Shown piece by piece: positions 1 through 64,000 of a stretch of 64,000 nt of DNA. Positions within the stretch are counted from its first letter, which is position 1; each line of letters starts with the position of its first letter. The DNA lies in assembly GCA_021792555.1 (NCBI GenBank), contig JAJYUL010000008.1, positions 1 through 64,000 of the forward strand. The letters are read 5' to 3'. Position numbers and translations under genes: made by a program. Origin of the DNA: Pseudomonadota bacterium. GTDB lineage: Bacteria; Pseudomonadota; Gammaproteobacteria; Steroidobacterales; Steroidobacteraceae. The notes below the pieces were generated by a model that did no database searches, was not told the DNA's origin, and worked only from the letters and a program-made list of their open reading frames with translations.

Positions 1-2
1 CC

Positions 3-56
3 TTACTTCTTCTTCGCAGCTTTCTTCTTCGCGGCCTTCTTCTTTGCCTTCGCCAT
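3..56 (-). CDS. Lys/Ala-rich microprotein (17 aa), histone-H1-tail-like
   Basis: A complete tiny reading frame runs ATG at 56 to TAA at 5-3 and encodes 17 residues: 10 Lys, 6 Ala and the initiator Met, arranged as repeating KKKAA units. A GGAGAG ribosome-binding site lies about 6 bases before the ATG, and a plausible promoter (93-120) sits upstream on the same strand. The composition resembles the C-terminal tails of bacterial H1-like DNA-binding proteins, so nucleic-acid binding is a guess from charge only. It lies downstream of the 5-FCL gene on the same strand but appears to have its own promoter. It could be a chance frame; the ribosome-binding site and the perfect repeat argue against that. 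Confidence 0.5.
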   Translation of the reverse strand: MAKAKKKAAKKKAAKKK

Positions 57-92
57 GTTGGCTCTCCAGTTGACGGGTTAGTCCGAGGGCCG

Positions 93-120
93 AGTATATA
101 CATGCGAAACAAAAATACAA
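93..120 (-). promoter_or_regulatory. Putative sigma-70 promoter of the Lys/Ala microprotein
   Basis: On the minus strand TTGTAT (120-115) and TATACT (98-93) are separated by 16 bases, inside a locally AT-rich patch in otherwise GC-rich DNA. The start point would be about 86, giving a leader of about 30 bases before the ATG at 56. Confidence 0.45.
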
Positions 121-151
121 GCAAGTCATTAGAGGATGTGCTAACGGACGG

Positions 152-820
152 TCACTGATGCCACGCCGCGCGATCGATGCGCCATGCGCCCGTTACTCGC
201 TGCGAGGCGCGCGTGCCGGCGCAACGGATGACGCCGCGCTCGGTGATCACCATGTCGAGCGGCACATCGTGCGCAGCGCGATCGATGCGCTCGAGCCGCT
301 GCAGTGCGTAGCCGAGTCCGACGAGCAGCGGTCGCTCCGCGGCGGCGCGCGCGCGCGTGAACGCCAGCGCCCGATCGTAATAACCGCCGCCCATGCCGAG
401 TCGGTTGCCGCGGCGATCGAATCCGACCAGCGGGACGAAGACGATATCGAGCGCGCGCGCGCTCGGCAGCGCCGGCCCGAGCGGCTCGGGGATGCCGAGG
501 CGATTGCACTGCAGGCGCGCGCTCAGCCGCACGAACTGCATCGACCGTGCCGACGGCTGCGCGCCGATGCGCGGCAGATACACGCGGCACCCGCGGCGGC
601 GGGCGAGCGCGAGCAGCGGGGCGGTATCGAGTTCCTCAGGAAGCGAGCGGTAAAGGCCGATGCGCCACTGCGGGCGCAGCAGCTGCGTGCGATCGGCGAG
701 GAGCGCGATGCGGCGCGCGCTGCGGGTTCGCTCGGCGGCAGGGATGCCCCGGCGCGCCTGCCGCAGCGCGGTCCGCAACTGCGCGCGGACCTGCTGCAGG
801 CTGGAATCAGGGAGCGTCAC
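152..820 (-). CDS. fau: 5-formyltetrahydrofolate cyclo-ligase
   Basis: It converts 5-formyl-THF to 5,10-methenyl-THF with ATP, recycling a folate storage form in the cytosol. The signature motif GNRLGMGGGYYDR is near residues 135-147 of 222, and the basic N-terminal helix (QQVRAQLRTALRQARRG) is typical. The chosen start is GTG at 820: the frame is open to an ATG at 865, but the family begins close to the LQQVR helix and the longer version would run through the 6S RNA. The gene directly follows the 6S RNA and zapA on the same strand, the classic zapA-ssrS-ygfA order of gammaproteobacteria, so it is probably co-transcribed with 6S RNA. The start is the main uncertainty. Confidence 0.9.
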   Translation of the reverse strand: MTLPDSSLQQVRAQLRTALRQARRGIPAAERTRSARRIALLADRTQLLRPQWRIGLYRSLPEELDTAPLLALARRRGCRVYLPRIGAQPSARSMQFVRLSARLQCNRLGIPEPLGPALPSARALDIVFVPLVGFDRRGNRLGMGGGYYDRALAFTRARAAAERPLLVGLGYALQRLERIDRAAHDVPLDMVITERGVIRCAGTRASQRVTGAWRIDRAAWHQ

Positions 821-1004
821 CCGCCTGTGCCGGTGCGAACCGTTGCTCTCGAACCGGAGCAACAAGTGGGACGGACTGCGGCAGGTAAGGCTTTCCGCTC
901 AGGGCGGACTTGCACAATTCTGCCGGCAAGCCCTGATGTCCCATGGGTGTTTCAATTAGGGTCCGAGGTAACCCGGCCCGCGTGTCGAACACCGCAGGCG
1001 ACGC
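814..1004 (-). ncRNA. ssrS: 6S RNA (RNA polymerase-sequestering RNA)
   Basis: The minus strand between zapA and the 5-FCL gene carries the familiar 5' segment with TGTTCGACACGCGGGCC, then an apical hairpin GTTGCTC/GAGCAAC near 845-866 like the one near the 3' end of E. coli 6S RNA. A long closing stem pairs GCGTC (1004-1000) with GACGC (818-814), GCCTG (999-995) with CAGGC (827-823) and CGGTG (994-990) with CACCG (835-831). The length of about 190 nt matches the family (183 in E. coli). Known role: it mimics an open promoter and binds sigma-70 RNA polymerase in stationary phase. The ends are inferred from pairing, so they are approximate. The position between zapA and fau is the conserved one. 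Confidence 0.85.
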
Positions 1005-1011
1005 ACCAAGC

Positions 1012-1017
1012 ACTGTA
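1012..1017 (-). promoter_or_regulatory. Putative -10 box of 6S RNA
   Basis: TACAGT on the minus strand lies 7-8 bases before the 5' end of the 6S closing stem (about 1004). No convincing -35 hexamer is visible 16-18 bases further upstream. Confidence 0.4.
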
Positions 1018-1066
1018 CACCAAAGCCCCCTCGGGCGCAGGTATCGCGACCGCCGCGCGGCGCAGC

Positions 1067-1381
1067 TCACAGTTCGAGCGGCTGGCTGTGTCCGAGCGCC
1101 GTCTCGACCCGCTCGCGCAGGGCGCGCACCTTGTCGCCGGCCTCGACCGCGACGCGGCTGCCGCGCTCGCGCACCTGCAGCAGCTCGTTCGCCATGTTCA
1201 GCGCCACCATGACCGCGATGCGGTCGAGCCCGACCACCTTGCCGCTGTCGCGCACTTCGCGCATGCGGGCGTTGAGGTACTCCGCGGCATCGAGCAGCGC
1301 GGGGCGCTCCTCGTGCGGGCAGGCGACCATGTAGTCGCGGTCGAGAATCCGTACGCTGACACGCGCGGGGTCTTGACTCAC
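1067..1381 (-). CDS. zapA: Cell division protein ZapA
   Basis: This 104-residue protein matches the small ZapA family: an N-terminal beta strand segment (VSVRILDRDYMVACPHEE), the conserved LLDAAEYLNARMREVR helix and a C-terminal coiled coil. Known role: it binds FtsZ filaments and promotes their bundling in the Z ring. The start is a GTG that overlaps the stop of the upstream zapB-like gene (GTGA), so the two are translationally coupled. It is followed by the 6S RNA gene, as in many gammaproteobacteria. Confidence 0.93.
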   Translation of the reverse strand: MSQDPARVSVRILDRDYMVACPHEERPALLDAAEYLNARMREVRDSGKVVGLDRIAVMVALNMANELLQVRERGSRVAVEAGDKVRALRERVETALGHSQPLEL

Positions 1382-1608
1382 GCGCCGTGCTCCAGGGTTT
1401 TCAGCCGTCCGATCATCGCCTCGACCCGCGCGCGCACCTGCTCGTTCTTCTGCAGCAGCGTCGCGCGCTCGCTGGAGAGCGATTCGTGCCGCTGCCGCAG
1501 GGCACGGTTCTCCTCGCGCAGCTGCTCCAGGGCGCCGAGCAGCTCCTCGATCCGCCGGGTCAGGCGGTCGAGCTCGGTCTCGAGGGGGGAGGATGCGGCG
1601 GCGCTCAT
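1378..1608 (-). CDS. ZapB-like coiled-coil protein (TIGR02449 type)
   Basis: This 76-residue protein is almost wholly a predicted coiled coil with heptad leucines from LDRLTRRIEELLGALEQL to the C-terminus. It belongs to the small family (TIGR02449) found directly upstream of zapA, usually described as ZapB-like; a cell-division role is inferred from position and shape. The ATG at 1608 has no Shine-Dalgarno sequence but lies 9 bases after a strong promoter -10 box, so the mRNA may be nearly leaderless. The stop overlaps the GTG of zapA. Confidence 0.8.
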   Translation of the reverse strand: MSAAASSPLETELDRLTRRIEELLGALEQLREENRALRQRHESLSSERATLLQKNEQVRARVEAMIGRLKTLEHGA

Positions 1609-1617
1609 GCTGGCGCG

Positions 1618-1647
1618 ACTATAGTGCCGGGCTCTCCACGCGGTCAA
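1618..1647 (-). promoter_or_regulatory. Sigma-70 promoter of the zapB-like/zapA operon
   Basis: TTGACC (1647-1642) and TATAGT (1623-1618) are separated by 18 bases on the minus strand, one of the best consensus matches in the window. Transcription would begin near 1611, only a few bases before the ATG at 1608. Confidence 0.7.
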
Positions 1648-1719
1648 TGCGCCCCCGCATTTTCCGGGGGAGCGCGGGCGGGGATCCGCCGGCGCCGACA
1701 TGCGGCATAATGGCCGGCA

Positions 1720-2280
1720 ATGATCAGCGCCAACTACGCCGAAATCCAGAGTGTTCTCACCGACGAGCACTCCCTCACCGATGCGGCCGAGGCACACGGC
1801 ACGCTCGCCGGCTCGCTGTGCTCGGCGCCCGGGTATCGCTTCGAGGATTGGCTGCTCGATATCCTGCCCGAGGGCGAGGCCCGCCCGCCCAGCGCCCGGG
1901 TGCTGCGCGCGCTGTACCGGCACACCGCCGGGGCGCTCACCGGGCCGCAGATGCAATTCGATCTGCTGCTGCCCGATGACGACCGTCCGATCATCGAACG
2001 CGCCGGGGCGCTCGCGCTGTGGTGTCAGGGATTTCTGTACGGACTCGGCCTCGGGGTGCTGCGCGATGCGGCGAACATGCCCGGCGAGGTGAGCGAGATC
2101 GTCAGCGACATCACGGAAATCGGCAGCGCCGCGGTGGACACGACGCAGAGCGAGGAGTCGAACGAGGAGGCCTACGCCGAACTCGTCGAATTCATCCGTG
2201 TCAGTGTGCAAGTGGTATTCGAGGAGCTCGCGCCGCTGCGCGACCCGCCGCCCGCCTCACCTGGAGCGCCATTTCATTGA
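1720..2280 (+). CDS. ygfB: UPF0149 family protein YgfB
   Basis: A 186-residue YecA/YgfB-family protein. The recognisable parts are the early AHGTLAGSLC segment, the central WCQGFLYGLG motif and the acidic EEAYAELVEFIRVSVQ helix near the C-terminus. It heads the ygfB-pepP-ubiH-ubiI order that also occurs in E. coli and Pseudomonas. The exact function is not settled; a regulatory role has been reported in Pseudomonas. The ATG has no clear ribosome-binding site but follows CATAAT (1706-1711) by 8 bases, suggesting a leaderless transcript. The stop is fused to the start of pepP as ATTGA. Confidence 0.88.
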   Translation: MISANYAEIQSVLTDEHSLTDAAEAHGTLAGSLCSAPGYRFEDWLLDILPEGEARPPSARVLRALYRHTAGALTGPQMQFDLLLPDDDRPIIERAGALALWCQGFLYGLGLGVLRDAANMPGEVSEIVSDITEIGSAAVDTTQSEESNEEAYAELVEFIRVSVQVVFEELAPLRDPPPASPGAPFH

Positions 2281-3668
2281 AGCCCGAGAGCCCCGCTGAA
2301 GAGTTCGCCCGCCGCCGCGCCGCGCTGATGCGCCTGATGGGGCGCGACGCCATCGCCATCGTCCCGGCCGCGCCGGTGCGCCAGCGCAACAACGACGTCG
2401 CCTACCCGTACCGCCAGGACAGCGACTTTCACTATCTCACCGGCTTTCGCGAGCCGGAGTCGGTGGCGGTGCTGATCCCGGGGCGGGAGCAGGCCGAGTA
2501 CATTCTATTCGTGCGCGAGCGCGATCCGGCGCGCGAGACCTGGGACGGCCGGCGCGCCGGGCCGGCCGGCGCGCGCCGCGTCTACGGCGCGGACGACGCG
2601 TTTCCCATCGCGGACATCGACGAGATCCTGCCCGGGCTGATGGAGAACCGCGCCAAGGTGTTCTACGCCATGGGCATGTACCCGGAGTTCGACCAGCGGG
2701 TAGTCGGCTGGGTGAACGGCCTGCGCACCCAGGCGCGCAACGGGCGGCATCCGCCGCAGGAGTTCGTGGCGCTCGATCAGGTCGTGCACGAGCTGCGCCT
2801 GTTCAAGTCGCGCACCGAGCTCGCGCTGATGCGTGAAGCGGCGCGGATCGGCGCGCTGGCGCACGTGCGCGCCATGCGCTTCTGCCGTCCCGGCCGCATG
2901 GAGTACGAGCTCATGGCCGAGATCGTGCACGAATTCCGCCGCCACGGCGCCGATACCTCCTATTACCCGATCGTCGGCTCGGGCGCGAACAGCTGCATCC
3001 TGCACTACAACGAAAACGACCAGCCGCTGCGCGACGGTGAGGTGGTGCTGATCGATGCCGGCTGCGAATACGAGTATTACGCCTCCGACATCACCCGCAC
3101 CTTCCCGGTCGGCGGGCGCTTCGGCCCCGAGCAGCGGGCGGTCTACGAGGTCGTGCACGAGGCCAATCTCGCGGCGATCGCCAAGGTGCGCCCCGGCAAC
3201 GACTGGAACGCGCCGCACGAGGCGGCGGTGCACGTGATCACCCAGGGGCTGGTGCGGCTCGGGCTGCTCAAGGGCAAGGTCGCCAAGCTCGAGCGCGACG
3301 GTGCCTACCGGCGCTTCTTCATGCACCGCACCGGGCATTGGCTCGGGATGGATGTGCACGATGTGGGCGATTACAAGATCGGGGAAGCCTGGCGGGCGCT
3401 CGAGCCCGGCATGGTGCTCACGATCGAGCCGGGCATCTACATCCCCCGCGGCGCGCGCGGCGTGCCGAAGCGCTTCCAGGGAATCGGCGTGCGCATCGAG
3501 GATGACGTCGCGGTGACCAAGAGCGGCGCGGAAGTGCTCACCGATGGCGTGCCGAAGGATCCCGATCTGATCGAGGCCCTGATGGCCGAGTCGCACGAGG
3601 GCGCCGAGCAGAGCGCACCCGCGCGGCCGCGCGCCCGGCCGCGGCGAGGGCAGCGTGCCCGCGCATGA
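2277..3668 (+). CDS. pepP: Xaa-Pro aminopeptidase (aminopeptidase P)
   Basis: It cleaves the N-terminal residue from peptides with proline in second position. The 463-residue protein follows E. coli PepP throughout: an N-terminal creatinase-like domain with YPYRQDSDFHYLTGF and a C-terminal pita-bread domain. The dinuclear metal ligands are visible: Asp in LIDAGCEYEYYASD (two), His in MHRTGHWLGMDVHD, Glu in TIEPGIY and Glu in VRIEDDV. The start is TTG at 2277, which shares bases with the ygfB stop (ATTGA) and has GGAG 11 bases upstream. An ATG at 2328 would remove conserved sequence. The C-terminus is Arg-rich and overlaps ubiH by 14 bases. Confidence 0.93.
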   Translation: MKPESPAEEFARRRAALMRLMGRDAIAIVPAAPVRQRNNDVAYPYRQDSDFHYLTGFREPESVAVLIPGREQAEYILFVRERDPARETWDGRRAGPAGARRVYGADDAFPIADIDEILPGLMENRAKVFYAMGMYPEFDQRVVGWVNGLRTQARNGRHPPQEFVALDQVVHELRLFKSRTELALMREAARIGALAHVRAMRFCRPGRMEYELMAEIVHEFRRHGADTSYYPIVGSGANSCILHYNENDQPLRDGEVVLIDAGCEYEYYASDITRTFPVGGRFGPEQRAVYEVVHEANLAAIAKVRPGNDWNAPHEAAVHVITQGLVRLGLLKGKVAKLERDGAYRRFFMHRTGHWLGMDVHDVGDYKIGEAWRALEPGMVLTIEPGIYIPRGARGVPKRFQGIGVRIEDDVAVTKSGAEVLTDGVPKDPDLIEALMAESHEGAEQSAPARPRARPRRGQRARA

Positions 3669-4896
3669 GGCGCGCGGCGATGCGCCGCGGGAATTCGACG
3701 TCGCGATCGTCGGCGGCGGTCTCGTCGGTGCGAGCTTGGCGCTGGCGCTCGCCGGGAGCGCCGCTCGGGTGCTGCTCATCGAGGGCGTAGCGCCCGACTC
3801 GAGCGCGCAGCCGAGCTTCGATGAGCGCACGACCGCGCTCGGCAACGCCAGCCGGCGCATCTTTCAGGGGCTCGGGGTCTGGGACGATCTGGCGCCCGAA
3901 GCGGCGGCCATCCGCACCATCCACGTGTCCGAGGCGGGCCGTTTCGGCAACGCGCGGCTGCGCGCCGAGGAGCAGGGCGTGGAGGCCTTCGGCTACGTCA
4001 TTCCCAATCGGGTGATGGGGGCGGCGCTGTGGCGCGGCTTGCGCCGCGCGGGCGGTGTCACGGTGCGCGTGCCGGCGCGGGTGAGCGCGGTGCAGATCGC
4101 CGCGGACGGGGCGGCCCTGACGGTGCTCGGCGCCGACGGCGCGCACGAGACCGTGAGCGCGCGGCTGTTGGTGGCCGCTGACGGGGCCAACTCGCTGGTG
4201 CGCACGGCCGCGGGCATCGCGGCCGAGGTCGAGGATTACGCTCAGGTCGCGATCGCGGCGGCGGTCGAGACCGATCGACCCCACGATGGCACCGCCTACG
4301 AGCGCTTCACGCCCAGCGGCCCCGTGGCGGTTCTGCCGCTGCACGGCGGCGGCTACGGCACGGTGTGGGCCTGCGAGCCGGCGCGGGCGGCCGAACTGCT
4401 CGCCCTCAGCGACACGGCCTATCTCGGCGCGCTGCAGGAGCGCTTCGGCTGGCGGGCGGGGCGCTTCCTGCGCGCCGGCAGGCGCGCCTCGTATCCTCTG
4501 AAGCTGTCCCGGGCCGCCGCGACGGTGGGCCTGCGCACGGTGCTGGTGGGCAACGCGGCGCAGGGCCTGCACCCCATCGCCGGCCAGGGCTTCAACCTCG
4601 GCCTGCGCGATGCGGCGCTGCTCGCCGAGCGGATCGTGGGGGCCGACGATCCCGGCGCGCCCGAGCTGTTGCGCGGCTACAGCGACTCGCGCGCGGCCGA
4701 CCGCAGCGGGGTGGTGCGCTTCACCGATTCGCTGGTCAAGCTGTTCGCGAGCCGCCTGCCCGGGGCGAGCCTGGTGCGCAATCTCGGTCTGGTGGCGTTC
4801 GATCTGTCGCCGCCGGCCAAGCGGGCGCTCGCCCGCGTCAGTCTCGGGTTCGGGGGGCCGACGCCGCGCCTCGCCCGGGGGCTGCCGCTCGCATGA
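3655..4896 (+). CDS. ubiH: 2-octaprenyl-6-methoxyphenol hydroxylase UbiH
   Basis: An FAD-dependent aromatic hydroxylase of ubiquinone synthesis, 413 residues. The dinucleotide-binding motif VGGGLVGASLALALAG lies near residues 20-35, the DG motif (VAADGANSLVR) is in the middle, and the GNAAQGLHPIAGQGFNLGLRD FAD motif is near residue 300. The start is GTG at 3655 with GAGGG upstream, overlapping pepP. It overlaps the next monooxygenase by ATGA. The order pepP-ubiH-ubiI is conserved in gammaproteobacteria. UbiH and UbiI are close paralogues; position separates them better than sequence does. Confidence 0.88.
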   Translation: MPAHEARGDAPREFDVAIVGGGLVGASLALALAGSAARVLLIEGVAPDSSAQPSFDERTTALGNASRRIFQGLGVWDDLAPEAAAIRTIHVSEAGRFGNARLRAEEQGVEAFGYVIPNRVMGAALWRGLRRAGGVTVRVPARVSAVQIAADGAALTVLGADGAHETVSARLLVAADGANSLVRTAAGIAAEVEDYAQVAIAAAVETDRPHDGTAYERFTPSGPVAVLPLHGGGYGTVWACEPARAAELLALSDTAYLGALQERFGWRAGRFLRAGRRASYPLKLSRAAATVGLRTVLVGNAAQGLHPIAGQGFNLGLRDAALLAERIVGADDPGAPELLRGYSDSRAADRSGVVRFTDSLVKLFASRLPGASLVRNLGLVAFDLSPPAKRALARVSLGFGGPTPRLARGLPLA

Positions 4897-6149
4897 GTGC
4901 CGCCGACACGCGTTGGGACGTGCTGATCGTCGGCGGCGGGCCGGTGGGCGCATGCGCCGGCGCGCTGCTGCAGCGCGCCGCCGGCGCCGGGCGCCGGCCG
5001 CTGCGCATCGGGCTGCTCGAGCCGGCCCGGCCCGCGCCGCCGGCCGCCGGCGCCGCGCTCGATGCGCGCGTGTCGGCCTGGTCGCGCTCGAGCGAGCGGA
5101 TTCTCAGCGCCGCGGGCGCATGGCAGCGGATGGCCGCCGAGCGGATCCAACCCTACGAGCGCATGTGCGTGTGGCCGGCGCATGTGCCCGCGCGCAGCGC
5201 CGATGCGCTCGTGTTCGATGCGGCCTACGTGGGCGAGTCGAACCTCGGGTCCATCGCCGAGAACCGGCTCGTGCAGTGCGCGGCGCTCGAAGCCTTCGAG
5301 GCTGCGGGCGGAACGATCGTGCCCAGCGGATTCTCGGGCCTCGAGATACACGAGGATGAGGTGCAGGTGCGCGCCGCAGAGCAGGTGCACTCCTGCAAAC
5401 TGCTGGTGGGGGCCGACGGCGCCCGCTCGCGGGTGCGCGATGCGCTCGGGGTGGCGACGAGAATCACCAGCTACGAGCAGACCGCGATCGTTGCCAACGT
5501 GCGCACCGAACGGGCGCACGAGCGCACCGCCTGGCAGCGTTTCCTCGGCGCCGGCACGCTGGCGTTCCTGCCGCTCGCCGACGGGTCGAGCTCGATCGTG
5601 TGGTCCGTGCAGGAGACGCTGGCCCGTGAGCGGCTGGCCCTGCCGGCGGCGCAGTTCGAGCAGGAGCTGCTCGGCGCCTCCGACGGCGTGCTTGGTGCGC
5701 TCGAGCTGTGCACGGAGCGCGTGGGGTTGCCGCTGCGCAGGCTGCGCGCCGAGCGCTTCAGCGCCGCGCGCTGCGCCCTGGTCGGTGATGCCGCGCACGT
5801 GGTGCATCCGCTCGCCGGGCAGGGCGTGAATCTAGGGCTGCTCGATGCGGCGGCGCTCGCCGACTGCGTGCTCGAGGCGCTGCAGCGGGGCGAGGATCCG
5901 GGCGCGGCCGCTGCGCTGCGCCGCTACGAGCGCTGGCGCAAGAGCGAGCTGGCCCCCATGGCGCTCGCCATCGACGGCTTCAACCGCTTCCTCGCCCATG
6001 ACTCAGGGCCGCTCGCGCACCTCGCGCAGCAGGGGCTGGTGTGGGTGAACCGCAGCGAAGCGGCGAAGCGGCTGTTCATCGGCCGGGCGCTCGGGCTCGC
6101 CGGGGAGTTGCCGGCGGCGGCCCGCGTGCGCGCCGCGGCGCTCAGCTGA
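4893..6149 (+). CDS. ubiI: UbiI/VisC-type FAD-dependent ubiquinone hydroxylase
   Basis: The second FAD monooxygenase of the pair, 418 residues, with VGGGPVGACAGALL at the N-terminus, VGADGARSRVRDALG in the middle and GDAAHVVHPLAGQGVNLGL towards the C-terminus. In E. coli the gene at this position (ubiI/visC) hydroxylates C5 of the ubiquinone ring; UbiF-like specificity cannot be excluded from sequence. The ATG overlaps the ubiH stop (ATGA), so expression is coupled. The 3' end overlaps the convergent phhB gene by 8 bases. Confidence 0.82.
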   Translation: MSAADTRWDVLIVGGGPVGACAGALLQRAAGAGRRPLRIGLLEPARPAPPAAGAALDARVSAWSRSSERILSAAGAWQRMAAERIQPYERMCVWPAHVPARSADALVFDAAYVGESNLGSIAENRLVQCAALEAFEAAGGTIVPSGFSGLEIHEDEVQVRAAEQVHSCKLLVGADGARSRVRDALGVATRITSYEQTAIVANVRTERAHERTAWQRFLGAGTLAFLPLADGSSSIVWSVQETLARERLALPAAQFEQELLGASDGVLGALELCTERVGLPLRRLRAERFSAARCALVGDAAHVVHPLAGQGVNLGLLDAAALADCVLEALQRGEDPGAAAALRRYERWRKSELAPMALAIDGFNRFLAHDSGPLAHLAQQGLVWVNRSEAAKRLFIGRALGLAGELPAAARVRAAALS

Positions 6150-6480
6150 GCTCGATGCGGTCGATCTTCGCGGCGCAGATGAAGTCGTTCTCCGACAGCC
6201 CGCCGATGGCGTGCGTCGTGTACTGCACCCGGCAGTAGTTGTAGCCGACCTCGAGGTCCGGATGATGGTCCTCGACGTTGGCGATGTGCGCGAGCGCGTT
6301 GACGAAGCTCATCGTGCGGTAGAAGTCCGGGAAGCGGAACTCGCGCCGCAGATACGGGCCCTCCTGCGAGAGGACCCAGCCGCCTGCGAGCTTGCCGAGC
6401 AGCGCTTCGGCCTGCGCGCGCGTCAGCGGCGCCACGCCGCCCTCGCACGGTCTGCATCTCTTGGCGGTCAGCTCGCTCAT
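6142..6480 (-). CDS. phhB: 4a-hydroxytetrahydrobiopterin dehydratase (pterin-4a-carbinolamine dehydratase)
   Basis: A 112-residue protein with the family's catalytic stretch VEDHHPDLEVGYNYCRVQYT followed by TH and LSEND. Known role: dehydration of 4a-hydroxytetrahydrobiopterin, the by-product of phenylalanine hydroxylase, to regenerate the pterin cofactor. No phhA is present in the window, so it may serve a distant phhA or another pterin reaction; orphan copies are common. It lies 34 bases downstream of ispG on the same strand. Confidence 0.9.
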   Translation of the reverse strand: MSELTAKRCRPCEGGVAPLTRAQAEALLGKLAGGWVLSQEGPYLRREFRFPDFYRTMSFVNALAHIANVEDHHPDLEVGYNYCRVQYTTHAIGGLSENDFICAAKIDRIELS

Positions 6481-6514
6481 ATCACGCTCCCGCGCGCAGT
6501 GACCCGCGCCGCCT

Positions 6515-7759
6515 TCAGGCGGCGGCGGTGTCCTGCGCGGCCTTTCTGCTGAACCTGCGCGCCACGTACTGCTCGAGCAGCGCCTGGAATTCCTCGGCGA
6601 TGTGATCGCCCTTGAGCGTCACGGTCTTCTCGCCGTCCTCGTACACCGGCGCGACCGGCCGCTCGCCCGTGCCGGGCAGGCTGATGCCGATGTTGGCGTG
6701 CTTGCTCTCTCCCGGGCCGTTGACCACGCAGCCCATGACCGCCACGGTCATGTCCTCGACCCCATCGTACTCGCGCCGCCACTCGGGCATGCGGTGGCGG
6801 ATGTGGCTCTGGATGCGCTGGGCGAGCTCCTGGAACACCGTGCTGGTGGTGCGGCCGCAGCCGGGACAGGCGGTCACCAGCGGCAGGAACGAGCGCAGGC
6901 CCATGGTCTGCAGGATCTCCTGCGCGACGATGACCTCCTGCGTGCGGTCGCCGCCGGGCTCCGGGGTGAGTGACACGCGGATGGTGTCGCCGATCCCGCG
7001 CTGCAGCAGCACCGCCATGCCCGCGGTCGAGGCAACGATGCCCTTGGAGCCCATTCCGGCCTCGGTGAGGCCGAGGTGCAGCGGGTAGTCGCAGCGGGCG
7101 GCCAGATCGCTGTAGATCGCGATCAGATCCTGTACCCCGCTCACCTTGGCCGAGAGGATGATCCGATCGTGCGCCATGCCGAGGGACTCGGCGCGCTCGG
7201 CGCTCTCGAGCGCCGAGAGCACCACCGCGTTGCGCATGATCTGCTGCGCGCTCAGCGGCTCGGCGCGCGTGGCGTTCTCATCCATGATGCGCGTCAGCAG
7301 GTCCTGATCGAGGCTGCCCCAGTTGACGCCGATGCGCACCGGCTTGCCGTAACGGCAGGCGGTCTCGATCATCTCGGCGAACTGCGGATCGCGCTTGCTG
7401 CCGCGCCCGACGTTGCCCGGGTTGATGCGGTACTTGGCGAGCGCCTCGGCGCAGGCCGGGTGCTCGCGCAGCAGCTTGTGGCCGTTGAAGTGGAAATCGC
7501 CGATCAGCGGCACCCCGACGCCCATCTGATCGAGCCGCTCCCGGATGTGCGGCACCGCCGCGGCGGCTTCCGCCGAGTTCACCGTGATGCGCACCAGCTC
7601 CGAGCCGGCGCGCGCGAGCGACTTGACCTGCTGCGCCGTGCCCTCCACGTCGGCCGTGTCGGTATTGGTCATCGACTGCACGGCGATCGGCGCGGCGCCG
7701 CCGATTCGCACGGGGCCAATCGTGACCTGAACGGAGGAGCGGCGTGCAATGGGCGACAT
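6515..7759 (-). CDS. ispG: 4-hydroxy-3-methylbut-2-en-1-yl diphosphate synthase IspG
   Basis: The penultimate MEP-pathway enzyme for isoprenoid precursors, a [4Fe-4S] protein of 414 residues. The N-terminal TIM-barrel part begins [12 protein letters not shown] and includes INPGNVG. The C-terminal iron-sulphur part carries the Cys pair in [11 protein letters not shown] and the third Cys plus Glu in [16 protein letters not shown]. The chosen start is ATG at 7759 with GCAGG upstream; the frame stays open further but into unrelated sequence. It is divergent from the glycine riboswitch/gcv operon and supplies isoprenoids, as used by the neighbouring ubi genes. Confidence 0.95.
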
Positions 7760-7890
7760 GGGAACCTGCCAGTGACTTGGAGACCTTGCGGGTGGGTGGG
7801 GGATTTTACCGGGCCGGGCCGCCCGCCGCGACCACTGCCGCAAGCGCGAGCGGCGCGCGAGCGGCGCTCCAATCGGACCGCAAAGGCTGG

Positions 7891-7896
7891 TATCAT
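7891..7896 (+). promoter_or_regulatory. Putative -10 box of the gcv operon leader
   Basis: TATCAT lies about 25 bases before the first riboswitch stem, a plausible -10 element. The -35 region is poor, so the assignment is weak. Confidence 0.35.
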
Positions 7897-7920
7897 CCGC
7901 AAACTCCGACAATCGATCTG

Positions 7921-8117
7921 CACGGAGAGGGTCCGGCCGGCAGGCCGGAACGCCGAAGGCGCAAATTCCGCCCGGAAACGCTCAGGCACACGAACGGCAG
8001 ATTGCGCAGGCCGAAAGGCTCTGCGCGGAGTCTCTGGAGAGCGGCAGGCGCATGGCGCCCGCCCACCGAAGGGGAGAGGCGCCAGGCGCCCGATCTCTCA
8101 GGTCACCGGACAGAGGG
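7921..8117 (+). promoter_or_regulatory. Tandem glycine riboswitch
   Basis: Two consecutive glycine aptamers are recognisable. The first runs from CACGGAGAGG through CGCCGAAGGCGCAA to AAACGCTCAGGCA. The second runs from TCTGGAGAGCGGC through CCACCGAAGGGG to ATCTCTCAGGTCACCGGACAGAGG. These are the conserved cores of the class (GGAGAG, CCGAAGG, CTCAGG, GGACAGAGG). It lies upstream of gcvT and is followed at once by an intrinsic terminator, so glycine binding should relieve termination and switch on glycine breakdown. The class is well established; the ON direction here is inferred from the terminator. Confidence 0.92.
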
Positions 8118-8145
8118 GCGGCAGGTCGCAACCTGTCGCTTTTTT
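8118..8145 (+). terminator. Intrinsic terminator of the glycine riboswitch expression platform
   Basis: GCGGCAGGT (8118-8126) pairs with ACCTGTCGC (8131-8139) around a 4-base CGCA loop, with one G-U pair, and is followed by six T residues. It sits directly after the second aptamer and 17 bases before the gcvT start codon. Confidence 0.88.
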
Positions 8146-8161
8146 GTTTCCTGGAGGATCT

Positions 8162-9247
8162 GTGGCACGACGTACCCCTTTATTTGCCGTCCATCAGGCC
8201 GCCGGCGCGCGCATCGTGGATTTCGGCGGCTGGGACATGCCTCTGCAGTACGGCTCGCTCATCGCCGAGCACCATGCCGTGCGGCGCGCGGCTGGCGTGT
8301 TCGACGTATCGCACATGTGCGTGGTCGACCTAGAGGGCGATCAGGTCCGGCCGTTCCTGCTGAAGCTCTTCGCCAACGACGTGAGCAAGCTCACCGCCCC
8401 CGGCAAGGCGCTCTACGGCTGCCTGCTCAACGAGCGCGGCGGCGTCATCGATGACCTCATCGTCTACTACCTCGGCGAGCGTTGGTTCCGCGCCGTGGTC
8501 AATGCCGGCACCCGCGATAAGGATCTCGCCTGGATCCGCCGGCATGCCGAGCCGTTCGGCGTCACCGTGCGCGAGCGGGACGATCTGGCGATGCTCGCCG
8601 TGCAGGGCCCCGAGGCGCGCGCGCGCGTGGCGGGGCTGCTCTCGAGCGCCGGAGCCGCTCGCGCGCTCGCGCTCGGGGCGTTCTTCGGAGCGCAAATCGA
8701 CGGGTGGTTCATCTCCCGCACCGGCTACACCGGGGAGGACGGCTTCGAGATCATGCTGAGCGCGGGCGGGGCCGAGTCGCTGTGGCACTCGCTCACCGCG
8801 GCGGGCGTCGCCCCCTGTGGCCTCGGCGCACGCGATACGCTGCGTCTGGAGGCCGGCATGAACCTCTACGGCAGCGACATGGACGAGAGCACCAATCCGC
8901 TCGAGTCGGGCCTCGCCTGGACGGTCGCGCTGAATGCGGGCCGCGCATTCATCGGCCGCGAGGCGCTGGAGGCCCTGCGCGCGCGCGGCATCGAGCGCAA
9001 GCTTGCCGGGCTGGTGCTCGAGGAGCGCGGCGTGCTGCGCGCCCATCAGCGCGTGCTCGCCGGCACCGCCGGGGAGGGCGAGATCACCAGCGGCACCTTC
9101 TCCCCGACGCTCGAGCGCTCCATCGCGCTGGCGCGCATTCCGGCCGCGGCGGGCGAGCAGGTCCAGGTCGACGTGCGCGGCAAACTCCTCGCCGCACGGG
9201 TTGTCAAACCGCCGTTCGTGCGGCACGGCAAGTCGCTCGTCGGCTGA
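8162..9247 (+). CDS. gcvT: Glycine cleavage system T protein (aminomethyltransferase)
   Basis: It transfers the methylene group from the aminomethyl-lipoyl H protein to THF, releasing ammonia. The 361-residue protein begins with the family start ([26 protein letters not shown]) and contains GVFDVSHM, the [13 protein letters not shown] folate-site segment and a C-terminal barrel. The start is GTG at 8162, preceded by GGAGG with 5 bases of spacing, just after the riboswitch terminator; the frame is open far upstream but through the riboswitch. It is first in the gcvT-gcvH-gcvPA-gcvPB operon. Confidence 0.95.
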
Positions 9248-9327
9248 GCCGCCGCGCTCCGCCCGCCTCTCATTTCATCCGCACACCATCCATCCACACA
9301 CATCGATTCGACTCCACGGAGCGTCGC

Positions 9328-9717
9328 ATGAGCAAGGTTCCTTCCGATCTCAAATACACGCGCACCCACGAATGGCTGCGGACGCTGCCCGACGGCACCG
9401 TCGAAGTCGGCATCACCGATCACGCGCAGCATGCCCTCGGCGATCTGGTGTTCGTCGAGGTTCCGGAGGCGGGCCGCAAGGTCACCCCGGGGGAGCCGTT
9501 CGCCGTGGTCGAGTCGGTCAAGGCGGCCTCCGACGTCTATGCGCCGATCAGCGGCGAGGTGACTGAGGGCAACCCGGCGCTCGCGAGCGCGCCGGAGACC
9601 ATCAACACCGATCCGTACGGCGGCGGCTGGCTGGCGCGGGTGCGGCCCTCGGGCGCCCAGGGGGGGCTGCTGACGGCGGCCGAGTACGAGAAGCTGACGG
9701 CGGAGGAGGGCAACTGA
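9328..9717 (+). CDS. gcvH: Glycine cleavage system H protein
   Basis: The lipoyl-carrier protein of the glycine cleavage system, 129 residues. The THEWLR segment at residues 13-18 and the lipoylation motif [12 protein letters not shown], with Lys65 as the attachment site, are intact. The upstream gap of 80 bases from gcvT contains no clear terminator. Its stop overlaps the gcvPA start by one base (TGATG). Lipoylation would depend on LipA/LipB, both encoded at 50795-52527. Confidence 0.95.
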
Positions 9718-11090
9718 TGGCGTTCATTCCGCACACCCGCGAGGACGTCGCGGCGATGCTCGATGCCATCGGCGTCGAGAGCATCGAGCGTCTGTTCGAG
9801 GAGATTCCCGCGGGCATGCGCATCGGCTCGCTCGCCGGGGTGCCCGAGGCGCTCAACGAGATGCAGCTCGCGCGGCTGATGAGCGAGCGCGCCCGGCGCG
9901 ACGGCCGGCCGCTGTGCTTCATCGGCGCCGGCGCCTACGAGCACCATATTCCCTCGGCGGTCTGGGCGGTGGCGACGCGCGGGGAGTTCTACAGCGCCTA
10001 CACGCCCTATCAGGCCGAGGCCAGCCAGGGCACGCTGCAGCTGCTGTACGAATACCAGAGCATGATGGCGAGTCTGACGGGCATGGACGTCTCGAACGCC
10101 TCGCTGTACGACGGCGCGAGCGCGCTCGCCGAGGCGAGTCTGATGGCGGTGCGCGCCAACCGGCACTCGAACTCGCGGCGCATTCTCGTGCCGCGCACCG
10201 TGCACCCGCATTACCGGCGCGCGGCGCTCGGCATCGCCGGCAACCAGGACCTGTCCTTCGAGGAGCTGCCGCTGTCGGCCGAGAGCGGCAGCACGGCGCT
10301 GCAGGCGCTCGAGCGCTATGCGGGCGAGGACATCACCGCGCTCGTCATCCAGCAGCCCAACGTGTTCGGGCGGCTCGAGGACGTCGATGCGCTGACCGAC
10401 TGGGCGCACGCGCACAAGGCGCTCGTCATCGCCGTGGTCAATCCGGTCTCCCTCGCGCTGCTGAAGCCCCCGGGCCAGTGGGGCACGCAGGGTGCGGACA
10501 TCGCCGTCGGGGACGGCCAGCCGCTCGGGATTCCGCTCTCCTCGGGCGGGCCGTATTTCGGCTTCATGACCACCCGCATGGCGCACGTGCGCCAGATGCC
10601 CGGGCGCATCGTCGGGCGCACCGTGGATGCCGACGGGCGGCAGGGCTTCACCCTGACGCTGCAGGCGCGCGAGCAGCACATCCGCCGCGCCAAGGCCACT
10701 TCCAACATCTGCACCAATCAGGGGCTGATGGTCACGGCCGCCACCATCCATCTGTCGCTGCTCGGGGCCGAGGGCCTGCGGCGCGCCGCGGCGGCCTCGC
10801 ACGCGCGCACCGAGGAGCTGATCGGGGCGCTCACCTCTCTGCCCGGCGTCGGGCGGCTGTTCGGCCAGCCGGTGTTCCACGAGGCCGCGCTCGGCTTCGA
10901 GCGGCCGGTCGCGGCGCTGCTCGAGCGCCTGGCCGCACGCGGGATCCTCGGCGGCTGGGATCTCTCCGAGCACTATCCGGAGCTCGGCCCGGCGCTGCTG
11001 GTGTGCGCCACCGAGACCAAGACCCGTCAGGACATCGAGCGCTACCGCGCCGCGCTCGATGAGTGTCTGCGCGAAGCGCGCGCCGCGTGA
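9717..11090 (+). CDS. gcvPA: Glycine dehydrogenase (decarboxylating) subunit 1
   Basis: The N-terminal half of the two-subunit P protein, 457 residues, beginning [19 protein letters not shown] as in other GcvPA proteins. It has the fold of a PLP transferase but lacks the cofactor lysine, which is in subunit 2. Together they decarboxylate glycine and load the H protein. E. coli has a single fused GcvP of about 950 residues, so this genome uses the split form. It overlaps gcvH by one base. Confidence 0.93.
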
Positions 11091-11104
11091 TGCGAGAGCT
11101 GCCG

Positions 11105-12592
11105 ATGAGCACTGAACGAACCAATCGCCTGGAAAAGCTGATTTTCGAGTACTCGGTGAGCGGCCGCGGCGCCGAGGACCAGTGGCCGGCCGCCTGCGAG
11201 GCGCCCGAGCCGGAGGATCTGCCGCCGGCGCTGCGCCGCGCGAGCCCCCCGCGGCTGCCCGAGGTGAGCGAGCTGGAGGCGGTGCGCCACTTCACGCGCC
11301 TCTCGCAGCTGAACTTCTCGATCGACACGAACTTCTATCCGCTCGGCTCGTGCACGATGAAGTACAACCCCAAGGCGTGCAATCAGTACGCGATGCTGCC
11401 GGAGTTCCTCGCGCGCCATCCGCTCGCGCCGGAGTCGGCCGGCCAGGGCGTGCTCGAGTGCCTGTACGAGCTGCAGGAGATGCTCAAGGAGGTCACCGGC
11501 ATGCAGGCGGTGGCCTTGAGTCCCATGGCGGGCGCCCAGGGCGAGTACGCCGGCGTCGCGATGATCCGCGCCTACCACCGCGCGCGCGGGGATCTCGCGC
11601 GCAACGAAATCATCGTGCCGGAGGCGGCGCACGGCACCAATCCGGCCACGGCGACCATGTGCGGCTGCGTGGTGCGCGAAGTGCCGGTGGATGCCGAGGG
11701 CGACGTCGACCTGGACGCGCTCAAGGCCGCGGTCGGGCCGAAGACCGCCGGCATCATGCTCACCAACCCCTCGACCCTCGGGATCTTCGAGCGGCGCATC
11801 GAGGAAGTGGCGCGCATCGTGCACGCCGCGGGCGGACTGCTCTATTACGACGGCGCCAACCTCAATGCCATTCTCGGCAAGGTGCGCCCCGGGGACATGG
11901 GCTTCGACGTCATCCACGTCAATCTGCACAAGACCTTCTCCACCCCCCACGGCGGCGGCGGCCCGGGGGCCGGCCCCGTCGGGGTCGCGGCCCGGCTGGC
12001 CCCGTTCCTGCCCGTGCCCGTCGTGGCGCGCCGCGGCGAGCGGTACGTGTGGCTCACCGAGCGGGACCTGCCGCAGACGATCGGCCGCCTGTCGGCCTTC
12101 GCCGGCAACGTCGGGGTGCTGTTGCGGGCGTACATCTACATGCGCATGCTCGGCCGCGACGGCATGGCCAAGGTGGGCGAGTACGCCACGCTCAACGCCA
12201 ACTACCTGCTCGCGCGGCTCACGCGGGCGGGCTTCGATGCGGCCTACCCGCGCCGGCGCGCCAGCCATGAGTTCATCATCACGGTGAAGCGCCAGGCGCG
12301 CGAGCTCGGGGTGACGGCCATGGACTTCGCCAAGCGCCTTCTCGATCATGGCCAGCATGCCCCGACCACCTATTTCCCGCTGCTGGTGCCGGAATGTCTG
12401 CTGATCGAGCCGACGGAGACCGAGAGCAAGGCGGCCCTGGATGCCTTCGTCGAGGCCATGACGCGCATTCTGCTCGAGGCCACGCAAGAACCCGAGCGCG
12501 TCACGAGCGCTCCGCATACCATGCCGGTACGGCGGCTCGATGACGTGCGGGCGGCCAAGCAGCTGGATCTTGCGTGGAAAGCGGCCCCATAG
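11105..12592 (+). CDS. gcvPB: Glycine dehydrogenase (decarboxylating) subunit 2
   Basis: The PLP-carrying half of the P protein, 495 residues. The Schiff-base lysine is in [17 protein letters not shown], and the Gly-rich loop that follows is typical. The start chosen is ATG at 11105, which has GAGAG about 7 bases upstream; an ATG at 11090 that overlaps the gcvPA stop is the alternative and adds 5 residues. It is the last member of the riboswitch-controlled gcv operon, although dgkA begins inside its 3' end and could be co-transcribed. Confidence 0.93.
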
Positions 12593-12960
12593 CGATTGAG
12601 CGATCCAAGCCGAGAGGCCTCACCCGGGTGCTGCGCGCCTTCGGCGCGAGCGCCCGGGGTCTTGCCGGTGCGTTCCGCGAGGAGGCCGCGTTCCGCCAGG
12701 AGCTGGCGTTTGCGGCGCTGGCGATTCCGCTCGCGCTGTGGCTCGGGCACGATGGCACCGAGCGGGCGCTGCTCATCGCGCCGGTGCTGCTCATCCTGGT
12801 GGTGGAGCTGATCAACAGCGCCATCGAGGCGACCGTCGATCGCATCGGGCTCGAGCGGCACGTGCTCGCCGGTCTCGCCAAGGACATCGGCTCCGCTGCG
12901 GTGCTGATGTCGTTCGTCCTGCTCGCGGCGGTGTGGCTGCTGGTGCTCACCGGCCGTTAG
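12574..12960 (+). CDS. dgkA: Diacylglycerol kinase DgkA
   Basis: A small integral membrane kinase, 128 residues with three predicted membrane helices (about 50-65, 66-85 and 105-125). The active-site region [17 protein letters not shown] and the [10 protein letters not shown] segment match the prokaryotic family. It phosphorylates diacylglycerol left over from membrane-derived glucan or LPS modification. The start is GTG at 12574, inside the last codons of gcvPB; no better start is visible downstream. The N-terminus is slightly longer and more basic than in E. coli. Confidence 0.9.
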
Positions 12961-12982
12961 CGCTTTATCGATCGGGGGACAG

Positions 12983-15877
12983 ATGCGATTGCTGCGACTG
13001 CTGTGCCTGTCTGTGCTGATTGTGCCGTTCACCCTGGCCGCTGCGGCCGCGCCGCCCGGCCCGAGCCGCCCGCCTGAGAGGCGGCCGCTGCCGGCCGGGA
13101 CCGCCGTCGCGGCGCACATCGCCCGGCAGGCCGCGGCGCTCGAGTCGAACCCGACCTGGGCGGCGACGCTCGCGCGCATCGCCAGCAGCGTCGTGTCGAT
13201 CAACTTCAATCAGGACCGCGCCTTCGATACCGACGTCAACGAGACGGCCGAGGCGACCGGCTTCGTGGTCGACGCCAAGCGCGGCATCATCCTCACCAAC
13301 CGCCACGTGGTCACGCCGGGCCCGGTGACGGCCACGGCGACCTTCCTCGACCGCGAGCAGATCCCGATCTATCCGATCTACCGCGATCCGGTGCACGACT
13401 TCGGCTTCTATCGCTTCAACCCGAAGCTGCTGCACTACATCCATCCCAAGGCGCTGAAGCTCGATCCGGCGGGCGCGCGGGTCGGCCGTGAGATCCGCGT
13501 CGTCGGCAACAACGCCGGGGAGCAGCTCTCGATCCTGGCCGGCACGCTCGCGCGGCTGCACCGCCGCGCCCCGGACTACGGGTTCGGCAACTACAACGAC
13601 TTCAACACGTTCTACCTGCAGGCCGCCTCCGGGACCTCCGGCGGGTCCTCCGGCTCCCCTGTGATCGACATCCGCGGCAACGTGGTGGCGCTCAACGCCG
13701 GCGGCGCGAGCAACGCCGCCTCGAGCTTCTACCTGCCGCTCGCGCCCGTGCAGCGCGCGCTGAAGCGGATCGAGGCGGGCAAGCCCGTCACGCGCGGCAC
13801 GCTGTACACGGTGTTCCATTACACCCCGTTCGATGAGCTGGAGCGTCTCGGCCTGCCGCGCGCGGTGGAGGCGCAGGTCCGCAAGGCCTATCCGCAGCGC
13901 ACGGGCATGCTGGTGGTGAGCAACGTGCTGCCCGGCTCGCCGAGCGCGCGGGTGCTGCAGCCGGGGGACGTCCTGGTGCGGGTCGACGGGCACTACGTGA
14001 CGACGTTCTGGCCGCTCGAGCGCCTCCTCGATCGCTCGGTGGGCCGTCAGGTCCACCTCGAGCTGCAGCGCGGAGGAGAGAAAATCTCCGTCACGCTGCC
14101 GGTCGGCAATCTCAATGCCATCACGCCCGATGCCTACGTGCAGTTCGGCAACGCGGTGGTCAACACGCTCTCCTACGAGATGGCGCTGCAGCTGAACGTG
14201 CCGCCACGCGGGGTATGGGTCGCCAATCCCGGCTTCGTGTTCGGCGCGGCCGGCGTGCCGCGCGGGGCGGTGATCCACAGCATCGACTCCTGGCCGATCG
14301 ACACCGTGCAGGACTTGCGCCGGGCGATCTCGAAGCTCGCCAACGGCCAGTACGCCACCGTGCGCTTCACGCTTGCCACCGATCCCAACAGCACCCAGCT
14401 CGCCTACTTCCGCATGGACCGGCGCTGGTTCCCCGCCGAGTACTGCGTGCGCAACGACGAGCTCGGCATCTGGCCGTGCACGCCGCTGCCCGCAGGGCCG
14501 CCCCCGCCGCCGCACCCGGTGATGTCCACCGGTTTCCCGGTCTACCGCAACGCGCTGCTGAACCGCCTGGCCCACTCGCTCGTGTCGGTGACCTTCAGCA
14601 TGCCGTACTCGGTCTCCGGGGTGACCGAGCACTACTACCACGGCACGGGCGTGGTGGTGGACGCCAAGCGCGGCTGGGTGGTGGTGGACCGCAACACGGT
14701 GCCGGTCTCCCTCGGGGACGTCACGATCACCTTCGCCGGGACGCTGCAGGTGCCGGGCCGCGTGGTCTACGTCAGCCCCATCCACAATCTGGCCGTGGTC
14801 GCCTACGATCCGCGGCTGATCGGCTCGACGCCGGTGCGCTCGGCGCAACTGGTGCCGCAGCGCCTGCAGGCGGGCGAGCCGATCGACGTGGTCGGCATCG
14901 GCGGGGACAACGATCTGCATTTCCGCAGCACCCAGGTCTCGAGCATCGAGCCGCTCGAGCTGCCGCTCTCGCGCACCATGCGCTTCCGCGACACCAACAT
15001 CGAGAGCATCCAGCTGGTCAATCCGCCGGACAACTTCGATGGGGTCCTCACGAACGCGCACGGGCAGGTGCTCGGGCTGTGGTCGAGCTTCGCGTTCGAT
15101 ACCGCCAATGGCGTGGGCCAGGATCTGCAGGGCGTGCCGATCGCGCCGGTGCGCGACATGATCGAGCGCTTGCGCAGCGGCCGGCCGCTGCATTCCCTCG
15201 ACGTCGAGCTCGCGCTGACTCCGCTCGCGAGCGCGCAGCTGATCGGGCTCGCGCCCGCCTGGGCCGAGCGGCTCGCCGCGCACAGCGCCACCCGGCGCGT
15301 GGTGCTGACGGTGATCCGCACCACCGGCGGCTCGCCGGCCTCCCGGCTGCTCGAGCCCGGCGACCTGCTGCTCGCGATCGACGGGCACGTGGTGACGCGC
15401 TTCGAGCAGGTCGAGCAGGCCACCGCGGGGCGCAGTTCGGTGCGCCTGACGATCTGGCGCGGCCGGCAGGCCCTGACCCTGACCGTACCGACGGTAGTGC
15501 TCTCCGGTACGGGCCTGCACCGCGTGGTCGAATGGGCGGGCGCGACGCTGCAGGCGCCGTTCCACTCCATGCTGGCGCAGCGCGGTGTCCCGCCGGTCGG
15601 GGTGTACGTCGATGATTTCGACTACGGATCGCCGGCGGCCCGCTATGGGCTGTATTCGGGGCTGCGGATCGTGGCGGTCGACGGCAAGCCGACGCTTGAC
15701 CTCGATGCGTTCCTGCGCGCCGTGGCGAACCGTCCGGATCACTCCTCGGTGCGCATCACCGCGCTCGGCTGGAACAACGCCCCGCAGGTGATCACCCTGA
15801 CGCTCGACGATCACTATTGGCCGGCGTACGAGCTGCTGCGCACCGCGCACGGGTGGGTGCGGCGCGCGCTGAAGTAG
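12983..15877 (+). CDS. Nma111-like double trypsin/PDZ serine protease
   Basis: A 964-residue exported protein with a signal peptide (about 1-22). The first protease domain (about 55-270) has a full triad: His108 in LTNRHVV, Asp139 in VHDFGF and Ser225 in GTSGGSSGSPV. Two PDZ-like segments follow (about 300-480). A second protease-like domain (about 525-730) has lost the triad: VVDRNTV replaces the His motif and DNFDGVL the Ser motif. More PDZ-like sequence fills 770-950. Tandem HtrA units with a dead second copy and the GTSGGSSGSPV motif are features of the yeast Nma111 family. The substrate is unknown; envelope quality control is a guess. ATG at 12983 follows GGGGACAG. Confidence 0.8.
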   Translation: MRLLRLLCLSVLIVPFTLAAAAAPPGPSRPPERRPLPAGTAVAAHIARQAAALESNPTWAATLARIASSVVSINFNQDRAFDTDVNETAEATGFVVDAKRGIILTNRHVVTPGPVTATATFLDREQIPIYPIYRDPVHDFGFYRFNPKLLHYIHPKALKLDPAGARVGREIRVVGNNAGEQLSILAGTLARLHRRAPDYGFGNYNDFNTFYLQAASGTSGGSSGSPVIDIRGNVVALNAGGASNAASSFYLPLAPVQRALKRIEAGKPVTRGTLYTVFHYTPFDELERLGLPRAVEAQVRKAYPQRTGMLVVSNVLPGSPSARVLQPGDVLVRVDGHYVTTFWPLERLLDRSVGRQVHLELQRGGEKISVTLPVGNLNAITPDAYVQFGNAVVNTLSYEMALQLNVPPRGVWVANPGFVFGAAGVPRGAVIHSIDSWPIDTVQDLRRAISKLANGQYATVRFTLATDPNSTQLAYFRMDRRWFPAEYCVRNDELGIWPCTPLPAGPPPPPHPVMSTGFPVYRNALLNRLAHSLVSVTFSMPYSVSGVTEHYYHGTGVVVDAKRGWVVVDRNTVPVSLGDVTITFAGTLQVPGRVVYVSPIHNLAVVAYDPRLIGSTPVRSAQLVPQRLQAGEPIDVVGIGGDNDLHFRSTQVSSIEPLELPLSRTMRFRDTNIESIQLVNPPDNFDGVLTNAHGQVLGLWSSFAFDTANGVGQDLQGVPIAPVRDMIERLRSGRPLHSLDVELALTPLASAQLIGLAPAWAERLAAHSATRRVVLTVIRTTGGSPASRLLEPGDLLLAIDGHVVTRFEQVEQATAGRSSVRLTIWRGRQALTLTVPTVVLSGTGLHRVVEWAGATLQAPFHSMLAQRGVPPVGVYVDDFDYGSPAARYGLYSGLRIVAVDGKPTLDLDAFLRAVANRPDHSSVRITALGWNNAPQVITLTLDDHYWPAYELLRTAHGWVRRALK

Positions 15878-15898
15878 CCGCCGCCGCGGAGAGGGCAG

Positions 15899-16903
15899 AT
15901 GGAGCGAGTCACAGCGGCGGATCTCGAGGCCGCGGTGCGCGCGCTGCGCGCCGGCGAGCTGGTGGCCTTTCCGACGGAAACGGTCTACGGGCTCGGGGCC
16001 GATGCGGGCAATCCGCAGGCGGTGCGGCGCATCTTCGCGCTCAAGGGCCGCCCGGCGCGCCACCCGGTGATCGTCCATCTGCACGACATCGGCCAGCTGC
16101 CCGAATGGGCCCGCGAGGTGCCGCCTGCGGCCCGGCGGCTCGCCGAACAGTTCTGGCCGGGACCGCTCACGCTGGTGCTGCCGCGCTGCGCCGCCGTCGA
16201 TGACAGCGTGACGGGCGGCCAGGACACCGTCGCGCTGCGCGTGCCGGCGCACCCGGTGGCGCAGCAGCTGCTCTCGGCCTTCGGCGGCGGCATCGCAGCG
16301 CCCTCGGCCAACCGCTACGGCCGGCTGTCCCCGACGCGCGCCGAGCACGTGCGCGAGGAGTTCGGCGATGCCGTCAAGGTGGTGCTCGACGGCGGGGACT
16401 GCCCGATCGGCCTGGAGTCGACCATCGTCGCGTTCCAGAACGGCGCGGCGCGGCTGCTGCGGCCGGGGCGGATCACCGCCGCGGACATCCGCGCGCTGAT
16501 CGGGGATCTGGCGATCGGGGCGGACCTGGCCTCCCCGCGTGTTCCGGGCAGCACCGCGGCGCATTACGCCCCCGCGACGCCGCTCAGTATCGTGCCGGCC
16601 GAGCAGATCGATGCGCACAGCGCGGCGCTTGCCCGTGGCGGACGGCGCATCGCGGTGCTGGCGTGGCGCGCCCCCCGCGCCGCAGTTCCGTCGGTCACCT
16701 GGATCGACGCCGCAGCGCACGCGCCGCAATACGGCCATGACCTGTATGCGCACCTGCGCCGGCTCGACAAGAGCGGCTGCGAGCGCATCCTGGTGCAGGA
16801 GGTCCCCGAAGGGGAGGCCTGGGCGGCGATCCGCGACCGGCTGCGCCGTGCGGCCGCCGGCGCCGGCTCGGCGGACGCGAACACACAGGGAGAGGCGCCA
16901 TGA
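15899..16903 (+). CDS. L-threonylcarbamoyladenylate synthase (Sua5/TsaC)
   Basis: It makes threonylcarbamoyl-AMP for the t6A37 modification of ANN-decoding tRNAs. At 334 residues it is the long Sua5 form: a YrdC domain (about 8-195) with FPTETVYGLGAD, the KGRP...HP motif and APSANRYG, then a Sua5 C-terminal domain (about 205-330) starting near SPRVPGSTAAHYAP. E. coli uses the short TsaC form. ATG at 15899 has GGAGAGGG upstream. It overlaps the downstream decarboxylase by ATGA and heads a compact four-gene run. Confidence 0.9.
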   Translation: MERVTAADLEAAVRALRAGELVAFPTETVYGLGADAGNPQAVRRIFALKGRPARHPVIVHLHDIGQLPEWAREVPPAARRLAEQFWPGPLTLVLPRCAAVDDSVTGGQDTVALRVPAHPVAQQLLSAFGGGIAAPSANRYGRLSPTRAEHVREEFGDAVKVVLDGGDCPIGLESTIVAFQNGAARLLRPGRITAADIRALIGDLAIGADLASPRVPGSTAAHYAPATPLSIVPAEQIDAHSAALARGGRRIAVLAWRAPRAAVPSVTWIDAAAHAPQYGHDLYAHLRRLDKSGCERILVQEVPEGEAWAAIRDRLRRAAAGAGSADANTQGEAP

Positions 16904-18081
16904 GTGCCCGACGCAACCGGTTCATCGATCCGTTTCAGCCGGCCGAGATCCGCCGCCTGGTGCGCCAGTTCGGCTCGCCGCTGCTCATACTCGACTGCGA
17001 GCGCGTGCGCGTGCAGTTCCGCAAGCTGCGCGCGGCGCTCGGGCGCGTGGACCTGCACTACGCGCTGAAGCCCATGCCGCATGCGGCCGTGGTGCAGACC
17101 GTGCTCGCGGAGGGAGGCTTTCTCGACCTCGCCACCAGCGGCGAGGTGCAGCTCGTGCGCCGTCTCGGGGTCGACCCCGCGCGCTGCATTCACACCCATC
17201 CGATCAAGCGCCCGCAGGACATCCGCAACGCGCTCGAGTACGGGGTGCGCACGTTCGTGGCCGACAACCCCGACGAGGTGCGCAAGTTCGAGCACTTCGC
17301 CGACCGCGCCGAGCTGCTGCTGCGCGTCTCGTTCCGCAGCCCCGGGGCGGTGTGCGACCTGTCGCGCAAGTTCGGCTGCGACCCGGAGGACGTCCTCGCG
17401 CTGGCGCGGCTGGCCGCCGAGCTCGGCATCACCGTGCGGGGCCTGTCGTTTCACGTCGGCTCGCAGGCCGGGGATTCGGCCAAGCACGTCGAGGCGCTGC
17501 ATGCGTGCGCGCGCCTGATGGCCGCCGGCCGGCGCCGCAAGCTCGGCGCGCTCGACACGCTCGATATCGGCGGCGGCTTCCCGATCGACTACACCCAGCC
17601 GGTGCAGGACATCGAGCGCTTCTGCGAGCCGCTGCGCGCGGCGCTCGATGAGCTGCCCAAGCGGGTGCGCGTGATCGCCGAGCCCGGGCGCTTCATCGTG
17701 GGACCGGCCGCCATCGGCGTCGCCTCGGTGATGGGACGGGCGCGCCGCGAGGGGCACTGGTGGTACTACCTCGATGACGGCCTGTACGGCTCCTACAGCG
17801 GCCAGCTCTACGATCACGCGCGCTACCCGGTCGAGCCGCTGAAGGACTCCGAGGAGCGGCTGCCGTCGGTGCTCGCGGGCCCGACCTGCGACAGCATCGA
17901 TGTGATCGCCGAGAACCTGCTGCTGCCGAAGCTCGAGGCGGGCGATCTGATCATCGGGCGGGCGATGGGCGCTTACACCTGGGCGAGCGCCTCGGAGTTC
18001 AACTTCTTTCCCAGGGCCACGGTGGTGGCCGTCAACCTGACCCCGGGCGATGCCGGGATGGTGATGCCGTTCCCGCTGTGA
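16900..18081 (+). CDS. Ornithine/lysine decarboxylase-like PLP enzyme (fold type III)
   Basis: A 393-residue alanine-racemase-fold decarboxylase. The PLP lysine is Lys57 in HYALKPMPH, the glycine-rich phosphate loop is LDIGGGFPIDY and the catalytic cysteine lies in AGPTCDSIDVI near residue 330. This set fits eukaryotic-type ornithine decarboxylases and their bacterial ornithine/lysine homologues, which make putrescine or cadaverine; which substrate is used cannot be told from sequence. It is about half the size of E. coli SpeC, an unrelated fold. The start overlaps the Sua5 gene (ATGA) and the stop overlaps a GTG of the next frame. Confidence 0.85.
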   Translation: MSARRNRFIDPFQPAEIRRLVRQFGSPLLILDCERVRVQFRKLRAALGRVDLHYALKPMPHAAVVQTVLAEGGFLDLATSGEVQLVRRLGVDPARCIHTHPIKRPQDIRNALEYGVRTFVADNPDEVRKFEHFADRAELLLRVSFRSPGAVCDLSRKFGCDPEDVLALARLAAELGITVRGLSFHVGSQAGDSAKHVEALHACARLMAAGRRRKLGALDTLDIGGGFPIDYTQPVQDIERFCEPLRAALDELPKRVRVIAEPGRFIVGPAAIGVASVMGRARREGHWWYYLDDGLYGSYSGQLYDHARYPVEPLKDSEERLPSVLAGPTCDSIDVIAENLLLPKLEAGDLIIGRAMGAYTWASASEFNFFPRATVVAVNLTPGDAGMVMPFPL

Positions 18082-18110
18082 GCGGCGCTGCCAGGGGAGC
18101 CGACTGCGTG

Positions 18111-18704
18111 ATGCGTAATGTCGTGTTCGATATCGGCTGGGTGTTCGTGCACCTGCACACCGGGCCGTTTCTGGATTTCCTGCGCCGGCACGAGGCCGAT
18201 GCCGAGGACCTCAACTCGGTGCTGACGCGCGTCGCTTTGCACGAGCACGAGTGCGGGCGGCTCAGCGGGCAGGAGCTGCTCGAGCGCTTCGCGGCGCTCG
18301 CGCGCCGGCCGATGGATCTGGCCGCGGCCCACGAGAGCTGGGTGGGCATGTTCGAGCTGCAGCCGGCCATGGTGCGGCTGGCCGAGGGGCTGAGCGAGCG
18401 CTACCGGGTGTATCTGCTCTCGAACATCGGGGATCTGCACTGGGCGCACCTGTCGCGCGAATACGGCCTGCACCGCATCGGCCACGGCGCGCTGCCGTCG
18501 TTTCTCGCCGGCGTGATGAAGCCCGAGGCGGGCATCTACGCGGAGGCCGAGCGGCGCTTCGCCCTCGAGCCGGCCGCCACGGTGTTCATCGACGACCGGC
18601 CCGAGAACGTGCGTGCCGCGCGCGGCCGTGGCTGGCAGGCGATCGAGCATACGGGCCACGCCGCCACGGTGAGCGCGCTGCGCGCGCTGGGGGTCGCATG
18701 CTGA
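18111..18704 (+). CDS. HAD-superfamily hydrolase (YihX/YigB-like)
   Basis: A 197-residue haloacid-dehalogenase phosphatase with motif I VFDIGWV, a cap of about 100 residues, motif II LLSNIGD, motif III Lys in MKPEAGIY and motif IV FIDDRPENV. As in YihX, a glycine stands at the place of the usual second Asp in motif I. YihX hydrolyses glucose-1-phosphate; the substrate here is not known. ATG at 18111 is chosen because the family starts just before motif I and GGGGAG lies upstream; GTG at 18108 and GTG at 18078 (overlapping the previous stop) are alternatives. Confidence 0.82.
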   Translation: MRNVVFDIGWVFVHLHTGPFLDFLRRHEADAEDLNSVLTRVALHEHECGRLSGQELLERFAALARRPMDLAAAHESWVGMFELQPAMVRLAEGLSERYRVYLLSNIGDLHWAHLSREYGLHRIGHGALPSFLAGVMKPEAGIYAEAERRFALEPAATVFIDDRPENVRAARGRGWQAIEHTGHAATVSALRALGVAC

Positions 18705-19156
18705 GCGGCGCTGCAACCGCCATCCACCGGCAGGTCGAGGCCGCGCGCGCCGGAGCCGATCCGCGCGTAATCGCCCGCCTCGCCTCCGGCTGGGCGGTGT
18801 TCGGCGAGCGGCAGTTCCTGCGCGGCTACGCGCTGCTGCTGCCCGACCCGGTGGTGCCCAGCCTCAATGCGCTCGATGCCGCCGCGCGCGCGCGCTTTCT
18901 GCTCGACCTGGCCCGCCTCGGTGATGCGGTGCTCGCGGCGACCGGCGCGCTGCGCATCAACTACGCCATTCTCGGCAACCTCGAGCCGGCGCTGCACGCG
19001 CACGTCATTCCCCGTTATGCCGAGGAGCCCGAGGGCTTGCGCACGGCGCACCCCTGGGCCTATGACTGGCAGGCGGGCGCGCCGTTCGATCCGCACTCGT
19101 ACGGTGATCTGGCGGCGCGGCTGCGCCGGGAGCTCGAGCGGCCCGAGTGCCCGTGA
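18698..19156 (+). CDS. HIT-superfamily protein, Ap4A-hydrolase-like
   Basis: A 152-residue protein whose LHAHVIPRY segment aligns with the histidine-triad motif of HIT hydrolases, with NYAILGNLEP before it. The nucleophilic and last histidines are present but the first triad position is Ala. Related small HIT proteins split nucleotide-phosphate anhydrides or phosphoramidates. It starts 7 bases inside the HAD gene and closes the overlapping Sua5-decarboxylase-HAD-HIT run. The function is inferred from family only. Confidence 0.7.
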   Translation: MLSGAATAIHRQVEAARAGADPRVIARLASGWAVFGERQFLRGYALLLPDPVVPSLNALDAAARARFLLDLARLGDAVLAATGALRINYAILGNLEPALHAHVIPRYAEEPEGLRTAHPWAYDWQAGAPFDPHSYGDLAARLRRELERPECP

Positions 19157-19162
19157 GGCGCG

Positions 19163-20011
19163 TTACTGCGGCGGCTTGACGATCAGCGCGCGGAACTGAC
19201 GCAGCTTCGCCTCGATGATGGCCGCGTTCTGCGGTCCCATGCGGATCAGAAGCTTCTGGCCGGCCGGCAGCGCTTCGAGCTTGGGGTTCTCGAACTGCCA
19301 GAACACTTTCGGCCGCACCAGGGTGACCGGCCCGTTCACCGCCGGCGTGGCGAGCAGAGTGTCGATGGCCTGCACCAGGCGGTCGTTGAAGTACTTGCCC
19401 GGATAGCCCAGGCTCTCGTAAGCCTGTTGGAACAGCGGGTACAGCCGGAAGTACAGCCTGGCCAGCGCCTGCACATTGAGACGGCTGACCACGGCGACGA
19501 ACGGCGCGTAGCGGGCGTAGTTGCGCTGGCTGAGCACGGTGATGCCGCCCTGCCGGTCGACCGCCGTCTCGCCCGGAGTCGGCCGGATGGGGCGCAGGTC
19601 GGCGGCGATCTTGGCGCGAGGCACATTATCCACGGTGACCACGACGCGCCGGATGATGTTCTTCGGCACCACGAAGCGCGCCACGGCGGGGTGTCCGATC
19701 AGCGTGTTCAACGCCGCGAGCACGGTCGCGTCGCTGCCGTTGAGTGGCGGCAGCGGCTTGGCGCTCGGGGCGGCGGCCTGCACCGGAACGGGATGCTGCA
19801 CCGCCGGGGCCTGGGGCGTGCTCGGCAGCGGGGTGGGCACGGGAGCCGCCGCCTGCGGGGCGGGCCGGACGATGCCGCTCGAGGGGGCTGGCTGCGGCGC
19901 GTGGAACCGGTAATAGACGCCGACGCCGATCAGCGCAGCCGCAACGATTCCGGCGGCCAGCCAGATGACTTTGTTGCGAAAGGACTCTTCCGGGTCAGTC
20001 TTGTTCCACAT
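19163..20011 (-). CDS. DUF3014 family membrane-anchored protein
   Basis: A 282-residue protein with a short cytoplasmic N-terminus, one membrane helix at about 14-34, a Pro/Ala/Gln-rich linker (about 38-90) and a globular C-terminal domain (about 92-280) that would lie in the periplasm. The domain matches the proteobacterial DUF3014 family as I recall it; no function is known to me. A GGGAG site lies 9 bases before the ATG. It is divergent from def and ends 7 bases from the convergent HIT gene. Confidence 0.75.
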   Translation of the reverse strand: MWNKTDPEESFRNKVIWLAAGIVAAALIGVGVYYRFHAPQPAPSSGIVRPAPQAAAPVPTPLPSTPQAPAVQHPVPVQAAAPSAKPLPPLNGSDATVLAALNTLIGHPAVARFVVPKNIIRRVVVTVDNVPRAKIAADLRPIRPTPGETAVDRQGGITVLSQRNYARYAPFVAVVSRLNVQALARLYFRLYPLFQQAYESLGYPGKYFNDRLVQAIDTLLATPAVNGPVTLVRPKVFWQFENPKLEALPAGQKLLIRMGPQNAAIIEAKLRQFRALIVKPPQ

Positions 20012-20037
20012 CTGCCGTCACTCCCGAGGACCGGAAA

Positions 20038-20064
20038 TATTGTACTGTACACCCATGACTGTAC
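20038..20064 (+). promoter_or_regulatory. def promoter region with repeated ACTGTAC
   Basis: TACTGT (20043-20048) lies 6 bases before the def ATG at 20055, and TATTGT (20038-20043) 11 bases before it; either could be a -10 box of a leaderless or nearly leaderless transcript. The heptamer ACTGTAC occurs twice, at 20044-20050 and 20058-20064, on both sides of the start codon. On the other strand TACAAT (20044-20039) could serve the divergent DUF3014 gene. Confidence 0.4.
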
Positions 20065-20585
20065 GACGGGTGTTGAAGATGGGCGAGCCGCTGCTCGAGC
20101 AGGTGGCCGCGCCCGTGGAGCGCTTCGATGCCGAGCTTCAAGCACTGGTGCGCGACATGGATGACACCATGCGCTCCCTGAACGGCGCCGGAATCGCCGC
20201 GCCGCAGATCGGCGTCAGCCTGCGGGTGGTGATCTTCGAGGTGGCCGACAACCCGCGCTATCCGCACGTCTCCCCCGTGCCCTACACCGTGCTGGTCAAT
20301 CCGCAGCTGACGCCGCTCGGCAGCGAGCAGGCCGAAGGCTGGGAGGGGTGTCTGTCGGTGCCGGGCCTGCGCGGGCTGGTGCCGCGCTACACGCGTCTGC
20401 GCTACCGCGGATCGGGTCTGCACGGGGAGCCGATCGACCGCACCGTGGAAGGCTTCCACGCGCGGGTCGTGCAGCACGAGGTGGATCATCTCGACGGGAT
20501 TCTCTACCCGCGGCGCATCCAGGACCTGCGCAACTTCGGCTTCGAGGATGTGCTCGGCGCGCGCATGACGCCGATGCCGGACTAG
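20055..20585 (+). CDS. def: Peptide deformylase
   Basis: It removes the formyl group from nascent N-formyl-methionine. All three metal-site motifs are intact in this 176-residue protein: GIAAPQIG (46-53), EGCLSVPG and HEVDHLDG, giving one Cys and two His ligands and the catalytic Glu. This is not next to fmt as is common, so it may be a second copy; the rest of the genome is needed to tell. No Shine-Dalgarno sequence precedes the ATG, and a -10-like box lies immediately upstream. Confidence 0.93.
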   Translation: MTVRRVLKMGEPLLEQVAAPVERFDAELQALVRDMDDTMRSLNGAGIAAPQIGVSLRVVIFEVADNPRYPHVSPVPYTVLVNPQLTPLGSEQAEGWEGCLSVPGLRGLVPRYTRLRYRGSGLHGEPIDRTVEGFHARVVQHEVDHLDGILYPRRIQDLRNFGFEDVLGARMTPMPD

Positions 20586-20601
20586 TCCGCCGGCGCCGCG
20601 C

Positions 20602-21324
20602 TCACGCGAGGGTGTGAAACACCCGCTGCACGTCCTCGTCCTGCTCCAGCTTGTCGATGAGCGCGAGCACTTCCTGCGCCTGCTCCTCGGGCAGCTCGGT
20701 CGGCACGGTGCAGATGTATTCGTGCTCGGCCGACAGCGGCGTGACGCCGCGCGCCTCGAGCGCCTCCTGCACCTTGCCGAAGTCCTCGAACGCGCAGCGG
20801 ATGACGAGCTGCGGCTCGCCGTTCTCCCCGGTGCTCTCGCCCATCTCCTCGAGCCCGTGATCGATCAGATACAGCTCCAGATCGTCCTGGTCGATGCCCG
20901 CCGGGGCCAGGCGGAACACGCCCATGTGCTTGAACAGAAAGCTGACGCTGCCGGAGGTCGCCAGGTTGCCCCCGCCCTTGGTGACGATGTTGCGCACCTG
21001 CGCCACGGTCCGCGTGGGATTGTCGGTGGCCGCCTCGATCAGCAGCGCCACGCCGTGCGGGGCGTAGGCCTCGTAGTGCACTTCCTGGTAGTGGGTGGCG
21101 TCGCGGCCGGTGGCCCGCTTGATGGCGGCCTCGACCTTGTCCTTGGGCATGTTCACCGCGCGCGCGTTCTGGATCACGCGCCGCAGGGCCGGATTGCTCG
21201 CCGGATCGGGTCCGCCGGACTTCACCGCCATGGTGATGTCCTTGGCGATGCGCGCGAACTGCTTGGCCATGCGGTTCCAGCGCGCAAACATAGTGTGCTT
21301 GCGGACTTCGAAGATGCGTCCCAT
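20602..21324 (-). CDS. yebC: YebC/PmpR family regulator/translation factor
   Basis: A 240-residue YebC-type protein: a basic N-terminus ([19 protein letters not shown]), the conserved [22 protein letters not shown] helix region and the [22 protein letters not shown] core. Known members act as DNA-binding regulators or help ribosomes through difficult peptides. The N-terminus lacks the usual MAGHSKW start, as in the shorter YeeN-like branch. In many genomes yebC precedes ruvC; here it follows a desaturase gene. Confidence 0.9.
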
Positions 21325-21356
21325 GGAAGACTACCGGGCTTGAGCGGTCTGCAGGA

Positions 21357-22526
21357 TCAGGCGAGCTGCGCCTGGAGCATGCGCAGCCTGCGCCGCTGCA
21401 GACGCAGCCGCTGCTCGAGCTCCTTGAAGCGCAGCTGGAAGCTGGCGTGCTCCCAGTGCTCGACCACGGCGCGTTTCTTCTCGGTGAGCCACTGCTCCTT
21501 CACCTTGGCCCAGTCGGCGATGGCCGCGAGGAAACTCTCGTATTCGCGCGCGATGTGCTGGTGCAGCTCGCTGATGCGCGAGGGCGCGGCGGTCGGCGCC
21601 ACCTGGGCGAGGGCGCGCTGCGCGCGCGCGAACTGCATCGCGAGCAGCGCGCGCTGGATCTGAAACACCGGCGTGCGCTTGAGCTTGCGGGTCAGTCCCA
21701 CGAACTGCAGGCCGGCGATCAGCCACTTGGTCGGATCCCACTGCCACCAGCGCACGCCGTTGCGGTAGTCGTGCGCAAAGATGTGGTGGAAATTGTGGTA
21801 GCCCTCGCCGAAGGTGAACACCGCGAGCACGGGATTGTCCCGGGCGGTGTTCTCCTCGGTGTACGGGCGCGAGCCCCACATGTGCGCGAGCGAGTTGATG
21901 AAGAACGTGAAATGGTGGCTCAGCACCAAGCGCAGCACGCCGGCGAGCAGGAACGTGCCCCACACGTCGCCGACCAGCCAGCCGGCCGCGAGCGGCAGGC
22001 CGATGTTGGTGATGAGCACGAGCGCCACGTAGTGGCGGTGCTGGAAGGCGAGCATCCGGTCACGGCGCAGGTCGGGAATATTGCTGAAGTCCGGCTGGCC
22101 GCTCGGGTACTCGCGGATCATCCAGCCGATATGTGAGAACCAGAAGCCGCGCCGCGCCGAGTACGGGTCGAGCTCCTCGTCGTCGACGTTCAGGTGGTGG
22201 CGGCGATGCCCGCTGCACCACACCCACGCGCTGTTCTGCAGCGCCATGGTGCCGAACAGCAGGTAGATCAGGCGCAGGCTCCAGTGCGCCTCGTAGGTGC
22301 GGTGCGCCCAGAGCCGGTGGTAGCCGGCCGTGATCGACAGCTCGTTCGCGGCCAGAAATACCCCGAACAGCACCCAGGCGGCGGTGCTGTAACCGTGAGC
22401 GATGCCGTACCAGGGCACGAGCACGATCGCGGCCAGAAAAGTCAATGAAAACAATATGATATTGGTCCAGATCGGCGGTGCTGACGATGCGGTGGACGGC
22501 TTGATCGGGGCGGATGAGTTCGACAT
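21357..22526 (-). CDS. Membrane fatty-acid (delta-9 acyl) desaturase
   Basis: An integral membrane di-iron desaturase of 389 residues. The three histidine boxes of the acyl-CoA/acyl-lipid family are present: HRLWAHR, HRRHH and HNFHH, spread among four predicted membrane helices. A Gln/Arg/Leu-rich helical tail (about 300-389) extends past the catalytic domain. It should introduce a double bond into membrane acyl chains using oxygen. ATG at 22526 is the first within the usual family length; an in-frame ATG at 22571 would add 15 residues and has a weak GGAA upstream. Confidence 0.88.
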   Translation of the reverse strand: MSNSSAPIKPSTASSAPPIWTNIILFSLTFLAAIVLVPWYGIAHGYSTAAWVLFGVFLAANELSITAGYHRLWAHRTYEAHWSLRLIYLLFGTMALQNSAWVWCSGHRRHHLNVDDEELDPYSARRGFWFSHIGWMIREYPSGQPDFSNIPDLRRDRMLAFQHRHYVALVLITNIGLPLAAGWLVGDVWGTFLLAGVLRLVLSHHFTFFINSLAHMWGSRPYTEENTARDNPVLAVFTFGEGYHNFHHIFAHDYRNGVRWWQWDPTKWLIAGLQFVGLTRKLKRTPVFQIQRALLAMQFARAQRALAQVAPTAAPSRISELHQHIAREYESFLAAIADWAKVKEQWLTEKKRAVVEHWEHASFQLRFKELEQRLRLQRRRLRMLQAQLA

Positions 22527-22643
22527 GGGCACTGCGCGCTCGGGGGCGATGAATAGAGACTCACATACCATATCACGTTCCGCCGGCTGCGGGCGTGCGT
22601 GCGATCACCCCGCGGCGCAGCGCCGCGGGGCGGCCCCGGCCGG

Positions 22644-23753
22644 CTAGAACGAGTACACGCCCTGGAGCGCGAGCTCGCTCTGGTGGCCGCTGTACTGGGT
22701 GAGCGTGCGGCCGGTGCGCGCATCGACGTGCGCGTAGTAGAAGGTCGGCCGGTTCGAGGTGTCGTAGCGCCCCTCGATGCGCAGCTCGAAGTCGGAAGTC
22801 GGATCGTAGCCGAAGGTCACGGTGCCCTCCTTGAGATTCTGGGCGGTGCCGGATATGAACCCGTTGCGATCGTCGAGCGACTCGGCGCGCAGCGAGACGC
22901 GCCAGCGGCTGCTCAGCCGGTAGTTGACGTAGGCGGCCACGCCGCTCCACTCCCCGCCGGCGGTCACGGCGCTCGCGTCCTGGCGGCCCCAGTCGTAGCT
23001 GGCCACGAACTGCAGCGCCGCGGTGGCGTTGTAGGTGACGACGGTGTCGATGAGTGTGCGCCGGGCGAGGTCGATCGGATCGTTGCCGATGTAGCTCTGC
23101 GCGGTGAGCGAGAGGCTCGAGGTGGGATTCAGGGCGATGCCGAGCTCCACGGTCTTCGACCCGGAGGTGACGTTCGTGTAGTTCCAGCCGTTGTTGAGGC
23201 CGACGATCACGCTGAGCGCGCTGCTGAATGCGTAGGTGGCCCGCACGCCGGTGTGCGTCATCGGCTCGGCATAAAAGAGCAGCGAGCGCGAGAAGTTCGT
23301 ATCGCCCGTGGGTGCGATGACCTCGGCGCCGGCGAGGGTGGTGAACTTCCCGGCCTGCAGCGTGAGCCCCCCGTCGACGTACTGCAGGTAGCCCTGCAGC
23401 ACGTCGAAGGCGTTGTTGCTCGAGGCCGAGGCGCTCTCGGCGGCGTTGACGATCTTGGCGTCGCTGCCGGCGATCATGTCCACCACCGCGCCGAAGCCCT
23501 GCTTGGGCTGGTAGCCGACCGTCAGTCCGGCCTGATCGAGCTGGAACGCATCGTGCGCCGTGTCGAACTGATGGAAGGTGTTGCCTCCCGAGGAAGTGTA
23601 GTACGAGGCGGCGATATAGCCCGATGTCGTGATGCCGGAGCTGGCCAGCAGCTCGGCGAGCGTCTTGACCGGTGAATCGGCCGCGTGCGCGAGTGCGGGG
23701 CCGAGGGCGGCGAGCGTCGCGAGGACGGGCAATGTCGGGACGAGTCTGCGCAT
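22644..23753 (-). CDS. Outer-membrane beta-barrel porin-like protein
   Basis: A 369-residue exported protein: a signal peptide of about 23 residues ending ALAHA, then repeated amphipathic strands ending in the aromatic Tyr-Ser-Phe C-terminus needed for BAM recognition. Features such as GYIAASYY at the start and RYDTSNRPTFY near the end fit the BBP2/DUF1597-like porins. The substrate is unknown. ATG at 23753 has GAAAGG about 7 bases upstream. A good sigma-54 promoter match lies at 23800-23816. Confidence 0.82.
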   Translation of the reverse strand: MRRLVPTLPVLATLAALGPALAHAADSPVKTLAELLASSGITTSGYIAASYYTSSGGNTFHQFDTAHDAFQLDQAGLTVGYQPKQGFGAVVDMIAGSDAKIVNAAESASASSNNAFDVLQGYLQYVDGGLTLQAGKFTTLAGAEVIAPTGDTNFSRSLLFYAEPMTHTGVRATYAFSSALSVIVGLNNGWNYTNVTSGSKTVELGIALNPTSSLSLTAQSYIGNDPIDLARRTLIDTVVTYNATAALQFVASYDWGRQDASAVTAGGEWSGVAAYVNYRLSSRWRVSLRAESLDDRNGFISGTAQNLKEGTVTFGYDPTSDFELRIEGRYDTSNRPTFYYAHVDARTGRTLTQYSGHQSELALQGVYSF

Positions 23754-23799
23754 GCTGAACCTTTCGTGACCGCTGTCGGATGTCGGACACGGAGTGCCA

Positions 23800-23816
23800 A
23801 GCACGCGCCGTGCCAG
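23800..23816 (-). promoter_or_regulatory. Putative sigma-54 (RpoN) promoter of the porin gene
   Basis: On the minus strand CTGGCACGGCGCGTGCT matches the RpoN consensus YTGGCACGRNNNTTGCW at all but one fixed position, with TGGCAC (23815-23810), 5 bases, then GTGC (23804-23801). The predicted start is near 23789, 36 bases before the porin ATG. No enhancer-binding protein gene is in the window. Confidence 0.45.
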
Positions 23817-23971
23817 CGCTGGCGCGGCAGGATTGGCCTGCAAATGAAGCCCTTGCGCGCCGCCTGAGCGCGGGCGGCGCACCGCGCTGGTGCGCGGCGG
23901 GGTTCATCGTGGTGCGTTGCCGGGCCGCAGCAGCGCAACGTTATGCGAGCCGCGGTCAGCAGCGGGTGAGG

Positions 23972-23994
23972 AAAACGGCCGCGCTTAGCGCGGC
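23972..23994 (-). terminator. Putative intrinsic terminator overlapping the motB stop codon
   Basis: On the minus strand GCCGCGC (23994-23988) and GCGCGGC (23984-23978) form a 7-bp stem; the 3-base loop is the TAA stop codon of motB itself, and CGTTTT follows. The run of four T is short, so the efficiency is uncertain. Confidence 0.5.
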
Positions 23995-24992
23995 GGGGTG
24001 TGGCCGGCGGGCGCCGCCGGCCCGGTGGGGCTCTGCGGCCCCGGAGGGTTCGAGGAGCCGGTATCGGCGCGCAGGGCGGCCTGCGCCTCGCGCCGGGTCA
24101 TGACGATGATGCTGATGCGGCGGTTGATGGGGTCGTAGGGGTTCGCCTTGTCGAACAACACCGTCGAGGCGAGGCCCACCACGCGGGCGACCTTGCCGCG
24201 CGCGAGGCCGCCCTCGACGAGCGCGCGGCGCGCGGCGTTGGCGCGATCGGCCGACAGCTCCCAGTTGGTGTAGCGGGCCTTGCGCGGGTACTGATGCGCG
24301 TCCGTGTGGCCGATGATGGCGATCTGGTTGGGCACGGTGTTCAGATACGGTGCGAGCGTCTTGAGGATGCGCAGCGTGTAGCTGCGCAGCTTCGCGCTGC
24401 CCAGATCGAACATCGGCCGGTTCTTCGCGTCGACGATCTGGATGCGCACGCCCCGGGGGGTGATGTCGATGAGCAGCTGGTTCTTGAATGGCTTGAGCGC
24501 CTGGCTCCTGTTGACCGCCTTGCGCAGCTGCGCCATGAGCGACTGCAGGCGCTTGTGGTCGGCGCCCTGAACCTGCTTTCTCGCCTGCGCGAGGCTCGTG
24601 CGGCGCTGCGGCTCGGCGAAGCTGTTGCTGCCGGGCCCCTTCTCGGGCGCCTCGACGTCGATCACCTGGTGCGGGGTCGAGCTCAGCCCGTTCAGGCCGC
24701 CGCCGAGGTTGATCGGGCTGGTGCTCGCCCCGCCCGGCCCCATCGGGCCGGGGGCCGCGCGGGTGCTGTGCCCGGACTGCATGCTCGGGTTCTTGAAGTA
24801 GTTGAAGATCGCCGCCCGCTCGGCCTTGTTGACCGCGGTGACGATCCACATGACCAGGAAGAACGCCATCATGGCGGTGACGAAATCGGCGTAGGCGACC
24901 TTCCACACCCCGCCGTGATGCTCGGCCGCGCGGCGCTTGTTGCGCTTGATGACGATGGGCGCCTTGTCGTCTTTGTTGGCGTTGGCGGCCAT
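23985..24992 (-). CDS. motB: Flagellar motor stator protein MotB
   Basis: The peptidoglycan-anchoring stator subunit, 335 residues. The single membrane helix near 30-52 carries the proton-channel aspartate Asp36 in VAYADFVTAMMAFF. The periplasmic OmpA-like domain (about 160-305) has IIGHTDAHQYP and NRRISIIV. A Pro-rich tail follows. Its start overlaps the motA stop (TGATG), so the pair is coupled. The protein should couple proton flow to flagellar rotation; no other flagellar gene is in the window. Confidence 0.93.
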   Translation of the reverse strand: MAANANKDDKAPIVIKRNKRRAAEHHGGVWKVAYADFVTAMMAFFLVMWIVTAVNKAERAAIFNYFKNPSMQSGHSTRAAPGPMGPGGASTSPINLGGGLNGLSSTPHQVIDVEAPEKGPGSNSFAEPQRRTSLAQARKQVQGADHKRLQSLMAQLRKAVNRSQALKPFKNQLLIDITPRGVRIQIVDAKNRPMFDLGSAKLRSYTLRILKTLAPYLNTVPNQIAIIGHTDAHQYPRKARYTNWELSADRANAARRALVEGGLARGKVARVVGLASTVLFDKANPYDPINRRISIIVMTRREAQAALRADTGSSNPPGPQSPTGPAAPAGHTPPR

Positions 24993-25861
24993 CAGGCGCT
25001 GGCTCTGGCTTTACCTTTCAGCTGGGCCTCGAGGTCGGCGAACGTCGGGCGCACGTCGCTGAAGAGCAGTTTGCGCGAGAACTCGATGGCGACCGCCGGG
25101 ACGTAGCCGCGCACGCTGGCGACGAGGGCCATCTTGACCAGCTCGAAGGCCTTGGCCTCGTCGTTGGCCGCGTGCGCCATGGCTGCCGCGAGCGGACCGG
25201 CGAAGCCATACGAGATCAGAATGCCGAGGAAGGTGCCGACCAGCGCGGAGGCGACGCGTGCACCGATGCTCGCGGTGTCGGCGCCCGCGATCGAGGCCAT
25301 GGTGTTCACGATGCCGAGCACGGCGGCCACGATGCCGAATCCCGGCAGCGAATCGGCCATGCGCTGCACCGCGTGGGAGGGCTCGTGGATCTCCTGGTGG
25401 AAGGTCTCGAGCTCCTGATCGAGCAGGCTCTCGAACTCGTGCGGGTCGAGATTGCCGCCGACCATCAGGCGCAGACAGTCGGTGATGAACTGGCGCAGAT
25501 GATGGTCCTGGGCGATGCGCGGGTATTTCTTGAACAGCGCGCCGCCGTCCGGGGCGTCGATGTCCGACTCGATCGCCATCAGGCCTTCCTTGCGGATCTT
25601 CACCAGGATGTCGTAGAGCAGCTTCAGCAGCGAGACGTAATCGTCGTGCTCGTAGCGCTCCTGGCGGATGAGCGCGACGATGTCCGCGAAGGTGGCCTTG
25701 ACGATCTTGATCGGGTTGCTGGTGAGGAAGGCGCCGAAGGCGGCTCCGACGATGATGAGGAATTCCGCCGGATGCCACAGCGCGAGGAGCTTGCCGCCCT
25801 CGATCATGAAGCCCACAGCCACGCAGGCGAGGACGACGACGCTTCCGATGATCTGAATCAC
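24992..25861 (-). CDS. motA: Flagellar motor stator protein MotA
   Basis: A 289-residue MotA with four predicted membrane helices (about 2-22, 33-52, 172-192 and 202-222). The cytoplasmic loop includes RYEHDDYVSLLKLLYDI, and the conserved prolines lie in DSLPGFGIVAAVLGIV and the fourth-helix region. The start is GTG at 25861 with GCAGG just upstream. A sigma-28-like promoter lies about 90 bases upstream. It forms an operon with motB. Confidence 0.94.
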   Translation of the reverse strand: MIQIIGSVVVLACVAVGFMIEGGKLLALWHPAEFLIIVGAAFGAFLTSNPIKIVKATFADIVALIRQERYEHDDYVSLLKLLYDILVKIRKEGLMAIESDIDAPDGGALFKKYPRIAQDHHLRQFITDCLRLMVGGNLDPHEFESLLDQELETFHQEIHEPSHAVQRMADSLPGFGIVAAVLGIVNTMASIAGADTASIGARVASALVGTFLGILISYGFAGPLAAAMAHAANDEAKAFELVKMALVASVRGYVPAVAIEFSRKLLFSDVRPTFADLEAQLKGKARASA

Positions 25862-25951
25862 GACCTGCGTAAGCCTGTACTAAGGGTGCCGAGCGGGGTC
25901 CCTGGCGCCGGTGCGCGCGAGCCGGTCCGCTGTGCAGCGATACTGTTGCGA

Positions 25952-25978
25952 GTATCGGCGGCGGCAGGCCGATCTTGA
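25952..25978 (-). promoter_or_regulatory. Putative sigma-28 (FliA) promoter of motAB
   Basis: On the minus strand TCAAGATC (25978-25971), 11 bases, then GCCGATAC (25959-25952) matches the FliA consensus TAAAGTTT-N11-GCCGATAA at 5 of 8 and 7 of 8 positions with exact spacing. The start point would be near 25945, about 84 bases before the motA GTG. Confidence 0.55.
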
Positions 25979-26058
25979 AGAACCGGGGGCCGGAACTGTG
26001 ACGCTGACCGTGTAAACTGGCCCCTGCGCCGCCCGAGGCTTGCGGCGAGGAGACCCCC

Positions 26059-27255
26059 GTGCTTGAGCATCTCGACCGGCTGGCGCCGGATCCCATCCTG
26101 GGCCTGATGGCCGCTTTCCGCGCCGATTCCGACCCTCGCAAGGTGGATCTGGGCGTCGGCGTCTACCGCGACGAACGCGGCGAGACGCCGGTCATGCAGG
26201 CGGTGAGGGATGCCGAGCGCGCGGTGCTCGAGCGCCAGACGACCAAGACGTACGTGGCGCCCGCCGGCAACGCAGGCTTCAACGATGCGATGCGCCGGCT
26301 GACGCTCGGGGACGACTCCCCCTTGGCGCGCTCCGAGCGAGTCTGCGCCGTGCAGGCGCCCGGGGGCTGCGGTGCACTGCGTCTCGGCGCCGAGCTCATC
26401 CGCGTCGCGCGGCCCGAAGCCGTCGTGCACGTGAGCAACCCGACCTGGGCCAATCACGTGCCGCTGCTCTCAGGGTGCGGCCTGAAGCTCGAGCGCTATC
26501 CGTATTTCGATGCCGCCTGCGGCGGCGTCGCCTTCGAGGCCATGTTGAGCGCGCTCGAGGCCTTGCCGCCGCGCTCGGTGGTGCTGTTGCACGCCTCCTG
26601 CCACAACCCCACCGGCGCGGATCTCGAGGAGGCGCAATGGCGTGAGCTCGGCGCGCTGCTCGAGCGCCGTGCGCTGCTGCCGTTCATCGACATGGCCTAT
26701 CAGGGTCTCGGCCGTGGTCTGGCCGAGGACGCCTACGGCCTGCGGCTGCTCGCCGCGCAGTTGCCCGAGGCGCTGATCGCTGTGTCGTGCTCGAAGAACT
26801 TCGGCCTGTACCGCGAGCGTGTCGGTTGCCTGCTGGTGGTGGGCCAGAGCGGCGCGGCGGCCGAGGCCACGCTCACGCAGCTGGTGCGCATCGCGCGCGG
26901 CCTGTACTCGATGCCGCCGGATCACGGCGCGGCCATCGTGGCGGAAATCCTCGGCGAGGAGCCGCTGCGCGCGGCCTGGCAGCGCGAGCTCACCGCGATG
27001 CGCGAGCGGATCCTGCAGCTGCGCACCGCCGCGGCCGAGGCGCTCGCGGCGGCCTGTCCGCGCAAGGACTTCAGCCACATCGTGCGCCAGCGCGGCATGT
27101 TCTCCTACCTCGGCCTCGACAAGGACACGGTGCGGCGGCTGCGCGAGGCGCATCACGTCTACATGACCGACGACAGCCGCATCAACATCGCCGGGCTGCG
27201 CCTCGGGAACATCCCGTACTTCGCCCAGGCGGTCGCCCATGCGCTCGGTCAGTAG
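26059..27255 (+). CDS. Aromatic/aspartate aminotransferase (class I-alpha, TyrB/AspC-like)
   Basis: A 398-residue PLP transaminase. The family start LAPDPILGLMAAFRADSDP, the substrate-site VGVYRDE, the HNPTGADL motif and the Schiff-base lysine in SCSKNFGLYRERVG all match AspC/TyrB of E. coli. It should transaminate aspartate, tyrosine or phenylalanine with 2-oxoglutarate; which is preferred cannot be read from the sequence. The start is GTG at 26059 with GAGGAG 6 bases upstream. TAAACT at 26013-26018 is a possible -10. It overlaps the end of convergent folA by 7 bases. Confidence 0.9.
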   Translation: MLEHLDRLAPDPILGLMAAFRADSDPRKVDLGVGVYRDERGETPVMQAVRDAERAVLERQTTKTYVAPAGNAGFNDAMRRLTLGDDSPLARSERVCAVQAPGGCGALRLGAELIRVARPEAVVHVSNPTWANHVPLLSGCGLKLERYPYFDAACGGVAFEAMLSALEALPPRSVVLLHASCHNPTGADLEEAQWRELGALLERRALLPFIDMAYQGLGRGLAEDAYGLRLLAAQLPEALIAVSCSKNFGLYRERVGCLLVVGQSGAAAEATLTQLVRIARGLYSMPPDHGAAIVAEILGEEPLRAAWQRELTAMRERILQLRTAAAEALAAACPRKDFSHIVRQRGMFSYLGLDKDTVRRLREAHHVYMTDDSRINIAGLRLGNIPYFAQAVAHALGQ

Positions 27256-27776
27256 GCCCCCGGAGGCTGCGGGGCGCTCTTGCGCTCGAGTGTCATGAAG
27301 GTGAACGCATAAGCGTCGTGTTCGCCGGCTGCGTGGCGATGGCACTCGACGTCCGCCCATTGGGTCGGATCGAGAGCGGGGAAGAACGTGTCGCCCGCGA
27401 TGTCGGCGTGCACCAGCGTCAGGTAGATGCGCAGGGCGAACGGCATCAGCAGCCGGTACACCTCCGCGCCGCCGATGCCGATGAGCTCGGCGTCGTCGCG
27501 GACACAGCCGAGCGCCTGGCCGAGGGAGTGCACGGCGAGCACCCCCTCGCGCCGCCAGTGACGGTCGCGCGTCAGCACCAGATTGCGCCGCTCGGGCAGC
27601 GCCCGGCCGATCGATTCGTAGGTCCTGCGTCCCATCAGGATCGGCTTGCCGAGCGTGAGGGACTTGAAGCGCCGCAGGTCCTGCGGCAGGCGCCAGGGCA
27701 GGGCGTTGTCGCGGCCGATGCAGCCGTTCTCGGCCATCGCCACGATCAGGGAGACCTGCGGCTGCGCCAGACTCAT
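27249..27776 (-). CDS. folA: Dihydrofolate reductase
   Basis: A chromosomal-type DHFR of 175 residues: VSLIVAMAENGCIGRDNALPW at the N-terminus, the acidic catalytic residue Asp33 in LPQDLRRFK, GRRTYESIG and the GGAEVY nucleotide-site motif. It regenerates THF after thymidylate synthesis. It is last in the run rlmI-lgt-thyA-SET-kup-folA; in many relatives folA follows apaH instead. A perfect 6-bp inverted repeat (27792-27804) lies between it and kup. Confidence 0.95.
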   Translation of the reverse strand: MSLAQPQVSLIVAMAENGCIGRDNALPWRLPQDLRRFKSLTLGKPILMGRRTYESIGRALPERRNLVLTRDRHWRREGVLAVHSLGQALGCVRDDAELIGIGGAEVYRLLMPFALRIYLTLVHADIAGDTFFPALDPTQWADVECHRHAAGEHDAYAFTFMTLERKSAPQPPGAY

Positions 27777-27791
27777 CGGTACCCCACGCGT

Positions 27792-27804
27792 ATCGGGTCC
27801 CGAT
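27792..27804. repeat. Perfect inverted repeat ATCGGG-T-CCCGAT
   Basis: Six-base arms around a single central base in the 43-base kup-folA gap. It may be a small hairpin or an operator; no T-run follows on either strand, so it is not an intrinsic terminator. Confidence 0.3.
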
Positions 27805-27819
27805 TCTGCACGCGCGGCC

Positions 27820-29691
27820 TCAGATTTCCACCACGGTGTTGAGCGAGACCACGCCGCGGGAGGGCATGCGGAAGAACTCCGCGGCCTGGGTGCTGTGCCG
27901 CTGCATGCGGGCGAACAGAATGCGCTGCAGTCCGCGCCAGCCGGGCAGATCCCGCGCGCGCACCACGTGCTGGCCGACGAAGAACGAGCTGTCCTCCATG
28001 AACACCTTCAGTCCGCGGGCGCGGCAGCCGCGCAGCGCCTCGGCGACGTCGGGCGTCTCCATGAACCCGAAGCGCGCGGTCACCAGATAGACCCCCGGCA
28101 GCGTCTCGTCGATCTCCACGCGGTTGGCCGGATCCTGGCGCGGCGTGCGCACGATCTCGAGGTTGAGGATGATGAGCCGCTCGTGCACCACGCGGTTGTG
28201 CTCGAGGTTGCGGATCAGCGCCGAGGGGACCAGATCCGGGGTGCTGGCGAGGAACACCGCCGTCCCCGGCACGCGATGCACGCCGGCGAGCAGTTTCGGC
28301 AGCTCGCTGCGCGGGATGGCCTGGCGAGCCAGCGCCGCGCGCAGCTCCAGCCGTCCGCTGCGCCAGGTGATGAACACGATGAACAGCATCGCCGCGAGGG
28401 TGAGCGGTATCCAGCCGCCGCTCGGCACCTTCGTCATGTTGCCGAGGAAGAAGACCGCATCGACCAGGAACAGCACGCCGAACACCAGCCCGACGACCCA
28501 CTTCGGCCAGTTCCACTGCTGCAGCGCGACGAACGCCCCGAGCACGGTGGTGATCAGCATGGTGCCGACCACCGCCGAGCCGTACGCGGCCGACAGGGCG
28601 TTCGAGGAGCCGAAGCCCACCACGAACGCCACCACGGCGATGAACACCAGCCAGTTGACTACCGGCACGTAGATCTGGCCGAGCTCGGTGGCCGAGGTCT
28701 GCAGCACCCGGATGCGCGGCAGCAGGTCGAGCTGCACGGCCTGGCGGGCCATGGAGAATGCGCCGGAGATGACAGCTTGGGAGGCGATGACGGTGGCGGC
28801 GGTCGCCAGCATGACCATCCACGGCAGCGCCGAGGGTGAGACCATGAAGTAGAGCGTCAGCGGAATGGAATGCCCTTCCTTCAGCTGCAGCGCGCCCTGG
28901 CCGAAATAATTGAGCAGCAGCGCCGGCCAGATGAGCGAGAACCACGCCACGCGCACCGGCTCCTTGCCGAAGTGGCCCATGTCGGCGTAGAGGGCCTCGC
29001 CCCCGGTGAGGCACAGGAATACCGCGCCGATCACCGCGAGCGCCACCCCGGGGCGGTGCACCAGCAGATCGATGCCGTAGCCGGGGTTGAGCGCGTACAG
29101 CACCACCGGATCGGCGCGGATCGCCTGGATGCCGGTTGCCGCCAGCACCAGGAACCACACGATCATGATCGGACCGAACAGGGCCCCGACGCGGGCCGTG
29201 CCGCGGCGCTGGTAGGCGAACAATCCGGCAATGACCCCCACGGTGAGCGGCACCACCGCGTGCTGCAGATCCGGGCTCAACACCTGCAGTCCCTCCACGG
29301 CGCTGAGTACGCTGATGGCCGGGGTGATGAGCGAGTCGCAGAAGAAGAATGCCGTGCCGGCGAGCGCGAGCCACACCACCATGCGCGCCCAGAGGCTGCC
29401 GGCGACGCTGTTGCGCTGCGCGAGCGCGAACATCGCGAGGATCCCGCCTTCGCCCTCGTTGTCCGCGCGCATGATGATGCTGATGTACTTGACGGTGACC
29501 GAGATGGTCAGCGCCCAGACGATCAGCGACAGCGAGCCGAGCACCGCGAGGTGATCGAAGTGGCCGGCCTCGGTGAGCGTCTCCTCGAGGGCATAGAGCG
29601 GGCTGGTGCCGATGTCGCCGTAGACGATGCCAGTTGCCCCGATGACCGCCGCCAGGGTCCAGCCGCGCGAGTGACCGGGGCTCGAGCTCAT
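27820..29691 (-). CDS. kup: Low-affinity potassium uptake protein Kup
   Basis: A K+/H+ symporter of the KUP/HAK/KT family, 623 residues, with about 12 membrane helices in the first 440 residues and a hydrophilic C-terminal region. The signature VYGDIGTSPLYAL is at about residues 23-35, and GGEALYADMGHFG lies in the middle. ATG at 29691 has GAGG 5 bases upstream and lies just after the stop of the SET gene, so the two are probably co-transcribed. Confidence 0.95.
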   Translation of the reverse strand: MSSSPGHSRGWTLAAVIGATGIVYGDIGTSPLYALEETLTEAGHFDHLAVLGSLSLIVWALTISVTVKYISIIMRADNEGEGGILAMFALAQRNSVAGSLWARMVVWLALAGTAFFFCDSLITPAISVLSAVEGLQVLSPDLQHAVVPLTVGVIAGLFAYQRRGTARVGALFGPIMIVWFLVLAATGIQAIRADPVVLYALNPGYGIDLLVHRPGVALAVIGAVFLCLTGGEALYADMGHFGKEPVRVAWFSLIWPALLLNYFGQGALQLKEGHSIPLTLYFMVSPSALPWMVMLATAATVIASQAVISGAFSMARQAVQLDLLPRIRVLQTSATELGQIYVPVVNWLVFIAVVAFVVGFGSSNALSAAYGSAVVGTMLITTVLGAFVALQQWNWPKWVVGLVFGVLFLVDAVFFLGNMTKVPSGGWIPLTLAAMLFIVFITWRSGRLELRAALARQAIPRSELPKLLAGVHRVPGTAVFLASTPDLVPSALIRNLEHNRVVHERLIILNLEIVRTPRQDPANRVEIDETLPGVYLVTARFGFMETPDVAEALRGCRARGLKVFMEDSSFFVGQHVVRARDLPGWRGLQRILFARMQRHSTQAAEFFRMPSRGVVSLNTVVEI

Positions 29692-29695
29692 CGCC

Positions 29696-30280
29696 TCACC
29701 GCGCGGAGCCCTTGGTGCGTACGCGCGATCTCTTGCGCGCTGTGCCGCGCTGGGATGTCTTCGGCCGCCGGCCCTCTGGTGTGCGCGCAGCTGCGCTGCG
29801 CGGCGGCTTTTTCTTCGCCGGCCAGAGCATCGTGCCGCGGCAGCCGGGCTGCCCGCAGCGGCAGGCATAGATCTCATCGACGTCGGGCGGGTCGTCCGGG
29901 GAGCGCCCGAGCTGGTAATCGTAGTTCAGCTCCTCGCCCGGCTGGATGGTGCGGATCGCCTCGATGAACACCCGCTTGCCCTCGATCACCGCCTCGCAGT
30001 TCGGTCCGCACGAGTGGTTGATGAAGCGTGCATCGTTGCCGCCCACGCCGGCATCGATCACGGTGCGCGCATCCACGATGAACAGGAAGGTGTGGTTGTC
30101 GCGCTCGCCGCGGTCCTGGTAGCGGTGGTCCGCCTCCTGGTGCGTCACCCGCTCCCCGAGGTACTCGATGATGCGCGTGCCCTTGCGGATGCGCCGCAGC
30201 GCGAAGGCGCCCCGGCCGTGCACCCTGGAGCGGCGGACCTTGAAGTACGGCGCGCCGCGCGGGGCGCTCTTGCCGGTCAC
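29696..30280 (-). CDS. SET-domain protein-lysine methyltransferase
   Basis: A 194-residue protein: a SET domain (about 12-120) with HGRGAFA, GNDARFINHSCGPNCE and EELNYDYQLG, the SAM and active-site motifs including the catalytic Tyr. A post-SET cysteine cluster (ACRCGQPGCRGTM) follows, then a very basic Lys/Arg/Pro tail (about 155-194). A post-SET Zn site is typical of eukaryotic-type histone methyltransferases and their bacterial homologues. The substrate is unknown; a lysine-rich chromatin-like or ribosomal protein is the obvious class. It lies between thyA and kup with gaps under 12 bases. Confidence 0.85.
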   Translation of the reverse strand: MTGKSAPRGAPYFKVRRSRVHGRGAFALRRIRKGTRIIEYLGERVTHQEADHRYQDRGERDNHTFLFIVDARTVIDAGVGGNDARFINHSCGPNCEAVIEGKRVFIEAIRTIQPGEELNYDYQLGRSPDDPPDVDEIYACRCGQPGCRGTMLWPAKKKPPRSAAARTPEGRRPKTSQRGTARKRSRVRTKGSAR

Positions 30281-30290
30281 GGGCGGCCCC

Positions 30291-31085
30291 TCAGACGGCC
30301 ACCGGCGCGGGGATGGCCGGGTGATGCTGGTAGTTCACGAATTCGAAGTCCTCGGGGCGGTAGTCGAACAGGGTGTCCGGGCGGCGCCCGATGCGCAGCT
30401 GCGGCAGCGGGTACGGCTCGCGCGCGAGCTGCGTTCGCGCCTGCTCGAGATGATTGCGGTACAGGTGGCAGTCCCCGCCGGTCCAGATGAACTCCCCGGG
30501 CTCGAGATCGCACTGCTGGGCGAGCATGTGGGTGAGCAGGGCGTAGCTGGCGATGTTGAACGGAACCCCGAGAAACACATCGGCGCTGCGCTGGTAGAGC
30601 TGGCAGGAGAGCCTGCCGGCTGCGACGTGGAACTGAAAGAGCGCGTGGCAGGGCATCAGGCGCATCCGCGGCAGATCCCCGACGTTCCAGGCGCTCACCA
30701 CGATGCGCCGCGAGTCCGGGTCCCGCCGGATCAGCTCGATCGCCGCGCTGATCTGATCGATGCTCTCACCGTTGGCGGCCGTCCACGCGCGCCATTGCTT
30801 GCCGTAGACCGGGCCGAGCTCGCCGTGCTCGTCGGCCCACTCGTCCCAGATGCTCACGCCGTGCTCGTGCAGCCAGCGCACGTTGGTCTCGCCGCGCAGG
30901 AACCACAGCAGCTCGCAGATCACCGAGCGCACGTGGATGCGCTTGGTGGTCACCAGCGGAAAGCCCGCCGCCAGATCGAAGCGCAGCTGCTCGCCGAAGC
31001 GCGACAGCGTGCCGGTGCCGGTGCGGTCGCCTTTGGGCGTGCCGCTCTCGAGGATGCGGCGCATCAGATCGAGATACGGGCGCAT
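30291..31085 (-). CDS. thyA: Thymidylate synthase ThyA
   Basis: It methylates dUMP to dTMP with methylene-THF. The 264-residue protein has the E. coli length and all key motifs: [14 protein letters not shown] at the phosphate site, the nucleophilic Cys in [10 protein letters not shown], the RRIVVSAWN segment and [10 protein letters not shown]. It is 6 bases downstream of lgt, the usual lgt-thyA order, and shares the run with folA, which reduces the DHF it makes. Confidence 0.97.
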
Positions 31086-31091
31086 CGCGGC

Positions 31092-31904
31092 TCAACGCGC
31101 GGCGGCGGCCGGAAGGTAGTTACCTGAGGTCTTGCGCGCCTGATAGGCGTAGATGAGCAGTCCGGCGCCGATCACGATCATGGGGAAGGAGAGCACCTGG
31201 CCCATCGTGACCCAGCCCCAGGCGAGGTAGCCAAGCTGCGGGTCCGGCAGGCGCACGAACTCCACCAGGAAGCGGAACGTGCCGTACAGCAGCAGGAACA
31301 GCCCCGAGGCGGCCAGGCGCGGCTTGGGTTTGGCGGTGAACAGCCACATCGTGGTGAACAGCACGACGCCCTCGAAGAACGCCTCGTAGAGCTGCGAGGG
31401 CTGGCGCACCACGCCGTGGTACAGAAAGCCCCAGGGCAGCGTCGTCGGCTTGCCCCACAGCTCGCCGTTGATGAAGTTGCCGATGCGGCCGAAGAACAGG
31501 CCGAGCGCCGGCAGCGGCACGGTGAAGTCGAACACGTCGGCCGCATTGCGCTTGCGGCGCCAGGCGAACAGCGTCATCGCCAGGATGACCCCGAGCAGGC
31601 CGCCGTGAAAGGACATCCCCCCGTCCCACACCTCGATCGGGTACCAGGGATTATGCGGGGTCCAGAAGGTCATGCCGTAGAAGAGCACGTAGCCGATGCG
31701 CCCGCCGAGGATGACCCCGAGCATGCAGTAGAAGATCAGGTCATCGACGTCCACCGCCTTCCAGGTGGACTCGGGCCGCGAGGCGCGATAGCGCGCCAGG
31801 CCCCAGGCGCCGGCGAAGCCGAGCAGGTACATGATCCCGTACCAGTGCACCTTGAGCGGGCCGATACGGAACGCGATTGGATTGATGTCGGGGTACTTGA
31901 TCAT
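31092..31904 (-). CDS. lgt: Phosphatidylglycerol-prolipoprotein diacylglyceryl transferase
   Basis: It attaches diacylglycerol to the lipobox cysteine of prolipoproteins; RlpA in this window is a likely substrate. The 270-residue membrane protein has about seven helices, the HWYGIMYLLGF start, GGRIGYVLFYG and the signature GRIGNFINGELWG. ATG at 31904 fits the family start; the open frame further upstream is the shadow of rlmI. No obvious ribosome-binding site is seen. Confidence 0.95.
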   Translation of the reverse strand: MIKYPDINPIAFRIGPLKVHWYGIMYLLGFAGAWGLARYRASRPESTWKAVDVDDLIFYCMLGVILGGRIGYVLFYGMTFWTPHNPWYPIEVWDGGMSFHGGLLGVILAMTLFAWRRKRNAADVFDFTVPLPALGLFFGRIGNFINGELWGKPTTLPWGFLYHGVVRQPSQLYEAFFEGVVLFTTMWLFTAKPKPRLAASGLFLLLYGTFRFLVEFVRLPDPQLGYLAWGWVTMGQVLSFPMIVIGAGLLIYAYQARKTSGNYLPAAAAR

Positions 31905-31915
31905 GGCGGTGCAGT

Positions 31916-33145
31916 TTAGCCGACCTGGGCGCTGATGCGGCAGAAGAACGCCTTCAGGTAGCGCGTTTCGGGGACGGCGGGGTGAATCGGATGGTCCGGC
32001 GACTGCCCCCCGGCCTCGAGGATCTGCACGCCCCGGCCGCTGTGCCGCCCCGCCGTCTGCAGGATCTCGGTGAGCGCCTCGCCCGTGAGGTGATACGAGC
32101 AGGAGCACGACACCAGCAGCCCCTCCTCGCCGATCAGTCCCATCGCCAGCTGGTTGAGCTTGCGGTAGGCGGCCTGGCCGCGCGGAATGTCCTTCTTGCG
32201 CTTGATGAAGGCCGGCGGGTCGAGCACGACCACATCGAAGCGCTCGCCGCGCTCGCGCAGCGCGGTGAGCGCGTCGAACGCGTCTGCGCGCAGAGTCTCG
32301 AGGGCGAGTCCGTTGGCCGCGGCGTTGCGCTCGGCGTACTGCAGCGCGGACTCGGAGGCATCGACGCAGAGTGCGGAGCCCGCCCCGGCGGCAAGCGCCG
32401 TGAGGCTCCACGCCCCGACGTAGCCGCACACATCGAGGACGCGCGCACCGGGGCTGAGGAAGCGGGTGAGCCGCGCGCGGTTGGCGCACTGGTCGTAGAA
32501 CCAGCCGGTCTTCTGGCCCGCGGCGAGCGGCGCGGTGAAGCCGAGGCCGGCCTCCCGCACCGTCACATCGGCGGGGATCTCACCGAAGGCCGGCTCGGCG
32601 ATGCGCGGCAGGTTCTCGAGCAGGCGCGCGCCGGAGTCGTTCTTCCAGAAGAGCCCCGCCGGGGCGAGCCGCTCGCGCACGGCGGCCTCGATCGTCCCGC
32701 GCAGCGCCTCCATCCCGGCGGTGGCGATCTGCCCGACGAGCAGATCCGCGTAGCGGTCGAGCACCAGGCCCGGCAGGCCATCGGACTCGCCGAACACGAG
32801 CCGGTAGTAGGGCTCCCGATACAGTCGCTCGCGCAGCCGCAGCGCCCCCCCGAGCCGCTCCTCGATGAGCGCGCGGTCGATGGGGCGGGAGGCGTCGCGG
32901 CTGACGATGCGCGCGCAGATGAGCGCGTGGGGATTTACGTAGGCGTGGCCCAGAAACTGCCCGCGGTGCGACTCGATCCGCGCGCTCTGCCCCGGGCTGA
33001 ACGCCCGCAGCGGGGTGCTCTCGTCGATCTCGTTGCTGAACACCCAGGGATGCCCGGCGAGGATCCTGCGCTCCTCGCCGCGCTTCAGGCGCAGTGCGTG
33101 GGCGGCGTGCGGGGGCGGCTCGGCGGCGGGCGGCGGGGCGTTCAA
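31916..33145 (-). CDS. RlmI-like 23S rRNA (cytosine-5) methyltransferase
   Basis: A 409-residue SAM-dependent methyltransferase with an N-terminal PUA-like domain (LKRGEERRILAGHPWVFSNEI) and a Rossmann domain with VLDVCGYVGAWSL and the catalytic VVLDPPAFIKRKKD. Close relatives in E. coli are RlmI (m5C1962) and RlmK. Assignment to RlmI rather than a paralogue is by family likeness only. The frame begins with TTG at 33145; the Pro-rich first 15 residues are not conserved, so the true start is uncertain. Confidence 0.85.
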   Translation of the reverse strand: MNAPPPAAEPPPHAAHALRLKRGEERRILAGHPWVFSNEIDESTPLRAFSPGQSARIESHRGQFLGHAYVNPHALICARIVSRDASRPIDRALIEERLGGALRLRERLYREPYYRLVFGESDGLPGLVLDRYADLLVGQIATAGMEALRGTIEAAVRERLAPAGLFWKNDSGARLLENLPRIAEPAFGEIPADVTVREAGLGFTAPLAAGQKTGWFYDQCANRARLTRFLSPGARVLDVCGYVGAWSLTALAAGAGSALCVDASESALQYAERNAAANGLALETLRADAFDALTALRERGERFDVVVLDPPAFIKRKKDIPRGQAAYRKLNQLAMGLIGEEGLLVSCSCSYHLTGEALTEILQTAGRHSGRGVQILEAGGQSPDHPIHPAVPETRYLKAFFCRISAQVG

Positions 33146-33255
33146 GGGTGCGGTCGGCGGCGATTTGAGGGGGCGGCAGTATACAGGCGCGCGTGCCGCG
33201 CCGCGCGCTATGCTCAGCGCCCCTATCCGCCGCCGGGCGCGCCCGCGGGAGTCCC

Positions 33256-35343
33256 ATGGAAAGCCGACATCGCAACGCCGACGGCACGCCCAAATACACT
33301 AACCGGCTGATTCACGAGACCAGCCCCTACCTGCGCCAGCACGCGCACAATCCGGTCGACTGGCACCCCTGGGGCGATGAGGCGTTCGAACTGGCGCGCG
33401 AACTCGGCCGTCCGGTGCACCTCAGCATCGGCTACGCCGCCTGTCACTGGTGCCACGTGCTCGCTGCGGAGAGTTTCGAGGACGGCGAGACTGCGCAGCT
33501 GCTCAACGAGCGGTTCGTCAACATCAAGGTCGATCGCGAGGAGCGGCCCGACATCGACCGCATCTACCAGATCGCCCAGCAGATGCTCACCCGCGCCCCA
33601 GGCGGCTGGCCGCTCACCATGTTCCTGACCAGCGAGCGGCGGCCGTTTTTCGGCGGCACGTACTTCCCGCCCGAGCCGCGTCACGGGCTGCCGGGCTTCA
33701 AGGATCTGCTCGGGCGCGTCGCGCGCTACTACGCCGAGCATCGCACGCAGCTCGATGCGCAGGGCGAGGCGCTCGCCGCGGCGTTCGCGAGCATCGATCC
33801 GCCGCCGCCGGCGGCGGATCTGCGCCTCGATGCCGCGCCCCTCGAGCAGGCCCGCTCGGGGCTCGAGGCGAGCTTCGATGCGCGCCACGGCGGCTTCGGC
33901 GGTGCGCCGAAATTCCCGCATCCGGGCTCGATCGAGCGGCTGCTGCGGCACTGGCGCGCGAGCGCGCACCGCGAGCCGCCGGACCTCAAGGCGCTCTACA
34001 TGGCGAGCCTCACGCTCAAGCGCATGGCCGAGGGCGGGATCCACGATGCGCTCGGCGGCGGGTTCTGCCGCTACTCGGTCGATGAGCTGTGGAGAATTCC
34101 GCACTTCGAGAAGATGCTCTACGACAACGCCTGGCTGCTGTCGGTGTACGCCGATGCGTACGTGGCGAGCGGCGATGAGCTGTATGCGCGCATCGCGCGT
34201 GACACCGCCGATTGGATGCGGCGCGAGATGCAATCCGACGAGGGCGGCTTTTACTCCAGTCTCGATGCGGACTCGGCCGGCCACGAGGGCAGCTTCTACG
34301 TGTGGGATCGCGATGAGCTGCGCGCGGCGCTCAGCGAGGAGGAGTACGCCGCGTTCGCGCCCTGCTACGGCCTCGATCAGCCCGCGAACTTCGAGGGGCG
34401 CTGGCACCTGTACCTCGCGCGCGAGCCGGCCGCCATCGCCGCCGAGCTCGATCTGCCCGCCGAGCGCCTGGGGGAGCTGCTCGAGAGCGCCCGCGGGAAG
34501 CTGCTCGCGGTACGGGAGCGGCGCGAGCGGCCGATGCGCGACGAGAAGATCCTCACCGGGTGGAACGGACTGGCCATCGCGGGCCTCGCGCGCGCCGCCC
34601 GCGCCATCGAGTGCGCCGGGCTCGAGGAGTCGGCCAGCCGCGCGCTCCAGTTCGCGCGCCGCACGCTCTGGCGCGACGGGCGCCTCGCGGCCACCTGCAG
34701 CGAGGGGCGCGCGCGGCTGAATGCCTATCTCGACGATTACGTGTTCCTCGCCGACGGCGTGCTCGAGCTGCAGCAGCTGCGGCTGCGGCCGGCGGAGCTC
34801 GCCTTCGCCTGCGAGCTGATGGAGGTCGTGTTGGCACACTTCGCCGCCCCCGAGGGCGGGTTCTTCTTCACCTCGGACGATCACGAGCCGCTGCTGCACC
34901 GCATGAAGACCTTCGCCGACGAGGCGCTGCCGGCCGGTAACGCGGTGGCGGCCCGGGTGCTGCTGCGGCTGGGGTACCTGCTCGGGGAGAGCCGCTATCT
35001 GCAGGCGGCCGAAGGCATCGTGCGGGCCGGGTGGGCGCCGCTTGCGCACCATCCGCAGGCGCATGCGACGCTGTTGAACGCGCTCGAGGAGCTGCTCGAT
35101 CCGCCGGAGATCGTGATCCTGCGCGGGCAGGCGCAGGCCATCGAGTCGTGGCGGCGTGAGCTCGCGCGCCTCTACGCGCCGCGGCGCATGGTGCTCGCCG
35201 CGGCGGCGGATGCCGCCGATCTGCCGGCGGCGATCGCCGCGAAGCCGCCGCGCGGGGCGGCTTGCGCCTATCTGTGCCGCGGCAGCGTCTGCGGCGAGCC
35301 GCTCGATTCCTTCGCGGCGCTCGCCGAGGCGCTGCGCGCGTAG
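33256..35343 (+). CDS. Thioredoxin-domain protein of the YyaL/SPATA20 family (DUF255)
   Basis: A 695-residue protein: an N-terminal thioredoxin-like domain (about 1-165) starting with [21 protein letters not shown] and holding the CxxC in [11 protein letters not shown], then an (alpha/alpha)6 barrel-like region resembling N-acylglucosamine 2-epimerases (about 190-640). The family is widespread but its reaction is not established. ATG at 33256 has GGGAG 5 bases upstream. It is divergent from rlmI and ends one base before putA, convergently. Confidence 0.88.
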
Positions 35344-35344
35344 C

Positions 35345-38300
35345 TCAGGCCAGCAGCTCCACCGCGCCGCCGATCGCCGCGGTGTTGATCGTCAGCGTGC
35401 GCTCGGTGGCGAAGCGCACCAGGTAGTGTGGGCCGCCGGCTTTCGGGCCGGTGCCCGAGAGGCCCTGTCCGCCGAAGGGCTGTACGCCGACCACCGCGCC
35501 GATCATGTTGCGGTTGACGTACGTGTTGCCCGCGGGCAGCGCGCGAAACACGTGCTCGGCCATGGTCTCGAGCCGGCTGTGCACGCCGAGCGTGAGGCCG
35601 AAGCCGGTGGCGCGGACCGCTGCGAGCACCTGCGGCAACTCGTGAGCGCGGTAGCGGGCGATGTGCAGGATGGGACCGAACTCCTCGCTCCTGAGCTGAT
35701 CGAGCGCGGCGAGCTCGAACAGGTGCGGTGCGAAGAAATGCCCGCCCGCGGGGCACTGATCGGTCGGGCAGGCGTACAGGAGCTTCGCCTCGCGGTGCAT
35801 GCGCTCGGCGTGCCGCGTGAGCCGCGCGAGCGCCTCCGGGCTGATCACCGGCCCGACGTCGGTGGCCGGATCGGCGGGGTCCCCGAGCCTGAGGCAGCGC
35901 ATCGCGCCGATCAGCATCTCGATGACCCGCTCGGAAATCTCCTCCTGCAGATACAGCACCCGCAGCGCCGAGCAGCGCTGGCCGGCGCTGGTGAACGCCG
36001 AGGTGACCACATCGTCGACCACCTGCTCGGGCAGCGCCGTGGCATCGACGATCATGGCGTTGACCCCGCCGGTCTCGGCGATGAGCGGCACGATCGGGCC
36101 ATCGCGGCCGGCGAGCGTGCGGTTGATGGTCGCGGCCGTGGCGCTCGAGCCGGTGAACGCCACACCGGCGAGGGCCGGATGGGTGAGCGCGGTACGGCCG
36201 AAGAGCGGCCCGTCGGCCGGCGTCAGCTGCAGCACCGCGCGCGGAATACCTGCCTCGTGCAGCACGCTCACCATGGCGTGCGCCACGAGCGGGGTGCTCG
36301 GGGCCGGCTTGGCGAGCACCGCGTTGCCGGCCATGAGGGCCGCGGTGATCTGGCCGGTGAAGATGGCGAGCGGGAAGTTCCACGGGCTGATGCAGGCGAA
36401 GACCCCGCGACCCTGCAGCCACAGCTCGTTGCGCTCGCCCACCGGGCCCGGCAGCGTCTGCGCCGCGCCGAAGAGCCGGCGGCCCTGCTCGGCGTAGTAG
36501 CGGCAGAAATCGCTCGCCTCGCGCACCTCGGAGAGGGCATCGGCGAGCGTGCGGCCAGCCTCGCGCACCAGCAGGCCGAGGAACAGCTCGCGGCGCTGCT
36601 CGAGCAGCTCCGCGGCGCGCTCGAGGCACTCGGCCCGCTCGGCAGCGGGGCGGCGGTCCCAGGCCGGCTGGGCCTCGGCGGCCGCTTGCATCGCGGCGGT
36701 GATTTCCGCCTCGCTGGCATCGCGGCTCACCCCGACGGTCTCGCCGTCGGCCGGCGAGCGCACCGGCACATCGGGCGGGGCGAGCGCGCCGGCGGCGAGA
36801 ATCGGCCCGCCGCTGTAGCGGCGGCCGCGCGCGGCCGCGAGGCCCGCGCACAGCGCGGCGAGCTCCTGCGGATTGCCGAGGTCCGCCCCGCGCGAGTTGG
36901 CGCGCGAGCCGTACAGGCGCGGCGGCTCGCGCACGCTCGAGGACCGCTCGGGGCTTTCGGGAAGGATCTGTCCCACGACGTGCTCCACGGGAATGCGTTT
37001 GTTGAGGAAGTGATGGACGAATGAGGTGTTGGCGCCGTTCTCGAGCAGCCGGCGCACGAGGTAGGGCAGCAGCTCCTGGTGGGTGCCGACCGGGGCATAG
37101 ACCCGCACCGGCGGCAGGTCCGGCCGCTCGGCGCGCACCACGCCATAGAGCGCCTGGCCCATGCCGTGCAGCCGCTGGTACTCGTAGCGCGCCCCCGGGG
37201 GGGCGAGCGCGGCCACCGCGGCGACGGTGAGCGCGTTGTGGGTGGCGAACTGCGGATAGAGGACGTCCTGCGCGGCGAACAGCCGCCGCACGCACACCAG
37301 ATAGCTCGCATCCGTGACGGCCTTGGCCGTGTAGACCGGGAAGCTCGCCAGTCCCCGCTCCTGTGCGCGCTTGATCTCGGCGTCCCAGTAGGCGCCTTTC
37401 ACGAGCCGCACGCTCATGCGCCGGCCCGTCGCGCGCGCGAGCGCCGCGACCCACTCGATCACGAGCGGCGCGCGCCGCCCGTAGGCCTGTACCGCCAGTC
37501 CCAGCCCCTCCCAGGGCAGGGTCTGCGGATCGCGCGCGAGCGCCTCGATGACATCGAGCGACAGGTCGAGCCGGTCGGCTTCCTCGGCGTCGATGGTCAG
37601 TCCGATGCCGGCGCGGCAGGCCGCGCGGGCGAGCTCCCGGGCCCGCGGCACGAGATGCTCGAGCACACGGGGCCGCTGGGTGAGCAGGTAGCGCGGCTCG
37701 AGCGCCGAGAGCTTCACCGAAATGCCGGACCGCGCGTACACCTCGCCGGCCGGCTGCCGGCCGAGCGCCTCGATGGCGCTGTGGTAGGCCTGAAAATAGC
37801 GCTCGGCGTCCGCGTCGGTGCGCGCGCCCTCGCCGAGCATGTCGAAGGAGCACAGCGCGAGCTCGGGGTGTTTCGCACCGCGCGCGAGCGCCGCCTCGAT
37901 CGACTCCCCGACGATGAATGCGTGACCCATCAGCCGCATGGCGCGGCGCATGATCCTGCGGGTTGCCGGCGCGAGCAGATGGCGCGGTGCGGGCGTCTCG
38001 CTGAGCAGTGCGCGCGCATCGGGCAGCACTCGCCCCGCGGTGCGCAGCAGCGCCAGGCCCAGCCGCACCTTGAGGTTCGCATCCGTCCCCCCGGTGCGCA
38101 GCGCGGCGAGACGCTCGGCGATCAGACGATCCGCGCTCAGCGCATCGGGCGTGCGCAGCAGCGCCTCGGCGAGGCTCATCAGCGCCTTGCCTTCGGCGCT
38201 GTCGAGCGCGAACTGCCCGAGCAGGGATTCGACCAGTGAGCCGGCGCGCGCGTGCGCGCGCGCCGCGCCCACCCAGTGCATCGCCTGCGTGCGCGCGGCC

Positions 38301-38452
38301 TCGAGCGGCCGCTCGAGCGCCGAGAGCTCCTCGCGCAGCGCCGCGACCGCCGGCCCTTCCGGCCGCAGCGTCGCCGCGCGCATGCGCTCGCGCAAAGTCT
38401 CCAGATCGTCCCGATCCTGTGAAAGCGCCCGGTGGGCGGGCATCGCGGTCAT
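35345..38452 (-). CDS. putA: Bifunctional proline dehydrogenase/P5C dehydrogenase PutA
   Basis: It oxidises proline to glutamate in two linked active sites; 1035 residues. The FAD-dependent proline dehydrogenase part (about 60-450) includes RLVKGAYWDAEIK and FATHNALT. The aldehyde dehydrogenase part (about 530-1030) includes ISPWNFPLAIFTG, the catalytic Glu in AETGG and Cys in SAGQRCSALR. It lacks the N-terminal ribbon-helix-helix of E. coli PutA, so it cannot autoregulate; the divergent Lrp-type regulator probably does so. The start is ATG at 38452 (ATG at 38443 is possible); no clear ribosome-binding site. Confidence 0.93.
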   Translation of the reverse strand: MTAMPAHRALSQDRDDLETLRERMRAATLRPEGPAVAALREELSALERPLEAARTQAMHWVGAARAHARAGSLVESLLGQFALDSAEGKALMSLAEALLRTPDALSADRLIAERLAALRTGGTDANLKVRLGLALLRTAGRVLPDARALLSETPAPRHLLAPATRRIMRRAMRLMGHAFIVGESIEAALARGAKHPELALCSFDMLGEGARTDADAERYFQAYHSAIEALGRQPAGEVYARSGISVKLSALEPRYLLTQRPRVLEHLVPRARELARAACRAGIGLTIDAEEADRLDLSLDVIEALARDPQTLPWEGLGLAVQAYGRRAPLVIEWVAALARATGRRMSVRLVKGAYWDAEIKRAQERGLASFPVYTAKAVTDASYLVCVRRLFAAQDVLYPQFATHNALTVAAVAALAPPGARYEYQRLHGMGQALYGVVRAERPDLPPVRVYAPVGTHQELLPYLVRRLLENGANTSFVHHFLNKRIPVEHVVGQILPESPERSSSVREPPRLYGSRANSRGADLGNPQELAALCAGLAAARGRRYSGGPILAAGALAPPDVPVRSPADGETVGVSRDASEAEITAAMQAAAEAQPAWDRRPAAERAECLERAAELLEQRRELFLGLLVREAGRTLADALSEVREASDFCRYYAEQGRRLFGAAQTLPGPVGERNELWLQGRGVFACISPWNFPLAIFTGQITAALMAGNAVLAKPAPSTPLVAHAMVSVLHEAGIPRAVLQLTPADGPLFGRTALTHPALAGVAFTGSSATAATINRTLAGRDGPIVPLIAETGGVNAMIVDATALPEQVVDDVVTSAFTSAGQRCSALRVLYLQEEISERVIEMLIGAMRCLRLGDPADPATDVGPVISPEALARLTRHAERMHREAKLLYACPTDQCPAGGHFFAPHLFELAALDQLRSEEFGPILHIARYRAHELPQVLAAVRATGFGLTLGVHSRLETMAEHVFRALPAGNTYVNRNMIGAVVGVQPFGGQGLSGTGPKAGGPHYLVRFATERTLTINTAAIGGAVELLA

Positions 38453-38551
38453 GCGGCACACGGAAATGGCTAGATGATTGTGCTCAGCGTATCCGCAGTG
38501 ACAGAGAATATTTTTATATTTTTGCGTCAATAAAAGTAAAATCGACTGGCT
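38453..38551. promoter_or_regulatory. AT-rich putA/lrp divergent control region
   Basis: The 99-base gap is strikingly AT-rich. It contains an inverted repeat AATAT (38507-38511)-TTTT-ATATT (38516-38520) within a stretch that resembles the Lrp site YAGHAWATTWTDCTR, as well as TAAAAT (38537-38542) 9 bases before the regulator ATG. This is the natural operator/promoter of both genes. Confidence 0.55.
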
Positions 38552-39085
38552 ATGAGGCAAAAAGACGCTGTCGCGGGATTCCGCTCACTCGACCGCATCG
38601 ACCGCAAGCTGCTGGTGCGGCTGCAGCAGGATGGGCGCGTGCCGGTCTCGCAGCTCGCGCGCGAGGTCAATCTCACGGTCACCCCGACGCTCGAGCGCAT
38701 CCGCAGGCTCGAGGCGGCCGGCTTCATCAACGGGTATTTCGCGCACCTGAACGCGCGGCGGCTCGGGCTCGGCCTGCTGGTGTACGTGGAAGTCACGCTG
38801 GATCGCACCACGCCGGAGGCGTTCGAGCGCTTCAAGGAGATGGTGGCCGCCCACGATGAGATCATGGAGTGCCACATGGTCGCCGGCGGGTTCGATTACC
38901 TGCTGAAGGTGCGGGTGAAGGACATGGAGCGCTACCGCACGCTGCTCGGGGAGACCATCGCCAGCATCCGCGGCGTGCAGCAGACGCACAGCTACTTCGT
39001 CATGGAGGAAGTGAAGTCCACGCACCGCATCGGCATCCCGGAGACGGCGCCCGCCGGTGAGGCCCGCGCGCCGCAGCGAGGTTGA
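38552..39085 (+). CDS. Lrp/AsnC-family regulator (likely PutR)
   Basis: A 177-residue Lrp-type regulator: an N-terminal winged helix-turn-helix (about 13-65, LDRIDRKLLVRLQQDGRVP and LTVTPTLERIRRLEAAGFI) and a C-terminal RAM ligand domain (about 75-160) with GGFDYLLKVRVKDMERYR. Being divergent from putA, it is probably the proline-responsive activator PutR described in other proteobacteria; the ligand is inferred from position. No Shine-Dalgarno site precedes the ATG, which follows a TAAAAT box by 9 bases. Confidence 0.9.
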   Translation: MRQKDAVAGFRSLDRIDRKLLVRLQQDGRVPVSQLAREVNLTVTPTLERIRRLEAAGFINGYFAHLNARRLGLGLLVYVEVTLDRTTPEAFERFKEMVAAHDEIMECHMVAGGFDYLLKVRVKDMERYRTLLGETIASIRGVQQTHSYFVMEEVKSTHRIGIPETAPAGEARAPQRG

Positions 39086-39110
39086 GCGCGCACCGCAGTG
39101 ACGCGCGCTG

Positions 39111-39190
39111 CGATCGCTCGCAGATGTTCTGAAGCGATCGGACGTTCACGTGCCGCACCGGCCGGTGCTCGCGCACGATCCTTGCGCGAG
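39111..39190. repeat. Two hairpins downstream of the Lrp-type regulator
   Basis: CGATCGCT (39111-39118) pairs with AGCGATCG (39133-39140), and CTCGCGCA (39168-39175) pairs with TGCGCGAG (39183-39190). Neither is followed by a T-run on either strand. The surrounding gap 39086-39345 (260 bases) shows no gene. Confidence 0.4.
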
Positions 39191-39345
39191 CGGCTGCGGT
39201 CAGACCGCGAATCGCCCGGCGGGCCGCCGGCCGAAGGCATCCTCTGCGCAGCGGGGTTCCATCGTGCGCCCTGCGGAGTCAGCCTGCGCCGACGGCGGCA
39301 AGCGGTCCGGGCGCCCCATCGAGTGCGCGCGCCGGCACGAGCCGC

Positions 39346-41109
39346 TCACGGGGAGGCGCCGAGGCTCGCCTGCGGCAACTCGCCTTCCAACAGGGTGATG
39401 GCGCGCCGGCGCGCCGCATCGGCATCGATGCGTCCGCTCGCCACGTCGGCCACCAGCCGCGCGTGCTCCCGATGGCGCAGTCCGGTGAGCGCCATGCCGA
39501 GATGGTGGGCGAGGTTGGCGAGCGCCGCGCGCACCTCGGGCGCGAATTGCTCGCCGTCGCGCGGTCGGCAGACGAGCGCGCCGAGCAGGGACTCGGCGAC
39601 AGTCATGGGAAGCGCGAGCCCCTCCGCGCCGATGCGGTTGGCCTGTGCCGCGAGCGCCACCGGCTCGTGCGCCGCGCGCAGCGCGACGAACACCGGATCG
39701 TCGGCGTCCACCACCGCGGGCCAGGACTCATCGCTCGCGGCACGCCGGCGGTAGCTGCTCCCGGCGCGCTCGTAGATCGCGACCCCGGCGCACTGGGGCT
39801 TGAGGCGCTCGATGGCCAACTCCAGCAGGTGCGCTTCGCGCTCCACGAACGGGCACTCGCGCGCGAGGCGCTCGAGGGCGAGCAGGGCCAGGCGCTGCGT
39901 GCGGAAGAACGCCTGCTCGATCCAGCTCTCGAGCCGCCGGTGCAGCGGGCTCAGCACCAGCGCCAGCACGAGTGCAGCGAGCGCCTGCAGCGCCCAGCCC
40001 ACCCGGTCGCTGATGGCGAACTGATGCAGCGCCTGCTCGAGAATGGAGAACGTGCCGAACACGAGCGCGGTGAGCAGGCCGAACACCAGCGCCCGGTCGA
40101 CGACGAACCCCACATCGATCAGCCGCGTGCGCAGGACCGCGTAGAGATACCCGAGCAGCGCTATGCCCTGCAGCACGGTAACGACTTGGTTCATGTCCGC
40201 TTGCCAGGTTCGCGGGGTGAGGAACTGCAGCAGATTGCTCCCGAACAGCAGAACCGTGCTCCACAACACCCAGCGGATGCGCAGCCGGCCCTCATGCGCC
40301 GCGAAGCGGTAGCCGGCGAGCAGCACGGACAGCGTCAGGGCGCAGAATGCGGCGAACAGGGTCAGATCGATCGCGCTGTGGCTTGCGGCCAGGAGCGTCG
40401 AGCCGGTACGAATGAGCACGGTGTAGGTAGCCTCTGCCGAGCCAAGCATGGCCAGCGCCACGAGCGCGATGCCGACGCGCGCCGCCGTGCGCCAGCGCGA
40501 GGGAAGGCTTGCGCCGGCCAGGCCGTCGGCCATGATGAACATCGCCAGTGTGAGTGCGAACTCACCGGCGAGGAGGCGTGTCTGGTGCAGCCAGAATGCC
40601 CAGCCTGCCGGCACGGGCAGCTGCAGCGGTCCGGCGGCGAGCAGCGCGAGCATGAACACCGCCGACAGTCCCCAGGCGGACCAGTCTCTCCCGCGCCACA
40701 GGGTCAACATCGCGATGGCGAACATCACGACCTGGAAGGCCAGAAACTCCACGCGCTGCAGCGTCGACATCCTGTCGGGCACGGCCGCTACCGGCCGCTC
40801 GGCGAGCTTGCCCTCGCGGATGACCGCAAGCGTGAGCGTGGTGCCGGGCGGAACGTCGTGACGGTCGAACAGCGCGGCGCGCTCGGTGGGGCTGAGGCGA
40901 TGGATGGGGATGATGTCGCCCGCGCGCAGGCCCTGCGGCAGCGGCGACTGTTGCCTCGCGTGGACCACGTACAGACCGTCGCGCAGGTACACGAGCCGGG
41001 CGGGAAAATCCGCTCCCGGCGCGATCCCCAGAGCGATCGCCGAGCTGGCCGCGAGGCTGCCGAGCGCGAACAGGGTCAACACCAACCGCACACCGAGGAC
41101 GCGTGACAT
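39346..41109 (-). CDS. PDZ-like/7TM/GAF membrane receptor without kinase domain
   Basis: A 587-residue protein that I recognise only by architecture. A first membrane helix (about 5-27) is followed by a PDZ-like extracytoplasmic segment (about 28-110, with GLRAGDIIPIHRL). A block of about seven or eight helices comes next (about 115-395), then a cytoplasmic GAF-like domain (about 405-555). Such N-terminal layouts occur in ComP-like histidine kinases, but here no H-box, N-box or G-box follows and the chain ends soon after the GAF part. The start is ATG at 41109 with GGGGGAG upstream. Function unknown; possibly a sensor that works through a partner. Confidence 0.65.
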   Translation of the reverse strand: MSRVLGVRLVLTLFALGSLAASSAIALGIAPGADFPARLVYLRDGLYVVHARQQSPLPQGLRAGDIIPIHRLSPTERAALFDRHDVPPGTTLTLAVIREGKLAERPVAAVPDRMSTLQRVEFLAFQVVMFAIAMLTLWRGRDWSAWGLSAVFMLALLAAGPLQLPVPAGWAFWLHQTRLLAGEFALTLAMFIMADGLAGASLPSRWRTAARVGIALVALAMLGSAEATYTVLIRTGSTLLAASHSAIDLTLFAAFCALTLSVLLAGYRFAAHEGRLRIRWVLWSTVLLFGSNLLQFLTPRTWQADMNQVVTVLQGIALLGYLYAVLRTRLIDVGFVVDRALVFGLLTALVFGTFSILEQALHQFAISDRVGWALQALAALVLALVLSPLHRRLESWIEQAFFRTQRLALLALERLARECPFVEREAHLLELAIERLKPQCAGVAIYERAGSSYRRRAASDESWPAVVDADDPVFVALRAAHEPVALAAQANRIGAEGLALPMTVAESLLGALVCRPRDGEQFAPEVRAALANLAHHLGMALTGLRHREHARLVADVASGRIDADAARRRAITLLEGELPQASLGASP

Positions 41110-41196
41110 CACGATCTCCCCCGCGGCCGTTGCGGCCACCGATGGGCGAGTGTAAGGAAAACCCGCCGGAGGCGGAAGGTTTGTGCGGCGCGTCCG

Positions 41197-41706
41197 TCAG
41201 CGCTCGAGCACGGTGCCGCAGTGCTTGCAGGTGCGCGCCGCGCGGTTGGCGTAGAAGCGCTCGAACACCGGCGGCAGCTCGGCCTCGATGTCGGTGAGCT
41301 CGATGAAGGTCTCGTGCAGCAGGTGCGCGCAGCGCGGACAGTACCACTGGAACCCGTCGCGCTCCCCGGGGCGGCGCCTGCGCTCGATCACGAGCCCGAC
41401 CGTCGCGGCGGGGCGCTGCGGGGAGTGCGGCATCAGGGCCGGCAGCAGCAGCATCTCGCCCGCACGGATCGGCATCTCGATGCAGCGGCCCTCCTGCATG
41501 GTCCTCAGCACGATGTCGCCCTCGAGCTGGTAGAACAGCTCCTGGCCCGGATCGACGTGGAAGTCCTTTCGGGTGTTGGGGCCGCCCACCACCATGATGA
41601 TGAAATCCCCGTCGGCGAACACGCGCCGGTTGCCGACCGGCGGCTTCAGCAGGTGCCGGTTCTGCTCGATCCACTGTTGGAAGTTGAGCGCGTGCAAGGG
41701 TTCCAT
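41197..41706 (-). CDS. nbaC: 3-hydroxyanthranilate 3,4-dioxygenase
   Basis: A cupin Fe(II) dioxygenase of 169 residues that opens the ring of 3-hydroxyanthranilate in the kynurenine route to quinolinate/NAD or to full catabolism. The metal ligands are His50 and Glu56 (DFHVDPGQELFYQ) and His94 (MPHSPQR). The C-terminal CPRC and CKHC pairs form the extra metal site found in bacterial enzymes. GAGGAG precedes the ATG by 7 bases. No other kynurenine-pathway gene is nearby, which is unusual. Confidence 0.93.
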   Translation of the reverse strand: MEPLHALNFQQWIEQNRHLLKPPVGNRRVFADGDFIIMVVGGPNTRKDFHVDPGQELFYQLEGDIVLRTMQEGRCIEMPIRAGEMLLLPALMPHSPQRPAATVGLVIERRRRPGERDGFQWYCPRCAHLLHETFIELTDIEAELPPVFERFYANRAARTCKHCGTVLER

Positions 41707-41717
41707 GGCGGATCTCC

Positions 41718-42536
41718 TCAGGGCTCGATGGACTGATAGCCGCGCGAGGGCACGGCGACCGTGCGGCCGGTGTCCAGATCGAGCGCGGTGAGCGCCCCGC
41801 CCCACACGCAGCCGGTGTCGAGCGCGGCGAGATTCTCGCGCAGCACCAGCCCGAGCGCCGACCAGTGCCCGAACACGATGCGCACGTCCCGCGAGAGCGG
41901 CCGGTCGGCCTCGAACCACGGCCGCCACAGCGGGTCGTTCTCGGGCGGCTTGCCCTTCAGGGCGAGATTGACGCGCCCGTCGGCCGAGCACAGCCGCATG
42001 CGCGTCAGCACGTTGATGATGAAGCGCAGCCGGTCCATGCCGCTCAGCGTCTCGGACCAGCGGTCCGGCTGATCCCCGTACATGTGCTCGAACAGCTCCG
42101 CGCGCCCGGTGCGCAGCTCGGCTTCGACCTCGCGCGCATACGCGAGGGCGGCCTCGGCGCTCCACTGCGGCACGATGCCGGCATGCACGATCAGGTCGCC
42201 GGCCTCCCGGTGCGCGAGCGGCCGGTGGCTCAGCCACTCGATCAGGCGCTCCCGGTCCTTCGCGGCGAGCACCTCCTCGAGCGTGTCGGAGCGGCGCGCC
42301 CGGCGCCGCCCGCAGGCCACGGCGAGCAGGTGCAGATCGTGATTGCCGAGCACCGTCTCGGCGTTCGCCTCGAGCGCGCGCACGAAGCGCAGCACCTCGA
42401 GCGAGCGCGGTCCGCGGTTGACCAGGTCGCCGACGAACCACAGCCGGTCGCGGTCGGCCGAGAAGCGCACGCGCTGAAGCAGCGCGCGCAGTTCCTCGTA
42501 ACAGCCCTGGACGTCGCCGATGGCGAAGCGGCTCAA
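41718..42536 (-). CDS. apaH: Bis(5'-nucleosyl)-tetraphosphatase, symmetrical (ApaH)
   Basis: It splits Ap4A into two ADP, clearing dinucleoside tetraphosphates and mRNA Np4 caps. The 272-residue protein has the metallophosphatase motifs [25 protein letters not shown] and HAGIVPQW. The start is TTG at 42536, overlapping the apaG stop as ATTGA; no ATG is available before the first motif. The reading frame further upstream is a shadow. It ends the surA-pdxA-rsmA-usp-apaG-apaH run. Confidence 0.95.
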
Positions 42537-42910
42537 TGCAGGATCCCGGGCATGGCGAGCCGGAACAGCGGGATCGGCGCATCGAAGTGCTCTCCCTCGG
42601 CGTCGATCATCTGGTAGCTGCCCTGCATGGTGCCCACGGGAGTCTCGAGCACCGCGCCGCTCGAGTAGCGAAAGCCCTGGCCGGGCTCGAGCCGCGGCTG
42701 TTCGCCGACGACCCCCTCGCCGCGCACTTCCTTCACCCCGCCGTTGGCGTCGGTGATGATCCAGTGCCGCTTCAGCAGCGTCGCCGGCAGCCCGCCCTCG
42801 TTGCGGATGGTGATGGTGTAGGCGAACACGTAGCGCTGTTCGCGGGGGTCTGACTGCTCGCCGAGGTAGCTGGTCTCGACGTCGATGCGGATTTTGTGCG
42901 GCGCGCTCAT
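42533..42910 (-). CDS. apaG: ApaG (Co2+/Mg2+ efflux-linked FN3-like protein)
   Basis: A 125-residue protein with the ApaG/DUF525 fold: [14 protein letters not shown], the HWIITDANG segment, and [11 protein letters not shown]. The molecular role is unsettled. Its position between rsmA and apaH is conserved, except that a universal stress protein gene intervenes here. The stop overlaps the TTG start of apaH. Confidence 0.95.
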
Positions 42911-42961
42911 ACGCGGGCATTTTACCGGGGCGCGGGCGGGCCCGCGATGCGCGCGGACGCT

Positions 42962-43423
42962 TCAGCTCTGCGCCGGCGCGGCGGGGCGCCTCACGCGCAC
43001 CGCGAGCACGTCGCAGGGCGCGGCGTGCAGCACCGTATCCTCGGTGAAATTGATCAGAATCGACATGCCGTGCCGCTCGCGGCTGCCGAGCACGATCAGG
43101 TCGGCCTGCCGCTTGCGCGCGATGCGCACGATCTCGGCCTTGACGTTGCCGCTCTCGACCCAGCACGGCGCGCCCGCGCAGCCGAGCTGTCCGGCGAGCT
43201 TCGCAAGCCGTGCGCGCGCCTGCTCGAGCAGCTCATCCTCGATGCGCGCGGTGACCATGAGGGTCTCGGACATCGGCTCGACCGCGAGCAGCTCCACCAC
43301 GTGCAGCAGCTCGATCTCGGCACCCAGGCGCCCGGCGAGCGCCGCGGCGTGCCGTCCGATCTGCAGGCTGTCCTCCTTGAGATCGAGCACGACCAGGATA
43401 CGACGGTACGACTCGCCGCTCAT
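42962..43423 (-). CDS. Universal stress protein (UspA family)
   Basis: A single-domain 153-residue Usp: RRILVVLDL at the start, LHVVELL, and ADLIVLGSRERHG towards the end. The usual ATP-binding glycine pattern after the RHG is not intact (SILINFTEDTVLHAAPCDVLAV), so it may be of the UspA type that does not bind ATP. It sits between rsmA and apaG on the same strand, breaking the otherwise conserved pair. Confidence 0.85.
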   Translation of the reverse strand: MSGESYRRILVVLDLKEDSLQIGRHAAALAGRLGAEIELLHVVELLAVEPMSETLMVTARIEDELLEQARARLAKLAGQLGCAGAPCWVESGNVKAEIVRIARKRQADLIVLGSRERHGMSILINFTEDTVLHAAPCDVLAVRVRRPAAPAQS

Positions 43424-43438
43424 GGCCGACAGCCTAGC

Positions 43439-44260
43439 TCAATTCTCGGCTCCGGACAGCCCGGCGAGCGCGTTGAAGGTCTCCGGCGCCACCGTTTCGG
43501 GGCGGGCCCCCGGGTCGACCCCGCACTGCTCGATCTGCGCGGCCGTGACCAGGCCGCGCAGCGCATTGCGCAGGGTCTTCCTGCGGTGCGCGAAGGCGGC
43601 GGCCACCACCCGGGCAAAGCCCGGGTGGAGCGGGAAGCGCGGCGCCGGATGCACCGTGAGCCGGGCCACGGCCGACCAGACCCGCGGCGGCGGCTGGAAG
43701 GCGCCCGGGCCGACCTCGAAGAGCGGCTCGACCTGCACCCAGGGGGCGAGCATCACGCTCAGGCGTCCGTAGGCCGAGTCGCCCGGCGCGGCGGCCATGC
43801 GCTCGATGACCTCGCGCTGCAGCATCACGTGCAGGTCGATGATCGAGGGGGCGCTTGCGAGCAGATGGAACAGCAGCGGCGTGGAGATGTTGTACGGCAG
43901 ATTGCCCACCACGCGCAGCCGGCCGCGCGCGGCGGCGAGCGCGGCGAAGTCGAAGCGCAGCGCATCGCGCTCGTGCAGCGTGAAGCGGGGCTCGCCGGCA
44001 AAGCGCTCGCGCAGCAGCGCGGCGAGCTCGCGGTCGATCTCCACCGCATCGAGGGAGCGGCACGGGGAGCGAAGCAGGCAGGCGGTGAGCGCGCCGCGCC
44101 CCGGCCCGATCTCGACCAGGGCGTCCTCGCCGCGCGGCGCCACGGCCGTGACGATGCGCTCGAGCACCGCCGGGTCATGCAGGAAGTGCTGGCCGAAGCG
44201 CTTGCGGGGCGCCGGCAGGGGCGCCGGGCGCGCCCCGGGCTGGGCAGGCCGGCGTCTCAC
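43439..44260 (-). CDS. rsmA: 16S rRNA (adenine(1518)-N6/adenine(1519)-N6) dimethyltransferase
   Basis: The KsgA/RsmA enzyme that dimethylates two adenosines near the 3' end of 16S rRNA late in 30S assembly. The 273-residue protein has RKRFGQHFLHDPAVL, the SAM motif EIGPGRGALT and the catalytic NLPYNIS. The N-terminus has about 20 extra Pro/Ala/Arg-rich residues. GTG at 44260 overlaps the pdxA stop (GTGA). Confidence 0.96.
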   Translation of the reverse strand: MRRRPAQPGARPAPLPAPRKRFGQHFLHDPAVLERIVTAVAPRGEDALVEIGPGRGALTACLLRSPCRSLDAVEIDRELAALLRERFAGEPRFTLHERDALRFDFAALAAARGRLRVVGNLPYNISTPLLFHLLASAPSIIDLHVMLQREVIERMAAAPGDSAYGRLSVMLAPWVQVEPLFEVGPGAFQPPPRVWSAVARLTVHPAPRFPLHPGFARVVAAAFAHRRKTLRNALRGLVTAAQIEQCGVDPGARPETVAPETFNALAGLSGAEN

Positions 44261-45234
44261 ACGCGGCGGCGGGCGAGCGTGATCGCCAGCTCGAGGGCCG
44301 CCATCAGGCTGCCGGAGTCCGCCCGCCCGGTCCCGGCGAGCTCGAGGGCCGTGCCGTGGTCGACCGAGGTGCGCAGAATCGGCAGCCCCAGCGTCACGTT
44401 GACCGCGTTGCCGAAGCCCGCGTGCTTCACGACCGGCAGGCCCTGGTCGTGGTACATGGCGAGCACCGCGTCATAGTTCGCGAGCACGCGCGGCACGAAC
44501 ACGGTGTCCGCCGGGAGCGGCCCGGCCACGTCGATCCCGCCGGCGCGCAGCGTCTGGAGCGCCGGCCCGATCACGCGGATCTCCTCATCGCCGAGATGCC
44601 CGCCTTCCCCGGCGTGGGGGTTCAGGCCGCAGACCGCGATACGCGGCCGGGCCAAGCCCCACCAGCGCTTCAGATCCCGCTCGAGGATCGTGACGGTCCG
44701 GCAGAGCGACTCGCGGCTGATCGCGCCGCTCACGCGCGCGAGCGGCAGATGCGTGGTGGCGAGCGCAACGCGCAGCGAGCCGGTGACGAGCATCATGACC
44801 GGCGAGGCGCCGGTGCGCTCGGCGAAGAACTCGGTGTGGCCGGTGAAGGGCATGCCGGCATCGTTGATCACGCCTTTATGCACCGGCGCGGTGACGATGG
44901 CCGCGAACTCCCCGGACAGCGCGCCTGAGCAGGCCCGCTCGAGCAGGCCGGTCACGTAGCGCGCATTGCGCACCTCGAGGCGGCCGGCGACGCTCGGGAC
45001 CTCGAGCGCGTGATGCTCCACGGTGAGGTGGCCGGGCTCGTGGGGGCAGGCGGCGCCCGGCTCGTAGGCGTGCAGGCTCACCGGCCAGCCGAGCGCGCGG
45101 GCGCGCTCGGCGAGCAGCTCGCGGTCCGCGAGGCAGATGAGCTCGCACTCGAGCCGCCGCGCGGCCGCCGCCAGGCACAGCTCGGGGCCGACGCCGGCCG
45201 GTTCGCCCGAGGTGAGCACGATCCGCGGCGCCAT
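44257..45234 (-). CDS. pdxA: 4-hydroxythreonine-4-phosphate dehydrogenase PdxA
   Basis: An NAD-dependent step of the DXP-dependent pyridoxal phosphate pathway, 325 residues. LTSGEPAGVGPEL at the N-terminus, TAPVHKGVINDAG, PFTGHTEFFAE and MYHDQGLPVVKH (metal-binding His) are characteristic. Position between surA and rsmA is conserved. PLP made by this pathway is used by GcvPB, the decarboxylase and two transaminases in the window. Confidence 0.96.
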   Translation of the reverse strand: MAPRIVLTSGEPAGVGPELCLAAAARRLECELICLADRELLAERARALGWPVSLHAYEPGAACPHEPGHLTVEHHALEVPSVAGRLEVRNARYVTGLLERACSGALSGEFAAIVTAPVHKGVINDAGMPFTGHTEFFAERTGASPVMMLVTGSLRVALATTHLPLARVSGAISRESLCRTVTILERDLKRWWGLARPRIAVCGLNPHAGEGGHLGDEEIRVIGPALQTLRAGGIDVAGPLPADTVFVPRVLANYDAVLAMYHDQGLPVVKHAGFGNAVNVTLGLPILRTSVDHGTALELAGTGRADSGSLMAALELAITLARRRV

Positions 45235-45248
45235 GGCGTGCGGGCCGC

Positions 45249-46610
45249 TCAGTCGGTCAGGATCTTCACGTATGCGTCGTCACGCAGCCGCTGCAGCCAC
45301 AGCTCGGCATCCTCGTCCGCCCGGCTGGCGCGGATCGCCTCCATGGCGTGCAGACGCTTCATCTCCTTCGTCTCGTCGTACTTGCGCTTGCCGAGCAGCT
45401 GCGCGATGTGCCAGCCGAAGCGGGTCTGGAACGGCTGGCTGATCTGGCCCACCTTCAGCGCGCTGATTGCCTTGGCGAAGCGCGGCGTGAACTCCTTCGG
45501 ACTCTGCCAGCCGAGATCGCCCCCCTGGGAGGCCGAGCCGGGATCCTGCGAGACCGAGGCGGCGATCACGGAGAATTTGATCTTGTGCTCGAGGATTTCC
45601 TTGCGGATCTTCTCCAGGCGCTGGCGGACCGTGGCGTTGTCCTGCAGCGCGTTCGGGATCAGCAGGATGTGCCGCACGTGCACCTGCTCGACGATGTCCT
45701 TGTGCTCCTGGCGGCGGATATTGTCGAGCTTGACGATGTGGAAGCCCGAGGGCGTGCGGATCGGCGCGCTCACCTGGCCCGGCTTGAGCTTCGGCACCAC
45801 GTTGGTGAGGAAGGTCGGCAGATCGACGCCCTTGCGCCAGCCCAGGTTTCCGCCTTTCAGCGCATCGGCGCTGCTCGAGTACGTGACCGCGAGCTTGGCG
45901 AAGTTCTTCCCGTCCTTGGCGAGCGTGTCGACCTTGTCGGCGAGCTTGCGCGCGGCGGTGAGCTCGGCCGGCGTGGCGTTCGGAGGCACGGCGATCAGGA
46001 TGTGCGAGACGTCGTACTCTTCGCCCGCCGTGGGCTCCTGGGCCTGGTGGGCGAGGAACTGGTCGATCTGGCGCGGGGTGACCACGATGCGCTGCAGCAC
46101 GTCACGCTCGCGCAGCAGTCCGATCATCAGCTGATCGCGCATCTGATCACGATAATCCGCGTAGTTGATGCCCTGCTGCGCCAGCGCGTTCGGCAGATCC
46201 GCGAACGGGATGCCGTTGCGCGCCGCAACGCTCTGCAGGGCCGCATTCAGCGTGTCGTCGGAGATCGTGATGCCGTCCTGCTGGGCCTGCTGCAGCTGGA
46301 CCTGCTGGAGGATCAGACTGTTGAGCACCTGCTTGCGCAGCACGCTCTGCGGGGGCGGGGTGAGGCCCTGGGCCTTGAGCTCCGCCACGACCTGCTTGAC
46401 GCGGTCATCGAGCTGGCTCTGCAGAATGACGCCGTTGTTGACGATTGCGGCGACACGGTCGATGAGCTGGCCCTGAGTGGACAGATCGCGGGTCTGGGCG
46501 AGGGCCCGGCCGGGCAGCAGCGCGAGCGCGGCCAGCGCGCACAGGGCGCCGAGCCATGCCAGGGGCGCGCCCCGATGGGTCCGGGTGGAGTCGAAAAAAT
46601 GCCGCCGCAT
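45249..46610 (-). CDS. surA: Periplasmic chaperone/peptidyl-prolyl isomerase SurA
   Basis: The chaperone that escorts outer-membrane proteins to BAM, 453 residues. A signal peptide (about 1-38, ending ALAQ) precedes the N-terminal chaperone domain that starts DRVAAIVNNGVILQSQLD, followed by two parvulin domains (about 195-295, VSHILIA, and about 310-410, VRHILLI) and a C-terminal helix. ATG at 46610 gives a proper signal peptide; the longer frame overlaps lptD. LptD, a known SurA-dependent protein, is encoded immediately upstream. Confidence 0.95.
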   Translation of the reverse strand: MRRHFFDSTRTHRGAPLAWLGALCALAALALLPGRALAQTRDLSTQGQLIDRVAAIVNNGVILQSQLDDRVKQVVAELKAQGLTPPPQSVLRKQVLNSLILQQVQLQQAQQDGITISDDTLNAALQSVAARNGIPFADLPNALAQQGINYADYRDQMRDQLMIGLLRERDVLQRIVVTPRQIDQFLAHQAQEPTAGEEYDVSHILIAVPPNATPAELTAARKLADKVDTLAKDGKNFAKLAVTYSSSADALKGGNLGWRKGVDLPTFLTNVVPKLKPGQVSAPIRTPSGFHIVKLDNIRRQEHKDIVEQVHVRHILLIPNALQDNATVRQRLEKIRKEILEHKIKFSVIAASVSQDPGSASQGGDLGWQSPKEFTPRFAKAISALKVGQISQPFQTRFGWHIAQLLGKRKYDETKEMKRLHAMEAIRASRADEDAELWLQRLRDDAYVKILTD

Positions 46611-46633
46611 GCGCTTCAGTCCTCGATCGGTCT

Positions 46634-48997
46634 TCAGGGATTCGGTGCCGGGGTGCTCATGGCCGCCGGAGTGTAGCCGGGGATGGTCTCGGAGAGAAAA
46701 GCATCCGGCGCTGATCCGACACTGGCGAGTCCGGTGAGTTCCACCTGCAGGTAAATGCCAGTGTCCTGCGCGCCGGTGCGCGCCACGCCGCCCACCGGCT
46801 GCAGCGCCGGGCGCACTGCCACGTAGCGCCGCGCGCCCAGGCGCACGGCCCAGCAGCACGCACGGTACTCGAAGCCGACGAATCTCTCCAGTGCCTCGTG
46901 GTCCTGTATCGAGTAGATGCCGCGGGCAAAGACGCTCCAGTGCCGCCCGATGGGCCACGCGGCGGAGATCTCCGCCTGCTCGATGCCGCAGGAGCTGCCC
47001 GCGGCGAGCGCCGGGGCGGTGCCGCAGAGCAGCGCATTGGCGCTCGCCTGCTCGAACGTATTGCGCTCGTAGCGGTAGTCCAGATTGATCACGCGGTCCG
47101 GCGCCGGCCGGTACTGCAGCGAGACCTGCGCGCGCTGGGCCCGGGAGGCCTGGGGGTTCCACTGCAGCGCGGCCCGGGCGCTCCAGTGCCGGAACGCCGT
47201 CAGCGCCAGCTCCGCGATGATGTCCGAGCGCCGGTCGGTGCGCACCGCCTCCCCGGGCAGCAGCACCCGCGGGGTCTGGAAGTCGAACGCCTCGCCGATG
47301 GTGGCCGAGAGGTACTGCCGCCCGCTCGCCGTGCCGAGCAGCCGCGTGGTGAGCGCCGCGCTCACCTGATTGGCGTCCCCGACCCGGTCGGCGCCCACGT
47401 AGCGGTTGGTGCGGAACAGCTCGACCGGCTGCAGGTCCGGCAGACCGGTATCGAAGATCGGCAGATTGTTCTGGTTGCGATAGGGGACGTACAGGTACAT
47501 CACCCGCGGCTCGATCGTGATCAGGTGCCGTCCGCCGGCCCCGGCCGTCCGCTCGAGCTTGAGGCCGGTGTCGAGGCTCGCGATGGGCAAGCTGCGCGAG
47601 GGAGCGTCCGGCTGCCCAGGGGCGATGTGGCGCAGCTCGTACTGGGTGAAGCGCCAGGCGACCGCCGGCCGGATGAAGTATCCCGGTCCGTCGAAGTTGA
47701 GCGACACCCGCGGCATGGCATCGAGGCGCCAGCCGCTCACCGCGGTGGAGTGGTCGGAGCGCTGGAAATCGACCAGCTCGGACTTAAAGCCGTAGCGCAG
47801 CAGATCGCCCGGGCCCCAGCCGTAGTCGGAGTCCACCGTGATGTCGGGCACGCGGGCATAGGGGCGCTCATTGAAGGGCAGCGTGCTGTCGATGGTCTGG
47901 AACTGCTGCGCCATGGCGCGCATGTTCCAGTGCACGGTGCGGTACGAGAGCGCGGCGCGCCGGTCGAGGAAGGCGGTGCTGGTGCCTTCCGGCCCGGTGG
48001 CGAAATCCTCGAAGTACGCGCTGTCGCTGACGTTCTCACCGTCGAGCGTCAGACGCAGTCCGCGCGGCAGGTTCATCACGCTGTGCAGCTCGATGCGCCC
48101 GCGGGTGCGCCCGCCGAGGTAGCTCGCATCGTTCGGCAGGTAGTCCCACTTCAAGTCCGTGTACTGGCGGCGCGTGAGGAAGCGCAGCTCCCCGCCGATA
48201 TCGATGCCGCGGTGCTGGAACTCCGTCGGCACCAGCGTGAGGTCGGCATTCGGCGCGATGTTCCAGTAGAACGGCGTCGAGATCTGCAGTCCGCCGCGCG
48301 AGGTGTTGCCGAACGTCGGGAACAGAAAGCCGCTCTTGCGCACGTTGCCGAGCGGGAACGACACCCACGGCAGGTACAGGATGGGCACCCCGTGCAGATC
48401 GATCCGTGCGTTGCGGCCGTAGCCGATGCGTTTGCGCGTGTTGAGGGTGATCGAGCCGGCGCGCAGCACCCACGCGGGCGGCACCTCCGGGCAGGTGGTG
48501 AAGGTGACCCCCTGCAGATCGAGCACCCCTGCGGGCGTCAGGCGCATCCGGCGCGCCGTGCCGCGGGCGGAGCGGCGGCGCAGCGAGAAGTGCGCCGAAT
48601 CGAACAGCGCCCCGCCGGTCGGGGAGTAGCTGCCGCCCTTGCCGGTGACCTCGAGCTGCGGATCGATGAACTGGATTCCGCCGCGGGTGCTGAGCGCGCC
48701 GGTGCGCCGGTCGTACTGCAGCTCATTGGCGCGGATCTCCCGCTCGCCCTGGCGCAGCACGACATGCCCCTTGAGGGTGAGCTGGCCGCTCTTGGCGAGC
48801 ATCGCGTGGTCGGCCGAGGCGTGCACGCTGCCGCCTGCGGCGAGGCCCTTCTGTGCCGCCCGTCGGCTCGCGGCGCGCGATGCGCCGCTCAGCGCCGGCG
48901 GCGGCGCGGGGCTCGGCGGCTCGGCGGCCCAGAGACAATGCGAGGCGATGCCGCCGAACGACAGCAGGGCGGTCCAGAGTGGTCTCCAACGCGGCAT
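46634..48997 (-). CDS. lptD: LPS-assembly protein LptD
   Basis: The outer-membrane barrel that inserts LPS with LptE, 787 residues. A signal peptide (about 1-25) precedes an OstA-like periplasmic domain with LTLKGHVVLRQGEREIRANEL, and then a large barrel. Cysteines that form the inter-domain disulfides are present (TTCPEVPP; CC near YRACCWAVR). ATG at 48997 has no Shine-Dalgarno sequence and follows a TATAAT box by 10 bases. It heads the lptD-surA-pdxA-rsmA run. Confidence 0.94.
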   Translation of the reverse strand: MPRWRPLWTALLSFGGIASHCLWAAEPPSPAPPPALSGASRAASRRAAQKGLAAGGSVHASADHAMLAKSGQLTLKGHVVLRQGEREIRANELQYDRRTGALSTRGGIQFIDPQLEVTGKGGSYSPTGGALFDSAHFSLRRRSARGTARRMRLTPAGVLDLQGVTFTTCPEVPPAWVLRAGSITLNTRKRIGYGRNARIDLHGVPILYLPWVSFPLGNVRKSGFLFPTFGNTSRGGLQISTPFYWNIAPNADLTLVPTEFQHRGIDIGGELRFLTRRQYTDLKWDYLPNDASYLGGRTRGRIELHSVMNLPRGLRLTLDGENVSDSAYFEDFATGPEGTSTAFLDRRAALSYRTVHWNMRAMAQQFQTIDSTLPFNERPYARVPDITVDSDYGWGPGDLLRYGFKSELVDFQRSDHSTAVSGWRLDAMPRVSLNFDGPGYFIRPAVAWRFTQYELRHIAPGQPDAPSRSLPIASLDTGLKLERTAGAGGRHLITIEPRVMYLYVPYRNQNNLPIFDTGLPDLQPVELFRTNRYVGADRVGDANQVSAALTTRLLGTASGRQYLSATIGEAFDFQTPRVLLPGEAVRTDRRSDIIAELALTAFRHWSARAALQWNPQASRAQRAQVSLQYRPAPDRVINLDYRYERNTFEQASANALLCGTAPALAAGSSCGIEQAEISAAWPIGRHWSVFARGIYSIQDHEALERFVGFEYRACCWAVRLGARRYVAVRPALQPVGGVARTGAQDTGIYLQVELTGLASVGSAPDAFLSETIPGYTPAAMSTPAPNP

Positions 48998-49007
48998 GAG
49001 GGGGCGG

Positions 49008-49015
49008 ATTATAAT
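49008..49015. promoter_or_regulatory. Symmetric -10 box (ATTATAAT) between lptD and amgK
   Basis: The palindrome ATTATAAT offers a TATAAT to each strand: 49013-49008 for lptD and 49010-49015 for amgK. It lies 10 bases from the lptD ATG and about 35 bases before the amgK ATG. The -35 regions are weak on both sides. Confidence 0.5.
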
Positions 49016-49050
49016 GGCAGGCCCGAATTCCCGTGGGCTCAAAGCACCTC

Positions 49051-50088
49051 ATGGTTGATCACGACGCGCGGCTCGCGCTGCTGCACGATTGGCTCTCGCG
49101 CGAGCTGCGCATGCGCCCGAGGCGCATCGAGCCGGCCTCGAGCGATGCGAGCTTCCGGCGTTATTTCCGCGCGTTCTGCGCCGACGGCACCTACATCGTC
49201 ATGGATGCGCCGCCCGGGCGCGAGGACGTCCGTCCGTACCTGCGCGTCACGAAGCTGCTCGAGCCGCTCGGCGTGCACGTGCCGCACGTCTACGAGGCCG
49301 ATGAGCAGCGCGGGCTGCTGCTGCTGGAGGACCTCGGCCACACGCCCTATCTGTCCCGGCTCGCCGAGCCCGGCGCGGCCGGACCGCTCTACGGCGCCGC
49401 GCTCGAGGCGCTCGCGCGCATCCAGGTGCTCGGCGCCGAGGCGGCCGCCGGGCTCCCGCCTTACGGGCGCGCCGTGCTGCGGCGCGAGATGGACCTGATG
49501 CCCGAGTGGTTCATGGAGCGGCACCTGGGCATCGTGCCGACGGACGAGGAGCGCGCGGTGCTCGAGGCGGCCTTCGAGTGGCTGATCGGGGAGGCGCTCG
49601 CACAGCCGCAGGTGTTCGTGCACCGCGACTACCACTCGCGCAATCTGATGCTCACCGCCGAGCGCAGCCCCGGCGTGCTCGACTTCCAGGACGCGCTGCG
49701 CGGGCCGGTCGGCTACGATCTGGTCTCGCTGCTGAAGGACTGTTATATCGCGTGGCCGCGCGGGCGCGTGCTGGAGTGGGTGCAGGAGTACCGCGCGCTG
49801 CTCGCCGCGCGGGGCGGTCCGGCCGGGCAGGATGCGGCGCAGTTTCTGCGCTGGTTCGATCTGATCGGCGTGCAGCGGCACCTGAAGGTGCTCGGCATCT
49901 TCGCCCGCCTGTGGCACCGCGACGGCAAGCCCGGCTATCTCGGCGATCTGCCGCTGACGCTGCGCTACGTGCGCGAGACGTGCCGGCTCTATGGGGAGCT
50001 TGCGCCGCTCGGGGCGCTGCTCGAGGGACGCATCGCGGCGGAGCTGCCGCGCGCCAACGCGCGCGCCGTAGGCGGGCCGGGGACATGA
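49051..50088 (+). CDS. amgK: N-acetylmuramate/N-acetylglucosamine kinase AmgK
   Basis: An anomeric sugar kinase of cell-wall recycling, 345 residues, aminoglycoside-phosphotransferase fold: the SSDASFRRYFR loop, LLLEDLGH, the catalytic HRDYHSRNLML and the metal-binding DFQDA. It phosphorylates MurNAc at C1 for MurU, bypassing de novo UDP-MurNAc synthesis in pseudomonads and relatives. GTG at 49033 would add 6 residues. It overlaps murU by ATGA and is divergent from lptD, as in Pseudomonas. Confidence 0.92.
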   Translation: MVDHDARLALLHDWLSRELRMRPRRIEPASSDASFRRYFRAFCADGTYIVMDAPPGREDVRPYLRVTKLLEPLGVHVPHVYEADEQRGLLLLEDLGHTPYLSRLAEPGAAGPLYGAALEALARIQVLGAEAAAGLPPYGRAVLRREMDLMPEWFMERHLGIVPTDEERAVLEAAFEWLIGEALAQPQVFVHRDYHSRNLMLTAERSPGVLDFQDALRGPVGYDLVSLLKDCYIAWPRGRVLEWVQEYRALLAARGGPAGQDAAQFLRWFDLIGVQRHLKVLGIFARLWHRDGKPGYLGDLPLTLRYVRETCRLYGELAPLGALLEGRIAAELPRANARAVGGPGT

Positions 50089-50762
50089 GGGCGATGCTGC
50101 TCGCGGCCGGCCGCGGCGAGCGGCTGCGGCCGATCACCGACACCGTGCCGAAGCCGCTGGTGAGCGTCGCCGGCCGGGCGTTGATCGAGTACCACTTGGA
50201 GAATCTCCTGCGCGCGGGCATCGGCGAGGTGGTGATCAATCTCTCCTGGCTCGGTGAGCGCATCCGCGCGGCGCTCGGCGCCGGGGAGCGCTACGGACTC
50301 GCCATCCGCTACAGCGAGGAGGGGCCGGTTGCGCTCGAGACCGGCGGCGGCATCGCACGCGCGCTGCCGCTGCTCGGTGCCGAGCCCTTCCTGGTCGTCA
50401 ATGCGGACGTGTGGACCGATCTGGAGTTCGCCTCGCTCGGCGCGCTGCCCGCCGGGGCGGACGCGAGCATCGTGCTCGCGCCGAACCCCGAGCATCATCC
50501 CGCGGGGGATTTCGCCCTGCGGGACGGGGCGGTGGTGGAGGAGGGCGCGGATCGTCTGACCTACACGGGCATCGGGATCTACCGGCCGGAGTTCTTCGCC
50601 GGCTGCCCGCCGGGCCGCTTCCCGCTGCGGCCGCTGCTGCGCCGGGCGATCGCCGCCGGGCGCCTGCGCGGGCGCGTGCATCGGGGCGAGTGGTTCGATG
50701 CCGGCACGCCCGAGCGGCTCGCCTGGCTCGACGCGCACGTGCGCGGGCGGGGCGCAAATTAG
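50085..50762 (+). CDS. murU: N-acetylmuramate alpha-1-phosphate uridylyltransferase MurU
   Basis: The partner of AmgK: it makes UDP-MurNAc from MurNAc-1-phosphate and UTP. The 225-residue nucleotidyltransferase has [20 protein letters not shown] at residues 5-24, the base-specific [12 protein letters not shown], metal-binding Asp in VVNADVWTD, and a C-terminal DAGTPERL. The pathway confers natural fosfomycin tolerance in pseudomonads (known from the family). Translationally coupled to amgK. Confidence 0.92.
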
Positions 50763-50782
50763 GGGCCCGGCCGCCCCCGCCG

Positions 50783-50788
50783 TACAAT
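50783..50788 (+). promoter_or_regulatory. Putative -10 box of lipA (leaderless)
   Basis: TACAAT lies 6 bases before the lipA ATG at 50795, so transcription would start at or within a base of the start codon. No Shine-Dalgarno sequence precedes the ATG. The -35 side is weak. Confidence 0.45.
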
Positions 50789-50794
50789 AGGCGC

Positions 50795-51829
50795 ATGCCG
50801 AGCCTGAAAGACATTCCTGTGGTCGCCGAGCAGGGCCGGGCCCGAAGCGGCGAGAAATACGTGACGCCGCAAGGCTTTACGGCCATCCGCGACGGCATCA
50901 AAGGGGCCGCGCCCGCGGCGCGCGAGGGCTTCGGGCGCAAGCCCGGATGGCTGCGCGCCCGCGCGCCCGCCGGGAGCGGCTTTCAGGCCGTCAAGGGCAT
51001 CGTCAAAGAGCATCGCCTGGCGACGGTGTGCGAAGAGGCCAAGTGCCCGAACATCGGGGAGTGCTGGAACGCCGGCACCGCGACCATCATGCTGATGGGC
51101 GCGGTGTGCACGCGCGCCTGCCGCTTCTGCTCGGTCGACACCGGCAATCCGCACGGCTGGCTCGACCCGGACGAGCCGGAAAACAGCGCGCGCACGGTGG
51201 AGCTGATGAAGCTCAGGTACGTGGTGCTCACGTCGGTCGATCGCGACGACCTCACCGACGGGGGCGCCGCTCACTACGCGGCGTGCATCCGCGCCATCAA
51301 GCGCCGCAACCCCTCGACCGCCGTCGAGGCGCTGACGCCGGACTTCCAGGGCATGCGCGAAGCGGTCGAGACCGTGGTCGACTCCGGACTCGAGGTGTTC
51401 GCGCAGAACATCGAGACCGTGCGCCGCCTGACCCACCCGGTGCGCGATCCGCGCGCCGGCTACGAGCGCACGCTCGAGGTGTTGCGCCACGCCAAGCACC
51501 ACCGCCCCGAGATCCTGACCAAGAGCAGTCTGATGCTCGGCCTCGGGGAGCGCGACGAGGAGATCGAGGCCACGCTGCGCGATCTGCGCGCCGCGGGAGT
51601 CGACATCGTGACCCTCGGCCAGTATCTGCGCCCGACCGCCAACCATCTGCCCGTGCAGCGCTTCGTCACGCCGGCCGAATTCGATGCGTACCGGCAGTAC
51701 GCCCTCGGACTGGGCTTCCTCGAGTGCGTGTCCGGGCCGCTGGTGCGCTCGAGCTACCGGGCCGAACAGGCGCTGAACCGCAACAACGCCGGGCTCGACA
51801 ACACGCGCCCCGCTGCGCAGCCGCGGTGA
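50795..51829 (+). CDS. lipA: Lipoyl synthase LipA
   Basis: A radical-SAM enzyme, 344 residues, that inserts two sulphurs into protein-bound octanoyl groups. Both iron-sulphur clusters are visible: the auxiliary C-x4-C-x5-C in [12 protein letters not shown] and the radical-SAM CTRACRFC, with the C-terminal RSSYRA motif. ATG at 50795 is the first start with conserved sequence. It is coupled to lipB by a GTGA overlap. The H protein of the gcv operon is one expected substrate. Confidence 0.96.
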
Positions 51830-52527
51830 GCGCGCTCGGCGCGGATTCCCGGGCCGCGGCGATCCTTGATGCGCCCGCGGCGCTGCCCGCACCCCAGGTG
51901 CGGCGCCTCGGACTGCAATCCTACGAGCCCACGTGGCGGGCGATGCAGCGCTTCACCGATGCGCGCACGGCCGAGACGGGCGATGAGATCTGGCTGCTCG
52001 AGCATCCGCCGGTCTTCACCCTCGGCATGAACGCCGACCCGGCGCACGTGCTCGCGGTGGGCGATATACCGGTGGTGCGCATCGACCGCGGCGGACAGGT
52101 CACCTACCACGGACCGGGGCAACTCGTCGTCTATCCGCTGGTCGATCTGCGCCGCGCGCGCCTCGGCGTGCGCGATCTGGTCACGGCGCTCGAGCGCAGC
52201 GTGATCGACTATGCGGGCAGTCTCGGCATCCTCGCCGAGAGTCGGCGCAGCGCGCCAGGCGTATATGTGGCGGGCCGCAAGCTCGCGAGCGTCGGCATCC
52301 GCGTACGGCGCGGGGCGAGCTATCACGGCATCGCGCTCAACGTGTGCAACGATCTCGAGCCGTTCGCGAGGATCAACCCCTGCGGCTATGCCGGGCTCGA
52401 GATGACCCGGCTGGCCGATCTCGCCGCGGTGGACTCGGTCGGCGCGGCAGCCGAGGGACTGCTGCCGCATCTGCTGCGGCACCTTTACCAGAGGCCCTGC
52501 GGCCTCACCAACACCCCTCATCCGTAA
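51826..52527 (+). CDS. lipB: Octanoyltransferase LipB
   Basis: It transfers octanoate from ACP to lipoyl domains, 233 residues. The [18 protein letters not shown] motif, the catalytic Lys in GRKLASVGI and the Cys in [10 protein letters not shown] are intact. The start is GTG at 51826 overlapping the lipA stop. The order lipA-lipB is the reverse of E. coli, where lipB lies between ybeD and lipA. The first 25 residues are not conserved, so a later start is possible. Confidence 0.94.
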
Positions 52528-52542
52528 GAGCGCGAGGTTGAC

Positions 52543-53532
52543 ATGCCGGTGCGCGGTTGTCTGCGACGATCCGTTACGGTGCCGCCCGATGCGCTGCGGG
52601 GATGGCTGCTGCGGCTGATATTCGATGCGCACGGCGTGCGCGCCGTGGTGCGCGCCCTGCTGTTCATCGTGCTCGTCGGGGTCACGGGCCTGCTGGTGAC
52701 GCTGGCGATCCGGGGCATCATCGACTCCGTGCCGCTGTGGAATCAGCGCATGCATGCGCTTGTGCACCAGGCGCGAACCGGCGGAGCGCCCGCATCGCTG
52801 ATCGCCCTGAACGAGTCGGCCTTTCTCGCCTCCTTGCTGTTCGCGACCTGGGTCATGACCTGGCTCGAGGGCAGGCGGATCGGCGACATCGGATTGAAAC
52901 GGACGAATTGCCTGCGCGATCTCGCCGGGGGATTCCTGGTGGGGCTCGGTATGCTGAGCGTGCTCGTCGGGGCGCTCGTGACGCTCGGGTTCGCGCGGCT
53001 CGAGGCGCCGACCCTCGGCCACACCGCCGCGCTCGAATATGCTCTGGCCTGGCTCGGGACGATGCTGCTGGTCGGGTGCTTCGAGGAAACCGCCTTCCGC
53101 GGCTACCTGCTCACCGTGCTGCGGGAGCGGTACGGCTTCTGGCCGGCGGCGCTCGCCGTCACCGTGCTGTTCATGGCGGCGCACGGATTCAACATGGGGG
53201 AGAATCCCACGGGCCTCGCCACCGTGGCGGTGGTGAGCGTGCTGTTCTGCCTGGCGATCCGCCGCACCGGCGCGCTTTGGTGGGTCATCGGCTGTCACGC
53301 GGCCTGGGACTGGGCCGAGAGCTATCTCTTCGGCAGTGCCGACAGCGGTGAGCGCTCGGTCGGACATCTGCTCACGCTGCGTCCGCTCGGCAACATCTAC
53401 CTCAGTGGCGGCACGGATGGACCGGAGGGGTCGGTGCTGTGCCTCGCGGTCCTCATGATCACCATCGCGGCGCTGCCGCTGCTGATCCGCCGGCGGATCA
53501 GTGCCTCCGCGCCGGCCATCGCCGACGCGTAG
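52543..53532 (+). CDS. CPBP-family intramembrane metalloprotease
   Basis: A 329-residue membrane protein with about eight hydrophobic segments. The three Abi/CPBP motifs are present: CFEETAFRGYL (two Glu and Arg), FMAAHGFNMG and GCHAAWDWAE. The fold is that of Rce1-type glutamate intramembrane proteases; bacterial members have roles in bacteriocin immunity, signalling or unknown processes. GAGG lies before the ATG. It follows lipB by 15 bases and may be read through. The substrate is unknown. Confidence 0.85.
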   Translation: MPVRGCLRRSVTVPPDALRGWLLRLIFDAHGVRAVVRALLFIVLVGVTGLLVTLAIRGIIDSVPLWNQRMHALVHQARTGGAPASLIALNESAFLASLLFATWVMTWLEGRRIGDIGLKRTNCLRDLAGGFLVGLGMLSVLVGALVTLGFARLEAPTLGHTAALEYALAWLGTMLLVGCFEETAFRGYLLTVLRERYGFWPAALAVTVLFMAAHGFNMGENPTGLATVAVVSVLFCLAIRRTGALWWVIGCHAAWDWAESYLFGSADSGERSVGHLLTLRPLGNIYLSGGTDGPEGSVLCLAVLMITIAALPLLIRRRISASAPAIADA

Positions 53533-53537
53533 CGGCG

Positions 53538-53801
53538 TCAGATCAACATCATGACGCCCTCGCAGGCCTTGAGCTCGGCGGTGAGCGCCTCGACCTGCTC
53601 GCGGCTCTCGGCGAGCAGCGTGTAGGAAATCGACAGGAAGTTGCCGTTGCCGCTCAGCCGCTCGCTGACCCGCTCGGCCTCGAGTCCGGGCGCGTGGCGC
53701 AGCACCACCGCGTGCACGCGCGCGCGGAACTCGTCGGACGGCCGGCCGATGATCTTGATCGGATAGTCGGTCGGGAACTCGAGCAGGGGCTTGTTCACCA
53801 C
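53538..53801 (-). CDS. ybeD: YbeD/DUF493 family protein
   Basis: An 87-residue ACT-like small protein: PLLEFPTDYPIKIIG at the start, GNFLSISYTLLAESREQVEALT in the middle and the hydrophobic end VMMLI. The function is not established; the dacA-ybeD-lipB order has suggested a link to lipoate or cell-wall metabolism. The start is GTG at 53801 with GGAG 5 bases upstream, inside the last codons of the transaminase gene. A second GTG follows directly (53798). Confidence 0.88.
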   Translation of the reverse strand: MVNKPLLEFPTDYPIKIIGRPSDEFRARVHAVVLRHAPGLEAERVSERLSGNGNFLSISYTLLAESREQVEALTAELKACEGVMMLI

Positions 53802-54667
53802 GGTTGCTCCTGCAGCTCGCGCTTCCAGTCCTGGAAGGCCGTATAGACCCGCCGCCACAGCGGCCCGGGACGCCCCTCGCCCACCGGGCGGCCGTCGAGC
53901 CGCGTGACCGGCTGCACTTCGCGCGTCGCGGCCGAGATCCACACTTCCTCGGCCACGCGCAGCTCCTGCTCGCTGACCGGCGCGGCCCGCCAGGGAACTC
54001 CCGCTCGCGCGGCGAGCTCCTCGACCACCGTGCGCGTGGTGCTCGGCAGGATCTCGCGTGAGTTCGGCGGCGTGCGCACTTCCCCGCCGAGCACCACGTG
54101 CACCGCGGAGGCCGACGCGTCGGTCAGCCGCCCCTCGCGCAGCAGAATGGTCTCGGCCGCGGAGGCATCGACTGCCAGCTGGCGCAGCAGCACGTTGGCG
54201 AGCAGCGCGGTTGACTTGATGTCGCAGCGCGCCCAGCGGGTGTCAGCCGCGGTCACGCAGGCGACGCCCTGCTCGAGCACCTCGGGGGCGGCGGCGGGCC
54301 ACGGCGCGGCGAAGGCGAACACCGTCCGCGGGATCTCGGGCAGCGGCGCGTGGTTGCGGCCGGACTCGGCGCCGCGGGTGACCTGCCAGTACAGATACTG
54401 ATCGGCGCGGCCGCCGGCCTCGATGAGCGTGGCGAACACCCTGCGCCACTCCTCGCGGGACAGCGGATCGCGCATGCGCAGCTCGGCGAGGCTGCGCTTG
54501 AGCCGCGCGCAGTGCGCCTCGAGCCGGAAGGGCCGCCCGCCGTAGACCGGCATGACCTCGTAGGCGCCATCGCCGAAGAGAAATCCCCGGTCGAGCGGCG
54601 AGATGCGCGCCTCGGCGAGCGGCAGGTATGAGCCGTTGAGGTAGCAGGTCGGGAACGGTTCGGCCAT
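53795..54667 (-). CDS. D-amino-acid transaminase (class IV)
   Basis: A fold-type IV PLP transaminase of 290 residues: ISPLDRGFLFGDGAYEVMPVY at the N-terminus, the Schiff-base Lys151 in RCDIKSTALLANVL, and LTDASASAVHVV. These match bacterial D-alanine transaminases, which interconvert D-Ala and D-Glu; a branched-chain specificity is less likely given the R-x-D-I-K-S sequence. It lies between dacA (a D,D-carboxypeptidase, which releases D-Ala) and ybeD, with coupled starts. Confidence 0.88.
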   Translation of the reverse strand: MAEPFPTCYLNGSYLPLAEARISPLDRGFLFGDGAYEVMPVYGGRPFRLEAHCARLKRSLAELRMRDPLSREEWRRVFATLIEAGGRADQYLYWQVTRGAESGRNHAPLPEIPRTVFAFAAPWPAAAPEVLEQGVACVTAADTRWARCDIKSTALLANVLLRQLAVDASAAETILLREGRLTDASASAVHVVLGGEVRTPPNSREILPSTTRTVVEELAARAGVPWRAAPVSEQELRVAEEVWISAATREVQPVTRLDGRPVGEGRPGPLWRRVYTAFQDWKRELQEQPW

Positions 54668-54702
54668 GGTGCGACTCGGCTGTGCGGAGGTCCGGGATTT
54701 TC

Positions 54703-55890
54703 TCAGCTTGCAAACCAGAGCCGGATGTCATCGGCCACGCGAGTGAACAGCCCGCCGGCCGGCACCGGTGCGAGCGTCACAATGGGCGTGGTGTCGACCT
54801 GCTGACCTGCCCCATTGGTGACGATCAGCGTGCCGACGGGGGTTCCGGCGGCGAGCGGCGCCACGAGCGGCCAGTGATTCCAGACGATGCGGGTGCTCAG
54901 CGTCGCGTCCGGGCCCCGCGCTACGGTGAGGACGATGGGCTGCGCCGGGCCGACCGCGGCATGCCCCGCTGCCGATTCGTAAACGCGCGGTTTGGCGACG
55001 ATGGCGCGCGCGGCAGCAACGTTCTCGTTCTCGTAGAAGTTGTACCCGTAGTTCAGCAGCGCCTCGCTGTCATCGACGCGGCCGTCCCAGCTCGGCGCCC
55101 CGAGCACCACCGTCACCAGGCGCATGCCGTGACGATCGGCCGAGGTGACCATGCAGTAGCCGGCCGCATCCGTATAGCCGGTCTTCATCCCGTCGACCGA
55201 CGGGTCGGTCCACAGCAGCGAGACGCGGTTGCGCTGTGTGATGTGATCCCAGGTGAACTTCTTGATCTTGAAGATGAAGTAGTACTGCGGGAAGTCCCGG
55301 ATGATGTCCGAGGCGAGCGTGGCGAGGTCACGCGCCGTCGTGTAGTGATCGGGCTTCGGCAGTCCGTCGACGTCCTCGTAATGCGTCGAGTTCAGGCCGA
55401 GCCGCTTGGCGTAATCGTTCATCAGCGTCACGAATCCCGCCTGGGTGCCTCCGACTTTCTGCGCGAGCGCGACGGTGGCATCGTTGCCCGACTCCACGAT
55501 CATGCCCTTGAGCAGATTGAGCACGGAGACCTGGCTGCCCGGGTTGATGAACATGCGCGAGCCGCCCGTGCGCCACGCCGCGGTGCTCACCGTCACCGGC
55601 GTCTGCAGCGTCAGCTGCCCGCTCTTCAGCGCGGAGAACACGATGTAGGCGGTCATGAGCTTCGTCAGGCTCGCCATGGGCATCTTTTCGTTGGCGTTCT
55701 TCGCCGCGAGCACCTTGCCGGTGTTGTAGTCGACCACGATGTACGCGCGCGCGTTGAGCGCGGGCGGCGGCGGCACCGGCACGGCCATCGGGGCGGCCGG
55801 GGCGGGCGCGGCCTGGGTCGCCGGGGCGAGCGCTGCCAGAAGCGGCAGCGCGGCGGCCGACAAGGCGGCCAGGGCAGACGAGCGGGGCAT
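54703..55890 (-). CDS. dacA: D-alanyl-D-alanine carboxypeptidase (PBP5/PBP6-type)
   Basis: It trims the terminal D-Ala of peptidoglycan pentapeptides. The 395-residue protein has a signal peptide (about 1-27), the active-site SxxK at Ser74-Lys77 (ASLTKLM), SGN in VESGNDAT and KTG in GMKTGYTD, then a C-terminal beta domain and an amphipathic end (RVADDIRLWFAS) that binds the membrane. AAGGAGG lies 9 bases before the ATG, the strongest ribosome-binding site seen in the window. Confidence 0.96.
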   Translation of the reverse strand: MPRSSALAALSAAALPLLAALAPATQAAPAPAAPMAVPVPPPPALNARAYIVVDYNTGKVLAAKNANEKMPMASLTKLMTAYIVFSALKSGQLTLQTPVTVSTAAWRTGGSRMFINPGSQVSVLNLLKGMIVESGNDATVALAQKVGGTQAGFVTLMNDYAKRLGLNSTHYEDVDGLPKPDHYTTARDLATLASDIIRDFPQYYFIFKIKKFTWDHITQRNRVSLLWTDPSVDGMKTGYTDAAGYCMVTSADRHGMRLVTVVLGAPSWDGRVDDSEALLNYGYNFYENENVAAARAIVAKPRVYESAAGHAAVGPAQPIVLTVARGPDATLSTRIVWNHWPLVAPLAAGTPVGTLIVTNGAGQQVDTTPIVTLAPVPAGGLFTRVADDIRLWFAS

Positions 55891-55982
55891 GGGGCGATTC
55901 CTCCTTAGCTCAATGGTGCAGCGGAGCGCAGATTAAGATTACGTCCGCGCCGGATAGTTCGTTACGGGGCACACGCGGGCGC

Positions 55983-56795
55983 TCAGGGTTTGACCAGGAT
56001 GGCGCCCGGATAGCCGAGGGCCGCCAGGCGCGCCGCGAGCCCGTCGTATTGCGCCACGTCGTGGATCGGGCCGACCCGCACGCGGTACAGATTGCCCCCG
56101 GTCACCGCCGGGGAGAGGATGAACGCGTTCTGGAGGCCCGCGGCGTGCAGCCGGGCGAGCACGCGCTCGGCGTTCGCCGGCACCGCGAACGCGCCGACCT
56201 GCACGTACAGGAACGCACCGACCGGCTGGATGGCGCTCGCGAGCGCCGCGGGGCTGCCGGGCGTGAGGGCCTGCACGTCCACCAGCGCCGTGCCGGTCCC
56301 GAGCATGCCGAGTTTGGCGGCCGCCAGGTAGGACAGGTCGATCAAGCGGTGCGCGACGAACGGTCCGCGGTCATTGACCTTCACAATGACGCTGCGGCCG
56401 TTGCTCAGATCGGTGACGCGGACGTAGGTCGGCAGCGGCAGCACCTTGTTGGCCGCGGTCATGGCGTACATGTTGTAGCGGTCGCCGTCGGCGGTGTATC
56501 GGCCATCGGAGTTCGGGCCGTACCACGACGCCACGCCGATCCGGTTGTAGCCGTCGGCGCTCGCGAGCACGTAGTAGCGCCGGCCGTTGACGTCGTAGAA
56601 GGGCGGGTTGCCGCGCGGGGCCGGCGGCAAGTAGCGCGGCACGGGATTGGGGATCGAGCGCCAGTTCGCCGGCAGCGGCGGCAGTCCGGGGGCGGGACTT
56701 GCGCCGAGGTGACGGGTCGTGGCGCAGCCGGCGAGCGCAGCGGCAAGGGCGGCGGCCCCGATCGGGGCCAGGCGGGCGCGCCGCGCGCTCCTCAC
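55983..56795 (-). CDS. rlpA: RlpA-family septal lipoprotein with altered catalytic residues
   Basis: A 270-residue lipoprotein: lipobox LAGC (Cys24), a double-psi beta-barrel (about 85-175) with VASWYG and VKVNDRGPF, and a C-terminal SPOR domain (about 190-268) that targets denuded glycan at the septum. In lytic RlpA proteins the motif TANGE-x-x-D and a later AAH supply the catalytic Glu, Asp and a His. Here it reads TADGDRYNMYAMTAAN, giving Asp105, Asn108 and Asn116 at those places. Lytic activity is therefore doubtful; binding may remain. GTG start overlaps the mltB stop. Confidence 0.9.
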   Translation of the reverse strand: MRSARRARLAPIGAAALAAALAGCATTRHLGASPAPGLPPLPANWRSIPNPVPRYLPPAPRGNPPFYDVNGRRYYVLASADGYNRIGVASWYGPNSDGRYTADGDRYNMYAMTAANKVLPLPTYVRVTDLSNGRSVIVKVNDRGPFVAHRLIDLSYLAAAKLGMLGTGTALVDVQALTPGSPAALASAIQPVGAFLYVQVGAFAVPANAERVLARLHAAGLQNAFILSPAVTGGNLYRVRVGPIHDVAQYDGLAARLAALGYPGAILVKP

Positions 56796-57859
56796 CGCGG
56801 ACGGCCCAGGCGGGCCGCAGGCTTGTGCGGGGGATGCACCGCCGCGGCCAGGGGCGCAGGCCCGGACGAGTCGGGCAGGTGCCGGGCGATCGCCCTCGCC
56901 AGCCCGTCCACCGCCATCGCGTAGAGCTTGCTGTAGTTGTACGTGAGCAGGGCGTGGAAATTGTTGAAGCCGACGCGATAGATCGGGCCGGAGCGCGTGT
57001 GCGCGAGCAGCAGCACGACGGGCGTGCCGGCCGGCTCGGGGCGCTCGACCTCGACGCCCTGCGCGGCGAGCGAGCCGACCGTGCGATCGAGCGCCAGGCT
57101 GTCCGGATTGACGTCAAACCGTGCGCCCGGCTCGATGCGCACCCGGGAGAGAACCGGCGCGCCGGGCTGCCAGCCATGGGCGCGCAGATAGTGCGCGACG
57201 CTCGCGAAGATGTCGTCCCAGTTCGTGAACAGGTTCGGCGGAGCGCTCCCGGTGCCTACCGCAAAGCGCAGGTAGGTCGAGGGCATGAACTGCAGCGGAC
57301 CCATGGCGCCGGCGTAGGAGCCCTTGACGGTGAGCGGATCGAGTCCGTCGCGCTGCGTGAGTACCAGGAAGCGCTCGAGCTGCAGCTTGAAGAACCGGCT
57401 GCGCGCCGGGTAGTCGAATGCCAGGGTGCTCAGCGCATCGAGCACGCGGAACGTGCCGGTGAGGTGCCCGTAATAGGTCTCGACGCCGAGGATGGCCACG
57501 ATGTAGCGCGGATCGACCCCCTGCTCGGCGCCGATGCGATCGAGCGCCTCGCGGTGCGCCTGCCAGAATGCCGCGCCGGCGGCGATGCGCGCGGGGGTGA
57601 GGAAGATCCGCCGGTACTGCCACCACTTGAGCACCTGCTCGGCGGGCCGGTTCATCATCGCGATGATGTCCGGCTGCGGCCGCGCCTGCTCGAGGATGCG
57701 CAGCACGCGTGCCCGGTTCAGCCCGTCGCGGCGCGCGATATGCGCGGCGAAGCGCTGCAGCTGCGCGCGCGGGAAAGACGCGCCCGCATCGGGCGCGGCG
57801 GCGGCCGGCCGGGGCAGGATGGCCAGGAGGAACAGGGCGAGGAGAATCGAACGCAGCAC
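56792..57859 (-). CDS. mltB: Membrane-bound lytic murein transglycosylase B
   Basis: It cleaves glycan strands to 1,6-anhydroMurNAc ends. The 355-residue protein has a signal peptide (about 1-21), the catalytic Glu127 in ILGVETYYGHLTG, GSYAGAMGPLQFMPSTYL and FTNWDDIFASVAHYL. No lipobox is seen, so it may be a soluble periplasmic form. The start is GTG at 57859 with AAAGAG upstream, 11 bases after the rodA stop; no ATG fits. It lies between rodA and rlpA, as in pseudomonads. Confidence 0.92.
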   Translation of the reverse strand: MLRSILLALFLLAILPRPAAAAPDAGASFPRAQLQRFAAHIARRDGLNRARVLRILEQARPQPDIIAMMNRPAEQVLKWWQYRRIFLTPARIAAGAAFWQAHREALDRIGAEQGVDPRYIVAILGVETYYGHLTGTFRVLDALSTLAFDYPARSRFFKLQLERFLVLTQRDGLDPLTVKGSYAGAMGPLQFMPSTYLRFAVGTGSAPPNLFTNWDDIFASVAHYLRAHGWQPGAPVLSRVRIEPGARFDVNPDSLALDRTVGSLAAQGVEVERPEPAGTPVVLLLAHTRSGPIYRVGFNNFHALLTYNYSKLYAMAVDGLARAIARHLPDSSGPAPLAAAVHPPHKPAARLGRPR

Positions 57860-57870
57860 TTGAGCGCTCT

Positions 57871-59007
57871 TTAGCCCATCAGCTTTCGATGCGAATACAA
57901 CGACATCAGAATACCGAAACCTGACAGCACCGTCACCACCGAACTGCCCCCGTAGCTCACCAACGGCAACGGCACGCCGACCACCGGCACGAGTCCCGTG
58001 ACCATGCCGGCGTTGATGAACACGTAGACGAAGAACGTGAGCGCGATGCTGCCGCCGAGCAGGCGCGAGAACGTATCCGGACACTGCATGGACAGGTAGA
58101 TCGAGCGGCCGATGACGAACGCGTACAGCAGCAGCAGCACCACGAGCCCGAGCAGCCCGAACTCCTCGCCGATCACCGCGAAGATGAAATCCGTGGTGCG
58201 CTCGGGCAGGAAATCGAGCCGCGCCTGGCTGCCGGCCATCCAGCCCTTGCCGAAGACGCCGCCGGAGCCGACGGCGATCTGCGACTGGATGATGTGATAG
58301 CCGGCCCCAAGCGGATGGGCCTCCGGATTGAGGAAGGTGAGCAGCCGCTCGCGCTGATAGCCGTGCATGAAGCGCAGGCCCACCGCGCCGGCGGCGACCG
58401 CGAGCAGCAGCAGGGCGATGAGCACGCGCACGCGCAGACCGGCGAGAAACACGACCACCGCGGCCGCGGCGGCGATGAGCGCCGCGGTGCCGAGGTCCGG
58501 CTCCTTGGCGACCAGCGCCACCGGCGCCAGGATGATGAGCGCGAGCATGCCGAGGTCGCTCCAGCGCGGCGGCAGGGGACGCTCGTGCAGGTACCAGGCG
58601 CACATCATGGGCACGGCCAGCTTCATCAGCTCGGACGGCTGGAAGTGAATCGGGCCGAGATCGAGCCAGCGCTTGGCGCCGAGATGCACGTGGCCGACGG
58701 CGGCCACGGCCAGCAGCAGCAGGATGCCGAGCCCGTAGAGCCACGGGGAGGCGCGGCGCAGCAGATTGGGGCTGATGCGCGCCACGGCGAGCATGATGAC
58801 GATGCCGAGCACGAGCCGCAGCAGGGTGCGCACGAGCATCGGCGTGTTCTCGCCCGAGGCGCTGTAGAGCACCGCCAGTCCGAAGGCGGCCGTCAGTCCG
58901 AGGCCGACCGCGAGCGGCCCGTCGACCTTCAGCGCGAGCAGCACCCGCGCCGCGCCGCTCAGCGTTCGGCGCGTGCGCGAATCGGTCGAGATCTCTTCGT
59001 GGATCAT
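57871..59007 (-). CDS. rodA: Peptidoglycan glycosyltransferase RodA (MrdB)
   Basis: The SEDS polymerase of the elongasome, 378 residues with about ten membrane helices. FQPSELMKLAVP, the KEPDLGTA region with the catalytic Asp, and PLPLVSYGGSS are characteristic. It pairs with PBP2, whose gene precedes it and overlaps it by four bases (ATGA). Confidence 0.95.
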   Translation of the reverse strand: MIHEEISTDSRTRRTLSGAARVLLALKVDGPLAVGLGLTAAFGLAVLYSASGENTPMLVRTLLRLVLGIVIMLAVARISPNLLRRASPWLYGLGILLLLAVAAVGHVHLGAKRWLDLGPIHFQPSELMKLAVPMMCAWYLHERPLPPRWSDLGMLALIILAPVALVAKEPDLGTAALIAAAAAVVVFLAGLRVRVLIALLLLAVAAGAVGLRFMHGYQRERLLTFLNPEAHPLGAGYHIIQSQIAVGSGGVFGKGWMAGSQARLDFLPERTTDFIFAVIGEEFGLLGLVVLLLLYAFVIGRSIYLSMQCPDTFSRLLGGSIALTFFVYVFINAGMVTGLVPVVGVPLPLVSYGGSSVVTVLSGFGILMSLYSHRKLMG

Positions 59008-60992
59008 GGCTCGGCGGCCCGCTGCAGCGGCGTGAACCTCGGGTCGACCCCGGGCTCGGCACGGGGCTTGATGCCGGCCGGTTCGGACAGCGCAGCGCGG
59101 CCGGGGTGAGCCAGCAGCTTGCCGTTCGGGCCGAGAAGGTAAGCGTTCATCAGCTTGCGTGCAATCGGCGCAGCGCCCGTGGCGCCGTAGCCGGCGTGCT
59201 CGACCAGCACCGCGATCGCGATGCGCGGGGCCTGCGCGGGCGCGAAGGCGATGAACCAGGCATCGTCACGCAGTTTCTCCGGACCCGTGTCCTCGTTGCC
59301 GACGTCATTGGCCTGCTCGCGGGTCAACTGGGCGGTGCCGGTCTTGCCGGCGATGGGGTACGGGCTGTTGATCATCTGCCAGTAGGCGGTGCCGCGCGGG
59401 TTCGTGGTCACGCCGACCATGGCTTTGATGACCACCTTCCACGAGGCCGGGCTGATCATGGTGAGGTTGCCGTCGAGGATCGGCCGCTTCCAGTGGATCT
59501 GCTGCGTGCGCGGATTGCGCAGTCCGGTCACCAGGCGCGGCTGGAAGCTCAGCCCGCGCGTGGCGAGCATGGCGGTGTAATGGGCGAGCTGCAGCGGCGT
59601 GGTGAGAAAATCGCCCTGACCGATGCCGAGGATCACCGTATCGCCGGGGTACCAGCCGCGGTCGTGCGGGTAATGCTTCGCCATCCAGGCGGGGGTGGGC
59701 GCGAGCCCGGACTGCTCGCCGGGGATGTCGATGCCCGTCGGGTGGCCGAAGCCGAAGTTCGGCAGCCAGGCCCCCAGACGATCGACGCCCATCTTGTAGG
59801 CGAGACGGTAGAAATACACGTCGCACGACATGATGATCGCCATGCGCAGGCCGACCCAGCCGCACACCTCGTGCGCGGCGTTGTGGAAGAGGTGAGCGCT
59901 GCCGGGCAGGTGCCAGGCCGAGGCGGCATAGATCCGCTTGGTGGGATTGATGATCCCTTCGGTGAGCGCCCCGAGGGCGATCCCCGGCTTGATGGTCGAG
60001 CCGGAGGGCAGCTGCGCGCGCAGCGCCCGGTTGAACAGCGGCAGGCGCGGGTTGTTGACCAGGGCCTCGTACTGCTTCTCGCTGATGCCGCGGGCAAACA
60101 GATTCGGGTCGAACGCCGGGGAGCTCGCCATGGCGATGATGTCGCCGGTCCACGGATCGATCGCCACGACCGCGCCGTCCTGGCCCTTCAGCAGCTTCTC
60201 GGCGAGCCGCTGGATCTTCAGGTCGAGCGAGACAATGACATCGTCTCCGGCGACCGGCGCCTTGAAGTGCAGTTCCTTGCCGAGCGCCCCGGCGCGGCGC
60301 ACCGGGCGGCCGAGCGCATCGACCAGCGTCTGCCGATAACCGTTGGTGCCGTGCAGATACTTCTCGTACGCCGCCTCGACCCCGGTCTGGCCGATCACCG
60401 CGGTGCCGGCGTACTCGGCCTGATTCAGGTGAGCGAGCTCGCGGGCGCTGATCGTGCCGACGTAGCCGATCGCATCGACCGCGAGCTTGCCGAACGGATA
60501 CCAGCGGGCCTGGCGCGGACTGATGTTGATGCCGGGAAACTCGTAGCGGCGTGCCGCGAAGCGCGCCACCTCCTCGGCCGAGAGATCGAGCCGGATCGGC
60601 ACGGCGTCGAAGCTCAGGCGCGACCTGATGGTGCGGATCAGCTCGGGCAGGTCGGTCTGCTGCAGCAGGCCGAGCCGGACCAGGTGCTCGAGCTCATCGT
60701 TCAGATCCGGCACCCGATCGGGCGTCAGATCCAGATCGAAGGTCGGCCGGTTCGAGGCGATGACCTCGCCATCGCGCGCGATGATCAGCCCGCGGGCCGC
60801 CGGGATCGGCACCGTGCGCACGCCGTTGTCGAGCGAGAGCACCTCGTAATAGTGCTGGCGGACGACCTGTAAATAATAGAGTCGGCCGAGCACCGCGAAG
60901 GCCGCCAGCACCATCACTGCGCCGGCGAACCAGGCGCGCCGGTTGAACATGCGCTGTTCGCGCCAGTGATCCTTGATGCGGACGGGAGACAT
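59004..60992 (-). CDS. mrdA: Penicillin-binding protein 2 (MrdA)
   Basis: The elongasome transpeptidase, 662 residues. A single membrane helix lies at about 20-38, the pedestal domain follows (about 55-255), and the transpeptidase domain holds the nucleophile near residue 330 in PSGSTIKPG, SCD in IIMSCDVYFY and KTGTAQ. E. coli has SAD at the second motif. ATG at 60992 gives the family N-terminus; no good ribosome-binding site precedes it. Confidence 0.95.
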   Translation of the reverse strand: MSPVRIKDHWREQRMFNRRAWFAGAVMVLAAFAVLGRLYYLQVVRQHYYEVLSLDNGVRTVPIPAARGLIIARDGEVIASNRPTFDLDLTPDRVPDLNDELEHLVRLGLLQQTDLPELIRTIRSRLSFDAVPIRLDLSAEEVARFAARRYEFPGINISPRQARWYPFGKLAVDAIGYVGTISARELAHLNQAEYAGTAVIGQTGVEAAYEKYLHGTNGYRQTLVDALGRPVRRAGALGKELHFKAPVAGDDVIVSLDLKIQRLAEKLLKGQDGAVVAIDPWTGDIIAMASSPAFDPNLFARGISEKQYEALVNNPRLPLFNRALRAQLPSGSTIKPGIALGALTEGIINPTKRIYAASAWHLPGSAHLFHNAAHEVCGWVGLRMAIIMSCDVYFYRLAYKMGVDRLGAWLPNFGFGHPTGIDIPGEQSGLAPTPAWMAKHYPHDRGWYPGDTVILGIGQGDFLTTPLQLAHYTAMLATRGLSFQPRLVTGLRNPRTQQIHWKRPILDGNLTMISPASWKVVIKAMVGVTTNPRGTAYWQMINSPYPIAGKTGTAQLTREQANDVGNEDTGPEKLRDDAWFIAFAPAQAPRIAIAVLVEHAGYGATGAAPIARKLMNAYLLGPNGKLLAHPGRAALSEPAGIKPRAEPGVDPRFTPLQRAAEP

Positions 60993-61009
60993 CGCGCAGG
61001 CGGCGGCCG

Positions 61010-61483
61010 TCAGGCGCGCGGTCGGTAGGTGCGGGCCAGCACCGAGGCCACCGGCGGCCACAGCAGCGCGCCGGTGAACGCCGGCACCCAGCGCAGCGGC
61101 GTGGTGAGCGGATGTCCGCTCCAGCCATCGATGGCCCACAGCACGAATTCATAGAGTACCAGCACGGCGAGCAGCACCAGCGCCTGCTGCAGCAGCGGCT
61201 TGGTGCGGATGCGCTGATGCTCGCGCACGCCGAGGTAGGCGACCAGGGCCACCGCGAGCGCGTGCTCGCCGAGCACCGGGCCCTGGAACGCATCGAGCAG
61301 CAGTCCGCAGACCCAGCCGAGACCGATGCCGCCGCTGCGCGGGGTCTGGATCGACCAGTAGAACACCACCAGCACGAGAAAGTCCGGCCGCGCGATGGCG
61401 AGCCACGAGGGCAGCGGCACCAGCGTCAGCGCCAGCGCGACCAGCACCGACTTGAAAATCGCACCGCGGGGCGAGACGTTCAT
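61010..61483 (-). CDS. mreD: Rod shape-determining protein MreD
   Basis: A 157-residue membrane protein with five predicted helices, matching the MreD family by size, position and the RPDFLVLVVFYW and GWVCGLLLDAFQGP segments. It is part of the MreBCD/RodA/PBP2 complex. The ATG overlaps the mreC stop (ATGA); the frame upstream of it is an mreC shadow. Confidence 0.93.
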   Translation of the reverse strand: MNVSPRGAIFKSVLVALALTLVPLPSWLAIARPDFLVLVVFYWSIQTPRSGGIGLGWVCGLLLDAFQGPVLGEHALAVALVAYLGVREHQRIRTKPLLQQALVLLAVLVLYEFVLWAIDGWSGHPLTTPLRWVPAFTGALLWPPVASVLARTYRPRA

Positions 61484-62592
61484 GGCGTGCGCCGGTGGAC
61501 GGTCCGCGCCGGCGGCGGCGGGGCAGGTTTGGGCGCTGCCGACTTCGATGCCGAAGGCCTGGGCTTCGCCGAGGCGGGTGTGCCCGAGGTGGGCGTCGCC
61601 GGCGCGCCCGGCGGCGAGGCGGATTTCACCGGCGCCGCCCCCGCGGCCGGCGTGCACACCGCCGGGCGTGGCGGCGGCGGCAGGGGCTGCGCGCCGGGCG
61701 TGCCGGCGAGCAGCTGTCCGTGGCGCTTCAGCAGGGGCGCGGCGGGGTTGTCATGGCGGAACCAGAGCAGCATCACGGCCCGGTCGGTCTGAAGGTGCGC
61801 GAACGGTTTGGCCAGCACCTGGTCCATGGGCTGGATCGCGCCGCGGTGAATCTGAGTGATGCGCGCCACGGGATAGCCGGAAGGGAACACCCCGCCGAGC
61901 CCCGATGTGACCAGCACGTCGCCGACCCGCACGTCGGCATTGGCCGGCAGGTACGGCAGTGCGAGGGCGTTCGGATCGCCCGTGCCGACTGCGATGGTGC
62001 GAAAGCCCGTGCGCTCGATCTGCACCGGCAGATCGTGCTCCGGGTCGGTGATCAGCAGCACGACCGCGCTCCACGGGCCGACGTCCATGGTCTGCCCGAC
62101 CACGCCGTAGTCATCGAGCACGGCCTGGTTGCGGAACACCCCGTTGTGCGTCCCCCGGTCGATGAGCACCCGCTGGCGCAGCCGGCTCAACTGCAGATCG
62201 ACGATGTCGGCCGGCAGCCAGCGCTCGGCGACCGGCGGCACCGAGTGCCTCAGCCCGAGGAGCGCCGCGTTCTCGCGCGCGAGCGCATCGAAGCGCAGCG
62301 TGCGCACTTCCAGATCGCGCATGCGCGTGCGCAGCTGCGCATTCTCGGCCTCGAGCGCGCGGCGCGAGGTGAAGGAGCGCTCGAGCCACTGCCAGCCGGC
62401 GATCGGGGAGTTGACGGCCAGCTCGACCGGGTAGGTGAGCGCCTGCAGCGCATAGCGCGCGCGCTCGAGCAGGTCCAGGCGCTGGTCGAGCACCATGACG
62501 ACGATGGAGACGAGCGCGTAGAGCGTGAATCGGAACCCGGGGGAGCCCCCGCGGCTGTGCGGCGATCCGCTCCGGGTGCCGAAACCCGCCAC
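61480..62592 (-). CDS. mreC: Rod shape-determining protein MreC
   Basis: A bitopic periplasmic protein of 370 residues: a membrane helix (about 20-37), a coiled coil (about 75-115) and two beta domains with VLIDRGTHNGVFRNQAVLD and DVLVTSGLGGVFPSGYPV. A long Pro/Ala/Ser-rich tail (about 305-370) exceeds the E. coli protein. It activates PBP2/RodA. The start is GTG at 62592, 11 bases after the mreB stop. Confidence 0.95.
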   Translation of the reverse strand: MAGFGTRSGSPHSRGGSPGFRFTLYALVSIVVMVLDQRLDLLERARYALQALTYPVELAVNSPIAGWQWLERSFTSRRALEAENAQLRTRMRDLEVRTLRFDALARENAALLGLRHSVPPVAERWLPADIVDLQLSRLRQRVLIDRGTHNGVFRNQAVLDDYGVVGQTMDVGPWSAVVLLITDPEHDLPVQIERTGFRTIAVGTGDPNALALPYLPANADVRVGDVLVTSGLGGVFPSGYPVARITQIHRGAIQPMDQVLAKPFAHLQTDRAVMLLWFRHDNPAAPLLKRHGQLLAGTPGAQPLPPPPRPAVCTPAAGAAPVKSASPPGAPATPTSGTPASAKPRPSASKSAAPKPAPPPPARTVHRRTP

Positions 62593-62603
62593 GGCGAGAG
62601 CGG

Positions 62604-64000
<1,397 letters not shown>

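Follow-up and report, generated by a model that had tools for sequence, protein, structure and literature searches.

Genetic context and N-terminus

The window (the entire 64,000-nucleotide stretch of DNA analysed here) carries a gene for a 964-residue protein in which an HtrA unit, made up of a protease domain, a PDZ domain and a PDZ_1-type PDZ domain, is present twice in tandem. Comparison with homologues indicates that this open reading frame is genuine and conserved. The gene and the start of its product are as follows:

12983..15877, + strand: whole gene, 964 aa (open reading frame call; homologues match across nearly the full length)
12983..13051, + strand: putative Sec-type signal peptide, roughly residues 1-23 (visual judgement based on charge, a hydrophobic run and an Ala-rich end)

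Conservation was assessed on 58 aligned rows, i.e., the near-full-length loci retrieved by searches of the order, of genome contigs, of the class and of the phylum, with the window included. They comprise 57 distinct sequences (L013 and L041 are identical), 45 representatives at 90% identity and 22 at 70%; fragments (e.g., L031, L070 and L072), further close loci and members of the order search beyond 30 loci lie outside these counts.

Most rows have, by eye, a similar hydrophobic N-terminus, and a candidate ATG is absent in 7 of the 58. An earlier note on this DNA had described the protein as secreted, and the signal-peptide-like N-terminus of the 964-residue product, again judged by eye, agrees with that description; we infer from it that the protein is exported to the periplasm. 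Two homologues (L064 and L103) have a hydrophobic N-terminal stretch that ends in a lipobox-like Cys.

The gene is flanked by intergenic gaps of 22 and 21 bp. NCBIfam models identified GcvH, GcvPA and GcvPB upstream and an L-threonylcarbamoyladenylate synthase downstream; the gene after the synthase matched diaminopimelate decarboxylase below the cut-off. The small gene immediately upstream of the protease received no NCBIfam name, and we take it to be dgkA-like by its motif. In the gcv/dgkA neighbourhood proposed earlier, the gcv part is named by the family models and the dgkA part is a motif reading.

Domain architecture

Scanning the whole protein against Pfam returned two matches to Trypsin_2, three to PDZ_6 and two to PDZ_1 (PF12812). 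When the protein was scanned piecewise, the order was protease, PDZ, PDZ_1, protease-like, PDZ, PDZ_1; the best families for the four non-protease pieces were PDZ_6, PDZ_1, PDZ_6 and PDZ_1, giving four PDZ-type domains, paired after each protease:

13157..13777, + strand: first protease domain, roughly residues 59-265, with a triad of the active type (Trypsin_2 E 8.6e-23 on the piece; HhoA 5t63 E 1.8e-17)
13820..14107, + strand: PDZ 1, about residues 280-375 (PDZ_6 E 6.6e-10)
14117..14416, + strand: PDZ 2, PDZ_1-type, about residues 379-478 (PF12812 E 1.6e-13)
14543..15187, + strand: second, protease-like domain, roughly residues 521-735, without the triad (Trypsin_2 E 5.9e-6; model similar to HtrA proteases at Z about 21)
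15215..15490, + strand: PDZ 3, about residues 745-836 (PDZ_6 E 5.5e-9)
15506..15802, + strand: PDZ 4, PDZ_1-type, about residues 842-940 (PF12812 E 1.4e-7)

On the whole protein PF12812 reached E 1.1e-20 and 73.8 bits (cut-off 28), and it is present in all 28 members of the family alignment A2. It should be kept in mind that this family is not exclusive to double proteases, since some ordinary proteins of ~500 aa also pass the cut-off, weakly. The Trypsin_2 score of half 2 lies right at the cut-off of 27.6 bits, marginally below it for half 2 alone (27.5 bits) and marginally above it in the genome scan (27.9 bits). The two halves are related to each other along their length: profile-profile comparison with hhalign gave an alignment of 427 columns at E 8.4e-48, in which the halves are 26% identical.

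The first half retains the catalytic triad

The closest solved relative of half 1 is HhoA (5t63, E 1.8e-17), and phmmer placed G221, S222, S223, G224, S225 and P226 on the GNSGGP motif of that structure. This alignment designates Ser223 as the nucleophile and gives the following triad:

13304..13306, + strand: His108, catalytic (His in 58/58 rows)
13397..13399, + strand: Asp139, catalytic (Asp in 58/58 rows)
13649..13651, + strand: Ser223, catalytic nucleophile (alignment to GNSGGP of HhoA; Ser in 58/58 rows)

The earlier note was right about His108 and Asp139, both invariant, and had taken Ser225 as the nucleophile, which has to be corrected to Ser223. The second Gly of GNSGGP is the counterpart of position 225, which is Ser in 55 rows and Ala in the other three. 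We considered whether these three rows were members dead in both halves, and this was ruled out, as residue 223 is invariant. With its triad intact and invariant, half 1 is inferred to be an active protease that cuts.

The second half is a maintained, non-catalytic domain

All three catalytic positions are lost in half 2, where hhalign pairs H108 with N571, D139 with N602 and S223 with F685:

14693..14695, + strand: Asn571 at the His position (N in 48, D in 5, S in 3, T in 1 and Y in 1 of 58 rows)
14786..14788, + strand: Asn602 at the Asp position (N in 53 and D in 5 of 58 rows)
15035..15037, + strand: Phe685 at the Ser position (F in 34, Y in 8, V in 7, L in 4, I in 2, G in 1, R in 1 and M in 1 of 58 rows)

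Neither the catalytic His nor the catalytic Ser occurs at these positions of half 2 in any of the 58 rows, the window included. The loss of these two residues had been recognised before; that account was incomplete, since the Asp is gone as well and persists in five rows only. Several residues of the dead site are nevertheless kept, namely P599 (58 of 58 rows), D569 (56), H601 (55), T572 (53), N602 (53) and R570 (52).

To evaluate the constraint on this half, dN/dS was calculated with a Nei-Gojobori script in eight comparisons within the genus. The ratios lay at 0.11-0.24 in the dead protease domain, compared with 0.00-0.17 in its live counterpart and 0.07-0.52 in the PDZ domains. In the 26 rows less than 60% identical to the window protein, mean identity to it was 62% in the live protease, 40% in the dead protease and 36-42% in the PDZ domains. 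Since the dN/dS values of the half-2 protease domain fall within the range of the PDZ domains, half 2 is maintained: it is under purifying selection, kept but not as an enzyme of the HtrA type.

Predicted structure

An AlphaFold2 model of the full-length protein, built from 16 sequences, was of middling quality (pLDDT 63.2, pTM 0.43). All 50 fold matches listed for this model begin at residues 520-527, so that the search tests half 2 and not half 1. One of them is the HtrA match 8kic_A (Z 21.5, rmsd 6.0, 284 residues, spanning residues 521-840); some matches extend to residue 940, with rmsd of 9 to 12. The protease domain of MamO (5hma) was found at rank 41 among the 50 listed, with Z 19.5, rmsd 3.2 and 185 aligned residues. 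As modelled, half 2 matches an HtrA protease plus PDZ fold.

A separate model of half 1, built from 10 of the 20 available sequences, was poor (pLDDT 55.6). Its best fold match, with Z 13.3 over 103 residues, was to a PDZ domain; the rows reaching the protease domain had rmsd of at least 6. The earlier note had looked to structure prediction for two trypsin folds and the number of PDZ domains: the HtrA fold of half 2 emerged from it; that of half 1, given the poor model, rests on sequence similarity; and the count of four PDZ domains comes from the domain scans. The same note held that domain 2 keeps the protease fold pattern and that its failure to fold as a protease would speak against the proposal. 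No such failure was found; in the model, half 2 matches HtrA proteases at Z about 21.

A cysteine pair at the junction of the halves

The window protein contains three Cys in total, one within the signal peptide and two at the junction behind PDZ 2:

14444..14479, + strand: Cys488 to Cys499, C-x10-C motif between the halves, candidate disulfide (both Cys in 58/58 rows)

Exactly two Cys occur beyond residue 55 in 54 of the 58 rows. As the protein is taken to be exported, a disulfide between C488 and C499 is the natural reading, and it probably stiffens the junction. In provisional sequences of yeast Nma111 and Arabidopsis DEG7, with totals of 15 and 13 Cys, respectively, no Cys stands at the positions aligned to C488 and C499; such an absence would fit reducing compartments. 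We met no mention of the pair in the literature surveyed, a survey that was not aimed at cysteines themselves. An invariant pair at the junction is a small feature, open to direct test.

Distribution

The order sample comprised 60 genomes, including the genome of the window, and by reading of the match table 55 of them matched below 1e-100: within the genus 33 of 37 genomes did so, and among the other members of the order 22 of 23. Restricting the count to genomes with completeness of 90% or more and contamination of 5% or less leaves 36, of which one (G048) was without a match. Matches at 1e-40 were found in 21 of 276 genomes of the class sample and in 5 of 398 of the phylum sample, own genome included in both; all five belong to the same class as the window. 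The double protease is thus stable in its order and patchy elsewhere in the class. Scanning genome contigs with the single protein gave 19 loci, 57-98% identical. In viral contigs scanned with alignment A2, ten pattern matches were obtained and no relative was seen. A plasmid search returned 18 records; their matches, 24.5-28.3% identical, spanned 29-40% of the query, and coverage of 80% was reached by none.

Origin of the two halves

Across the 276 class and 398 phylum genomes, every match at E 1e-40 was a frame of at least 900 aa, except in genome G328, where two partial matches each run to the end of a short contig. Close homologues with a single domain, which the earlier note had named as a sign of a recent unrelated fusion, were therefore not found.

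For the phylogeny, 25 of the 58 rows were cut into halves and aligned with 25 DegP-type proteins over 400 columns. These DegP-type proteins are the ones that passed a motif filter among 29 loci tried; they consist of L106 from the window's own genome and 24 loci drawn by a PF12812 search of its own phylum, which makes the outgroup a narrow one. First halves, second halves and DegP-type proteins separated with supports of 99.9/100, 99.5/100 and 100/100, respectively. Such clean separation argues for an old duplication and not a recent fusion, and one duplication predating the divergence of the sampled members would explain the tree.

We also compared the protein with the provisional eukaryotic sequences. 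The yeast sequence was 36% identical over 932 residues, and the Arabidopsis sequence 44% identical over 522 residues, in half 1. In a second tree, built with these provisional sequences and without the DegP-type rows, both eukaryotic proteins fell among bacteria in both halves; the nodes holding them had supports of 12 to 99, mostly below 65. The yeast and Arabidopsis sequences grouped together in the second halves (support 90) and stood apart in the first halves. The placement of L104 and L105 among the first halves differs between the two trees.

A bacterial origin of the double protease would fit this tree with provisional sequences, which we regard as a lead only. We tentatively suggest, as a scenario rather less likely than not, that the second half was duplicated and died in a bacterial periplasmic protein with a disulfide between its halves, and that the completed two-half enzyme was later acquired by eukaryotes and moved to the nucleus or the chloroplast, the Cys pair being lost. 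If this were true, both the yeast cell-death protease Nma111 and DEG7 of plants would descend from quality-control enzymes of the bacterial periplasm that changed their location. The 22 representatives at 70% identity could be used for rooting the eukaryotic proteins.

Proposed function and alternative explanations

The explanation that we favour, with a probability of roughly 60%, is that the gene product is a serine protease from the HtrA superfamily, has the Nma111/DEG7 architecture and acts in periplasmic quality control, and that its dead half has a structural or oligomer-building role, with a disulfide at the junction. The signal peptide would take the protease across the inner membrane, where half 1 would cleave unfolded or misassembled envelope proteins by means of its invariant His108-Asp139-Ser223 triad. 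By what is known of HtrA biology, the PDZ domains may offer substrate termini to the active site or control access to it. Half 2 would stem from an event, older than the divergence of the sampled members, in which the complete protease-PDZ-PDZ unit was duplicated; it would then have lost its triad and been retained because of a non-catalytic job. By analogy with DEG7, the best-supported candidate for this job is the building of an oligomer, and the C488/C499 disulfide would brace the junction between the halves in the oxidising periplasm.

Some caution is needed as to the form of such an oligomer. At the site of a trimer contact of HtrA1 (Phe278), Phe is found in 25 of 25 DegP-type proteins, whereas all 25 first halves have Ala or Gly; the second halves are non-aromatic there in 23 of 25 cases and have Tyr in two. 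Since an aromatic residue is missing there from the first and most of the second halves, an oligomer of the double protease, if one is formed, probably differs from the canonical HtrA trimer.

Half 2 could instead be an allosteric partner, which senses or binds a substrate or ligand in its remodelled cleft and switches half 1 on. The conserved residues listed above (P599, D569, R570, T572, H601 and N602) indicate that the dead site is not the product of random decay, and there is a precedent in passages of PMC4794232, where the dead MamO activates MamE in trans; the MamO structure is also among the fold matches of half 2. It does not, however, match better than other HtrA proteases, as its rank among the 50 listed indicates, and in DEG7, the nearest characterised architecture, trimerisation is the role reported in PMC4754418. 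We consider this allosteric role clearly less probable than oligomer building. As to the origin of the halves, their identity of 26% over 427 columns is low and might point to the fusion of two different HtrA genes in place of the duplication of one unit. Such a fusion is improbable, as the halves align end to end, PDZ_1 included, and sit on a common branch apart from the narrow set of 25 DegP-type proteins (100/100).

A role in glycine cleavage or phospholipid recycling might be read from the position of the gene behind gcvPB and the presumed dgkA-like gene, and the tight gaps on either side would suit it. Of 13 related loci compared, 10 have gcvPB upstream in the same orientation, with L045, L048 and L051 keeping the downstream neighbours instead. 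Among 20 loci from more distant genomes, gcvPB is upstream in seven, and one further locus (L112) keeps dgkA, the synthase and the decarboxylase without gcvPB; however, in 12 of the 20 the protease itself is all that is shared, the 15 window ORFs tested being absent from stretches of up to 6 kb on each side, some cut by contig ends. The protease therefore does not travel with the gcv/dgkA genes, the neighbourhood offers no functional clue, and we regard a glycine or lipid role as very improbable. Quality control by a periplasmic double protease remains our preferred explanation.

Comparison with known systems

Yeast and fungal Nma111 has a double HtrA layout, and DegP and DegQ of the Do family are periplasmic enzymes. 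The window protein has two HtrA units, the first with an intact triad and the second dead, a PF12812 domain in each half and a length of ~1000 aa, and on this architecture its assignment to the Nma111/DEG7 family (Deg/HtrA clade III) holds. The earlier note had related the tandem layout to fungal Nma111. The family assignment stands; the layout is not only fungal, since plant DEG7 has it and relatives of yeast Nma111 have been published from bacteria (passages of PMC5982838 and PMC13304501). Among the latter, a Desulfatibacillum alkenivorans orthologue can substitute for yeast Nma111p, according to a passage of PMC13304501 that cites Kaushal et al. 2023; a news piece on that study (PMC10565123) speaks of bacteria in general and leaves Nma111 unnamed. 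As bacterial Nma111 orthologues have already been reported, the window protein is a well-supported further member.

Like the window protein, Nma111 (Ynm3) is an HtrA-type protease with PDZ1, as noted for fungal HtrA/OMI in part of PMC5982838. It differs in being cytoplasmic, as stated there, or nuclear, as indicated by the title of a cited paper, whereas the window protein has a putative signal peptide. DEG7 (Deg clade III) resembles the window protein in its one active and one degenerate protease domain and its four PDZ domains, and passages of PMC3473262 and PMC4754418 propose duplication and decay for its origin; it differs in residing in the chloroplast stroma. The same two sources state that the DEG7 homotrimer forms via the degenerate protease domain, and trimerisation is reported there for DEG7 only.

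DegP and DegQ share with the window protein a protease with His-Asp-Ser followed by PDZ domains, but they contain one such unit and not two. The window protein reached 120.7 bits against the Do family model TIGR02037, far from the cut-off of 416.2, and its halves do not fall among the 25 DegP-type proteins. A long loop behind the first strand, present in the five DegP-type rows inspected, is absent from the window protein. Trypsin_2 also exceeds its cut-off in two frames of the window's own genome that are 523 and 396 aa long.

In the magnetosome pseudoprotease MamO, too, a dead domain of the HtrA type has kept a role other than catalysis. As described in part of PMC4794232, MamO is a separate protein that binds metal and activates MamE, whereas the dead domain of the window protein is fused to a live one. 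The relatives of the window protein are of wider interest, as Nma111 is ranked among the core yeast cell-death factors (part of PMC5982838) and DEG7 is grouped with the proteases that serve photosystem II repair (part of PMC4754418). A bacterial branch with a dead second half, stable across one order, provides simple hosts in which to ask what role the dead half plays.

Conserved and variable residues

Among the 58 near-full-length rows, which include the window protein, the two cysteines that lie where the halves join are both invariant.

14444-14479, + strand: Cys488 and Cys499 (window protein numbering)

In the homologue alignment, they are the sole cysteines beyond residue 55 in 54 of these rows, and on this sequence pattern Cys488-Cys499 is a candidate disulfide.

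The position of Ser225, which the earlier note had proposed as the nucleophile, is occupied by Ala in three aligned homologues (L060, L062 and L103), where the motif reads GGSSGAPV and Ser223, the catalytic nucleophile of the first half, is unchanged.

Upstream of protease domain 1, several congeners (L019, L020, L022 and L026-L029) carry a Pro/Ala-rich segment of variable length, placed after the signal peptide. The signal peptides of L064 and L103 have a lipobox-like end with a Cys (LFLTSC and LMSLTAC, respectively), and these two proteins may, judging from their sequences, be lipoproteins.

Divergent members and a further HtrA-like match

The genome that holds the window gene also contains a single-unit HtrA-like match (L002, G000:C70:76646-77683), with one TGA reported within the matched region.

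The most divergent members, L104 and L105 (28–29% to the window protein), come from one genus, with frames of 918 and 900 aa. Since they are basal for both halves in the first tree, which includes DegP-type proteins, and nested among the first halves in the second, built without DegP-type rows, long-branch effects on their placement are likely.
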